A DNA stretch of 64,000 nt from Sodiomyces alkalinus F11 (taxonomy: Eukaryota; Ascomycota; Sordariomycetes; Glomerellales; Plectosphaerellaceae): the NCBI RefSeq assembly GCF_003711515.1, contig NW_021167079.1:4784677-4848676 (forward strand), given 5' to 3'. This document shows positions 1 through 64,000 of this stretch, one piece after another. How positions within the stretch are numbered: the stretch's first letter is position 1; each line of letters opens with the position of its first letter. Below the pieces are notes generated by a model. It was given only the letters and a program-made list of their open reading frames with translations, was not told the origin of the DNA and ran no database searches. The position numbers and the translations under genes are program-made.

Positions 1-3000
1 GCCGACCAGCGAGTCAAGACCGAGCTGCTGAACAGGAAGAGTAATGTCAAGGTCGTCATCGGGCCTCAGCAGCAGCTTCATCAGCTGCTTGCCAATCTCC
101 AGGGCGATGTAGTTGGCCGTCTCGGGCTTGCCGAGAACCTCGGGGTTGGTCTTGGCCCCGGCGAGGAAGGACTTGAAGTCATCACCTCCGGCGCCCTCGC
201 CACCAACGTCGCCGTCGCTGATGTTGTGCCAGATGGCCATGCGGACGTCCTTCTTCCAGTGGAGACGGCTGTCCGGGTGGCTGAGGGACTTGTCGGAGCC
301 GAAGCCGGTGGCGAAGGTGTTCTGGTGCGAGAAGGGCGCGCTCTTGGTGTCGATGGCCAGCTCGGGAATCGGGTAGGAAGCGGCCGCCCGGAAGGCTTCG
401 ATCATCTCCGACTCGGTGACGCCCGAGTAACCCTGCCTCAGGAGCCTCTGCAGCAGCTGCTGGTCGCGGGCCGCGTACCCCATGTCGGCGACGGCGCCAA
501 TGTCGATGGAAGAGGCCGCCAGCCCGTTGCTGTTACGCCACAAGGCGAAGGCGTCCAGGAACGTGTTGGCACCGGCGTAGTTGGCCTGGCCCGGCTGTCC
601 GGTGATGCCCGACATGGACGACAGGAAGACGAAGAAGTCGAGCTCGATGCCGGCCTCCTGCGTGGCCTCGTGCAGGTACCAGGCTCCATTCACCTTGGGG
701 CCCGTGGCCTTGATCCACTGCTGGATCGTCATGTTGCGGAACGCCTCGTCCTGGAGCAGCATGGGCGAGTGCAGGATGCCCTTGAGGTTGGGCGATTGCT
801 GCACGGCGCGGAAGATGTCGTCCCTGTTGACCATGTCGCCCTTGACGAGCACGACGTCGCAGCCCATGCTCTCGAGCTCGCGGATCGTGTCCTGGTCCTC
901 GGCACGGGACCCGGGGTTGCGCGAAAGGCAGACGATGCGGCGGGCACCGTTCTCGACGAGATGCCTGGCGATCACCGTTCCGATACCACCCAAGCCACCG
1001 GCGAGCAGGTAGGACGCCGTCGGGTCGACCTTGAAGATGTCGTCCGCCACCTTGACGGGGCTGGCGCCAATCTTGAGCGCGCCATCCCTGTCGTCGCGGA
1101 GCTGAAGGACAACCTTGCTCGAGTCCTTGCTCTCCTGCACATGCTTGATAGCATCCTCGACGGCCGAAGCCTCATAAACGGCACGAGGCGAGATAGGCAC
1201 AATGCTACCCCACGTCAGGAGTTTCACAGTGGATTGCAGCAGTCTAAGAAATGAGGGGGTTTGTGTCAGTAATCAGATGGATCCAACCCAGCTGTAAAGG
1301 GGGGGGGGGGGGGGTTTAACGGTTGAAGCAACTAGGTTGACGTACCCCTTGACGACCGACTTCTTCTTGGCAACAAGAGCCTCGAGGTTGACGCCGGTGT
1401 AGGTCCTACCACCCAGGAAGGAGTCCAGGCCCAAGCTGCCGGCACCAACCAGGTCTGCCGTGCCGATTTCAACCATCTTGCCAAATTCGGCGACGGACTT
1501 CCAGGTAGCGTGCAGGAGGTCACCAGACAGCGAGTTCAGAGCCAGGTCGACACCCTCTCCGCCGGTCGCCTTCAGCACCTTGTTCAGGAAGCTGTCATCG
1601 GTGGACGAGAAGATGCGAGCCTTGGGGACGCCAAACTTCTCGAAGAGGTAGGTAGCTTCCTCCTCGGTGGCGGCAGTGGCATAAATATCCGCCCTGGAGG
1701 CCTTGGCAAGCTGCACGGCAGCCAAGCCAACCCCACCAGTGGCATTGTGAATCAGAACAGACTGTCCGGTCTGCAGATTGCCGGCATTGTGCAGAGCCGC
1801 GAGGGCGGTGGCGTACTCAGCAGGCAAAGTGGCCGCCTCTTCGAACGAAATGCTGTCGGGGATCTTCTCAACCAGCGCCTCAGACGTGCGCAGGTGCGAA
1901 GAGAAGCTGCCGGATCCAAGACCGATCACGCGGTCGCCCACAGCAAACTCCTTGACATCGGGGCCGACGGCAGTGATGCGGCCACTGGCGCTTCCACCAA
2001 GACCTCCGGCAGGGTACGGGCTGTTACCCATGACCTCGGCGACATCCTGTGAAGTGAAAGTTGGAGTTAGTAGGAAGAAACGAAGAAACGAAGAATGGAT
2101 GATGCAACAAGGAGAGGGATGCAAAAAGAAAACCGTCAAAACGTACCTTGGAGCTGAGACCGGCATAGAAGACCTCGACCTCGACCTGGTCTCCAACCAG
2201 GGGCTCGGACCGGTGCGACTCCCAGGTCAGCGAAGTCAGGCGGCCCGGCTTCTCGGCCACAAGAGACACAGTCTCCTCCGCGGCACGGCTGGCGGCGCGC
2301 TCGTCACCAAAGGTGAAGGTGTAGAAGCGAGGCACATTGATCGTGCCGTCGACGATGGAGTACTCGTAGTCGGGCCGGAAGAACTCGTCCTCATGTCTGT
2401 TCTGGAAGTGGACAAAGGCGTCAACGACCTTGTCAAGCGATGCATTCACGTCCTCGACCTCGCAGGTGGCAAAGTCGATTGTGTCCTCGTGGCGGATGGA
2501 GCGGATCGCGCCAACGACAGTCGCGTACCGCGGGTCCGCGGACTGCATCTGAGACGGGCGGGTGACCCAGAAGATGCCCTTCTCGCCAATGTTGGCGAGG
2601 GTCTTCTGCAGAGTCGTGAAGCGCCCCTCATCGATGTCCTCGAAGAAAGGCTTCTCCTCGTCGAGAAGACTGATCACGTCCCGAGATGCTTCCGGCAGCT
2701 CATCGCCGAAGCGACGCTTCTCCACATTGTAGCCGAGGCTTTCGAGCTTCTGGCTCACGACATGGACGTTCTTGCCGTCCACCTCGTAGGCCAAGACCGT
2801 CACGGTCTTGTTGGGCGTCCGGTTGACGTCCTCTTCGGGCTGGGCGATCATCACGGAGCTCAGCTGGTGCGGGGCAGGGGCGTCATCGAGCACGGCCGGC
2901 GCAGCGAAGCCGGCGGCCTGCAGCTCGGCTGCCCAGCGTTCGGAAGACACGTAGGGCTCGTCGGGGCGTCCGTCGTTCTCGCCGACCCACCAGTCGTCCA

Positions 3001-6000
3001 GGAAGCCGAGGATGCAGTTGATCCACTTGGAGGACGGGTTCAGCTCCTGCAGAAGGAGACGGCCGCCGGGGGCCAGAAGCTTGCGGACGTTGGCCAGGGA
3101 GCCGGACAGGCTGGGCGTGGCGTGGACAAAGTTGGTCGCGACGACCAGGTCGTACTTGTCCTCTTCCTTGAATCCCTGCTCGGCCGGGTCCTTGCTGATG
3201 TCGAGGGCGCGGAACTCCATCTTCTCGACGTCCTGGAAGCGCTTCTTCGCGTCGGGCAAGGAAGTCGAGAAGGGGTCCGTGTAGGTGTACTTGAAGTAAA
3301 GGGAAGCGCCGTTGGGGAGGACCAGGTCCTTCAACATCGAGGGGGTCATCTGTCCGGTGCTGCCGCCAAGCTCCAGAATCCGGAGGCTGGGCCTTGCGTG
3401 GGCCAGGGTCTTGATGAAGGCCGTCCGGTTGACGGTGTTGGCCGCAGCCAGAAGCCTGGTGAGCAGGTCATTGTTCGAGAGAACTTCAAAGATATCCTTC
3501 TCGCCCGTGAGCAGCTCGACGATGTACAGGCCAATCTCCAGGATCGAGTCGGCGCAGGGAGCAAGCGGCGATCCGGCCATGATCTCTCCGATGGCATGGG
3601 CCCGGTCGACGATCTGCGGGATATCGAGGGCGTGCCCCGGGTGGTCCTTGTCGAGGGTCTGGAATTGGCGGCCAATCCAGGAAGCGAACTTTTGGATGGT
3701 GGGATTCTCCGACAGCTTGACATCCTCGATGCACCTCTGGAAGAAGATGAAGCAGAGCTCGCCCAGCTCGTTCAGTAGAGGGGTCCACTTCTCGCCGTCG
3801 AACTCGGGCTTGATGAGAGAAGCGACATCGTCGACAAAGTCGATGTGAGGCATCCAGTTGATACGGCCGGTGATGGGGAGCTTGTGCACGACATCCTTGT
3901 CGCCCTGCTCGATGGGGGTGAAGGCGGCCTTGGGCATGTTCAGCACGGCCTTGCCATCGGCAACGACCTGGAAGTGGCCGCGAATCTCGCCGCTGCCGGG
4001 CTGCACATCGGTCCACGCCGCCACGGTCATCTCCGACTCGGCGGCGGTGTTGAAAATGGTCACCTCCTCGATCAAGGTAGGCATGGCGGCGCAGTTGCTG
4101 GCATCGAGCTTGCCGGACCGGGCACCGACAAGACCCATCTGCAGGGCCGCGTCGATGACGGTAGGGTGCAGGTGGTACTTGTTCTCGTCTCCGTTCAGAG
4201 CGCGGGTCACGCTGCTCACGGCGCTGGTCTCCAGGGTCCCGGCCGTGATCTGATCCAGGCGCTGGAAGGCCGGTCCGTAGCCCATGCCGGCCTTGGCGAG
4301 AATGTTGAAGACCTTCCAGGTGTCCAACTTGCGAGGAAGCGGCTTGACCTCTCCCACCTGGACGGGCTCGGCAGACGCCACGGCCGAGACCTGGCCGACG
4401 CAGTGCTTCACCCACGAATGGCCGTTGAAGGAAGCGATGCTGAACTCCCACCACTGGCTGTCGGCCGAGTCGGTCAGGCGGTGAGGGCGCAGGTTGGTAA
4501 CCACCTCGGTGTCCACGCCTTCCTGCAGGATGAGCGCCTGGCTGAGCACGACGTGGCGCAGGCTGTACGACGCTTCGACGCCGCTGAGCTGCCGGATGGC
4601 CTCGCCGGCAATGGCAAAGTAGCCGGCGGCCGGGAAGACGACGGTGCCCTGGACCTGGTGGTCGCGAATCCACGGCGCGTCCTCAATGTTGAGCATATTC
4701 CTCCAGCTGGGCTCGAGGCTGGTGCTCTCCAACTGGCGACGTCCCAGGAGCGGATGCCCGGGGAACTTGGGGTTCCTCCACTCAGCCGACATGCGGGACT
4801 CGGCCCAGAACTCTCCCTCGTAGTGCCAGGGGTAGCGCGGCAGATCCGGGAGCGTCTCGCCCGCGGGGCCGACGGCGGCCAAGTCGATCGAGACGTTCAG
4901 CTCGAAGAGCTTGCCGACGGCGGACAGATACGCCTCGACGCAGTCCTCGTTACGGGTCATGGCCGACAGGTAGGGGGGAGAGACGGACGCCTTGGCGAAG
5001 ATCTGTCGCGCGGGGCCGGCGAGGGCACCGTGAGGACCGATCTCGACGAAGGCGGGGTTCTTGAAGTGCGTGAGAATGCCGGCGACGGCGGGGCTGAAGA
5101 GCACGGGGGACTGGAGGTTCTGCTGCCAGTACTTGGCGTCGAGCTTGCGCTCCTCGGGCACGCCGGTACCGGTGACGCTGGAGAAGAAAGGCTTGATGGC
5201 CTGCTTGCCCTCGAGGTGGGGCTCGATCATGGCATGGTAGTCGTTGCCAATCTCCTGCATGTGGTACGAATGGTAGGCCTTCTCGACCTTGAGCAGACGG
5301 GCGGTGATGTCAGGATGCGCCTCCTTGATGCGGTTGACAGCGGCCTGCACCTCGTCGGCGTCGCCGGAGAGAGTGACGCTCTTGGGGGAGTTCTCGCAGG
5401 CGATGACGACATGGGGCCGGTTCAGGAACGGCTCGACGTCGTCCCAGCTCAGGCCGACGGCGGCCATGGCGCCCTTCCTGTTCTGGAGCTTGGCGGCCTG
5501 GCCACGCTGGTAGGCGCCGATCATGGCCTCCTTGGCGGTCAGGGCACCGGCGGCGTAGGCGGCGGCAAGTTCACCACTGCTGTGGCCGACGACGGCCTCG
5601 GGCTCAACGCCGATGCTGGCCAGGAGGTCGACGAGGCCGATCTGCACGGCGGTGCACAGCGGCTGCGAGAGCTCGGCCAGCTGGACACGCGAGGTCCTGG
5701 CGGACTTTTGCAGTTCTCCCTCAATGGTCCATGCCGGGGGGTCGGCAATCTCCTCGAGGTACTTGTCGAGCTTCTGGATGGTCTTCTGGAAGACGAGATC
5801 GTCGCGGAGGAGCAGCTCGCGGCCCATGCGGGGCCACTGTGCGCCTTGGCCGGTGAAGACCATGACCAGGCTCACGGGCTGACCGGGGATCTTCCTGCCC
5901 TGCGAGGCCGGGAGGTCGTTGTTACCGACGATCTTGAAGGAGCGGTGGGCGAGGTGCTCACGCCTGTTGGCGAGGGTGTAGGCGAGATCGGGGAGCTTGT

Positions 6001-8023
6001 CGGCCATGGCGGGGTTCTTCGCGATCCAGTTCTCGTAACCGGCGATGGTGTTCTTCAGCGACGGGGCAGAAGAGGCCGAGAAGAGAAGAAGCTGGGGGTC
6101 GGACTCGCGGTCGCTGTCCCGTGGCGCGGGCTTGGGGAGGTTGAAGCTCCTGGCCGAGTCGACGATGACGTGGGCGTTGGAACCGCCGAGACCGAAGCTG
6201 TTGACGCTGACACGCTCGGCGCGGTCCTCGGGGAACGGGGTGGGCTCGACGGGAACAGTGAGCTTTCGCTCCACGAAGGGGATCTTGGGGTTCGGGACGT
6301 TGAACTTGATGTTGGGAGGGATGGTGCGGTGCTCGAGGGACATGACGGCCTTGATCAGCGACACCAGACCGGAGGCGCCTTCGGTGTGGCCGACGTTGGG
6401 CTTCACGGAGGTGATGTGAATGCCTTCGTCTCCGAAGACGTTGGCTACGGCGCCGGTCTCGATGGGGTCGCCAACGGCGGTGCCAGTTCCGTGGCACTCG
6501 AAGAAAGCCGTCTTGGAGAAATCCTGCAGAATTATCACATGTGAGCGTCGTTCAAACAGATAAGGGGGGGGTAGTATGGGTTAGGTCATCGGCCATCAAG
6601 GGGAGGATCAACTACTAACCGAGATGCCAGCCTTCTCATAGGCCAGACGGATCATCCGCTCATGGGCAGACCCATTCGGCTGGGTGATACCTTGGGTCTT
6701 GCCGTCGGAGTTTGCCACGGCGGCCCTGATGACGGCCCGGATGGGGTTGCCATCTCGAATAGCGGCATCGAGAGGCTTCACGAAGACAGCCGTGAAGGCC
6801 TCACCACGGGCATATCCGTCTGCATCGGCAGAGAAGGTCTTGCAAGAGCCCTCGGGAGACAAGATGCCCTTCTCAGTCATCTGTTGTGTCGCGCCGGGGG
6901 CCAGCATCAAGTTACCACCGGCGACAATGGCACCGTCGCAGATGCCGCGTTGAATGGCTTGGCAGGCCTCGTTGAGACAAGTCAGAGCTGATGAACAGGC
7001 GGTGCGGATAGTCATGCTACGGAGTGTTTTCTGTTAGCCACCCATTCTCTCTTGAAGAAGAAGGAGAAGGAGGAGGAGGAGGAGGAGGAGAAGAAGAACA
7101 AACCTTGGTCCGGTCAGACCAAACTCGTAAGAGATACGGTTGGCAAGCATCCAGTCTTGATAACCATCAATCTTATTGGGGCCATGCCACAGAGGGTCTC
7201 TGTTCATCATCTCGCCCCAGTCTTCGTTCATGTTACCGAAGTAGCATCCAATCTTCTTGCCCTGCAAATTGCTGTCAGCACTTCTGTTGGATGAGATTTC
7301 GGCACAACAGCTAAGAAAGAAACAAGACAAAACAAAGGCACAACTTACTCTGAACTTGGCCTCTCCGGCGTCCTCAAGGGCCTCTGTAACAACTTCCAAC
7401 AACCGCCGCTGCTGAGGGTCCGCATACTCCACCTCGGTACGGCTCATAGAGAAGCGACTTGTGTCCATGGCACCGAGCTTTACGTCTTCGCCCAGGAAGT
7501 AGCCATACTCCGTGGCCACGGTTGATGGCCGTTTTGTGGTTTCGTGGTAGGCTGACACGTTGTAACGGCTCTCTGGGACCCGAACTCTTCCGTCGCCCTT
7601 GTTGACGAGGAATTCCCAGAACTCCTGGGGCGTCGACACTCCGCCGGGGAGCCGAAGGCCCATACCGCAGATGGCTATGGGGATGGCCTTGTCGTTGGTG
7701 TTGATGTTGATGTTGTCCGCGTCCAGGCCGTTGGTACCGTTTGTACCATTGACATGCGAGTCACCGTTGGTATGGCCGTTGGTGTATCCGTTAGTACCGT
7801 TGGCGTATCCGTTAGTACCGTTGGCGTATCCGTTAGTACCGTTGGTGTATCCGTCAGTACCGTTGGTGTATCCGTTAGTACCATTGCTATGGCCGTTGGT
7901 ACCGTTAGTACCGTTGGTGTACCCGTTGGTACCGTTGCTATGTCCGTTCATGCCGTTGGTGCCGTTGGCATGTGTGGTACCGTTGGTACCATTGGTACCA
8001 TTACTGTTCGTGGTGGTCGTCAT
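1..8023 (-). CDS. Highly reducing type I polyketide synthase (3' end beyond window)
   Basis: Iterative PKS that builds a reduced, probably C-methylated polyketide. Exons on the minus strand are 8023-7349, 7261-7104, 7016-6620, 6523-2147, 2046-1346 and 1243-1, giving 2,517 residues before the window edge. Seen in order: Asn-Gly-Thr leader (about residues 6-100); KS from about 114 with TACSS Cys285, His421 and His456; AT with GHSSG Ser725; DH with His1032 and Asp1201; methyltransferase with ELGGSTG at about 1461-1467; ER with GGVG at about 1973-1976; KR with GGLGGIG at about 2185-2191 and SSMSG/Tyr2325; ACP with LGLDSL, Ser2514, at the edge. Every catalytic motif looks intact. No thioesterase is visible, as is usual for fungal HR-PKSs, so chain release probably needs a partner, most likely the divergent alpha-oxoamine synthase. 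The product is unknown. Introns were set by GT-AG sites and frame; the acceptor at 1244 was chosen because the closer TTTACAG acceptor leads to a stop. Confidence 0.95.
7720..8010 (-). repeat. Asn-Gly-Thr-rich repeat coding for the PKS leader
   Basis: Degenerate short tandem repeats encode about 95 residues built from NGT, NGY and NGHS units directly before the KS domain. NG-rich leaders occur in other fungal HR-PKSs. No catalytic role is apparent; a flexible linker is the simplest reading. Copy number may vary between strains. Confidence 0.85.
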
Positions 8024-9380
8024 GTTGTATGTTGTACGGCCTGGGTGACTGCTTAGAGGACAATGTTTTGTTGTGTTGTGAAGCTTGGAGAGAATAACTG
8101 CAAAGGGAAGGGGGAATTTCTTGGTATTATATTAAGAGTTTCAATACCCCGTCGACTTCTTCTGACCTCGAAGACGAAGGCCGGTTCGCGGATTGAACGT
8201 CGGTGAACCGGGGTGGCGAGCATCTTCGGTCTCGTATCGCTGAGATTCGGGAGTCGGATAATGGATTGTATGGGAGATTCTGCTGCCGGAAGTCGAAAGA
8301 CGAGGGTCCAGCCGTTGTACGGATAGAAAGCCTAGAATCCTTCGCCACAAGACCCGGCCGCACCGAGCCTCCGAGCGGCGCTCGGAAGAATAGCATTGAA
8401 TGAACTGACATCTCCGTGCCAGTGGCAGGCAACTTGCAAATTTGCGGCTGGTGGTTCTTTGTCGAGACTCGAGACGCGAAAATGTCAAAAACCAGAATGG
8501 GGGCCGAATGCCAACAGGCCGATGCTACAAATAGAAGAACGGGTCAACGGGTCGAAGACAAACAAAAAGAAGACGAAGAAAAAATGTCCAAACCCACCGA
8601 AGCCCACTCCGACGCATGCACGTGATGCCAAGAGACCGAAGGATCGAATCCTTCGACCAGCCTTATATTCTGCAGCTTTTAAAATGCTTACAACGTACGT
8701 GTACGTGCATCGGGGTATTAGGAACAAAGTCGCATGTATAAGTGGGTCTAACCGCGCGTCCAAGCTGCACGGGGGATGGGGACCAATCAGAGGAATTCAA
8801 ACTACCGTGTGCGGCCCGTTCCTTAGATCAAGTCGAGAATCGAGATCGGGCTAATGGTTGTTTCACCATTGCACGGTCATCCATGCATTACCTAACGACT
8901 AACGTCATTGGAACCTAGGTCGGCCCTCTTCTTACTCTCCGGCATGCTGTGCGGCCCCTGTGCGGCTGTGCCTTATCGTCGGATTTTCTCGTCGGAGTTG
9001 AAACCTCGGATTTGAGAACGAGAGCAGTCGAGTTGTATGAACGTGTTCGAACACTTCACGCACGGGCTATACCTTAGGTTGGGCATGATGTACGTACTGT
9101 CGTACTGTGTACACCCACTGGAAGAGTAATGACAGTTCCTATTGTTCGCACTCGCATACTCAATATAACATATGTATAGATATTATATATAAATACCAAA
9201 GACACCCAACTCACTTTTACAATACCTACCGAGCCATACATACTCTTAAACCCCCTCTGATACCTTCAACCCAAACACATTTCTTCAGCCTAGTTCTCAA
9301 CTTCTCCTCCAAAACCTTAGACCCCTGCCTCCCCCCTCCCTCTCGCCTTCTCCCATAACACTATTGCAAAATCAAGCAAA
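8024..9380. promoter_or_regulatory. Divergent promoter region between PKS and alpha-oxoamine synthase, with four TCG-N5-CGA sites
   Basis: The 1.36 kb between the two divergent start codons has no convincing gene. It contains TCG-N5-CGA at 8293-8303, 8462-8472, 8469-8479 (overlapping the previous site) and 8833-8843. This palindrome matches the published AflR-type Zn2Cys6 target TCG(N5)CGR, and an AflR-like regulator is encoded at 14,091-15,401. About one site per 4,096 positions is expected by chance at even base composition, so four here is an excess. That the sites coordinate both genes is inferred. Confidence 0.6.
9186..9195 (+). promoter_or_regulatory. TATA-like box upstream of the alpha-oxoamine synthase
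   Basis: TATATAAATA lies about 190 bp before the ATG and is followed by a long CT-rich stretch (9,240-9,370), typical of strong fungal promoters and 5' leaders. Confidence 0.45.
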
Positions 9381-11010
9381 ATGGCTGACCTCAAAGACTA
9401 CGGTGCCCAATGGAGAGAAGAATGGGCCGTTGTTCAGAGGGTCAAGGGGCCCAGCGCGAAGAACAGCTCCGTCTTCTACCGAAACATCGAAGAAGAGCTG
9501 GACATCTCCCGACAAGTCGGCCTTAGCTTTCCCATCCACACCCCTAGCCATATCATGGACTTCTCCTCCTGCGACACTCTCGGAATGGGCGCTACCGGCC
9601 TTCTCAGGGAGGAGTTCTTGAACGAACTTGACGCCAATCCTGGCTTCCAGCTTGGTGCCAGTGGATCGCGTCTCTTGGACGGCACGACCGAGTACCAGTT
9701 AATGTTCGAAAAGGAAATGGCCGAACTCATGGGCGTCGAGTCGGCTCTTGTGGTGCACTCCGGAGCCACCGCCAACCAGGCCATTTTCTCCACCATCCCT
9801 CGCTCTGGCGACGTCATTGTGTACGACGAGCTCATGCACGCCACCGCGCTTACCGGCATGAAGAGCAGCTTGGCCCTCGAGCAGATCCCCTTCCGTCACA
9901 ACGACGTCGACCATTTCATTGAAACCCTGGAAGCCGTCAAAGAGTCGACCCCCCTCGTCAAGGAGGGGAAGCGCTGCGTCCTTATCGCCGTCGAGAGTTG
10001 GTATAGCATGGACGGCGATATCTGCCCCCTGAAGGAGCTTATCGATGCTGCCAAGGAGATCTTCCCCCGTGGCAACGCTCAATTCATCGTCGATGAGGCC
10101 CACAGCTTCGGAGCCTGCGGTCCCGAGGGCAAGGGCTTTGTCGCCGAGCAGGGCCTCGATGACGAGATTGCCGTCAGGATGGTTACTTTTACCAAGGCCT
10201 TGGCTGGATCTGGTGGTAAGTAGAAGCTGCCCGAATTCTAATCCCAATTCTACAACTGCGGAACGTTTGCTGACATGAAAGAAAAGCATGCATTTTGTCT
10301 AACAATACCGTCCGCTGGCTCCTTATCAACCAGGCCAAGGTTTTCATCTGCTCCGTTGCACCTCCCTTCACGCTGCTGGCATCATCCCGTGCCGGAGTCC
10401 GGCTCATGCGGAGCCAGAAATTCCAAGAGGTGAATGCATTTCCACTATCATTCCTTGGGGGTCCTATCCAAGCTAACTCAACTCTCAGTCTCGTGATTAT
10501 CTGCATCAACTTACCACGTTCTACCTGGACACGCTTACCTCCCACCCCGTCTACAAGAAGGCCTACAAGAAGGGCCTCCTGAAGATGCCCGTCCACGAGG
10601 ACGGAAGCTGGCACGAGACGCCCATTACTCACATCGTGCCCCTCTGGACGCCTCGCAAGAAGCACGCGCTGTACCTCACTTTCCACCTCACCAGGGACGG
10701 CATCAACGGATGCTACATCGTGTTCCCCATTGTAGGCAAGGGAGAGGACCGCGTCCGACTCCTGCTGCACGCCCATAACACCAAGGAGCAGGTGATGACG
10801 CTGATCGACTCCATCATTACCTGGACCCAGGAAATGCTGGACATTGAAGCCAGTGGTGACAAGAACAAGCTCCCCAGCGCCACCCGCCTGGCCTATGATC
10901 TGATCAGGGAGGATGGCGGCGACGGTGCCGAAGAGGCCAACCTGTTCAATCCCAACAGCTTGAACATCCAAGCCTTGGGCATGGTGTCCTCCGTCAACGG
11001 CAATGCGTAG
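9381..11010 (+). CDS. PLP-dependent alpha-oxoamine synthase (cluster type)
   Basis: Fold-type I aminotransferase-superfamily enzyme of the family containing serine palmitoyltransferase, 5-aminolevulinate synthase and KBL. It condenses an acyl thioester with an amino acid, losing CO2, to give an alpha-amino ketone. Exons 9381-10215, 10287-10429 and 10489-11010 give 499 residues. Seen: GSRLLDG at about 95-101, DEAHSFG at 238-244 (the Asp pairs with the PLP pyridine nitrogen) and TFTKALAGSG with the Schiff-base Lys272. No N-terminal membrane helix is obvious, and the protein is shorter than Fum8-type synthases, which have extra membrane and C-terminal sequence. Divergent from an HR-PKS, it probably releases and aminates the polyketide as in fumonisin-type pathways. 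The amino-acid substrate cannot be read from sequence. A housekeeping role is less likely given the neighbours. Confidence 0.9.
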
Positions 11011-12596
11011 AAGCATTGTTATAGAAACGCGTTATAGATTCATGTTTTCTTGTTAATTGAGTAGTAGACAGTCAATCTATCTTAACAATCCACTTGGCCA
11101 ACCTCCCCCCTACATGAACTGTGCCGGTGCTGTCTCTCATATACCTAGTAGGACCTCGGACAAACAACGAAAACCGGGAAGGTATTTTATGCATTGCTCC
11201 AAGGTATACACTTCTTCTCCCACTGCATGCTGATTATCAGAGACTTGGGGCATAATTACTTGAAGACAGATTGAGCGCTGCGATCGAGTGGGGGATGGTT
11301 TTGAATCAGCGTCTGAATCGATCTAGGTTGGAATTAAGAAACTAACGACTATTAAAAGTTGCACGGGCCTTCGGAAGCTCTCTAATATCTCACGACCGAT
11401 TATAAAAGCGATGGGCAGAGCGCTAAGCAGAGAAGTTTGAGTAGTCAACTAGAAGTTAACACTGGTCAGGGACAGCCACGGAGTATAAATCAAGGGACGG
11501 AATACGAGCATTATATTTGAATGACGGGATATTAATATATAAGGCTATACTATACTATTTAGAGCCCTTAAGCTATGCCTAATATTTATGTACCGATTAA
11601 GTCTCTATATATAGTTATTGGTTATTTTAGTCATAGGTATCTGGATGCTTTTAATATAGATATTAACGAACCGCCTCTATAGCGATGAGATATACTAAAG
11701 AAGCTATACGATAGTAGTAGGAGAGGGACAAGGGCGAGGACGATAAGAACAAGGACAAGGAGGACAAGAACAAATTAGGTGCTCCGAGATTTATAATATA
11801 GCCTTGATTATTAATATCCTGCAATTTGAACTTAGTGTCCTCGTAGTCCGGCCCTAAATCCATCGTTGGCCTTATGTGAGACACCCTCGAAGATGGCTCC
11901 CTAACCACTCTACTGGGAAACGCGTAAAGAGAACCCCTAGTCGTAGCAAAGTCTCAAGCTGCAGCAGAAGCACGTTAACGACCCCCATGTTCTATGCCCA
12001 CATATTCAACGCCCCATGTATCCAACACCCAACTGCAGGCGCTCGCAGTTCCGGCTGCGTCGATAGTTGTTCCGACAAAGCTAAGTATACAGTATGGTAA
12101 AGCATCTAGTATCCATGTATGCAAGCCATGGGAGTATTTATAGAATATCGGTTACTTACATGTGTTTCCGAAGAGTCATCTTATGTCGGTATGCCTCGTA
12201 CCGTAGATTATGTAGCTAGATGACTGTACCAGCAATGCTTGGTGGTAGTGGGATGCATCCGAAAGCCGGCCCTAGATAAGTCCAGCTAGGTTGTATAGCG
12301 ATGTATGACTTAAGCAAGACTAGCTGTATGTGACTACCCATGCAACCAGTGGTTTCCTCGAAGGGCGGTGAAGCTTGTATAGAATGCTTCTTAGTGGAGG
12401 TCATGTAAGTGGATGACCTACCTTCTCCCAGTATCATGTAGAGAACATCCCTGAAGACTAGACTGACCCTCTGCCGTCTGCCCAGTGCCCACTTTTCATC
12501 AGTTCGTCCATCTCGTCCCTTACTGGTGCCAAGTCAGCCCCCCCCGGGCCCTCCCCCCGGGTTCCTCGAGCTCATAGCCTGTGCTCGTTTGGACAG

Positions 12597-12854
12597 CTGT
12601 GCTGCACCCGACCCAGTGACACGGGTGAAGCTATGCGGAACCTCTACTACCGGTTGAAAGTGGCAGCGGCTCTTTCCGATGCCAGTTTCGGGAGGAGATC
12701 TACCTACCTGTCCTGATACCCCCTAAATACTGTGCTGTACTGAACCCGATGACACGGTGAAGCTATTCGGAACCTCTGCCACGGGTTGGTTCCAAGACAA
12801 GTGGCAACGGCAAGAGCCGATGCCGGTTTCCGGGACAGATCTGCCTGCCTGTCC
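12597..12854 (+). repeat. Diverged tandem duplication, two units of about 120 bp
   Basis: Unit 1 (about 12,597-12,713) and unit 2 (about 12,730-12,854) share the same order of blocks: CTGTGCTG, GACACGG(G)TGAAGCTAT, CGGAACCTCT, GTGGCA(A/G)CGGC, CCGATGCC and a closing CTACCTGTCC or CTGCCTGTCC. They differ by substitutions and small indels. No coding frame is shared. Confidence 0.7.
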
Positions 12855-13590
12855 CCCTTAGTACACGCAGCTGATCGTTCTGACAGGCACTCAGAGTATT
12901 ATATACATATACTATTTTGCTCGTTCCACGGCAGGGGTGACCTTGTGTCTTTGTACCAATACCAGGGCGAGACTTGCTCAACTACGGGCACGCCCGGTGC
13001 GCCGGTACATCCCTCAAGGAGAACGTCGGGTACTCTATAAGGTATGATAGTATGGGAACGGGGAACTTACTTGTAGACCTAGGCTCTTTCCTACTATAGA
13101 AGCCTATCCATTACCAGTCTATAAGAATCCGTAATTCTATATCTCTATATAGAGCCTATAAAGATATACTACTAATATCTAGATCTAGTAAGAAAACTAC
13201 TCTATGTCCCTTTTACTATATATACTAGGTAAAGGAAAGCTTTAAACAGTTATATAGATATAGTAGAGGAACTATCTTTATTATATCTGTTTAGAAACTA
13301 TAAAAGGGAAACTAATAACTATGCAGTTATTTCTCGAAGTCTAGCCTAATTCGAAAATAATAGTATAAAGTTAGAGACTAGAGGAGATACTTAAAGAGAC
13401 TATATAGAATAAGAATAGACTCTTTTAATCTGCTATATCTTCTTAAACTAGTGGAAAGTTTATAACGACTCTTTAGATTATACTAAGAAGCCTGCTATCA
13501 GTTCAACGGGGGGATAAGCGCCTAATAGTATATTACTTCGGTGTCTAGAACAATACTCCCACCTAAAGCTGGACTTGGCACAACTGAAGC

Positions 13591-13762
13591 TACCTACCTA
13601 CCCTGGTAGGGGTGGGTATAGGTCAGAGCTCGAACAGAGAATTTTGCACTGACCAGAGCCAGGACAGAGATATCGCTGTCAACATAATGTTCTAAGACTT
13701 CGGACATCTGACCAGTCCATCGAGCTCTGACCTATAACCAGCCAAACCCGGGTAGGTAGGTA
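13591..13762. mobile_element. MITE-like element with about 43-bp terminal inverted repeats
   Basis: The left end (13,591-13,633) and right end (13,720-13,762) are inverted copies. Both arms carry TACCTACCTACCC outermost and TATAGGTCAGAGCTCGA innermost, with a few mismatches between. The 86-bp centre is non-coding. Size (172 bp) and structure fit a non-autonomous DNA transposon. A target-site duplication could not be fixed because the TACC repeats blur the boundary. Confidence 0.65.
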
Positions 13763-14090
13763 CGGAGAACCGAGCGCACCTTTGGACATACCTGGGATCC
13801 AATAACCACATGGTTACATCACTCCAGATTCTGGAAGGCTTCTCTTCGGCGTTGCATTTAGTACTTGGTTGATGTACAAAGTACAGAGACTACGTGGGGG
13901 TTTATCGGAGAAACAAAACAGCTGTGAGACTCCAAAGCAATGGTGGGTCATTTATTAACAAAACTACGAACATGTATTGGTGTCTGGGCCGTTGCAAGGA
14001 TACTTTATTTGTTCCGACAAGTGGATAATGGTCAACTTGGTCAGTTGGTCTGAATAAGGATCAATGAATATATTGGTTCAGAACGGGGCG

Positions 14091-15401
14091 TTATTGCACC
14101 CAGAACTGCTTCAATTCGTTGATAAACAGGAGAGATATCGCACTCAGACGCCTTCGTAGTTCTTCGTATAACTGGTTCAAAATCGCCGCTGAAAACGGCA
14201 ACGCTGGCAAAGCAGAGTCGTGGCTCGAAGGAGTGAGATCGCCGCCCAGCAGCCAATCCCGCCTTGAACACACCGATACAATCTTTGCACCTAGATGGTT
14301 CATCGATGTCCGCACTTGATAGAGGTCATCTAGTAACTGCTGGACGGCTTTGGGGTCTTTTCCCTTCATCTTCGGTGAGCCGCTGGACGCAGAATCGGTA
14401 CCACTAGCCGACCAGGAAGACATTGTTGACGAGGAAGATGAACTTGACCTCTGCCCGTCTCTTTCACGAGCCGCCAGAGCTTGGGCTGCCTTGACGTAGG
14501 CGTCCAGAACCTTCGACATGACCAAACAGACAACGGCCAAGAAGTAACCGTCGTCGGAGCCCGCGCACTGGAGCATTTCGTTGACGGTGTCCGTCACCAC
14601 TCTCGATTCGTCCACGAGCGTGTTTGCCCGGTACTCAAGCTCCAGGGGGGAGAGGTCGGCGTCTAGAGGGCTGTCTTGCTGACAGCAGAGCTGTCCCATC
14701 AGCTGCAGGGCCATTCTGATGCCTTCCGGTTGCCGAGATAAGACCTGAGACTGGAGGCTTCCGAGTTCTTGGAATAGCTGCTTGTGCGGCAGGGAGCATT
14801 CTGATGTGCCGGCGGCGTTTCCCTCGGTCTCCTCTTGTGCGCCCGCATCGTGGCCGGAGAGAAAAAAATGTAGATCGGGCTGGTATGGGACATAGCCTTC
14901 TGCAGCCAAGCGTCCGTGAGACATTCCGAGCGCGTCGTCCGCAGAGCCGTCGGAGGAGTCCATAGCGTTTGCGTAGGACGGGATCGGCGAGAAATCCAGA
15001 TCCACGGGAAGCATGGAGAGGTAGTCATGAGCACCCGAATCCAGCATTGTCGTGTCAAGTGTGCCGAATTGGGAGTCCAGGAGTGAGAACTCAGGTGTCG
15101 ATCCCCTTTCCATAGAGGGCAGTACTGCCGGTGACAAAGGCGTTGTCTTGTGGCTGGCAGTTGGTCGTTGCGCCGGACCCTCTTTTGATTCACTTCGAGG
15201 ACGGACCTTTCGGCCAGTCCTCTGTGTGACTAGGTACTGACATGTTGTGCCTCTGTCCGCGCATCTGTTGCATTGAGGTTTTTCCTTGGAACATTTGATT
15301 TTGGAGGTCGCACACGCTTGGCAGCTCTCGCGTAGCCGGACACCCGATGGAGGGGGCATTCTTACGATTGAACCAACGGCCAACGGCGAATGCGTACACA
15401 T
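14091..15401 (-). CDS. AflR-like Zn2Cys6 transcription factor
   Basis: Single-exon, 436-residue fungal binuclear zinc-cluster regulator. The motif C-x2-C-x6-C-x6-C-x2-C-x6-C is at Cys27, 30, 37, 44, 47 and 54, within SCQACATSKIKCSKEKPQC, followed by the basic RTGRK linker typical of AflR-type factors. The middle is Ser/Asp-rich, and the C-terminal part (about 200-436) resembles the AflR-family domain of mycotoxin regulators, ending in a helical ELRRRLSAIS segment. Met15 is an alternative start that keeps the zinc cluster whole. It sits next to the PKS/alpha-oxoamine synthase pair and is the obvious pathway activator. One TCG-N5-CGA site lies upstream at 15,757-15,767, which would allow autoregulation (inferred). 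Confidence 0.92.
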   Translation of the reverse strand: MCTHSPLAVGSIVRMPPPSGVRLRESCQACATSKIKCSKEKPQCNRCADRGTTCQYLVTQRTGRKVRPRSESKEGPAQRPTASHKTTPLSPAVLPSMERGSTPEFSLLDSQFGTLDTTMLDSGAHDYLSMLPVDLDFSPIPSYANAMDSSDGSADDALGMSHGRLAAEGYVPYQPDLHFFLSGHDAGAQEETEGNAAGTSECSLPHKQLFQELGSLQSQVLSRQPEGIRMALQLMGQLCCQQDSPLDADLSPLELEYRANTLVDESRVVTDTVNEMLQCAGSDDGYFLAVVCLVMSKVLDAYVKAAQALAARERDGQRSSSSSSSTMSSWSASGTDSASSGSPKMKGKDPKAVQQLLDDLYQVRTSMNHLGAKIVSVCSRRDWLLGGDLTPSSHDSALPALPFSAAILNQLYEELRRRLSAISLLFINELKQFWVQ

Positions 15402-15756
15402 AAGTTTTCGGGGTGGGTAATGATGAGATAGTAGTATGTGGTGTGATTGGGGCCTTGGGGAATCGGGATGTGCTGCAACGTAGAGCGTGAAAAGCAGGGC
15501 AGATAAATGTCATGTCTATTATAGAGGAGAGAAGTGCTCGACTACTTAGTTATACAATAAATGGAGACCTTGGCCCTTCCTCGGCTTTCTCAAGGAGATT
15601 CAAGTTGCACCATTTCTTACTGCGTATATGCATGTCGAAAATCCATCCGTTTTCTCCATGCTATGGCTTCGAGACGCTGAAGGAATGAATGCAAAGGCGG
15701 GAAGCCAGAGGCTCAACTCGGCCGTAAGGATGAACCAGGGTTCTCATCCTTCAATG

Positions 15757-15767
15757 TCGAACGGCGA
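15757..15767. promoter_or_regulatory. TCG-N5-CGA site upstream of the AflR-like gene
   Basis: TCGAACGGCGA is 356 bp upstream of the regulator's start codon and matches the palindromic target expected for an AflR-type factor. Autoregulation is an inference from one site. Confidence 0.4.
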
Positions 15768-17858
15768 TCAATCAAATGCCACAACCCCTTTAGACATCGA
15801 CCAAGTGCTCACTGTGCTTTCCTTTCTCACCGGCCTCATACGGTCCAGGAACCATGGAGACGGGGGGGGGGGGATGTTGCAATGGTGGCTTGAACAAAGG
15901 CGAGACGAGACGCTGCGTAGATTTGTTTCAACGGCCCGTACCGCGCATAGGATAGATATGTCTTATTGCGCGTGCCTGACGCCACAGGAATCAGGACGAC
16001 CAGAGTGAGAGAAGGTAACGGTGACTTGAACATACCTAGGTGGTAGAGGAATAAAATGCCCCGATCAAAATCCGGCTTGTCTACATATACTCCAGAGTAT
16101 CTCCTTGGCCAGGACCACCGGGCCGCTTTATTAATATAAAGGAAACGGGATGGAGGGTTGTATCAACTGGGCCGGAGGGATTAAACCTGCAGCTGTGCGT
16201 TCCCGGACCCCCACCTCGATGTACACGTACGCTATAATACGTTGTACAGTGTAGACGCAGCCTTACTAGGCGACGAACAAGGTACTTTGTGACTTGTTGT
16301 CAATGGCGTCAGTGCGCCCTGCCCATCAAGATCACTTCCCAAAACAGCTTAGGGCTAGAGGATTAACCTGCTTGTTTTCAGGGATCGGCTACCTATGGTT
16401 TGCAGGCAACTACAAAGTACTTGTCGGCTGTAGCCTGCCTCAGAAAAGGATCTGCCAGAACGGTTCCTTCAGGGGACTTCTGTCCGCACGAATTGGTGGC
16501 CTTCTATCAGACTTTTCTGCCACGTGTATGACGTATACGAAACCTTCTAGACTATATTCCGCGGGCCATAGCGCCAACCTGCTTACGCAGTGGCATTAAA
16601 CGCGATCATGCCTAAGATGCAAGCTTGTTGGCCGGGTAGGGGTCATCACGACTACCCACCCATACCCGGGAGAAGAACAAAGGGGGGTGGAGGGGTGGAA
16701 GAATACATACCAGGTACAGCCTACTACAATATACAACGGGCTCCAAAGGTGGCCTGTCAGAATTCGAACGTATAAGTAGATAAAATAATTAATTGTTATA
16801 AACATTATGGATTTCACTCCTAGTATAGTATCTAAGGTACTATCTTAATATACTAACTTATATAGTCTAAGAATATATAATATTAAGTATGGTATAAGCT
16901 ATATATAAAGTATAAAAATAATAAGAATAAGGGTAATAATAATAGTAATAAAATATATTTTATATTCTATTTAAATCTATTATTACTATCCTATATCTAT
17001 AATATTATTAGACGAAAAGTTTACTAATATAATTCTTATCTTAAAGTAAAATAGTTTAATTATACTAGCCTTAACTCTATTAGATAGTATATTAGCCGTA
17101 TAATATATACTAAACTCTACGCTATACCCTATCCGTAGCTACCTACTTCTCTAGACCTATAACTAACTTTGCTTTTCCCTTCCCCTCTACCTGGTTCTAG
17201 ATACTATAACTTACTTCGCGTTAATAAACTCACCTATAAGTAGCCCTATATATCCATTTTCAATGCCTAACCCTCGGACCTTTCTTATTTTCCGAGTATA
17301 TTATTAAGAGTAGTACATTGTAGTATTAGGTTATATATAAGGCGAGAAACGTCCGAGATCCCTCGGCGGGGGACCCTGGTCGAAGCCCGGCGTGGTATGC
17401 CACCCTTGTATTAATAATGGGTCTGGCATATGTAATGCCAGGACCTAAGTATCCCGAGGACTATGTACATAGTGCACAATGTACATGGTACGCTCGAGCG
17501 AATGACCAATCCACATTCTTATCACTGGAGCGCCTAAATTAATGACTTGATCAATCGAGCAGGAGCTTATGTTTCGGCACATGTTGTTTTGGCCCGTCTC
17601 GCTATGGGTGCATAACGGAATATTGAGAAGTGGCCATTAATTAAGTGCTGCCAAAATGCTGCGTCTACACATATACATGTTGCAACTGGGTTGGGCGGAT
17701 GTGGTCCGGAGTCCTAATTTTCCCCGGAGCAGGGATGGGGTGCACGGCCTTGATGGAAAAGTGGATCAGTCGACCCTTTGCCCCGTGTTCGTCCTTCAGG
17801 GGGTGCGGACCCCGAAGAAGTGGGGGCCCCCAACGGCCAACGGTCAGCCGAGTGCAGT

Positions 17859-17865
17859 TATAAAT
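17859..17865 (+). promoter_or_regulatory. TATA box of the DUF3425 bZIP gene
   Basis: TATAAAT lies 103 bp upstream of the start codon, followed by a C/T-rich then (CAA)n leader that runs directly into the ATG. Confidence 0.5.
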
Positions 17866-17967
17866 TGGAGACGGGTCAGCTCGTGCAGCGCCGCGAGCCT
17901 CTCACTGCCACCTCCCCTACCTGCCTCAACCCTTTCTTCCAACAACAACAACAACAACAACAACAAC

Positions 17968-19004
17968 ATGGCGTCCTCTCACAGTGTTCCCCGCGTCCAC
18001 AATGTCCACCTCCTCGAGTTGCAACGCATGCCACACGAAGTCAACATACGGCATCGCGGAGAAGACTGGGCAGGCATAACCGATCCGAAAGAGCGAAAGA
18101 AGCTGCAAAATAGGTTGAATAAACGAGTCTGTAAGTTAACGATCGCGCAACCTGGCCGAATTGGCTGAAGGCAAAAAAAAAAAAAAAAAAAAAAAAAATG
18201 CTGACAAGAAAATCAGCAAGACAGAGAAAAAGAAGACTTGCCTACGACAGTGCCTCTCCCGGCGCCGTATCCCCGGGTGCTGCTTCCCCCGACGCCACTT
18301 CCCCAGACGGCGTCTCGACGATCATTCTTCCACGATTCGACGCAAAAGCCTCCCCGCTCGACAACCTCATCACGACATTTAGCCACTGCTCAGAGGAGAA
18401 TGTCTCGCAGAAGCGCGCTAGGCTCAAGCGGTTCGCCGAGCAAGCCCTGACGAGTTATTTGACGGCCGACCCGTGCGCCGACCATCACCTGAAAGTCATC
18501 CAACTCAACATCATCAACGGCTTCACGAGAAATGCGGCCGCGCTCGGGTTCAACTTCGACTGGCTCATATGCGACTCCATCTCGCCATTCGGTCGGGACG
18601 GGGAGAGCTCCAAGTCGGGTACCACCGCCATCGCACCCTCTGTGCCGACGAGCCTTAGGCCCACGAACTTGCAGTTGACAACGAAGCACCACCCGTGGCT
18701 TGATCTGTTCCCGTTGCCCAAGATGCGGGACAACCTGCTGATCGCCGCAAGTGTCTTGACGCCCGAGGACGAGCAGCGACTCTTTGAGGATGTCATGGAG
18801 TCTGGTGGCGGCAAGAACGAATGGGCTGGGCTCGCGGTTTGGGGAGACCCATGGGAACCTCAAAGCTGGGAAATCAGTGCTCCGTTCCTGCGAAACTGGA
18901 AATGGCTGATACGGGGTTGCCCGGAGATTATCGTGTCTACGAATCACTGGCGGAGTCAGAGGGGTGAAAAGCCGATTGGCAGCCCAAGTGATGTTCTAGA
19001 ATAG
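17968..19004 (+). CDS. bZIP-like transcription factor with DUF3425 domain
   Basis: Exons 17968-18130 and 18217-19004 encode 316 residues. Splicing restores a basic region running from ERKKLQNRLNKR across the junction into SRQRKRR, the usual N-terminus of fungal DUF3425 bZIP-like proteins. The C-terminal two thirds (about 90-310) match that family's helical domain, including the late HPWLDLFPLPKMRDN segment. No long leucine zipper is visible. The start ATG is preceded by a (CAA)n leader and by a TATAAAT box about 100 bp upstream. The intron contains a run of about 26 A. The target is unknown; its place beside a metabolite cluster makes a regulatory role plausible but unproven. Confidence 0.85.
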
Positions 19005-19456
19005 CATGATTGCCAACCAGGGGCTTATGAGTACATACTTTGTACGATCCGATCAATTATTGGTGGATTAACTCGGCGAGGAGCAATGATTTTCGTCTGT
19101 ATTTCTATAGAACAACCCAGAAATCAATCAGTTCATGCAATGCAACAGTAACAGTATCCGTGCGAAAAAGCAGGGACTTAAAAGTTACCTTCGTAAGGTA
19201 CCTTCCACATTCGTGGTCTCATAGAACGATCTAGCCGTCCGTGTTTCATTCCGAGAGTACGTAACGGTTGGAAGCGCGCTGTACGAAGACGGCAAGCACA
19301 CGTATAACAGTCTGGAAGGTATAATTATAGCATCATTCAATGTGTCTTCCAAGTAACGTTACCCTGTCGCAGAATGTTCGGACAACATATGCATTAAACT
19401 CTCAAACCAGGCCAATTCTTTTTCTCACCGGTCAGATAGAGCCGCGCGAAAGAAGC
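19005..19456. other. Short intergenic gap
   Basis: The 3' regions of the convergent DUF3425 and NmrA-like genes. No gene, RNA or repeat is visible. Confidence 0.6.
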
Positions 19457-20553
19457 TTAAAGTTCTCCTTTCAGTACTCCACTCCAATCCTGGTCTCGGA
19501 AGAATTCCTCCAAAGAGGTCGTCTTGATACCCAGCTCCGCTGGTGTCTTGACATTGGGGTTCCCGCCAGCGTACCCATACTCTGTGAAGAATCCGAGATC
19601 GTCCACGATGGTAGTCTCCATTCCCTCGGGGATGTACTTTAGGTATTCCTCCTTCTCAACATCTCGCGCTGTCGCCTTGACTCCCATTGTCCGACCCCAA
19701 AGCGCGGCGTAGTCTGGCCTGGAGATGATCTCACTGGCGCCCAAGACATCCGTGCCGGGTGGGTGATGGAAGACCAACGCCTCGACGAAAGCGCCGGTGT
19801 CCCGAGAAGCCACCACCTCGGGGGTCGCCAGATGAGAACCCGGAACGTTCAGGCGGAGAAATTCGTATGTGCCGTCCGGCTTCTTCTGTGCCCTGAACGC
19901 GGGGATGTCCTTCCAGTTCTCCTGGAAGATGCCCATGGTGACCGTGCTTAGCCGGGCGCGCAGCTCCGGCAGGTGCTCCCGGATGTGGCTCTCGACGTCG
20001 GCCTTGGAATCGAACTCGTACGCATGCTTGTACTTGCCGCCGCTGATTTTCTGCACGGCGGTCAAGGTGGAAAAGACAAACCTCTCCAGCGTGGAGAGGA
20101 CCGCCGGATCGGAAGCGGCCGTCGCCACCTTGATGCCCTGGGCCTTCTCCAGGTCGCCGGCATATTCCTCGATGGTCCGCCCTGCGGCCTTGGCCTTCTC
20201 CTGCAGGGCCTTGTCCTCGCTGACGCGGAAGTAGTTGGCCGCCCAATCAGTGACGGCGAAGATGGCGTGCGCGCCTTTGAATGCGGCCTTGAGGGACTCT
20301 ACGTCGTCGTGGTCGCCTTTGACGATCTCAACCCCTCTGCCTGCCCATTCCTTCGCTTTGGCCGAGCCGGGGTTGCGTGTGAGGCCGCGCACTTGCCATT
20401 CGGCATGGGTGAGATTGAGAAACCGATTGGCCACAGAGCCTCCCTACACCAAAATGTTATCATCCGATCCTGACACAGAGATCATATGCTGGGATTTTCG
20501 AAAATTACCTGCGTTCCAGTGATTCCGAGGACGGTGATGAGCTTTCGAGTCAT
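19457..20553 (-). CDS. NmrA-like NAD(P)-binding protein
   Basis: Exons 20553-20509 and 20443-19457 encode 343 residues. The first 15 codons end in LGITGTQ, and the glycine-rich dinucleotide-binding loop TGTQGGSVAN is only complete after splicing, so the short first exon is needed. Downstream features typical of NmrA/HSCARG atypical short-chain dehydrogenases follow: VRGLTRNP after beta-2, KGDHDD and the segment around TLTAVQKISGGKYKH where a catalytic Tyr-x3-Lys would sit. Members of this family are either redox-sensing regulators or reductases. Substrate and function cannot be decided. It may belong to the PKS cluster or simply flank it. Confidence 0.88.
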
Positions 20554-22254
20554 GATGGCGTTTGTTCTATGCACGTGATCTCAACTATCGGTGGTGAGAA
20601 CTGGTAGGTAGTTGAGAGATGAGATCAATCATCAATTGGGATTCAGAGAGACGGTTGTACTTTATTATTTATTCTCGCAAAGGTTTAATGCGTTCGTGGG
20701 CGCATTTGTCTTGGTGGGAAGAGGAGAGAGCTGTTGGTCTCACAGATGCGGTGAATCGCAGTCTGTAGATTTGAAATCGTGCAAACCTGGGTATGCATCC
20801 GGATTGGCGTATGCCTTCTCGGGACTAGCTCGGATGTCTTGTTTGATCGACGAAGCGTGTGCGCAAGTTCGCAACCGCGCCGTGATATCCTATGGCATAA
20901 TATTGCACGTGTATGTATGGCCCTGGGATATCTCCGAATCTTTGGGCCTTCATTCATGATTGGCGTGATGATCATTACCACTTGGCTGACGCCGTACTTG
21001 GCTGACACAAACGCATTTGGCTGACATGACGATTGGGTGCACGTGGGTGACAATCCGCTTGGATGACAATGGCCATGGGAAATGCACATGGATGACTAGC
21101 CACCTCCATGGGAAAGGCACTTAGCTGACACCGTAAGCGATCCGTGTTATCGACACAGTGCTGTCATGCATCTGGGGGACGGGATCGCGCAGATGCATCC
21201 GGATGACACGGTTTGAAATGCGTCAAAAACACACTGTTTTCGTCTACACTAGTCCGGATCGGATAGGTACCACGTACAAAGTACTTACCTAATTGCGGCA
21301 GGAGCTCCACCCCGCACCCCACCCCACCTACCCCGAAAGCCGGCAGTACATAGAGAGTACAACGTACACTGAAGATGGATCCGGCGCGGGATCTACACAG
21401 CTAGCTCTGCAAGATAAATTAGTCTAGACTACCAAATACGTGTACTCCGTACTTCGGACTTCATAAAAGCCAAAAACCGAAGTTGTCATCAAGTTGTTCC
21501 GTCCTCTGATGGGAGATTCGAGCTTGGCGCGTACGTTGTAAAGACGAGGAGGGGTTCTTTGCTGCAACTGCCTGACTTGGGTACATTGTACGTCGTAGAT
21601 TACTCCGTACCTAATCCTCATGGACACAACGTAATACACGCTACGTAAGGTATGTACTCCAGAAGAGCAAGGCGTCGTGGATGACCGTACATATATCCTG
21701 ACCCCCACGCAGGTAAGGTATCGTGCGCGTGTTTGACGGTAATACCCCTATTTTTGATATTCCCAGCCTATCCATGGTCTCGCCAAATATCAACATAGCC
21801 AATTCGACGATCCCTGATTATAAGTTTGACCCAGGAAATTACTACCCCGACAAACATTTTTCAAGGGCGCTTAATTGTCGTTTACAACGGGCTTCACGGG
21901 GAGTTTTCCGTTAAGGGTACGTACTTCATCTTCCCAACTTCGTACTAAGTACACGTGAATAAGTAAAAAAAAAAAAAAAAAGGCCTTCCCGAAGCAAAGC
22001 GGCGCAATGAGTCATGCTCATTTTGTTATGTCCATTCCATGTCGCTTACAAGTCTAGTTACTTAGGTACTTTCGTATTTGATGTGTTCCCACCGGTTTCA
22101 TTTTTGGATCCCGTCCTTGCATGTGGCTTGCAGATCACTACTCCGTGCGAGGCCCTGGGACTCCACCGCGGTGGGTCTTATATTTTGACCTCCTTCAACT
22201 GACCACGGGGTAGTGCATCTCGCTGTCCTGCCAGCTGTCCCGTTCTTGAGCCTC
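20554..22254. other. Intergenic region with a degenerate repeat array
   Basis: Upstream of the NmrA-like gene and downstream of the DUF2306-like gene. No supportable coding gene. It contains the TTGGCTGAC-like array at 20,981-21,207 and a run of 17 A at about 21,965. Confidence 0.55.
20981..21207 (+). repeat. Array of eight degenerate (C)TTGGCTGAC motifs
   Basis: Copies lie at 20,981-20,990, 20,997-21,006, 21,016-21,025, 21,042-21,051, 21,058-21,067, 21,087-21,096, 21,120-21,129 and 21,198-21,207. The first three are near-identical; later ones drift (TGGATGAC, GGGTGAC). All are in the same orientation, mostly 16-33 bp apart. The array could be a decayed minisatellite or clustered binding sites; sequence alone does not decide. 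Confidence 0.55.
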
Positions 22255-23461
22255 CTATTTCGAGGGAGGAGTCCAAGGGTCCGCATCTGCCCATCGATCC
22301 AAAACGAGACCGGCGCTTCCAGGGTTGCGGTATCCGGCTTCTAGCTGTTTCTCGTAGCTCACACGACGGAGCCGTTCCGACTCCCTAGGGGTCATCCGGA
22401 GATATACCTCCACACCGATCACGTGAAGGAAAAGACAGATCCACAGCTGTGATTGTTTTGTTCAAGTCAGACATGGAGATGTTCAGGCGGGGTTCAATAC
22501 GTACGGATCAAGCCAAGACTTACCATGGTTCCGAAAGTGATAACGACACCTGCGCCCAGTTGCTCCAACCTTTCCGGATTTTCTTGTGCGCTGACAGCAA
22601 CGCGCTTCCAACGATCCAGGGATCCGTCCGGCAAGAAGCAGTCCGGGTACCCGTCCCTGGGAAACTCCAGGCCGACATTGGTGTAGAGGAAACTGATCTC
22701 GTCGCACATCCAGACGGACCAGTAGTTCCCGATGCGTGAGATGATGGGAGTGGCAGCGAGGTTGATGAGACGGGCAGTGATGGTGACCCCCATGTAAAAC
22801 ATGGTGCGCAGCATCCAAGCCCGGTGCTGGTCGATCTGTTTTCGACGGGCGTTGTACACAGCCAGGACGACCCCGACGGTTGTTATGATGCCCATGAGCG
22901 TCTCGACGGCGTGGCTCGTGACCCGATTTCCGCCCTGCGGGTGTCGAATGATGACAAACGCCGCCAGGTTGCTGATCACGGTGAGCAGCGAGACGACGTA
23001 GCCGTTGATGCGATGGAACAGGAGGAACTTGTGGCGGATGATGGGCGTGAACTGGAACACCATGAGGATGCCGGCGGGCAACACGGTGGCGAGATGGATG
23101 AGCATGCCGTAGCGGTAGTGCCCCTGGCTGAAGTAGTACCAGTAGCCTGGGATTAAGGCGAATTTCTCCTTGAAGTGGCCGTCGTAGTCCAAGTCTGGGA
23201 GGCGAGAGAGGGAGAACCCCAGCATGCCGCCAGCGAAGATGATCCCTTCGTGACAGCGAGTAAGCAAAGTGGGGGGGGGGGGGGTTGGAAAGAAAGACAC
23301 CACACCGGACAATACTTACATAGAGGAAAGTTGTATCCGTGTGTGAATCCAAAAAACCTATACACCTTGGCATACCTAGCGGCGTGGCCACTGAGGCTCT
23401 CCGTGCTCTCGGAGGCCGGACTCCTCACACTGACATCGTGGCTTTCCTCTGTTTTCGACAT
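22255..23461 (-). CDS. DUF2306-like multi-pass membrane protein
   Basis: Predicted exons 23461-23320, 23245-22524 and 22446-22255 encode 351 residues. After a polar N-terminus the protein has several hydrophobic segments: around IIFAGGMLGF, LIHLATVLPAGILMVF, NGYVVSLLTVISNLAAF, LMGIITTVGVVLAV and MFYMGVTITARLINLAA. It resembles fungal DUF2306 proteins. The third exon was recognised because GTAAGT directly follows ACCATG at 22,523. Splicing to 22,446 continues the last membrane helix and a polar tail ending in WTPPSK, whereas reading through stops after six codons. The first intron contains a run of 14 G. Function is unknown; such proteins are sometimes found in metabolite clusters. Confidence 0.82.
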
Positions 23462-25064
23462 GGCGAAGGAATGGAGGAGTGCTGCTCCAAGATGTGAATC
23501 TCAATCCTCAGTCAGAAACAAACAAACAAGAAGATGCCTGGAGAGTAGACGTTGAAGCCGTTTGGAAAAGGGGTAATCCTACAGCCGCCGCTCTAGGTGC
23601 TGAGGTGCAGTGAATGCCTTGATATATATCGTAAACTTACCAATCATGTGAACCATGTGGGGGAGGATTTGAAATCTACGAAGCATCCGCAGGATCTTCA
23701 CTGAATGGTGGCGGCAAATCAGCTTCACGTCCCGAGTGCGTGGATAATCGACCTGTTGAGATTCCTGGTATGCGCCGGGACGGCGACGCTGAGACACCGG
23801 TCCGTGTCATACGATGAAAAGTCGGGATGTATGAACCACGTTCCCTGGTCCGTAGCCTCCTATCCCGCCTCCTAGCAGGGTTCCAGAGTCTTCAAGCGGA
23901 GGATTATGACAGAATTGAGCACCATGACGGCCCTACCCGTGCCGCCGCTGGCGTGTCCCACTCATCTTTTTTTTTTTCGTTCATCGCCGGTAGGATCGAC
24001 ATGCATATTGTTCCGCCGGCTGACACCGGCACCGGCTGTGGCGATACGGCATTAGTATTACCCTCAATATGCTTTCTAACGAGTGCCAAGGCCCCGACAG
24101 TCCCCGTTTGACGAATCGTTCCGTTTCGGACTCTCGAAGAGACGTCGCCAAGGCCCTGGAATTTGTCGTGATCGTAATGTCAAGTCGAGATCGAATTATC
24201 CACACTTCGTCGCTCAGGCAAATACTCTCTGCAGGGCAATAGCCGTAATCTCCTCCACAGCTGTTGATGCCGCAGATGAACTGATGGTTTCTAATCCATT
24301 GCAGTTCCAAACTTGATGTACTACCCTCATGGAAGAACAGAGGCGTTCAAGCCATGCTGCATGATTTAACAAATTGAGGGCGGTGGCTTCAGGATGGACG
24401 TTCATATTAGAGTCCATGCCCTGGTTAGTCACAGACTTGACAAGGCATACAATGTGAAGCCAGACGATGTTGGACTCCAACGGATCTACCTTACCCCTAT
24501 ATATAAAGGAAAGAATTCCTACCTCCCCTTTTTACCAGGGTCCCAGTGACATCACTTGCGTTATTCGAGTTTCATCACCTCTTCCATGAGCAAGGACCAG
24601 GGACTCGGCATCCAGGCAGCTGCAGAAATTTACCAACAGCTTTGGACTTATATGTGGACTTATCTGCATATACTCAAGCACGTCAATCACTATAGAAGAC
24701 ATGCACCGATCTACATATTGCCATAAAATGCAGAGACAAAGGTTGGATTAAGTACCCGTATATGCACTATCAACAAACAAACGCAAAGTCTATCATCTAG
24801 CTATCTCCCAGATGCTAGTTTGTGGCAAGGACTAGCTGCACGCCGGCAACGATCCAAGCCATGCCATGTGCAAATGTCCAGACCCAACACCGGGAAGGAA
24901 CAAAGAGCACGGGAAAAGAGAATGAATGAATTGAGAGAAAAGACATGAAAAGACATCTCTGCAAAACCCTCCACTACCCAATTTTCAACCCATGTTGTCC
25001 AATCTTCCATTCCTACACACCATAACCAAGATAACCGCCGGTTATCTCGCACCGGGGATCAAAC
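23462..25064. other. Intergenic region, no gene seen
   Basis: Ordinary base composition. Only short frames without family resemblance. It holds the upstream region of the DUF2306-like gene and the 3' region of the MFS gene. No clear repeat or RNA gene was noticed. Confidence 0.5.
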
Positions 25065-26933
25065 TTAGGCGCCGCCCGCCGGCATTGCGTCGCTGCCCAC
25101 TTTACCGAACTGTAGATTTATTAGTGCACCGTACATAAAAAGAATGAGAGTCAGAGAGTGTACGTACCCCGAGGAACGGAGAGAGAATAGCAGTGATACT
25201 ACAGGCAGCAATGGTCATGGTGTAGATGTTGCTCATGGCATCAACAATGGCAGCAGCAAGCTGGGCCTGGACGGTTTCGGAGAAGTTGAGGAACTCCGGG
25301 CTGCTGGCGCCGGCGAGGACCACGCGCGGGTCACCGACAAAGTCGGCCGGCAGGAGCGGCGCCACGTATCTAGCACCGATATTCTGGAAGATGTTACCGC
25401 TGAGCGAGGGGAAGAAGGTGATGCCGATGCACTGGAGAAGGCTGATGACACCAATGGCGTTGAAGATGTCCTTGGGCTCGACAACGTCCGAGACGCATCC
25501 GAAGGCGGTGATCATGAAGCAACCGCCGCCAATGCCGAGGAGGACGCTGTATCCGTAGATTTGCTCGACGGTGGTGTTGACGTCGACCGTGTACATGAGG
25601 GCACCGCCGGCGACGGCCAGGAGCGAACCGACCAGGAACCACGGCATGTAGTAGCCGAACTTGGACATGAAGAAGCCGTTGAGGATGGCAACGGTGACGA
25701 TCATGAAGACGAAGGGCAGGAGTCTGATGGCGGCCTCCACGGGCGACTCGCCCCTGGCAAACTGGAAGTAGAGCGGGATGTAATAGATGGGGATGTAGAC
25801 GGCCGACGCAGCAGAGAAGGTGGCGAACTGCAGGATTCCCAACTTCCAGTTCCGGAGCATGTGGCTGGGGTAGAGACGGTTCTCCTTCTTGACAAAGGGG
25901 TAGAGCTTGTGCGTCAGGATGAAGCCGACGCCGAGAACGCCCACGAAGACCCAGAGGATGATCATGCTGTAGGAGTCCCACTCGAAGAGAGTGCCGCCGT
26001 AGGTAATGGCCATGAAGAAGGAAACGACCCAGCCGGTCCAGACGGCCAGACCGAGCCAATCGACCTTGCTAGTCCTCTCTTTGGCGGTTTGGCCCTTGGA
26101 GAAATCGATCGAAGGCAGGAGGAAGACGAGAATGGGGGCGGCGACGGCGAAGATGAGAAGGTTGATGTAAAAGCCCCAGCGCCAACCGACGCTGCTTTCC
26201 GCGAATCCACCACCAACCTGCGATATATGGAGTCAGTCATTGTCGAATGCAAACAACCAACCACGCGATGGCAACGAAAAAAAAGAAGAAGAAAAAAGAA
26301 ACAAAAAAGAAAAAGAAACCTTACAATGGGGCCCAGAACAGTGCCAATACCCCAGGTGGGAGAGATCAGAGCAATGTAGACAGGGCGTTCCTTGGGGGTC
26401 GTGACAACGCTGAACAAGGTGATGGAGCCGACGTAGATACCGCAGCCACCAATACCGGCAATCATGCGCCCGACGATCAGGGAGTCCATGGTGGGAGCCG
26501 CGCCGGAAATGGCACTGCCAACCTCAAAGAGGACCACGTAGCCGAAGTAGAGCCACTTGATGTCGAACAGCCCGTACATCTTGGATTGGATGAGCACGAG
26601 CGCGGTGGCGGGCAGGGCGTAGGCGGTGGCGAGCCATGGGAACTTTTGGAAGTCGCCTAGCGACGCGATGATGTCGGGCTGGATGTCGGCCACCACTGTG
26701 GTGTCGAGGGCGTAGAGGAAGACGCAGGAGAGGATGGCGCCGACGGTCAGCGCCCACTTGACGCCGTGGACCTCGCGCTTGTATTCAGGTCCCGCATCTT
26801 CGTTGGGCAGCGCGTCTGTGGATGTCGATATCGACTTTTCGGGGTCGGCGACGGGGCTCTCGGTTCGTGGTGTTTCGGCTTTGCTCGACGAGAGGCTTTC
26901 GGCAAGGGCCGCCTGCTTTTCTTGGTCGCTCAT
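25065..26933 (-). CDS. Major facilitator superfamily exporter (14-TM, DHA2/toxin-efflux type)
   Basis: Exons 26933-26325, 26217-25168 and 25109-25065 encode 567 residues. A polar N-terminal tail of about 65 residues precedes the first helix. Seen: LDTTVVADIQPDI in helix 1 and the helix-5 motif GIGTVLGPIVGG (motif C region), which is completed only by splicing intron 1. Many further hydrophobic segments are present, and the last exon encodes a short tail ending in MPAGGA, as in related fungal efflux pumps. The start at 26,933 has a good context (CCCAAGATG); an upstream in-frame Met would add a hydrophobic stretch and is less likely. Probably an H+-coupled drug or metabolite exporter in the plasma membrane. 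Divergent from the SDR gene; its link to the PKS product is inferred from position. Confidence 0.92.
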
Positions 26934-28693
26934 CTTGGGCGACTGCTGGATGGTGGAAAGCCGCGGTTGGGATAGTGTAGACCAGGGCAGAAGAAGATGG
27001 AGAGGGGGATATTCGGGGGGGTATATGTCCAAGTTGCAACGGTCTGGCGTGTCTTGTGGCCTAGAACATCTGCAGTGAACAGAAAGGAATGATGTTTAAG
27101 TCGACCTCTGATGGTAGGATTCGAGGGAGTGAATGGGCTTTCTTTAAAGCAAGAGCGATATCCCTTGTTTTGTAATCTGGAGTTCTCCTTTTTGTAAGCA
27201 GACCAGGGCTCGAATGGAGTAGAACCCATGGAGGACTCGATAATGCTATGAGAGACGCAACCAACCAGCCAACCAGCTATCTTCCCGCTCTGTTTGGTAG
27301 TGATGAATTCAATACTGGGTGTGCTTGCAGCTTGCGGAGCTCATAGCACCTATGACAGTCTACTGTCAGCCGACCCTATGTAGAAATTGCGTGCCAAGCT
27401 ACCTTATGCAGATGGGTGACCATGGTCCATGATGATTAAGCTTGACAGTCAGGCACCACCAAAAAGAAAAAAAAATGAAAAAGGGGATCGACGGACATGC
27501 CTGTCTTTGAAGTCTGACCTGTTGTCTCATTTACGGGTGGGTACGGGCGTTTTCATGTAGTGTATAATCGGATTCTGGAACGCGAGTAACCGAGAGGACC
27601 TCCGTTTGATTGGGATGTAAAGATCTTCCCATCGTTGCCAAGTTCAAGCTCGTGCTTGTTTTCATGCCTGGGGGCTGACTGGTCACTGGTGCGTCTGGTC
27701 AGCTGTCGGCATGAACAGGGGTTTTGCCGTTTTGGACGTCAGGTCGGTCAGGTCGCAGATCCCTGGTTAAAAGGAGACACGAGCCACAGACCCGCCACCC
27801 CGAACCATATCTGATTTTTCCGTTGCATTCTACGGACTTTGGAAAAAGGAGGTTCAGCAGATGCCGTGGTGGTAGTCGGGGTCGATGAAAGACGTGGTGA
27901 GATTTAGGTGCGTGGCACACGGGAAACCCACTTACATCTCAACACGCTAATGCAGTCGGCTGACCTGACCCTCTGTCCCTCTGTCATTCGATTCCGTTGC
28001 CGTACGCCCGTGCTAAAGACCCCGGAAGTTGTCTACTTCTTGGCACGGGCTGCCATGATATCTCCGCGCGCTAATGCAAAGGGCTGACCCTCCCCACTTA
28101 TTCTACTGCAAATATTCCGGTAACGCCCAACAGAGTGGATACTGGTCAGCTAACTGCATTAGTGTGTTCAGATATAGTTAGCGCCCGACTCCATCCACTA
28201 AACCGGCTAACCCTCGGGGTCTTAGCACGATGTCCGTGCTGTCGGGGGCTGTTCTATGCTTAACGGCGGGGTCTTGGCGTTTCGGTACGTTGTACATACG
28301 TTGTACGTATGTTGTATGCGCCTCGGTATGGCCCGAGTCCCCAAACGAACAGATCGGGGCCGAAGCCCTTTCAACTTCAACCGATCTTATCTCCGTCCCC
28401 GGAAGGATCAGAGCATCCGAGATCTAATCCACCGAACACGGGGTGTAGTCTTGATAGTGAGGAGGCATATTGAGGGGTCGCTCTGGAGCAAGAAAGCAAG
28501 TAGTGCAACGATGAGCTGGTACTTAATGATCCGTATGCTAGCATAAATCCGTTCATATCGGGACAACATCGTGGAATCCGTTAAACCACTATCACCATCA
28601 TCTATCAGTCAAGAAAAGTTAAAACAATTTCTCATTAGTTTTCAACCAACATTCGAATATTATTGCGCATTTCGTTGCATAAACTCATACACA
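26934..28693. other. Divergent intergenic region between MFS and SDR genes
   Basis: No gene is supported. It contains the fold-back palindrome at 28,009-28,228 and a partial extra copy of its arm at about 27,934-27,960. Confidence 0.55.
28009..28228. mobile_element. Fold-back/MITE-like long imperfect palindrome
   Basis: The two ends begin with inverted GTGCTAA(A)GACCCC, and about 80 nt inward each arm carries ATATCT followed by GCTAATGCA or ACTAATGCAG and GCTGACC. The arms align over roughly 80 nt with mismatches around a spacer of about 50 nt. A third copy of the inner block (ACATCTCAACACGCTAATGCAG...GGCTGACC) lies just left, at about 27,934-27,960. There is no coding capacity. It lies in the shared MFS/SDR upstream region. 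Confidence 0.6.
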
Positions 28694-30314
28694 ATGTCGA
28701 ACCCTCTTTCCGCATCCTCCCTGCTCAGCGTCAAGGACTGGGTTGTTGTCGGTGAGTGAACGACCCAAGAAACCGCAACCGCCCCCTGACATGGAAGACC
28801 TCCACTATCTTACTGACTAATCTGTGCAATCAGTGACTGGAGGAGGCACCGGAATTGGACTGAGTACGACTTTGACATCTGCATTACTCCTACGCAGTCG
28901 CGGACGCACCACCCACCCGGCCGTGCGTCCCACCATGCACCAAAACAGTTGGCCCACTAACGTATTTGTAAAGTGTACGCTCAGGCCTTCGCCGCCAATG
29001 GAGCTAAGGTTTACATCACCGGCCGACGTCAAGAAGTCCTGGAAACGAGTGCCCGTGTCCACGGATCTGCAGACAAGATTGGCTCTTCGGGGGGTCAAAT
29101 CGTGCCCCTTGTCATGGATGTGACCAACAAGGACACCATCAAGGCCGCTGTGGATCAGATCACCCAGACCGACGGCTATGTCAACGTGTAAGTCTCCCCG
29201 GCCCAGCCCGGCCCGGCCCAATGAAAGATGCAGATGGAGACGCATGGAGAATCGTCATCCACCCCCAAAAAGGATATAATTAGAAACAGGCTGACCAGAT
29301 CAACAGACTTGTCAACAATGCCGGCGTGTGGACGACCAAGCCGGAGGCTGGCCCGGAGGACGGACCCGTGAAGTTTGGCACCTCCATGCTCGAGCAGTCT
29401 ATCGACCTCTGGCAGCAAGGTAACTACGCTCGGCTCCCTCGGGACATTTCGCATCCTGTGCTGCGTCCAACACTGACTGACAATCTTACCACTAAGCCTT
29501 CCTCGTCAACGCCACATCCATCTACTTCGTCACTGCGGCATTCCTACCACTACTCGCCAAGTCCGTCACTAGCCACACTGGCAAGCTGGGTAGCGTGATC
29601 AACACCACCTCCAACAGCGGTCATCTGCGGATGTAAGTCTGCCCTGAATTTGCTTTTCGGGGAAGCGCAGAGGTACTAACAACGTTGTAGGTCTGAGGGC
29701 TCGCAGTTGGCCTACAATGTAAGTCGACACAACACGTCATTCAACACTGCTCGGTTCTCGACTTGAGAGCTGACACCACGGTTTATAGGTTAGCAAGGCT
29801 GCGGCGGTACACATGACCCGTCAACTGGCTTTCGATTTCAGCCACGAGAACATCAAGATTCGTGTCAACGCCATTGCGCCCGGTACGTAGAGATATATCT
29901 CACATGCACTCTTCAGATCGTCTTCATTTCTACCATCTATGCGCCCGCAACGCGGCAAAAGAAAAAGAAAAAGACAGAATTAGCTGACGATGGGAACTTT
30001 CAAGGCTGGTACCCCACGGAGATGACCACTGGTGGTTCGGACGAGAACAACGTGAGCCAGGCCCAGGACGATGCGGCCTTCCAACAAGAGATGGTCGGCA
30101 TGGGTGCCCGTGTCCCGCCTGGCCGTATGGGCAACCCGCAGGATCTTGGAAGCGTAAGTTCAGACACGATTGCACGTGTGACAAACCATTGAAGCCAATC
30201 ACTAATCTCTTTGACTCATAGGCCGTCCTGACTCTCGCTACAAACGAGTACATCTGGGGTTCGCATCTTGTTGTCGATGGTGGTATCACGCAGAGCGTGG
30301 CTGGAACCATTTAA
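28694..30314 (+). CDS. Short-chain dehydrogenase/reductase with eight introns
   Basis: Nine exons: 28694-28751, 28834-28863, 28974-29187, 29307-29419, 29497-29632, 29691-29718, 29789-29882, 30005-30153 and 30222-30314. All have GT-AG borders and compatible phases, giving 304 residues. Classical SDR landmarks: cofactor loop TGGGTGIG, ITGRR after beta-2 (the Arg suggests NADP(H)), structural NNAG, catalytic region NTTSNSG, Tyr-x3-Lys in YNVSK, and a C-terminal VDGG. Two exons are only 28-30 nt, and the TGxxxGIG loop lies on one of them. In sphinganine-analogue pathways an SDR (such as Fum13) reduces the ketone left by the alpha-oxoamine synthase. This enzyme could do the same, but carbohydrate-type SDRs look similar. 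Confidence 0.92.
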
Positions 30315-30942
30315 ATTACACACTCAACGGTTATGATGAGCGCTTTACAGGACAAGCATGGGCTGTTGATTAGCACCGGATGTAAATAGTTGTCCATTGA
30401 CGAGGGGCTTAGTGCGGCTCTAGATAGATGCAACCCTTTTCAAGTTCAGTCAATATTTCCTCGTGAAGTTGACCACCTTTACAAAGCAATATGCTCTATA
30501 CCGGTAGCTGGACTTTCATCCAGCCCTTTCCTTCATTGTCTTGCCCGCCGAAGACAACCTCCTGGCTATCCTCATCACGGACACCATTCGAGAACTGCGA
30601 GGCCATAAACTGTATAGTCGCCCCCCGGGGGCGTAGGGCTACCATGGGAGCATGCCATGTACCCGCACCATAAGTGACGGCCTGCTTTCCCGTTCCAATG
30701 AAGCGCGAAGCTGGCTCAGATCAGGCAGCCCACTCCCTTGCAGAGTGCTGCGACTGTGTAGACTGAGTTGGTGAGGCATGATAACCAAGGGTAATTCAGA
30801 GATAGTGACTTGATATGGTTTTGATGGGTAGGTGCATGTGGAAGACCAAAGTCGATTGTGCAAGTGTCCGAATTTGAAATCGAGAGAACAACCAAGAATG
30901 GAAAGAATGAACATCTGGACGTCTTGTTACAGGTCAACATCG
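30315..30942. other. Intergenic gap up to the transposon nest
   Basis: Normal composition, no gene seen. The candidate 5-bp target duplication CATCG (30,938-30,942) abuts the left copia LTR. Confidence 0.5.
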
Positions 30943-31145
30943 TGTCAGATAAAGCATAGTCAAAATCGTCATAAAATAGGTCAAAACTAATTAAGGCAAT
31001 TATATATAATTATAACTGTGTCAGACCGTCAGGGAAACGCTACCACCGTATTTTATATAGTGCAGATTCTATAAGCGTCTACCCGGATTATACTCTTAGT
31101 AATCCGGCCTATTACGTAACTAAAAAGACTATAGTCTATTTAATA
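30943..31145 (-). repeat. Copia LTR, left copy (3' LTR)
   Basis: 203 bp, aligning without gaps to 53,061-53,263. On the minus strand the ends are TGTC...GACA before RIP. This copy has more C-to-T/G-to-A changes than the right one. Confidence 0.88.
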
Positions 31146-31433
31146 TATCCCCTAATCGCCCTAAATATTAGTTAGGCGATTAAAGCTATTCGTAATCGGC
31201 AGATAATCTAGCTATATAATCTATTCGCTATAGCCGCCCTTAAATTCATCCTTTAGGTCCTCTAAATATTCTATCCGGACTTTCTCTAGCTATTTCTGCT
31301 ATAGCCGTTCCCGTATATCTATCACGCCTACCTAGGACCTAAATATCTTAAATTTCTCGCCATATAACGCCTTCGTTAATCCGTCTACCACTGTTTCCGC
31401 GCTCGTAATATATATTACGAGTATTTACCCTTA

Positions 31434-31915
31434 TATTACGGCCAAAGAATAGGCCATCAAGGAAGCCAACTGCATAATAAAGGGACAATGTTATTGGAAG
31501 GCATGTGTGTACTATATATACAGGTCACGTGACAGGATAAGGGTTATTCACTAAGGCAGCCGTGAACAAAGCAGGATATTCACCTGGAGGGAAGTGAACT
31601 CGGCCTTAAGTTCACTCGAGCCATCGTGAATAGGGGAGGAGAGTTCACCCAGGGGAATATAAATAGCTAGATATATATACTAGAGTATCCTAGGTCTTAC
31701 TTCTACTAGAGAATAAGATAGTGTTTAATCTAAGTCTTTATTAGGAACCTCCTTAAGTATTATAGTAAAGAGGCAGACTTACCTTACGACCGCCCACGAG
31801 AAGTTACGAGAGAATTACGCTTAGCTTATAACCTCCTCTTACCTCGTAAACATAAACTCACGATAACCCTAGCTAGGGATCCTAGACTTAGTATCTAGGA
31901 ACCTAGGTCGTAATA
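31434..31915 (+). repeat. Gypsy-A 5' LTR
   Basis: 482 bp, beginning TATTACGG and ending CGTAATA; before RIP these would be the complementary TGTTACGG...CGTAACA ends. Less RIP-mutated than its partner at 38,085-38,566. Confidence 0.93.
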
Positions 31916-34900
31916 TTTTAAACACTCCGTTTAGTAAGTGGACCTTACGAACTAAGCGTTAACCTATCTAGGATAATAGCACCTTAGACGCTTACCGGAT
32001 CGATTACCGTAGGACTGGCTTCGAATAATTAAGAGCTAGCTAAGTCTATAGCTAAGCTCCGAGAAGTAGTCACGTAACTTAGGAACGAAAATAACACTCT
32101 TCAGGAATAGCTTTAGGCTAGAGGAAGAGCCAGGACGTTTAAATTCCCTAAACCGGAACTATTCGATAGTATACGAGGATAACTTCGACGATTCTTAATA
32201 CAGGCTAGGGCCTATCTTCGTTATTATTCTAATACTCTGGTTAATAACGAAGATAAGGTCGTCTACACGGCCTTATACCTTCGAGGAAACGCAGCTAACT
32301 AGTTTAAACTATTCTATCGAGATTTCCTAGAAAACGATAACGTTAAGGACCGAGACTCGGATACTTAAAGAATCTTTAGTAGTTACGGCTAGTTCGAGAA
32401 GAAGCTAAAGGGGGTCTTTAGAGATCCTGATAAAGCGCGAGCCGCTATTTAATAGCTCGAAGGGTTTAAGCAGAAAGGATTAGCTTCCGACTACACGGCT
32501 AAATTCTAGTAGATTATCTCGTACCTTAACTAGGATAACGAACCCTTAATAGTAGCCTACTACCGAGGCTTTAAGGAAGAAGTTAAGGACGACCTGTATA
32601 AGATAAAAAGACCCGACAACTTCGCGACGTATACGGCTATAGCCGTGGAAATCGATAATAGAAACTAGGAAAGAAGGCAGGAACGGAAAAAGAATAACCC
32701 GCCTTTATAAAAAGCTAATACTAGTCGAAGATAACCGAATCCTAGATAATAATAAGGAAACACTTTATAGGGGCACTATAAAGGACTTATAGAAATTAAT
32801 AATACTAACTATCGGAAAAATACTTAAAAGGGTATTCGATAAAAGAAGGAAGTGACCTGCTATAATTATAATAAGAAAGGATACTTTGCCCGAGAATACT
32901 ATTAACTAAAGCGAGAACGAGAAGTAAGAGAGACTAATATAGTGGAAGTATAGCCCGAAGTACCCTACGCCTTACTCTCGTGGATAACATGCTTTAACGA
33001 TAACTATACTATATATAAGTCTAATAAAGATAATACAGGATAGTACCCTAAGCGACCTTAACGAACCTTAGTAGTTATATTAGGAGTATATAACGAAGAA
33101 GATAACGACTAGATAAATAAGGCGCTTAAAGATAATAAAGACACGGACGCTTTACTAGGACTATAGGTGTAGGACTAGGTATAGAGGACTAATAAAACCT
33201 AGGAGTAGGTAAATAGATAAGACGAGCTAACTATAAGGATATCTTAGCTAGTATAATATAGTAGCGAAGAACTACCTACGGATAACGAGAACTATATCGG
33301 TATACTAATACGCGTAGTAGAGTAGAGCTAGGATAGCGATAATACCGAAAAAGTATTATAGCGACTCACGGAAGAATAGTATATAGAGTATCGATAGGAA
33401 CTATAAGAGATCCGCGAAGGATTAACTACCCGATAATAGCGATAGTATCCGAACTATAGTCTAAAGATTAATAACCACCTATAGCTAGAACCAGGATATA
33501 GCCAGCACCTATAAGTATAGTAGGCAGACTATACTCTTAACGGATATAATCTCCACGAGTACTAGAAGCACGCGAATAACTTCTAGCCTAAGAAAGGAGA
33601 ACGTACTAGAACTACGATCGGGATAGTATAAGAAAAGATAGGATAGATTATTACCTAATAATACTACTAGAACGGATTAGTAATTCTATAGCTAGATCGA
33701 ACCCAACCTATAAGGTATATTACGGGTAATATACCTTATTCGATATATACTAGGGACGCCTATAAAATATACTACGAATTAAAGGCCAGGGAATAGCGGA
33801 CGCTATAGGTACTAGAAGGCTATAAATACGAATAGTATAATAAAGGCCTACGACGACGAATCTAGAACGTAATATTAGAAGAATAAGCTAGGGAGCTTAA
33901 CGTATTAATCGACGGACCCGACTACTAAGGGCTAAGAGAAAGATTTAAGAGGAACCGACCTTATAATATAATAAAAAACTAGGAGCATTTCCGTATAAGG
34001 AGTATATACGAGAAGCCTTTAAGATTTACTCTATAAGGATCAGGGATCACCTATACACCGATATCCGGATTCACGATATTAACACGCGCGTAATAATCGA
34101 TAGCGGAGTATAAGGGAATTATATATCTCTAAGATTCCTTAACGAGTAAGGAATACCGTGGTAACAAAAGTAATTATAAGACGAGTACGAAATACGAAAC
34201 ATAGAGGGATAAGCTATATCTTATAGTAATGGTATCGTCGATAAGGAGATAGTACCACTCTAAGTCGTTATCCAGGGGAAAAAAGGAATAATAACCTTCG
34301 ATATAACCGATATAGGGAAATAAGATATACTACTCGGGATCCCGTGGCTACCAGAATAGAACCCTTATATAGACTAGAGACTTAGCTACCTTTAGTGGGA
34401 GTCAGTCACTAAGGAGAGATCTAGGAGCGATCCCTTAAATAACCCCGAAGAAAGACCCTTAACGGGCACGCACGAAGAGAAAACGAAGAAATAAAAGAAA
34501 CGAGTAAAAAAGGAAAAAGCACCGCGAAAGATAGTGTTTAGCCGGGACTAAACTAAGTAATAAGTGAAATAAGAACGGAAACTTATACTCGTATTTATTA
34601 AGATAGCTCGAAAGGATAACGAACGATTAGCACGAATACCCGAAGAATACTAATAGTATAAGAAACTCTTCCGGGAAGAGTTAGAAACCGGTTTACCTAA
34701 ATATAGGCACTACGATTATAAAATCCTATTAAAGCCAGGAACTAACCCTAAGTTCTATAAGATCTATAGCCTTAACTAGAAGGAGAGAGACGCCTGACGC
34801 GAGTATATCCGAGAATATCTCCAGAAAGGATATATTAAACCTTTAATCTTACTAGTAGGATACCCTATCCTATTTATACTAAAGAAGAATAGTAAACTAC

Positions 34901-37399
34901 GACTTTATATAGACTACTAATAGCTTAACGATATCACTATTAAAAATCGCTACCCTTTACTATTTATTAGCGAGTTACGAGATCGCTTATAAGGAGTGTA
35001 ATAGTTTATAGCACTTAACCTAAAAGGAGCTTATAACCTTATTAGAATTAAGGAGGGAGAAGAATAGAAAATAGCGTTCTAAATATAAAAAGGATACTTC
35101 GAGTATCTTATTATACCCTTTAGATTAACTAACACGCTAATAACCTTTTAATCTATAATTAATAACATACTATAAGAGTACCTAGATAACTTTATAGTTA
35201 TATACCTTAACGATATCCTTATCTTCCCGGGACCCTCGAAGAATATAAAAGATATATTTATAAGATTCTAGGTAAGCTTTAGGAAGCGAAGCTATTAGTT
35301 AAGCCTAAGAAGAGTTAGTTCTATAAGAAGGAAGTTAACTTCCTCGGATTCACTATTAAGCTAGGAGAGATCTATATAGAAGAATCGAAAGTCTAAGCCG
35401 TTATAGAATAGCCTACGCCTACGAGTATTCGCGATATTTAAGCGTTTTTAGGCTTCGCTAACTTCTACTAACGATTTATAAAGAATTACGGAAAGATCGT
35501 AACGTCCTTAATAGGAATAACTAAGAAAGATCAGAAATTCGAATAGACTAATAAGGCCGAAACAGCCTTATAGGAAATCAGAAAAAGAATCCTTAGTAGA
35601 CTAATACTACGAATACTAGAACCTATAAAGCTATACGAAGTAGAGACCGATACCTCCGACTATGCTTTAGGAGGATAGCTAGGATAAAGAGATAAGGAGG
35701 GACACCTATATCCGGTAGCCTTCTTCTGGAAAAAACTCCACGGACTAGAACTTAACTACTAGATCCACGATAAAGAGTTAATAGCAATTATCGAAGTATT
35801 TAAGGAATAGAGACCGTACCTATCTAGGACAGAGTACTTTATTAAGGTCTACACTAATTAAAAGAACCTAACTTATTTTACTATAAGTAAAGTGCTAAAT
35901 AAACGATAAGTCAGATAGGCAGAATTCTTAACAGAATTTAACTTCGAGATCTAGTATCGAAAAGGATTAGAAAATAGAAAAGCAGACGCACTAAGTCGCT
36001 AATAGCTACTAGAATAAGTAAACGAAGAGTAACACGCTATACTCTAATAGCAGGATAGGAAATTAATTAATAAGTTCCGGGAACCTGCACCGATTAAAAG
36101 AATTAACTAAGATATTATTCGATAAGCGTATAATCTACTAGCGCACGGTTATCAGGGAGTGACTAAGATATATTAACGACTACGATAATACTACGGATAT
36201 TAAGGAACTAAATAATAAGTGCGAGACTATATTAAGAAGTACGAAGTATATAATAAAGCGAAAGGATTAAGGTATAGGCCTTATAGACTATTATAACTAC
36301 TACTAATTCTAGAAGCGGTATAGGAGTTAGTATCTATAGACTTTATCACAGGATTACCTAAGTTAGGAGATCTAACTACTAGGCAAAAGTACGATAGCGT
36401 ATAAGTAATCGTGGACTAATTAACTAAATACGCGTACTTTCTACTATTTAACACTATGATTACTACCGAATAACTCGTATACACTTTCCTAAGATATATT
36501 ATAGGAAACTATAGAATATCGAAGTAACTAGTCACGGATTAAGATAAACTATTTACTAGTAAATTTTAGAAATCTCTAGTCGTATAACTAGGGATAGACC
36601 ACCGACTATTAATAGCGTTTTACTTATAGACCGACGGATAAACGGAAAGAATAAACTAAACCCTCGAATAATATCTTAGATACTACGTTAACTATAAGCA
36701 GGATAACTAGGTTAAACTACTACCGCTAGCATAGTTTATATATAATAGTATACTAAATGAATCCAGTAAAATTACACTATTCTACGCTAACTATAGATTC
36801 ACACCTATAGCTTACGGAGAACCCAGAGAAGCGCGAGAAGCGCTTAGAGCCACTATAAGAAAGCCGAAGAAATTAAGGATATCCACGATTAACTACGGTA
36901 AGACCTAGAGATAGTTAGGATTAGAATAAAAATATACGCCGATAAGATAAGGTTAAAGGGACTAACCTTTAAAGAGGGGGATAGCGTCTACCTTATACGG
37001 CGAAATATTAAAACTAAGCGACTAAGCGATAAATTAGATTTTAAGAAGATCGGACCTTTTAAAATTTTAAAGAAAATCTCGGATACTAACTATTACCTTG
37101 TATTACCCGAGACTATAAAAATACACCTAGTCTTTTATATCTTATTATTAGAACTAGTATTATAGGGGTTATAAATAAAAGACCCTATTAAAATCGAGAA
37201 TAACGAAGAATACGAAGTTAAACGAATCCTTAACTACCGATAAACGGTAGATAGTATAGAATATTTTATTAAGTAGAAAAACTATAGACACGAAGAAAAT
37301 ATATAGGAATTAATTAAGAACTTAACGAACTACTAATAACTTCTGCACTAGTACCGGAAAGAGCTATATTACCTAATACCGTATCCTAATTAATCTTAT

Positions 37400-38000
37400 C
37401 GGTAATATTAGTAGAGTAAGTCGCCACTATAACTTCGGACTCTACCCGCCGGAGCTCCTCGAGGCGAGCTTTTTCACGATATTCGGATTTCTTTAGTTCC
37501 TCGAGATTTACTAAATCCTTCCGCACTATTTCGATACCCTATTTACGTAAACTGCGGCGTATTTTTCTTAGACATAGGAGCCGAGCGAGGGCCTTATCTA
37601 CCTCTTTTTCGAGTTAACGACGGCGAGTAAGTAGGGCCTTTTCCGCCTACTCCTCTTCTTACTTAAGACGGCGAAGCTCCTCGTGGATACGACTAACTAG
37701 GAAGAGGGAGAGAACTATAAGTAAAAGAAGGAGAAGAGATTACGAAACGACTTACTCGATAATATAGGAACTCGGGAAGAATCGTAAGACCGACCGGCGA
37801 GGTAATAAGTAGAATAATAACCGATATCGTTAAGAACGAAATAACTAAAGGACTTATCGAAGTAACGAGTATAAAGAATAACCTCGTAACCCTACTCGGA
37901 GATAAGCGCTAAGACTAGAGAACGATTTTTAGTTAAACGCGACTTCGCCGAAGGAGTTTTCTCTACTCGCGTTATAGTAATTAGAAGTAGGAAATATAGA
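37400..38000 (-). pseudogene. Antisense ORF of gypsy A: Cys-cluster-like motif plus coiled coil, RIP-damaged
   Basis: On the strand opposite to gag-pol, a frame at about 37,784-37,873 shows six tyrosines spaced Y-x2-Y-x6-Y-x8-Y-x2-Y-x6-Y. Each is TAT or TAC, the codons RIP makes from Cys TGT/TGC, so the ancestor probably had two C-x2-C-x6-C clusters. A GTAAGT...TTATAG segment at 37,715-37,755 (41 nt) would splice it in frame to a charged heptad-like region (about 37,690-37,430) rich in Glu, Lys, Arg and Leu, where stops stand at likely Gln codons. It is a remnant, not functional here. The function of the intact protein is unknown. The intron is a candidate only; it is short for this fungus. 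Confidence 0.55.
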
Positions 38001-38084
38001 GGAAGAAAGAAAACTAGGAGGACTTACTAAGATAACGAGAAGGAAAAGGAAACGTTAGGATAACGTTATAAAGGAGGGGGATAA

Positions 38085-38566
38085 TATTACGGCTAAAGAA
38101 TAGGCTATTAAGGAAGCTAACTGTATAATAAAGGGATAATATTATTAGAAGGTATATATATACTATATATACAGGTCACGTGACAGGATAAGGGTTATTC
38201 ACTAAGGCAGCCGTGAATAAAGCAGGATATTCACCTAAAGGGAAGTGAACTCGGCCTTAAGTTCACTCGAGCTATTATGAATAGGGGAGGAGAGTTTACC
38301 TAGGGGAATATAAACAACTAGATATATATACTAGAGTATCCTAGGTCTTACTTCTACTAGAGAATAAGATAGTGTTTAATCTAAGTCTTTATTAGGAACC
38401 TTCTTAAGTATTATAGTGAAGAGGCAGACTTACCTTACGACCGCTTACGAGAAGTTACGAGAGAATTACGTTTAGCTTATAACCTCCTCTTACCTTATAA
38501 ATATAAACTCACGATAATCCTAGCTAGGGATCCTAGACTTAGTGTCTAAGAACCTAGGTCGTAACA
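38085..38566 (+). repeat. Gypsy-A 3' LTR
   Basis: 482 bp, same length as the 5' copy, ending CGTAACA with the terminal CA preserved. The differences seen from the 5' copy are largely C-to-T or G-to-A transitions. Confidence 0.93.
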
Positions 38567-38768
38567 CCTTATTCCTTTACTTAATATAACTAGTAGCCGT
38601 GGATATTAACGTGGCGGAGGCGCGTTATTAATATACTAATCTCTTAATTAACTAATCGAATCGTTTAGTTATTATCGTATAAGATCCTTAATTCCGGATT
38701 ATTAAATTCCACTCCTATACTAAGTAATAGGCGTTATATAAAAATACCCTCTTTTACACCTTATACTA

Positions 38769-39302
38769 TATTACGATAGCTTCCGGTCCTCTATAGTATA
38801 GCGGATGATAGGGGACTAGCGTCGAGGTTTTAGTTTAAAATAAGAATAGGATATTAACTAAAGAGTAGTAACTATCGTTCTTAGTAATCTGGTCGTAGTT
38901 ACGTCGTAAAGACTAGGCGTCTTCTTCACAAGGTAGGTTCAAGCGTAGAACAATAGTCCAGGTAAAGACTTAGATTAATCGATGCCTTATTCTCTAATAG
39001 AAGCAAGGCCTAGAATACTCTAGTATATACATCCACAAGATCACGAACGCCCTGGTGATCCCTTGGCCTAGGATCACACTGGATCACTTCCTTAGCCAAG
39101 TGATCGTTGGTAATCCCAGTGATCCGTCTATACTAGTGTGTTCCTTATACTGGCGCCGGGCGTGCCAGTCTATCTTCCTTGGTTATCCACCACGTGACTT
39201 AACACGTGATATTATCCTGAGTCATCCTCTGGTTGCGTCCTGGTACGTTGCATACCAGTGCATCCCTCGTGCTAGTGCATATTAGGCCTATTGGCCGTAA
39301 CA
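38769..39302 (-). repeat. Solo LTR of a third gypsy-like family
   Basis: 534 bp, on the minus strand starting TGTTACGG and ending CGTAATA, flanked by TACTA on both sides (38,764-38,768 and 39,303-39,307). It splits the copia RNase H frame, which reads on when LTR and one TSD are removed. Its last third resembles the gypsy-A LTR but is not the same family. The centre (about 38,930-39,290) is GC-richer and much less RIP-mutated than its surroundings. A full-length partner is absent from the window. Confidence 0.85.
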
Positions 39303-42300
39303 TACTAATGCTAATAGCTCTGCTTCCGCTATTAACGTTATAACTATATCCTGCTTATTAGCGCGCCACGCGATTATACCGCTAAATAAGCGTATCACGT
39401 ACGCTTGACTACTCTTTCGATTAAGGGTATTATCGGTAAATAAGGCGTTAGTATAGATTTCGATAGTATCGCTACCCCCTAGTTCTAACATAAACGATTA
39501 GCTATTAATTAGATAAAGGATTAGATAATCGGCGGCCTTATAGTAAATAGGCCCTGGATTAATATTAAAGCGGTATAGCCTGGATACTATAAACGCGATA
39601 TTAGGCCGCGACATCATTACTACGTATAGTATAGATCCTATCTTCCGTTAATAGCTTTTAACGTCCGTCGAGGTCCTTAAATAGGGTAGTAGTTCTGCGA
39701 TCTTAATTAGGTGTATTAGGCGATAATTACTACTATACTTACTATTATTATTTAGCTTTAATAAGCGTTCTAACTTAGTAATATAATCGCGTTATAATAG
39801 CTAGATTTTACGGGTAACGCGGTCGCGAATAACCTTAATAATAAGGAACTATTATAGAGGATCACTACCTTATAGGTTATAGTAGTGTTATAGGTTATTA
39901 ATAGCCTGGTCTATCTACGGCTTATATTATTCCTTATAAGTAATAATAATATCGTTAACGTAGAAGAATAGGATTAAACCGCGGCGTAGAAAATAATATA
40001 GTTCTTACGGTACTATCTAGAAGCCGTCCGCTAAAAGGATAGCCAAAAACTGCTTTTACTAAAGTAATAAAAACTCCTTAAGTCTATATAACGTCTTTTT
40101 CAGGTATAAATAACTCCTAGGGGCTACAAAGCCTAGCGGCGGGTATATAAAGATATCGTGGGGGAGGGGCGCGTGTATAAACGCGTTTATAACGTCGAAT
40201 TATAATAGCATAAGGTTAAATCGGGCGGCGATAACTATTAACGCGCCGAATAACCGTCCTGCTAACGTTACTACGTATATCTCCTCGAGCGAGGATTAAT
40301 ACTACTAATCTCCTCGTACTATAAGCCTTTCCTTATATTTATATAGAAACCTATACTTATCGAATTTATATATTATCACCTATATCGAGTTAAGAACCTG
40401 ATATCTATCTACTACAGACGCTAGCACCTATATCTATAACCCTATCTTCTTATAGCTCCGCAGGTAGTCTTCTTATACCTATCGGAATAGGTGGCCGTAG
40501 GGGTGCGAGGGTATATCGCGAGGGTTCTTCGGAGGAGGAGGGAGGTCTTTACGGTGGATCTTTACGGCCGCCGGGGTAACTGCCGGAGTAACCGCCGGAG
40601 TAACCGCCGGAGTTATATTTCCCGATATAGCCTCCCGGGTTATACTTCCGGTAGCTACTACCGGAGATATAGATTTGCAGGGTATTATTAAACACCGCTA
40701 TAATGCTACAGGCGTAGACCTTTTTAACCGTAATTTAGTTAGCAGAGTCCTATTTAATATATATATATTAGGGGCGTAGCGGCTAGCGTTAAACGTAGTA
40801 ACCTAATAGTCTCTTTTCTAGCTATCTCCTTACCTAAGCAGTCGCGTTCCCCTATCTATAGGAAGCCTTATAGCTATAACTATAGGGGTATCGTAGCATC
40901 GTATTCCTCTATCTATAAGGAACTCTACGGCCGTAACCGTAAAGAATTCACAATTTCCTAATATCACGGCTACTATTGGCGCTATAACCGATAGCGGGGT
41001 TATTAGTAGAGTAGGAGGTAGTGGATTGGGCGAATATAAACGGTAATCAGGCGCTATACCGGCTAAACTATATAGTTTATAACCTAAATCTTATCCTAAT
41101 TAACTCGAGATAGCCTCCTTTACCCCTTTATGGCCGGGTATTATGGACTATAACCTTAACTGCAAAGCCGTCGAGGAAAGGGATCCGGGGGGAAGCTCCC
41201 CCGGCAAAGGGTTAAGTTTAAAATAAGCAGTTATATAAGGGAGGGGGTCCTTAGCTTATACGTCTATAAACGGCCGTGAATCTCTAGCCCTCTCCTACTC
41301 CATCTAACTAATCAGGTCTTCTAGTTACTCCTTAGTTAATTAACAGAGGTCGTCCTTAAAGGTAGCGATATAGCCGTTAAAGAAGGCGCGTTTATTAAAA
41401 TCTATATCGCGCGTTCGAATAACGCGGTTATAGCGGTATAGGCTAGGCACCTAGATACGGAAGATATTAGTAGAGTCGTAGCGGATAAGGTAGCCGATAT
41501 AGGCGCGGGGAGTAATACGATTTAATAGCTTATTAGGGCCCTTTTAGGCGTCCTTTATTATCGCGTACGCCTTATATCCCTAGGCTTAAAGATATAATAA
41601 AATCGGCTTCCTTCTAAAAAGGACCTCGTATAGCGTTTTCTAATCCTTATTTATACTGCCTTCGTGGCGTCCGGTTATAGACGTATATAGCCGTGGGAAT
41701 AGCCTTAGGCTATATAAACGGCGGTAGTTTTACGTGGATATTTATCGTATAACCCTTCGAAATAACCACGGTAATAGCGTATTCGGTACCCCCGTTCTAC
41801 GTTTAAGTGTTAGCAGCAGATACCTCTAAAAGGATACCCTTATTACGCAGGAATTAGGTGATATCGTGGGCTTAAGTTAGCTTATTATTAGATTCAAAAA
41901 CGCGCACCTTATAGCCTAATTAGCGGTCCACCTAGGCGAGGAATTCCTTAATTATTACGAGGATATCCATTACTAGCTTGCTCTTTATAACGTAGGTGGC
42001 CGTAAAACCACTATAACGGTCGGTAAAAAATATAAACCGCGAGTCCCTGTTAGATATTCGGTTAAAATCCGAAAAATTAATCGCCTACCGCTCCCCTATA
42101 TAGGTAGGTACGGTGCGAGGGCACCTACTAATATACCGTTTAATCTTTATAAGCTCGTAGGCCTTATAGTCGATAGTTATTAGTCCTTTTATTTTAACCC
42201 CCTACGTCTACTCTTCTAGGTGCCTAAGTGGTTTAGGGCTAGCGTGCCCTAGCCGCAGATACTATAAGATACCCTCCGCCGTGCTTAGATACCGTATCGT

Positions 42301-43178
42301 CGATTTATGGACGGCTATTCGGGTAGTAGAAGAAGAAAAGCCTGGAAAAGTAGCCGCAGATTTATTAGAGGGCACGTATTTAATAACGGTTTAATCGAAA
42401 TGGTGACTTAGCTAGTATAATATAGATTTATCGGAACGCGGAATACAGTTATTAGGTAGCTTTTAATTCTACTAGTATCCTCGTAGTTATAATCGTTAGT
42501 TTAAGATTAAATTATAGGCAAAATCTTCGTAGTATATAACGTTTAATAGTCTAAAATTAAGGCCTCCTATTAGTCTATTTAATCTCACGGTCACGTTCCC
42601 GTAACCTTTAATAGGCAGGGATAAACTACCGGCTACTATATATCCCCTCGCGTGGCGGGTATAAAATCAGAAAAACGGGAAAAATCGTTAAAGATATAAA
42701 TAATAGCGCCGGAATTAAGGATAGTAGAGGCTCGAAGAGGGTAATTAGTAGTAGTGCCCGCCGTAAAGCTAGCTACGTGGGAGATACCGCTACGGACGCT
42801 ACTATAGTTAAGTCACGCCTTTTTAAGCTATACAGAATCCCGGCCCGTGTCCTTCTTTAACTTTTTTACGGCGCGTAGTTCTTCCACTTCCGCCCGTATA
42901 GTAGGGTCGTATTTAAGGATCCGGTTAACGGTTGTTTTAGTGTTTTTGTAGGGCGTTTAGCCGTCGAACGCTATCTCCGAAAAGATATAGTAATAGGCGT
43001 TAATATTGTGATACGGCGTAGTATATACTCGATAGGGTTCCCTTTATCGGAGGGCAGATTAACGTCTTTTAGAAGAAGAACGGTTAGTTAAAGTAGTAGA
43101 AGGTATAGCTATAGATACTGCGGTAGTAGGATTCTTAGCTTTATTCTTCCCACGGCCGCCCTTTTTACGGGGCTTAGC

Positions 43179-43554
43179 TGTCAGGTGCCTGCAGCAGTGG
43201 TCATAATAGGTCCCTAAGAATAAACCTATAGGGGTCCAGGTATACCCCGTCTAAGACCCCTCGAGGCATAAACAAAGCAAGTTATTATATAGTAAACAGA
43301 ATAGTTCCTTAAAGCAAATAAGGCAGCCCTCGAGGAAGCCAATAAGGCAGCCCTCGAGGAAGCAAATAAGCAGTCCTCGAGGAGTAGAGCGTAGCCTTAA
43401 GGAGCGAGGGAGCCTCCCCTTTAAAGGGGAGGCCAGCGATTAATCTAACTCTTTAGCTATACCTATATTCTAACCCTATTATAATCCTATTATAATTACA
43501 CCTGGTTCCTTACTTAACCCTACCTTTTCACTCTTTACGACTACCTATTTAACA
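43179..43554 (+). repeat. Gypsy-B 5' LTR
   Basis: 376 bp with TGTCAGG...TTTAACA ends. It contains two or three short direct repeats of the type AAATAAGGCAGCCCTCGAGGAAGC. More RIP-mutated than the 3' copy. Confidence 0.92.
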
Positions 43555-46500
43555 TTTTAATCGCTCTACCCTTTAAGGGCGCGAAGACCGTTAAGGAGAG
43601 TCACTAAGATATCTAACTATCACGAAATAAACGATCCTACCTTCGATATTAATAAGGCTACTAGTTAGTTCGAATAGTAGCTCCGCGATAGCGAGACCGC
43701 TTTTATAGAAAACGCCTATAACCCCGCCGATAAGGAATATAATAGGAACACGCCGGGAACTAACACTATACTAGCACCTATCCCTACGTCTACCACCGCT
43801 TCTATCCCTATCGCTAATACTACCTCTACTACTACCTTTACCCCTATCACCGTCCCCGCTTCTCCTATAACCATAATGGGATAGGCGTATAACTCTAATC
43901 TGCCCCCGTATATAGACGTTAACCTAGCTATACTAACGGATAAATAACTAGACGAACGCGTTAAATAGATAAAGGCGTAGAACTATTGTAAGCGTAAGCT
44001 CGCTTATCTCGCTAAGCTAGAGGCGGATACTACTACCGTCGCTACCGCCGCTATTAATCCCACTATTAACCCTAACCTAGTTAATACTACTATCTACTAT
44101 CGTATAGCTAAGCCTTAGCGCCGTATTATTATAACCCTAATAGGATCCTAGTATACCTATAATATATCCACGACGTCTTCTATACACGGATCCGCCACCT
44201 AGGCTAAGTTTAATTTCCCCCTGCCTAAGTAGGATAGTATATCCTAGGCTAAGTATCGCACGTTTATCTAGGAGACGAATTAGCGGTTTAACCCAAATTC
44301 CTAGTCCTTCCCGACGGACGCTACGAAAAACTACTTTATTATATCGTGCCTCCCCTATCACCTTAAGGAACGCTAGCAGGCTAAACTACGATATAAGTAT
44401 GATAGCGACTCTAATAGGGTTAGCTAGGCTACCCTATAAGCCTAGCTATCCCGCTAGGTTAATAATAATAATACCCGCCTATAGGAGATAGCGGTATAGA
44501 TCCAGAGCGAGTCTATTTCCTCCTAAAAAGAAAGGGAATCTTACGCTAAATTTATATAACGGTGGGAAGCCCTAGAATCGGAACTACCGGGCGAGCTCCT
44601 AGACTAATAGAGGATTTAGATAGTACTAATAAGAGTCCTCCCACCTATTCGGGACTATATAGTATCTATAGGGGTCCCTAAGGACTACTAAGACCTAGCC
44701 CTAGCCTATTATAGGGCTAAGGCCTTAACCGTTACTAACGGACTAGCCGGTGCTCGGATAAACTTTTAGTCCGCTACCTAATAACGCCGCCACCGCTTAT
44801 ATATCCCTAGCCCTCCTTATACCCCTGCTTCTACCCCTATTTCTATATCTACCCCTATGTCTATACTAGCCTTTACGCCTAGCTACCCTATACGCCCTAG
44901 ACCGTTATCGTACCTTAACTCTATTACTTACTATAATTATAACTAAAAGGAGTATTACGCCACTATATACCCTAGCCCCCGTGCTAAACGGCGCTCGAAT
45001 AATAGTAACCTAAATACCTAACTAGTATCCACCTCTCGTCCTATAGTCGGCCGTGTCACGGGCGAGGTGCCCTAAGAATAACACCTATCTCGAGTAACCC
45101 CCTTTACTACTATTATACTGGTAGAGGCACGTGTATCCCTTCGTCGAGGTAGGGAATGGGTGTAGACGTCGGCTCTCCTTAACGGAGGCGCCGATATTAA
45201 CGTTTAGATCGGTCCCTCCTAGGACCTAGTTAGGTTTCTAAAGGGTCCCCGGTCCCGGTATCCTGGATTACGGAAGGACACACGAAGGCTACTACTCTTA
45301 GGTCCCTTTATAGGATTATCACCACCACCGACTACTAGGGTCGGAAAAGAGTATAGCGCACCGAGTTCCACGTTATACAGCTTAATCCCTAGGGCGCCCG
45401 TATAATCCTAGGAAGACTATAGCTTATAGCCGTTAACCCTAATATTAATTAGTAGTGTAGTATATAGACCTATCTCTTAACCTACGCAGAGCTTAGTATA
45501 GTTATATTACCGAGAGAACTATATAGGGTAATTAAATAAGCTAAGTCTATCCTTACTCTAACCTATATAGGTTCTATGCAGGGCCTATATATCGGCCACG
45601 TCGGCCTAGCAGAAAACCCTTTCGTGGGATATAAAGATAAATTCTTAGAGGCCGGGGAACCCCATACGCTACCGGAATAATACTAAGACTTCGCTAATAT
45701 TTTTAACGTCGAAAACGCCGGATAGCTACTAATGCACTAGTAGCAAGACCACGCTATTAAGATCGAGGAAGGGAAGAAGCCTCCTTACGGTCCTATTTAT
45801 CCCCTCGCCGCTTAGGAATGGGAAGTGCTGCGTTAATACCTATAGGACACCGTTATAAAGAGATAGATTAGACTATCTACTAGCCCGGGCGGCGCCTCTA
45901 TTCTATTTATTCCTAAGAAGGGTGGTAAGCTACGTCTTTATATTAATTATAGGGGGCTAAATAAGGCGACTATTAAAGATCGTACCCTATTACCCTTTAT
46001 TCACGAAATGTTAGATCGGCTATTATTAGCGTAGTACTATACTAAGCTAGATCTTAAGGATATATACTATCGGTTACGGATTCGGGAAGGCGACGAGTAG
46101 AAGATAGCGTTCCGGATAAAATACGGCCACTACGAGTACCTTATTATACTATTCGGGTTAACTAACGCCCCCGCGAGCTTCTAACGGTATATTAACTAGG
46201 CACTAACAGGCCTTATTAACACTATTCACGTCGTGTACCTCGATAATATCCTTATCTATAGTAAAGACTTAGCTACCCACCGCGTGTATATCCGCGAGGT
46301 CCTAACTAGGCTTAGGCAGTAGTCCCTATATACTAACCCCGATAAGTATAAGTTTAAGACTAAAGACGTGGAATTCCTCGGGTTTATCTATAGTCTAGAT
46401 AGGGTACGTATAGACCTATCCCGCGTTAAGGCTATCCGCGACTAGGAACTCCCTAATAGTGTTAAGAAGATACAGGTCTTCCTAGGTTTTACGGAGTTTT

Positions 46501-49399
46501 ACAGACGTTTTATTCGGAACTACTCTAAGGTAGCCGCCCCTCTTATAGACTATCTTAGAGGGGCCTATACTAAAGGCTATACTAGCGGCCCTACTAGGGG
46601 CTATACTAAGGTCCTTATACTATCCCCGTAGGCCTAGTCTACGTTCAAGGAAATAAAGCTACTATTTTAGAAAACGCCTATACTACGGTATTTTAACCCC
46701 GCTCTACTAATACGTATTAAGCCCGACGCTTCTGCTTTTATAATTAGGGCCGTTATTGGTTAGCTTAAGGATAGGCTTTAGAGACCTGTTACGTTTATAT
46801 CTTATAAGCTCCGCGGCGCTAAGCTTAATTACAGTATACCCGATTCTAAGCTTATAGCTATTATTAAGTCTTTTCGGACTTAGCGGCACTACGTGGCCTA
46901 TAGTTAGAGCCCTATAGTAGTCCTAATAGACCACCTAAACTATCGCTACCTACTAAATAAGCCGAAGCTTAAGGGGCAGCACGCGTGGTGGCTTAAGGAG
47001 CTCGCCCCGTTTCATTTTAAGATTCGGTACCGTCTAGGGACGTTAAACCCCGCGGATAGGTTATTAAGAAAGCCCTAATATACGCCCTATAAGCGTGCCC
47101 TGGTTACTAACCGGGCTAAGGCGGTAGAGTCTTTTTCGAAGCGTTTTATAGTAGGGCACGTAAGGAACCAGTATATTTCCCGTACTACCCTCGGTTCTAT
47201 TCCCGCTCCTCCCGTCTTACTGGAAAAGGTGGTTAAGATATAAGCGGATAATCCTTTTTCTATCTTAGAGTCCTTCTTAAGGCGTTCTGTTTTAGGCTAT
47301 ACCGGGGACTAGCGTGGTTCCCGTAATAACCCCGATTATAATTTTCCCGCTCCTCCTACCTTAGTGGTTAAGATATAAGCGGATAACCTTTCTTTAGAGC
47401 CCGCCCCTCCTATTTTAGTAGTAAAGATATAAGCGAATAATATTTCTTTGAAGCGTTCTGCCTTAGGCCTATATAGGACCTAGGATAGTACCCGCGCCAT
47501 TCCCGCTCCTCCTATCTTATCGGAAAAGGTGGTTAAAACGTAAGCGGATAATCTTTTTATGGAGCCTATATCGAGGTAGTTTATTTTAGGCCTTATCGGG
47601 AACTAGGGTGGTTCCCGTACTACCCCCGATCGTGTTCCTGCTCTTAATTCCCCTACCTTACTAAAAGAGGTAGTAAAGGCGTAAGCGGATAACCCTTTTT
47701 ACACTAGATAGCGTAAGGCCCACGGTAACAATACCACGTACGGATACTAGTCTAGGAGTAGTAGTATCCTTTGTTTTAAGAATCGCGTTTTTATACTAGA
47801 CTACTCTGGCCTCCGTTAAAAGGTCCTGTAGTATTTCTATAATAGACCTAGCGTATGTTATTATAGGGTTATAAGAACTATTAAGAGGATTTCGGATTTT
47901 TACTTCTAGGATTATCTCCCGCGGGATATATATTAGTTTATACCCACCTACGGCGTGTATTAACGCACTAAGCCGCGGTACTATAAGCTATATAGCGAAC
48001 TAGCGAGTCTTCTAGTACCTTAGCGCCCTTTTATAGAGATATCTATTAACTTTATCACGGGCTTACCGCCGGTTTATAGCGCGACTATAGACAGGAAAAG
48101 GGATACTATCCTTATAGTAGTATACCGCCTAACGAAATACTTTATCTATATCCCTATAAGTAGTGCCCTAATGGTGGAAGGACTCGCTAAGTCCCTATAG
48201 TATTACGTTTTCCGCACTTTTAGTTTACTTAACGGTATTATATCTAATAGCGGTGTGTTATTTACGAGTCGTTTTTAGGCGACTTTATATCGCTGCCTTA
48301 GCACTATATAACGCCTATCTATAGCGTAGCACCCGTAGACGGATAAATAGACGGAGCGATAGAATCAGAACCTCGAGCACTATCTACGTGTATTCTGCTT
48401 ATAGGAATAGAATAACTAGGTCGACCGACTACCGTTAGCGGAGTTTACCTATAATATAGCGTGGCACTCTACGATACATTATACCCTATCCGATACCCTA
48501 ATAGGCTATAACCCCTAAGACCTTAACGAAGTATAGCTCCCGAGGGTAGGCGAGGTCCGCGCCGCTAAGGCAGAGCGCCATGCGGAGTACCTTATAGCCT
48601 AGCATTAATCTATCTCGGACCTTATTAAGAAAGTATAGGTCTCCTACGAATAGTACTATAATAACGGGCGTGCCTAACGGAGGTTTAAAGTAGACGAATA
48701 TATCCTGCTATCGATAAAGAATATCCGATAGAATAGGCCGTCGAAAAAGCTTAGCGATAAGTTTATCGGCCTGTATAAGGTTACTAAGATTATCGGCACG
48801 TATAGCCTAGCCTACTAATTAGACCTCCTCAAGGGTATAAGGATTTATAATATCTTCCCGGTTTTCCTGCTAGAACTATAGAGGTCCTGCGATAGGTTAT
48901 AGCCGGAGCCACCCGAGGTCGACGTTGAACCGGACTCGGATAAGTACGAGGTTAAAAGCTATCTTTACCCACCGATATTAGGGTAAGCGACGTTAATACC
49001 TTATTAAATAGGCAGGGTATAGCGATAAGGAGAATACTTAGGAGCTAAAACGGAATGTCCCCGATAAACTCGTTAACGCCTACTTTAAAGCGAGGCTAAT
49101 AGGGGACTATATAGGTTCCTATAATATTTCTACAAGAACTAAACGGGTTCGTATACTATTCCCCTAATAGATATAACGTAAGGACGTTTTTCCCTCCTTA
49201 CGGATAATAAGACTTACTAGGAATTAACTAGGTTTATACACTATCCCCGTATCGGCTATATTAACCTAAAAACCCCTTTAGTGGGTCGTGGAGATAAATT
49301 CTTAGGCAGGGACCCCCCCTTAATCCAGATAAGGACTATATAGGCACTATCACCTCTCCTCTTATTTTCTTCTGTTTAAGCGTTCTGGCCTTAACCTCC

Positions 49400-51030
49400 T
49401 GCTTTCTTCCTTTAGAGCGTTCTACTTTTAACCTCTATTCTCCCTTTTTTAAGCGTTCTGCTTCCGACCTCTATTCCTTTTCGGGCATAACGCCCTTAAC
49501 CCCGTTCTTATTCCTTTAGCATAATAACTTATCGCCCTTAAAGTCTATTTTCCTCTACGATTCCCTTAATTAACCGTTATAATAGAGACACGATTATATT
49601 ATAATAGAAGCATAGTTAGGACTATTAGGGTTACGATAGGAATACCCTAAAGCTAGTTAGAAGAAAAAAAAAAAAGGAAAAACCTAACCCGAAGGCTAGT
49701 AAAAAACCTAAAAAGAAAATTACCGTTTCCTCTATATATACCTATTACGCCCCCGAAAGGACGTCCTTAAACCCTACTAACTCGTTATCTAGAGGTGTAG
49801 GCTCGCGCCCGACCCCCTCGCTATTATCCTCTATATATACCTAGCTCTACCCCGCGGTAGTAGCTATCACCCCCTCTTACCTACTACCCGCGGATAGCGT
49901 TAAAGGCCGAAAAGACAGAGGCGTTTTCGCCTTCTACTTCTTCTTCTTCTTCCCTGATAAAGGAGTTAGGGGCGTTAGAGCCTTCTTTCCCTTACCCTTC
50001 TTCACTAACGAGGTCGGTACTATATCGTTATTATCGGGCACGTTATAAGGATCCGGGGGACTCTAAGAACCTTACGGCATAAAGCCTTAAGGTTACGTAG
50101 GACTACTATTACTAAATATATCGTTACCTATAAAGATAACCCCCGCGGGGGCTAAGGTAGACCCTAAGGGTATAGGTATATTACCTTCTATAGCCTAAGC
50201 CTAGGCTAGGTTAAGGGTAGCTATCTACTCGAAAGTAGTAGCCGTACGTTCCTAGGCTATAAGGTCGCGCTAGTATAATGCTAGGCGTTACTACTCGATA
50301 TCGAGCCGCTACTACTTAACGGTAAGCCGCTGCTATTATAACCCGATAAATTACTTAAGGAGCGACTCTATACTATTAAGCCTCTTATAGATATCTTCCG
50401 CCGTTTTCTAGCAGGCGTCGGTAACCTCCTTAGCCTAACGCCGAGTAGCTATAGCTTCCTTGGTAGACGACCGGTTAACCTTTAGCGTCGCTTAACCTAA
50501 AGCCTCTCTAAGGATAACCTAGTATCGAACTGCTATAGCCTAATACTATAAAAGGATTAGTAAGGGTACTATATATAGTTAATAACAGGACGTAGCTAAT
50601 ACTTACGCGACGACTCTCGTTTGGCCACCTTTTTCGATAGCGATAACTAAAACCTTCTATAGCTACTCGGTAGCGTTCTTACCGGTAATAGGAAGCTATT
50701 ATACGTGTTAGACTAATAGGACCACGGAGTAATCCACGAAAGGAGGGGCTATAAGGATTAAGTGGTGATAAAGATATATAACTTACTACGCGGCATTTTA
50801 GGCTATTATGCTTAGAGTAGTAGTAATATTTATTAGTACGCCGACCGTTATCGGTATATCGGTAAGTCACGGCCTTAATAGTATACGTCTTCTCTTTAAA
50901 GTTAATCGTTACTAACTTACCCGTATAACGTATATAGGGGGCCCTTAGATCCCCGCCTATACCGATATCCACTACCTTTTAGCGGGGAGCGACCGATAGT
51001 ATAGTAGTCGACGTTAAAGGCGTAGCCGTA
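49400..51030 (-). pseudogene. Antisense ORF of gypsy B: Cys/His-rich-like part plus coiled coil, RIP-damaged
   Basis: Opposite to gag-pol, between integrase and the 3' LTR. The upstream part (open at 50,972-50,679) includes TNKYYYYSKHNSLKC, where tyrosines encoded by TAT/TAC probably replace cysteines. Further down (about 50,470-50,220) is a charged heptad-like stretch whose stop codons are all TAG or TAA, as expected from RIP of CAG or CAA. The order, a putative zinc-binding part followed by a coiled coil on the antisense strand, parallels gypsy A. The product is unknown, and both ends are uncertain. Confidence 0.5.
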
Positions 51031-51754
51031 GTAGGAGTAGAAGGCTCTAGCATAGCAGGCTATAGGGCTAATTACCTAGCGGACTATAAGATTAACGCCG
51101 TAACTATAATCTTAATCCTTTTAGAGGATCGTGTTATACTCGTAGGAGTAGCGGCGCGTTTATTATTATAATCTTCCTAAGAAGGTATAGTAACTATACT
51201 ATATCTCGTAGTTAGCCAGTATCCTAGACTAAAGACGTGGGAGTACTTATAAGATAGTAGTTAATTAATTAATTAATTAAGTAAAACTATAAACCTATAA
51301 TCGAGAAATTAAGTATAGAAGAGGAAGAAAAGGAATAGGAAGAGGGAGTAATAGTAGGTTACGAGATATCCCATATAGCGGTTATATAGCACCTATTTTA
51401 GGATAAAGAAGGAAGCTACGAGTTCGCGGAAGGAGTAACGTTAGACCCTATGTGATACTAGCTTAGGAGTCTTTATAGACGGATTAAAGGGATAACCCAG
51501 GAGGATAAAGGGGCAGGTCTAAAAGGCTCTTAGGAGGGAACCACCCTAAAGCCTATCACGGTCTAGGCTAGGATATTAGCTTTAGTAGTTTAGTCGATAA
51601 AATACACCCTAGTCGGGGCCATAGCCGAGGAAGGCTCTAGTTCGGGGCATCGGGGAATTTAGAGAGGGACTCGGAGGCTAGGTTTTCGGAGGAGCCAAAA
51701 GGCCGGCACGGACCGGGCGCTCCTAAGGACAGGAGTATCCGGGGGAGGTCGCTA

Positions 51755-52129
51755 TATCAGGTGCCTATAGCAGTGGTCATAATAGGTCCCTAAGTGTGAA
51801 CCTATAGGGGTCTAGGTATGTCCCGTCTAAGACCCCTCAAGGCATAAACAAAGCAAGTTATCACACAGTAAACACAATAGTCCCTCGAAGCAAATAAGGC
51901 AGCCCTCAAGGAAGCAAATAAGGTAGCCCTCGAGGAAGCAAACAAGCAGTCCTTAAGGAGTAAAGCGTAGCCTTGAGGAGCGAGGGAGCCTCCCCTTTAA
52001 AGGGGAGACTAGCGATTAATCTGACTCTTTAGCTATACCCCGTTCTGACCCTATTATAATCCCATCGTGATCACACCTGGTTCCTTACTTGACCCTACCT
52101 TTTCACTCTTTGCGACTACCCATTTAATA
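51755..52129 (+). repeat. Gypsy-B 3' LTR
   Basis: 375 bp, colinear with the 5' LTR. It begins TATCAGG (RIP of TGTCAGG) and ends TTTAATA (RIP of TTTAACA). Confidence 0.92.
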
Positions 52130-53060
52130 TTAGCCGTGGCCTCTAAGGTATCTTTACCCTCCTCGCTTCCGGTATATAGTATAGGGAATACTATAGCGCG
52201 GTGGCTACCGCGTTTTCCTTAGTCCTTAAGTCTAGTATTAATATATTTCTAACTAAGGGTATAAAGGTCTTCGAGTATAACTACTTAGTTATCTATAAGG
52301 CGTCCCTTGGCCTTAGTCTAATTATGGCCGGTATAGGGACGTATACCTCTATAGAAGTCTATAACCTATATATACGTGGCGGGCTTCGAACCGGTATCTT
52401 TATAGCTTTATAGTAGTAGCTACTACTTATCTAACTACTCCCCGAGCGTCTTAAGGCTATTCGCAGGATAACGAGTATACTCGATATACTCTTCGTGGGT
52501 ATCGGTTTAGCGGGTGGCTAGGTACTAATCCGTATCGCGTTTAACGGTGTCGTATACCTCGCGAGGCGTGCCTCCTTATAGTAATTATCTACGGCTTTAG
52601 TCGATAGTATTAACCTGCTAGGTTAGTATAGCGTTAATCCCCTTTAGGTAGCTATCGTATTACGCTTATAAGATCTTCCAGCACGCGATTTTAACGTCGT
52701 ACGCCTTTTAGCCGGCCTCTATAAGGTTAAGATATTATATAGGGGTACGCCTAGGCGTTATTAAGGGGAAGGAGTCGTAATTCGGCATTATAGGCTCTTT
52801 AGATGACTAAGTCGGATCGACTAAGCGGAGAAACCTCTACACGTTATTATAGGTAGTAACCGATTCGTATAGGCGTCGCCAGAGCTCCTAATCCTTATAG
52901 GTTTTATACGTAATATGGCTAAGATACGATATCTTAATAGTTATTTATAGATTAACACGCTATATCGGCGCGGCTAGATAGCTTCTTAAATCGATAGTAG
53001 TGAAGGTAAAAGGGTAAGTAAAAATAGGTATATCTTCACTTAGCAAGTAAGACTCTTAAT

Positions 53061-53263
53061 TATTAGATAAAGCGTAGTCAAAATCGTTATAAAATAGGTC
53101 AAGATTAATTAAGGTAATTATATACAATTATAACTGTGTCAGACCGTCAGGGAAACGCTACCGCCGTATTTTATATAGTGCAGATTCTGCAAGCGTCCAC
53201 CCGGATTATACTCTTAGCAATCCGGCCTATTACGTAACCGAAAAGACTATGGTCTGTTCGACA
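53061..53263 (-). repeat. Copia LTR, right copy (5' LTR)
   Basis: 203 bp, aligning without gaps to 30,943-31,145 and less RIP-mutated. It is followed by TATCG, a possible RIP-altered copy of the left flank CATCG. Confidence 0.88.
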
Positions 53264-53268
53264 TATCG

Positions 53269-53624
53269 TAGGTTTCTACGTCTTATAGCCATCATTCTCC
53301 ATTCACTAGTAGAACATTAGGATAGAATCGTGCTCGTGGGGTGAATCGTGGGGACAAGAAGGAGGTTCATATCTTAAGTGGGGGATACGTCGTGGGGTAC
53401 GGAGAAGTCGGACTTATATGGGGGCCTCCCCTTCCGTTCCAGACGGGACCGAACAGATGATGTTAGCGTCCAATCATACAAAGAATAGAAGGGCTTGGCT
53501 GTCCCAGTTTGGTCATAGGTGGGCGAGGTCGCGGGGTTATGTGGGGAGCACTCCACTGAACGTGGGGTAGAGGATGCCACGTCGGTCAGATCTGTTTGCC
53601 TCGCTTTGCTTTCTCCCGAACTAT
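53269..53624. other. Gap between the transposon nest and the AAA_28 gene
   Basis: Composition returns to normal within about 50 bp of the copia end. Probably the 3' region of the AAA_28 gene; no other feature was noticed. Confidence 0.5.
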
Positions 53625-54299
53625 TTACAATGTGTATAGGCATCCCGCCGTTTCATCCTCGAGGTCCGATTGTCCCAAAACCTTCCATCGAGATAACACA
53701 AAATTCACTCTCTCCTCCAAACCCGACATTACAGAAGGGACTACATGGTACTCCACGCCCTCCCGTTCCAACAAGGCGCGAAACGTTCGAAACGTCTCTG
53801 TCCATTCCTCCATATCGAGCGGCATCAATCTCACCCCATCATCCAACAGCCAATCTGCACTGGGCTCGCACAGGATCACCAGCGAAGTCGCCATTCGACC
53901 CCGCAGCGACTTCCAGGCATCCGACTCCAGCATTTTCCCGGCGGCCCACGCCCCGACGTGCATCAGCGCGTAGACAATGGGGTCGACCCCGGAACGGTCC
54001 GACACCAGCCACGGTGCCTCTCGTAGAGCTGAGGTTTCTGACTCGTGCTGGGCACATAGGATGAGCTCCTGCAGTCCAAGGCACCGCTCAGGGTCATCCC
54101 TGATGTCGGCTGCCGTGAAGTGGTATTTTTGGAGAACACATCTTGCTACCTCTTTGATGATACGTGGTTGCGGTAGCGTCGTGTTGGTCTCATTTTGCAG
54201 CCTCGGATCCTTTTCTACTGCGTTGACGAGCGTCGTCTTGCCAGTGCACTGCGGGCCGACGATGTAAATATTCGGCACTTGCTTGGCCATTTGACTCAA
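53625..54299 (-). CDS. AAA_28/NadR-like P-loop ATPase or kinase
   Basis: Single exon, 224 residues. The Walker A motif GPQCTGKTT (about residues 15-23) follows a short hydrophobic strand (YIVG), and a D-R-S-G segment (SDRSGVDPIVYA) with a later VILCEPSADWL strand matches the AAA_28/NadR-like nucleoside-kinase-type fold common in filamentous fungi. Such proteins probably phosphorylate or bind a small metabolite; no substrate is evident. The start is the first Met, two codons before a second possible one. No cluster link is apparent. It is the first gene right of the transposon nest. Confidence 0.85.
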   Translation of the reverse strand: MSQMAKQVPNIYIVGPQCTGKTTLVNAVEKDPRLQNETNTTLPQPRIIKEVARCVLQKYHFTAADIRDDPERCLGLQELILCAQHESETSALREAPWLVSDRSGVDPIVYALMHVGAWAAGKMLESDAWKSLRGRMATSLVILCEPSADWLLDDGVRLMPLDMEEWTETFRTFRALLEREGVEYHVVPSVMSGLEERVNFVLSRWKVLGQSDLEDETAGCLYTL

Positions 54300-55026
54300 A
54301 TGAGAAGTGGAGTAACGATTTCCGTTCGTCGTGGTAACAAAAAACCCAAGAACGGAGGCGAATGAGTTTTGGGTGGTCGTGGTAGTTGAGGGATACTTTG
54401 GCAGTAGGACAAGCCCGGTTAGGAGACAAACGGCCAGGGGCAGAATATCTACTCAATTACAGATGAAGTGACAAGGGCAGAATTTCAAGACACCAGACCA
54501 ATCCATTAATATGAAAGGATGGAACCTCTGTTTCCATGTTTAGGCGCTGTCAGCGGACTTCATATACCTACCTGTACCTCACCTTTACCCCGACTTGATA
54601 AGGTAACACATGATGCCCCCCTTTGTTGTGTAACTCGAGCTACACGCGCCCATTTGTTGGATGTCAGTGCCTGCCTGCTTGGGTACTTGGATGTCACTGG
54701 TCAGTCTCCTCTTGTACCTTTCTTGTGGTCGGCCTCCCGCATGAGATGATGAGCTTATCGCAGGCCCAGTCGACTGTCGGTCGAACTTTCCCAGCTTTCC
54801 CCTCCTGATCATATGAATAAAATCACCTTATTTTCGGGGCAATGAAATTCCGACTGGATCCCAAGTGGCGGACTCATCCCTAACTGCCACCACTCAACTC
54901 CTCCCCTTGCCCTCCTGTATTTCTCATGATAACCTTCACTCAGCACAAGTTCTAGGTACATAACTGACCAAAGACATCGGCAAGTTACAACTACTACAGC
55001 CAAATGCGTCCCAAACTTCAAGGACC
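54300..55026. other. Divergent promoter region of AAA_28 and RdRP-helicase genes
   Basis: No gene is supported. Base composition is normal, with CT-rich stretches at about 54,870-54,930 before the RdRP-helicase start. Confidence 0.5.
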
Positions 55027-58000
55027 ATGAATCCCAAAGCATTCAACGCAGTCCTAAAAGATACGATCACTCTGGATGACCGTGTCTGGGACTTCCAACT
55101 TCCAAACCTCCCATCTCACTCCGTCCTCGACAAGAACAACCTCGTCAAGACAATCGTCTTCACCACCAATGCCGACAAAAGAAGGCAGGAGATCCGCCTC
55201 CGCTTGGAGCCTCTGGGCACGAACCGCGCAGTAACGGGCGAACCTCCTAGCCGGTTCCTCGTCGTCTCCGCCCTCGAATTCCGTCCGCTCCATGTTCCCG
55301 CCTCAGTACGCGGAGGCGGAGCGACATCGTCTGGCAAGGAAGTCAAGGGTACCCACCCGGCCACGGCGAGAGAATGCACCGAATACCTCATTCGTCTCCT
55401 CCGTGCCGGCGTTCGCGTGCAGGGGACTCATTACAACTTCTATGGTCACAGCAACAGCCAGCTCAAGTCTCGGACGTGCTTCCTCTTCGCCGCCTCCCGG
55501 GACGAGATTGCCGCCAAGGTCGCCGCCCTGGGTGACTTTACCGGTATGAAGACCGCGGCGAAGATGGCAAAGCGGATCGGTTTGCTCTTTTCCTCTTCTC
55601 GTACCGTGTTGACTATAGATCCGGCCCGTTGTGAGGATATCCCCGATGTCGAAGTTGATGGGTATACCTTTACGGATGGCTGTGGGCTGATCGCGCCGCG
55701 GCTGGCCCAAGACTTGGCGAGGAGAACCCGCGTTGTCTTCAGAAACACTCGCTACACGCCGTCGGTCTTCCAAATTCGATATAGGGGGTATAAGGGGGTT
55801 GTGACTGTGGACCCGAGAATGAAGCCCCCCGGTCCAGTGCTTAGGCTTCGCAAGTCGATGAAGAAGTTCAGCGGCGGCAACGACTATTCCTTTGCTGTTG
55901 TCGAGCATTCCAAAGTAATTCGAATCGAACCCCCAAGGCTCAAGCATCCAATGTTCTAACCATCTTCCCTCCAATTAGCCCTTCGTCTTCGGCTATCTCA
56001 ACGACGAAGTTGTCATCCTGCTGCAATTCCTTGGAATAGAACAGTCCGTCTTCCTTCGCAAGCAGCAAGAGCACTTTGAATTCCTTTCTGCCGCTCAGGT
56101 CGACCCAAGATCTGCTTTTCGCTTCCTGTCTTACCTCAACAGGCCTGACCTAGCCGAGAAAGTGCTCATGACCTCACTTGAAGATGTTCGCCCGGTCATC
56201 ACCAAGCTTGTCAACTCCGAATACGACAAGATGCTCAACAAGAGAGACGAGCAGAAATGCCACATACTGGTCCCACAGTCTCGGCTGTTATTCGGCGTAT
56301 GCGACGCCTGGGATGTCCTGAAAGAAGGCGAGTGTGCCGTGAAGGTCACTAGAGACGGGGACGGACAGCCGTATGCTCTGAGTGGCATGGAAATTCTGGT
56401 GACGAGGAATCCCTGTTTGCACCCGGGCGACTTGCAAAAGTTCAAGGTTGTCCAGCGGGATGAACTTTCCCACCTTGTGGATTGTATCGTCTTTTCCACC
56501 CGCGGGAAGAGACCTGCTGCGGACTTGATGTCCGGTGGGGATCTGGACGGAGACACCTGTAAGCCCTTGAAGCCCCCATCCGCCTATTGCTGTGTTTTTT
56601 CACGCTGACAAAGGCTATGAGTCTTTGTATGCTGGGACACGGACTTGATCCCGCGAACCATCTCTCAACCAGCCGAGTACCCTGGAGGCCGAGAACCGCT
56701 AAATTTCAAACCCATCACAGATGATGATAGGCTTGTGTACTTTGCCAAACATACCAACGCTTCTCTCGGACGGGTGAAGAGCCTCTATCTTGACTGGGCA
56801 AGGGTTCTTGGACCCATGAGCCCGCAGTGCCAGGAGTTGAATCGACTCTTCTCCCAATGCGTCGACGGCAACCGGATCAGAGTGCCACAGAAGCTGGAGA
56901 ATGCGCCGTCACCAACGCCAGAGACGCCCCCCTTCATCTTAGACGTCCTTCACGACGCAGCCAGACAGGCCATCGAAGATGAGGGGATGGTCAATCTGGA
57001 AGGATACACCTTTGATGCCCTCGAGCTGCTGTTAAGCCGCGACAATATGGCAGTCTCGGAGTTTGAGTTATTCAAACTGACGTTGGAATGGTGCAGACGA
57101 AACGCCTACTCACCAGAGGAATTCGTCCACCTCTTCGACTTCAATGTTCTCACTGCGGAGGAGAAGGCTTGGGTCTTGACTCAACTGCCGTCCTCTTCGA
57201 CCGCGCCGAGTCTAGTCATGAATGCCCTGTCCAGCTCTGACCTACTCAGTAGGGAGGAAATTGACCGGTTTCATCTCGGCTCACCCGGGATACGGTGGAA
57301 GGCATTCTACAGCTCCTCCCGAGACCGTCTCGCCACATTTCTTGAAGCAGGCAGTAAGGCCCTGGCACTCTTTCACAAGACGTTGCTCGTGATTCGAGTT
57401 GACGATCGCTTAACGGTCGCGATCTACGTCCCGCAGAAAATCGAGACATCGCAGGACTGCCTCGTCGACGACCGGGTGCGTCTCATCGCCGTCCCTCATT
57501 CGCAAGGTGGAGAGAGGCAGAGCCGGCTTGTCCTCCCGACGAAGAAACGATACCGCCTGTACTGCGATGGAGGTACCTTCCAGCTCTTCGAGAATCAACG
57601 TGGTAATACGTGGATCTTCATCGGTCGATCTCCTTCTGACGACAGCGGTTACCGTGGAATCGAGAACAAGGGAGACAGGCGCCGACAGCGACAGGCCACT
57701 CTTGATCAGGGTCACAATTTCGACTTCCGAGTGAGCATCGCGTTGGACAAGTTCAGCCGAGGCTTGCAAACCCACGTTGGCCGCGTGAACCGAAATGGCG
57801 TCTCTGCAGCGGTGAGTTGCCCCCTATCCCGGACCGCACCCGACGCCGCACCGAACCCTGTGCTCTGGTTTGCAAAGCCCACTGATCACATCTTAATCCA
57901 GGAGATTTACGTGATAAGTAATCGAGATGTGAAGTCGATGCGCACGCTAGAATTGTGGCTTCAGCACATCGACACCGAGGAGAAACACGAGCTTTTCCAA

Positions 58001-60450
58001 CAGACGCCAAAAGACTACTCCACGTCCACCCTGCGGGACGTGGACTGGTCCTCGGAGCCCAAACACATCGCTCAAGTCGCCAAGTTCGAAATCATAACAA
58101 CTTTGACCACACTTGAGACAATAACGGCGTACCGCGAGGTCTTCGACTGGCTCTTAGAGAGGGATCAGAAGGCTCTGCTGATCCGGTGTTACGACTTCCT
58201 GTTGTCGGAATTGAGACGTGGCGGCCTCAGTCAAATCGAACCCAGGGAACTGTTGTGGGCAATGCTATGGTTTCTGAGGCGAGCCCCATTTCTTGCGCTC
58301 TGTTTCTCCAAGCTCGAAGACTGGAACCGACTACCCGAAGACATGACCGCCGTCCTAGAAATGTCTGGCGCTGAAATCCTCCGAGCCTTCGTGTTGGCGG
58401 TGGAAGTGAACCAAGGTCTTGTCGTGACTCCGTTCCGAACGGTCTTGTCCCAACGAAAATCTCTGAGCCTTGACGATTTTGCCGATGTGGTAGAACTGAT
58501 TTCCTTGACGGTACAATCACCAGACGTCGCTCTCGATCTCCTGTTGGAGTGCTTGGAAACCGAAAGCCTCCGACTTCTCCCCGGGCGGCCAGCAGTCGTC
58601 CGTCATTTCGTTCGCAGCGTGATTGGCATCGCGCTCGATCACATCGGAGAGGTCCGAGAGCAAGGGAAGACGCGCAAAGACTTGCTCGAACTGCATCCAT
58701 GTCACGACGGCACCACTCGCTACCCGTTGGTTGAGGTCTCCTTTCGGATAGATGCCCCCGGAGGGACCCCCGAGACGTCGGCACATGTTCGTTTCTTCGC
58801 GGCCAGCGCCCCAACAAATTCCACCAGCGGGAGGCGGTATACCATGGACGCCATTGTCCGTGAGAGCCAACAGGGCCTCGCCAAGTTTGAGTGTTTCCAT
58901 CCACTCCCCCCATTCTATTCGCTTTGCTCATGGAAGATGCGGCATTGCGGCCCATTCGTGACCACGGCAACTATGTTTGATGCCGTGCGAAAATTCGCCA
59001 CGGATTCCGACGACTGCTGCCACATTGTAAGCGACGTGCTGGGAATTCGAGGCTCGGGGCCCTTGGCAGCGTCAAAGGAAGGCGATGGGGAGGCATTCCC
59101 ACAACTCAACAGAAGCCAGGCCGCTGCCGTGCATGCCTCCTTGCGACATCCGCTGACATTGATTTGGGGTCCACCAGGGACTGGAAAGACGCAGACCATC
59201 GTGCAAATCATCCAGTCGCTCCAGGGAGTGAACACAGAGGCGCGGATATTGGTCACCGCACCGACACACAATGCAGTGGACAATGTCATGCGCAGGTATC
59301 TACGCCAAGCCCAGCCTGGAGGAAAGGGGCCCCTGAGGGTGTCTACAGAGGTGAGTGGTTTCGACGCGGTTCTCCTTGGGCAATACCTTAGTTAGCTGAC
59401 AAGCAGCCCACCTAGGTCAGGAAGGTAGCACCAGACCTCAGAAAGTACACCTGTGACGCCATGGCAGGGCAGGAGATATACAACGACCACGCCGCCATGA
59501 GACAAGCAAAGAAAAGGGTCAAAGAATGCCCGTTGATCTTCACGACTTGCATAGGCGCCGGGTTAGGCCTGCTCCGCGGGCTGAGCTTTGACGCCGTCAT
59601 CATAGACGAGGCGTCTCAACAGACCGAGCCAGCGTCTCTGGTGCCTCTGACCAAGGGATGTCGCAAGGCAATTTTGGTCGGAGATCATGTCCAGTTACGA
59701 CCCACTGTACAGCAGCATGCGGCCTCGGTGGGGTTCGACGTGTCTCTCTTCGAGAGGCTTTATCGCCATGAAGGGCGGGGCGGGCCTGCCAAGGTGATGC
59801 TTGACACACAATACCGAATGCATCCGAGTATTTGCGGTTTCATATCGGAGCAGTTCTACGAGAGCAAGCTGCGTACGGGCATTTCCGAGCGGGATCGGGT
59901 CCCGGTCCACTCGGTATTCCCTTGGCCAACAGGAAAAGGCGGAGGTCGGGAGCAGATGGTCTTCCTCGAGTGCGGTGCGAGGGAGGAACTCGGTCAGAAG
60001 TCCAAGCTGAACAAGGCGCAAGGAGAAATGTGTCTTCGGGTCTGTCAGATGCTCCAGGCGAGTGACGATGCGACGAGTCAAGAGAAAGCAGCGGGGACGC
60101 AATTCATTGCCGTTCTCACACCGTATTCCCGCCAAGCCGAGTTTACGAAGCAGTTGTTGTCCGGTCTAACCGGCGACATTGAGGTTTCCAGCATCGACGG
60201 GTTTCAGGGCCGGGAGGCGGACATCGTGGTGTTTATGACGGTGCGATGCAACGAGAACCAAGAGATTGGATTCCTGACTGATATGAGGCGCATGAATGTT
60301 GCCCTCACGCGCTGTCGCTCTGGGCTGATCGTCATTGGGAATCGGGCGACGCTGGCTGGGGGAGAGGCAGAGCTGGAGAGCACGGTGATGTGGCGGCGGC
60401 TTTTGAACCACGTGGTAGAAACGCGCCTGTCAACGAGAGAAGAGAATTAG
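55027..60450 (+). CDS. RNA-dependent RNA polymerase fused to an SF1 (UPF1/SEN1-type) helicase
   Basis: Exons 55027-55914, 55979-56558, 56622-59350 and 59416-60450 stay in frame for 1,743 residues. Residues 1-about 590 are a cellular RdRP: HSNSQLK, TDGCGLIA, FQIRYRGYKGV, a VTRNPCLHPGD segment and the catalytic DLDGD at 484-488, completed by FFVCWDTDLIP after intron 2. About 600-700 holds a helical segment resembling a BACK domain, followed by a long unassigned middle. The C-terminal part is a full SF1 helicase: GPPGTGKTQT from 1339, TAPTHNAVDNV, DEASQQ from 1463, GDHVQLRPT, YRMHPSI, GFQGRE at about 1661 and NVALTR. Presumed role: making double-stranded RNA for silencing while the helicase clears template structure or protein. 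Rdp1/Hrr1 and SAD-1/SAD-3 do this as separate proteins. Intron 2 uses a GAG acceptor, which is unusual but forced by the conserved frame. The fusion frame is continuous within exon 3, so mis-joined gene models are unlikely. Confidence 0.9.
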
Positions 60451-60833
60451 AAGTCTCAACTGTAACTACCTGGATCAAACAGTCAGCCATTGAAAAGCGG
60501 TATCAGTGGCAGTCATTGAAAAGGGGTATCAGTGGAGTGATGGTGGCATGGGATGGGCGACTGTGTAGGAATTGGGGATCTGAAAAAGTGCCCGACCGTA
60601 TCGCTCTTCTCAGTACGGAGGTCTGCGTTCAGCATCCCCGCGTGTTCACGTGACTTCATGTTTCTCGGGGGGGGGGGCGGGGTACGAGGAGCGTCGTATC
60701 ATGTGCCCCTCAACGCGGGCCCTCTTCGTCTTCTCGGAACCCATCCGTCTTTGAAACGAAGAGGTACACAATCATTCCGATCTGTTTTTACTGTCCCTCG
60801 CTCTCCATCGCCTCCTCCTTTCAAAGCGTTACC
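60451..60833. other. Intergenic gap with a short tandem repeat
   Basis: About 60,482-60,537 carries two tandem copies of a 27-30 bp unit containing CATTGAAAAG(C/G)GGTATCAGTGG, probably in the RdRP-helicase 3' region. A G-rich run lies at about 60,667-60,680, and a CT-rich stretch precedes the rhodanese start. Confidence 0.55.
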
Positions 60834-61433
60834 ATGTCCACCATCTCCGTTGCTAGTCTCCAACACATCACGGCCAACAAACTCTCGCAGTTGCTCCTCG
60901 CCGAGCAGGCCGCAGCCACCGAGCAGGCCGCAGCCACCGAGCAGGCCGCAGCCATCGAGCAGGTCGCAGCCACCGATCCCACCGTTTCTGTAGTCGATGT
61001 CCGCGACGATGGTGCGTTTCCCTTCCTGCCGATCTGGCCGGGCGTCATTTTACTCTTTCACTCCTTTGGGCAATGCCAAACTGCTGACATCAACTCTTTC
61101 GCAGACTACATCGGCGGCCATATCAAGGGCTGCATCAACGTTCCCTCGCGTTCGCTCGACGCCATGATGCCCTCTCTCGTCCGCCGACTACAAGACAAAA
61201 AGACTGTCGTCTTCCATTGTGCTCTTTCCCAGCAACGAGGGCCCAGCGCTGCGCTGCAGTACTTGCGGGAGCGCAACCAGATCGTCAAGCCGGGGACAGG
61301 GGCGGCCGACGTCAACCTGAACCAGACCGTTTACGTCCTCGACCGGGGGTTTGTCGGCTGGCAGGAAACATATGGCGAGGATGAACGCCTGACCGAAGGC
61401 TACGTCAAGGAACTATGGCAGGACGGGCACTGA
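60834..61433 (+). CDS. Rhodanese-domain protein, Cdc25/Acr2 type
   Basis: Exons 60834-61011 and 61105-61433 encode 168 residues. The active-site loop is HCALSQQRGP, a Cys-x5-Arg signature typical of Cdc25-like phosphatases and Acr2-type arsenate reductases rather than the six-residue loop of sulfurtransferases. The DVRDDDYIGGHIKGCINVPS segment, assembled by splicing, is the standard rhodanese beta-strand and turn. Family members reduce arsenate or dephosphorylate proteins (fission yeast Ibp1 is similar). An Ala/Glu/Gln insert made of EQAAAT repeats (about residues 24-47) sits between the first helix and the core and looks like recent repeat expansion. It is followed by an HD phosphohydrolase gene; no functional link is evident. 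Confidence 0.87.
   Translation: MSTISVASLQHITANKLSQLLLAEQAAATEQAAATEQAAAIEQVAATDPTVSVVDVRDDGAFPFLPIWPGVILLFHSFGQCQTADINSFADYIGGHIKGCINVPSRSLDAMMPSLVRRLQDKKTVVFHCALSQQRGPSAALQYLRERNQIVKPGTGAADVNLNQTVYVLDRGFVGWQETYGEDERLTEGYVKELWQDGH
60903..60974 (+). repeat. 18-bp tandem repeat coding EQAAAT
   Basis: Four copies of an 18-bp unit (GAGCAGGCCGCAGCCACC and variants) inside the rhodanese gene. The unit is a multiple of three, so copy-number changes keep frame. Confidence 0.85.
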
Positions 61434-62374
61434 GCTGGCACTAACGATCACCAATGCTTCATGCAGAATCCGAAAGTGTCGTCCCTCTCCAAGCAAGACC
61501 AACATGGAGATCTTAGCCACTCCTGGACCCTCCCTTTCCCCTACAGATCCCCCCCTCTGCGACCTTCTTGCGTCGATCTAGTGGTGTCGCCGGCGAATCA
61601 CGACTCGTTGCCGGCTGAACGATGTCGATACAAGCCGGCAGGCATCTAGGACCGACCCATTGACTTGTGAAACTCTGGGAATGAAATGGGAAACCTCCAA
61701 TTGCATGGGCCCTGTTGGTACGTCGCAAGGCACTGCGAGAGCTATTCTGCCAGCAAGCCGCTGGATGACGATAGTTACCAACCGTCCGACTTGTCAAGAG
61801 CATCATTACCGAACATGACCGAGTTCAAGGCGAACTCGTAGGCAGATGGGGAGCAACGCGAGGGCGAAATGGCCTAAGCATAGTTTCTCGCTTTCCAATG
61901 CAGCCCTTGAGGCAATAAAGCGTCGGCAATGTGATATTGGAAAATTGGAAAATCAAAGGCCTTTGAGCCCTACCTGTAACTCCATCGTGCACGTAATTAC
62001 GGATACTCCGTAAATTGTTGATGTCCGCTGGTTGGTGACGATCGCCGTGGCTGAGATTGGCTCCCGTGGCTGACTAACGTACCAAACGGCTCCATAAGGT
62101 ACCTTAGTGGTGTCAGGGGTTCCTCAGGTACAGGCTTTGCAAGGTACGTAGGTACCTCGGTTCTTGACTCGTGGGGCTGCCTGTCATGGTGGGGTTCTCC
62201 CAGCGTGGTGTCATTTGCCCTGCCATCCATGTCTGCATTTGTTTGCGCTCAGACTTGTGATAATAACTTCCGACTCGCAAAATCCGGCCCTTACTGTTTG
62301 CTCGCTCTCGTTTTCATCCCACCACCCACTCCATCTCTTCGGTCGCTCCTGGAAAGCCTCAGCACCCTGCCACC
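61434..62374. other. Intergenic region, no gene seen
   Basis: Normal composition. Several short GTAC- and ACCT-rich stretches occur around 62,090-62,160, and a CT-rich leader lies just before the HD-domain gene start. Confidence 0.5.
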
Positions 62375-63432
62375 ATGTCTCCCCCTCCCAGCGCTGCGGA
62401 TGGCGCAGGCGGTTGCTCTAAAGCCGACGACCAGGTAGACATCAACAGTGCGTGACCATTTACTCAGTCCTTTCCCTCCTCACCCCGTACGCGATCGCGC
62501 TTGAACTGCCCTGACGCGTCTTTTACTTTTATTCCGCAGATCTCGGTTACGTCAAGACGCCCCAAGTCGACGGTCCATGGACCATTGAGAAAGTGGTCGC
62601 TTCCATCTCTGACGATGCGCCGCCATCCTCTTCGGGGACCAGCTCGCCCTTGCCCTTCTTCCATATGCTCGAACGCCTAAAAACAACCAAGCGCGAAGGA
62701 TGGCGCCGCTTTGGCATCGACAGGTATATCCCATTCCCACCGAGCCCCGGGGCACCGGGCGAGCATGCCTCCACCACGATCTTTTGGCGACTGTAGCTTA
62801 CCTGTACAATTTCTTTTCTTTTCTTTTTTTCTTCTTTTCGTTACAGGGGAGAATCCATCGCCGACCACATGTACCGCATGTCCCTCCTCACCTTCTTCGC
62901 CCCGCCCGCCCTGGCGCCCCGTCTGGACCTCAACCGGTGCATGAAGATGTGCCTGGTACACGACATGGCCGAGTCGCTCGTCGGCGACATCACGCCCGTC
63001 GACGGCGTGCCCAAGCCGGAGAAGAACCGCCGCGAGGCCGACACCATGGACTATCTCACCCGGGAACTGCTGGGGAACGTGTACGGCGGGCTCGCGGGGG
63101 CGGAGATCCGCGCCATTTGGCAGGAGTACGAGGACAGCGAGACGCTCGAGAGCCGGTTCGTCCACGACATAGACAAGATGGAGCTGCTTTTGCAGATGCT
63201 CGAGTACGAGAAGCGGGCCCGCGGCAGGCTCGACCTGGGCGAGTTTGCCTACGTCGCTACCAAGTTCTCGCTGCCGGAGACGAAGGAATGGGCCGATGCG
63301 TTGCTCAAGGAGAGGGAGAAATTCTGGGGGTCCGTGGAGCATGTCCACGGAGAGGCGGGCGTTGAGGGAGGGGTGAAGCGCGACACCAGGGAAAGGCAGG
63401 ACGAGTATTACTCCAAGGGAGTGAACGAGTGA
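62375..63432 (+). CDS. HD-domain phosphohydrolase, HDDC2/5'-deoxynucleotidase type
   Basis: Exons 62375-62447, 62540-62723 and 62847-63432 encode 280 residues. The metal-binding HD pattern is visible: His in ESIADHMYRMSLL (completed by splicing intron 2), HD in CLVHDMAESLVGDITP and a later Asp in DIDKMELLLQ. This matches eukaryotic HDDC2/YGL101W and bacterial YfbR, which hydrolyse deoxyribonucleoside 5'-monophosphates. Start chosen for its CCACCATG context; the first 25 residues are low in complexity. A C-terminal polar tail of about 35 residues extends past the core. Probably a cytosolic or nuclear nucleotide-pool enzyme. Confidence 0.9.
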
Positions 63433-64000
63433 ACGAACAGTGATTCAACGTCTTGCGAGGGGAGGAGGGGGCGATGATTGCGTCGCAGCATGTATGAAGA
63501 ATATGATTTGACACTGCATCGGGCCGGGACACGGGCGTAATAAACTGGGCGCAGGGCGTCCTACGACGGCATTTTATGAGCGACAGGACGACTCCATTGG
63601 GTCCTTTCTCTTTTTTTTTTCCTTTATTATTATTTGTTTCGCTGACAAACCTTTTTTTTTTTAAGGCAATTACCGCCATGGTCCTATCCATTAACCGTCA
63701 CTTTCTCTCTCCCTCCCCCCTCTCTTTCTTGACAACCAACCAGACTTCTTCCTCTCCTTACTCCAACTTCCGACTTGCGGCAGAGGGCGGACTTGGCCGA
63801 AACATCGAGACACCCGAGGACCAAGCCTCAACTCGCAACCATGCCTATCTGGTGCTTCCCGTCTTGCCCTCCCGTCATTACTGCAAGAGTTCATATCTTC
63901 CGGCTCTCATAGCGGCCTCTCTGCTCACCCTCTGGTGGCTGAATCAACCGTAGGTGACACGCTGATAGACAGCGGAATACTGCATGAGCACCCGGATGGC
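63433..64000. other. Right-edge intergenic region
   Basis: T-rich tracts at 63,608-63,662 and CT-rich sequence beyond. They could be the upstream region of a gene outside the window; nothing inside is supportable. Confidence 0.45.

What the first reader, a model, noticed from the sequence alone, without database searches (positions are those of the whole stretch)
55027..60450. Single polypeptide joining a silencing RdRP to an SF1 helicase
A complete cellular RdRP with DLDGD and a complete SF1 helicase share one frame of 1,743 codons; the long third exon (56,622-59,350) runs from just after the RdRP active site through Walker A without interruption. In fission yeast and Neurospora the RdRP (Rdp1, SAD-1) and a helicase (Hrr1, SAD-3) are separate proteins of the same process. 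A natural fusion would fix their stoichiometry and couple template remodelling to dsRNA synthesis. Dictyostelium RdRPs carry a Dicer-type SF2 helicase instead. I cannot say whether this SF1 fusion has been described before.
Basis: partly seen in the sequence, partly recalled or inferred. Interest (0 to 1): 0.82.

Follow-up and report, generated by a model that had tools for sequence, protein, structure and literature searches.

The report
Known fungal RNA polymerase–helicase fusion
One fungal gene makes a single protein that joins a gene-silencing RNA-copying enzyme to an RNA helicase; the joined form is real, but it is an old, shared design of many ascomycete fungi that has already been described and knocked out in Fusarium.

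Summary
A five-exon gene (55027-60450) encodes a cellular RdRP (PF05183) joined to an SF1 helicase. Only 1 of 101 full-length relatives has 10 or more residues there.

The fusion is not new. Of 120 listed relatives, 119 carry RdRP, linker and helicase. They come from at least six classes of filamentous ascomycetes (class names recalled). The Fusarium graminearum relative, FgRdRP5 (FGSG_09076), was described in 2015 as RdRP plus helicase and deleted in 2024. The mutant discharges fewer ascospores, and the paper gives the gene a role in exonic siRNA production.

The fused helicase is UPF1/Sen1-like. This genome keeps three separate ZNFX1-type helicases, the branch of Hrr1.

Still open are the mechanism (what the helicase does for the polymerase) and the nature of the family-specific linker of about 700 residues. 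The host matches Sodiomyces alkalinus F11, whose public protein for this gene is a 359-residue fragment.

The parts
55027..55914 (+). exon 1: short N-terminal arm and start of the RdRP domain
   Evidence: ATG 55027; columns before the junction occupied in 93% of 101 relatives
55915..55978 (+). intron 1 (64 nt, GT-AG, CTAAC branch-like site by eye)
55979..56558 (+). exon 2: RdRP core up to the active site
56540..56554 (+). RdRP catalytic motif DLDGD (residues 484-488)
   Evidence: all three Asp kept in 98 of 101 relatives
56559..56621 (+). intron 2 (63 nt)
   Evidence: neighbouring columns occupied in 97-99% of 101 relatives
   Evidence: 10 or more residues present in 1 of 101 relatives
59168..59191 (+). 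helicase Walker A, GPPGTGKT
   Evidence: GKT kept in 99 of 101 relatives
59605..59616 (+). helicase motif II, DEAS
   Evidence: DE kept in 98 of 101 relatives
59737..60345 (+). AAA_12 (PF13087), second RecA-like half of the helicase
   Evidence: E 1.2e-50

Best explanation
The gene is the Sodiomyces orthologue of FgRdRP5, a separate type of fungal cellular RNA-dependent RNA polymerase. It has a short N-terminal arm, an RDR2-like catalytic core, a family-specific linker of about 700 residues and a UPF1/Sen1-like SF1 helicase in one polypeptide. It most likely makes double-stranded RNA from selected transcripts for Dicer, chiefly in sexual development. The helicase probably moves along the template in an ATP-driven way, stripping protein and structure and holding the polymerase on it. 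Shown: the anatomy, the conservation of both active sites, the orthology, and (in Fusarium, by others) the deletion phenotype and a role in exonic siRNA. Inferred: that both activities work, that they act on one RNA molecule, and the direction of travel. UPF1-type helicases run 5' to 3' (recalled), while an RdRP copies its template from the 3' end (recalled). So the helicase is better placed to carry the polymerase to the 3' end than to plough ahead of it.
For: One frame with both domains. Of 120 listed relatives, 119 hold RdRP+linker+helicase by profiles built here from 101 of them plus the window; 290 were found at E up to 0.001 among 7986 scored candidates. FGSG_09076 aligns over residues 4-1737 at 52% identity. 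DxDGD is kept in 98, GKT in 99, DE in 98 and all of them in 95 of 101. DLDGD-to-Walker A spacing is 825 residues here against a median of 829 (748-966) in the 111 of 120 relatives where both motifs were found. RdRP tree: 12 fused rows together (91/97), apart from three own paralogues. Helicase tree: 14 fused rows together, 100/99. RNAi machinery: Piwi matches at 2 places, Dicer_dimer at 2, and three further RdRPs. FgRdRP5: domain composition, 10-fold up in sporulation and 10.5-fold in the sexual stage, ascospore discharge 47.6% of wild type on deletion, role in ex-siRNA (PMC11237814, passages).
Against: No RNA or protein data for this species. No biochemical assay of either activity was seen in the passages read. 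The deletion phenotype does not separate helicase from polymerase. In the same paper, genes down only in the Fgrdrp5 deletion were enriched in ribosome biogenesis, and the authors also consider rRNA-processing or NMD-like roles for the helicase. Structure prediction failed, so no contact between the two parts was modelled.
Confidence: 0.8

Rival explanations
1. The fusion is a gene-model or assembly artefact that joins two neighbouring genes.
For: Several public models hold only the RdRP half or only the helicase half, and the public S. alkalinus protein is a 359-residue RdRP fragment.
Against: 119 of 120 listed relatives, from many species, carry all three parts with similar spacing. A linker profile found nothing at E up to 0.001 in the 13 own-genome regions searched.
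Confidence: 0.02
2. The protein joins the fungal orthologues of the Rdp1/Hrr1 or SAD-1/SAD-3 pair.
For: Both pairs act in RNA silencing, and SAD-3 and Hrr1 are helicases (PMC5384783 and PMC9276528, passages).
Against: The fused helicase scores UPF1 3e-82, SMUBP-2 2e-65, Sen1 2e-64, ZNFX1 6e-44 by a profile of 50 relatives. The tree separates it from the three own ZNFX1-type helicases. A separate RdRP with an RRM-like match is present.
Confidence: 0.03
3. The helicase half does a separate, NMD- or rRNA-related job, and the fusion serves co-expression rather than coupled chemistry.
For: The helicase is UPF1/Sen1-like. Genes down only in the Fgrdrp5 deletion were enriched in ribosome biogenesis, as its authors note (PMC11237814).
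Against: The genome has its own UPF1 (E 3e-202 to a solved UPF1 chain) and its own Sen1-like protein. The Fgrdrp5 deletion also affects ex-siRNA.
Confidence: 0.15

Closest known systems
FgRdRP5 (FGSG_09076) of Fusarium graminearum and FFUJ_03638 of F. fujikuroi
   Same: FgRdRP5 has the same order, RdRP then SF1 helicase, and aligns end to end at 52% identity. FFUJ_03638 is described as an RdRP that also presents ATPase domains (PMC11130915, passages); its sequence was not compared here.
   Different: Another species. The papers call the FgRdRP5 helicase DEAD-like plus AAA; here it is placed as UPF1/Sen1-like SF1. The passages read give no class-wide distribution.
Plant RDR2
   Same: Best solved relative of the RdRP core: E 3e-60 for the single sequence, 2.5e-95 for the profile. 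PMC4870495 already states that FgRdRp5 is more closely related to Arabidopsis RdRp2 (passage).
   Different: The match starts at residue 453 of RDR2 and at residue 120 here; RDR2 carries no helicase (recalled).
QDE-1 of Neurospora
   Same: Cellular RdRP of the same family.
   Different: Much weaker match (E 5e-20, best stretch around the active site only).
UPF1/NAM7 helicase
   Same: Best solved relative of the helicase; the profile match runs as one stretch of 452 positions.
   Different: No RdRP (recalled); UPF1 is also present as a separate gene in this genome.
Hrr1 / SAD-3 / RnhA (ZNFX1-type)
   Same: Helicases that work in RdRP-linked silencing (PMC5384783, PMC9276528, passages).
   Different: Separate proteins; three ZNFX1-type helicases are separate in this genome and lie on another branch.

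Membership tests
FgRdRP5-type RdRP-helicase | RdRP followed by an SF1 helicase in one polypeptide | tested here: met
FgRdRP5-type RdRP-helicase | End-to-end homology, including the linker, with FGSG_09076 | tested here: met
   residues 4-1737 at 52% identity
FgRdRP5-type RdRP-helicase | Branch separate from the other RdRPs of the same genome | tested here: met
   fused rows 91/97, apart from 3 own paralogues, whose long branches make their exact places unsure
FgRdRP5-type RdRP-helicase | Needed for exonic siRNA and ascospore discharge | not testable with these tools
   shown only for Fusarium (PMC11237814)
Cellular RdRP (PF05183) | Profile match with intact DxDGD | tested here: met
UPF1/Sen1-like SF1 helicase | SF1 motifs intact and best match within the UPF1-like group | tested here: met
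   the own-genome profile scan scores Sen1-like 253 and UPF1 244 bits, so which of the two is nearer is undecided
Hrr1/SAD-3 (ZNFX1-type) helicase | Groups with ZNFX1-type helicases | tested here: not met
   named Hrr1 and SAD-3 sequences were not in the tree
SAD-1-type RdRP | N-terminal RRM | tested here: not met
   one search lists no RRM at E up to 0.5; the RdRP on C16 has an RRM-like match just under the Pfam cut-off

The most novel reading that the evidence does not exclude
This is an ancient self-delivering silencing polymerase. The UPF1-like helicase runs 5' to 3' along a transcript, reaches its 3' end and seats the fused RdRP there, so one protein both chooses and converts a template without a separate Hrr1-type helicase. 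It may date back to before ascomycetes and basidiomycetes split, since basidiomycete RdRPs share the linker.
Probability: 0.15. Interest if true: 0.6.

Novelty: new member of a known kind. Interest (0 to 1): 0.3.

Why it matters
Hrr1 and SAD-3 are known as separate helicases that work beside a silencing polymerase. A protein that keeps a polymerase and a helicase in one chain, across the ascomycete classes seen here, is a ready-made system for asking what the helicase does for dsRNA synthesis: mutate one motif and leave the other. The work also places the helicase (UPF1/Sen1-like, not Hrr1/SAD-3), finds a likely hidden in-frame intron, and shows that the public protein for this gene is a fragment.

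Tried and rejected
Rejected: the Hrr1/SAD-3 identity of the helicase; the artefact reading; the uninterrupted exon 3.

Pfam gave TLD at E 0.21 on one of two window pieces and nothing on the other, and BACK at E 0.03 in 1 of 20 relatives. Neither is significant; the BACK-like look was first noticed by eye.

Two structure predictions failed as interrupted.

Whether basidiomycete relatives carry the helicase is open. Those seen came, whose 626-residue query excludes proteins over about 1,095 residues, and some are marked partial. Of the 290 hits only 120 were listed, so longer basidiomycete proteins may lie unseen among the rest.

The first RdRP tree had a 128-residue stub for the C3 row. It was rebuilt with a longer C3 row, without the S. 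alcalophilus row, and without P0216, a metagenome protein without organism name that I had labelled basidiomycete and that fell outside the basidiomycete group. Fused support was 86/84 and 91/97. In one search, the labels AQR-like (C1b) and the C19a row were given by eye, not by a search.

Papers: the passages shown of PMC4890784, PMC4182546, PMC6572790 and PMC11203536 name no fused protein. PMC3276149 is not held.
Full report
What is there. The window lies in a 43.4 Mb, 22-contig genome. A public protein named SODALDRAFT_27691 of Sodiomyces alkalinus F11, on a contig of 7,534,047 bases, matches this gene; the window's contig C1 has the same length. The gene runs from ATG 55027 to the stop at 60450. 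A fourth intron was missed: 57812-57901, 90 nt, beginning GTGAGT and ending CAG, a multiple of three and free of stops. It reads through as 30 residues; 1 of 101 relatives has 10 or more residues there. The corrected protein has 1,713 residues. The open frame is far beyond chance: 924 codons against at most 251 in 300 single-base shuffles.

Domains. The best solved relatives are plant RDR2 for the polymerase (3e-60; QDE-1 only 5e-20) and UPF1/NAM7 for the helicase (2e-59; ZNFX1 1e-25). With a profile of 50 relatives, the window not among them, the order is UPF1 3e-82, SMUBP-2 2e-65, Sen1 2e-64, ZNFX1 6e-44. About 120 residues precede the match to RDR2, against 452 in RDR2 itself; 101 relatives have a median of 114 residues before that point, none over 200. 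The linker of about 700 residues between the enzymes has no significant Pfam match. A profile of it found nothing at E up to 0.001 in 13 own-genome regions with helicases and RdRPs, and four linker sub-profiles found nothing below E 0.8 there.

Conservation. The search with the 1,743-residue reading found 290 proteins at E up to 0.001 among 7,986 scored candidates and listed 120, at 42-81% identity; 86 of the 120, by my count of the listing, cover 99-100% of the query. Profiles built here find RdRP, linker and helicase in 119 of those 120; 101 of the 120 had gone into the profiles. They include Fusarium, Trichoderma, Colletotrichum, Glarea, Venturia, Parastagonospora, Aspergillus, Fonsecaea, lichen fungi, Ascobolus and Kalaharituber: Sordario-, Leotio-, Dothideo-, Eurotio-, Lecanoro- and Pezizomycetes (class names recalled). 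Dactylella, placed in Orbiliomycetes from memory, has RdRP end, linker and helicase. Over all three protein searches, 140 of 347 listed proteins show all three parts; the length bounds favour short or split models. The three catalytic Asp are kept in 98, GKT in 99, motif II DE in 98, and all together in 95 of 101.

Trees. Fourteen fused helicases (the window and 13 relatives chosen for spread) form one clade (100/99), apart from three ZNFX1-type helicases of the same genome (97/93). The own-genome rows have long branches and the program warns of it, so the nearest neighbour, UPF1 or Sen1, is not settled. In the first RdRP tree fused support was 86/84. After mending one row and dropping two (told in Tried and rejected), 12 fused RdRPs form one clade (91/97), next to six basidiomycete RdRPs and apart from the three own paralogues, which again have long branches. 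The paralogues are one with an RRM-like match on C16, one with PH_fung_RdRP on C12, and one on C3 that I call QDE-1-like by inference only. The basidiomycete proteins share the linker. Whether they also carry the helicase could not be seen.

What is known. PMC4515635 (2015; [quoted passage not shown] PMC4870495 (2016; passages) calls it closer to Arabidopsis RdRp2 and a predicted target of viral siRNA. PMC11237814 (2024; passages) puts it on a separate branch. It reports 10-fold and 10.5-fold higher expression in sporulation and the sexual stage, ascospore discharge at 47.6% of wild type on deletion, and a role in Dicer-dependent exonic siRNA. It mentions SAD-3, Hrr1 and NAM7 in its discussion. 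PMC11130915 (passages) notes ATPase domains in one F. fujikuroi RdRP, FFUJ_03638. Hrr1 is called the S. pombe orthologue of ZNFX-1 in PMC9276528 (passages). The listings show no title on the distribution of this fusion; that library lacks most subscription journals.

How it most likely works. The genome has Piwi matches at two places, Dicer_dimer at two, and three further RdRPs, so RNAi machinery is present. The fused enzyme most likely turns chosen transcripts into dsRNA for Dicer. UPF1-type helicases move 5' to 3' and RdRPs start at the template's 3' end (both recalled), so the helicase would more easily bring the polymerase to that end than clear the path in front of it. This is inference; the passages read show no assay of any member.

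Verdict. The gene is real and well preserved, and the fusion is genuine, but it is a member of a described family. The remaining interest lies in the untested coupling and the unnamed linker.

Noticed in passing
window 57812-57901: A 90-nt GT-AG intron in frame and without a stop, which makes a 30-residue false insert in any reading that keeps exon 3 whole.
   Followed up: yes
window 55027-60450: The public protein of this gene, SODALDRAFT_27691, is only 359 residues: an RdRP fragment without the DLDGD motif or the helicase.
   Followed up: partly
L029, L030, L033 (contigs C10, C2, C19): Three separate ZNFX1-type helicases in the same genome; one is presumably the SAD-3/Hrr1 orthologue.
   Followed up: partly
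window 56951-57811: The start of the linker looks BACK-like and perhaps TLDc-like by eye; Pfam support is not significant (BACK E 0.03 in 1 of 20 relatives, TLD E 0.21 here).
   Followed up: partly
P0198, P0203, P0208, P0212: Basidiomycete RdRPs share the linker with the ascomycete fusion, so the joined gene may be older than the ascomycetes.
   Followed up: partly
window 53625-54452 (-): An open frame with a P-loop (GPQCTGKTT), by eye a small ATPase or kinase-like protein, upstream on the opposite strand.
   Followed up: no
window 60837-61433 (+): An open frame that by eye resembles a rhodanese or Cdc25-type phosphatase, with an Ala-Glu-Gln-rich repeat near its start.
   Followed up: no
window 62797-63432 (+): An open frame that by eye resembles an HD-domain nucleotidase (HDDC2-like).
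   Followed up: no
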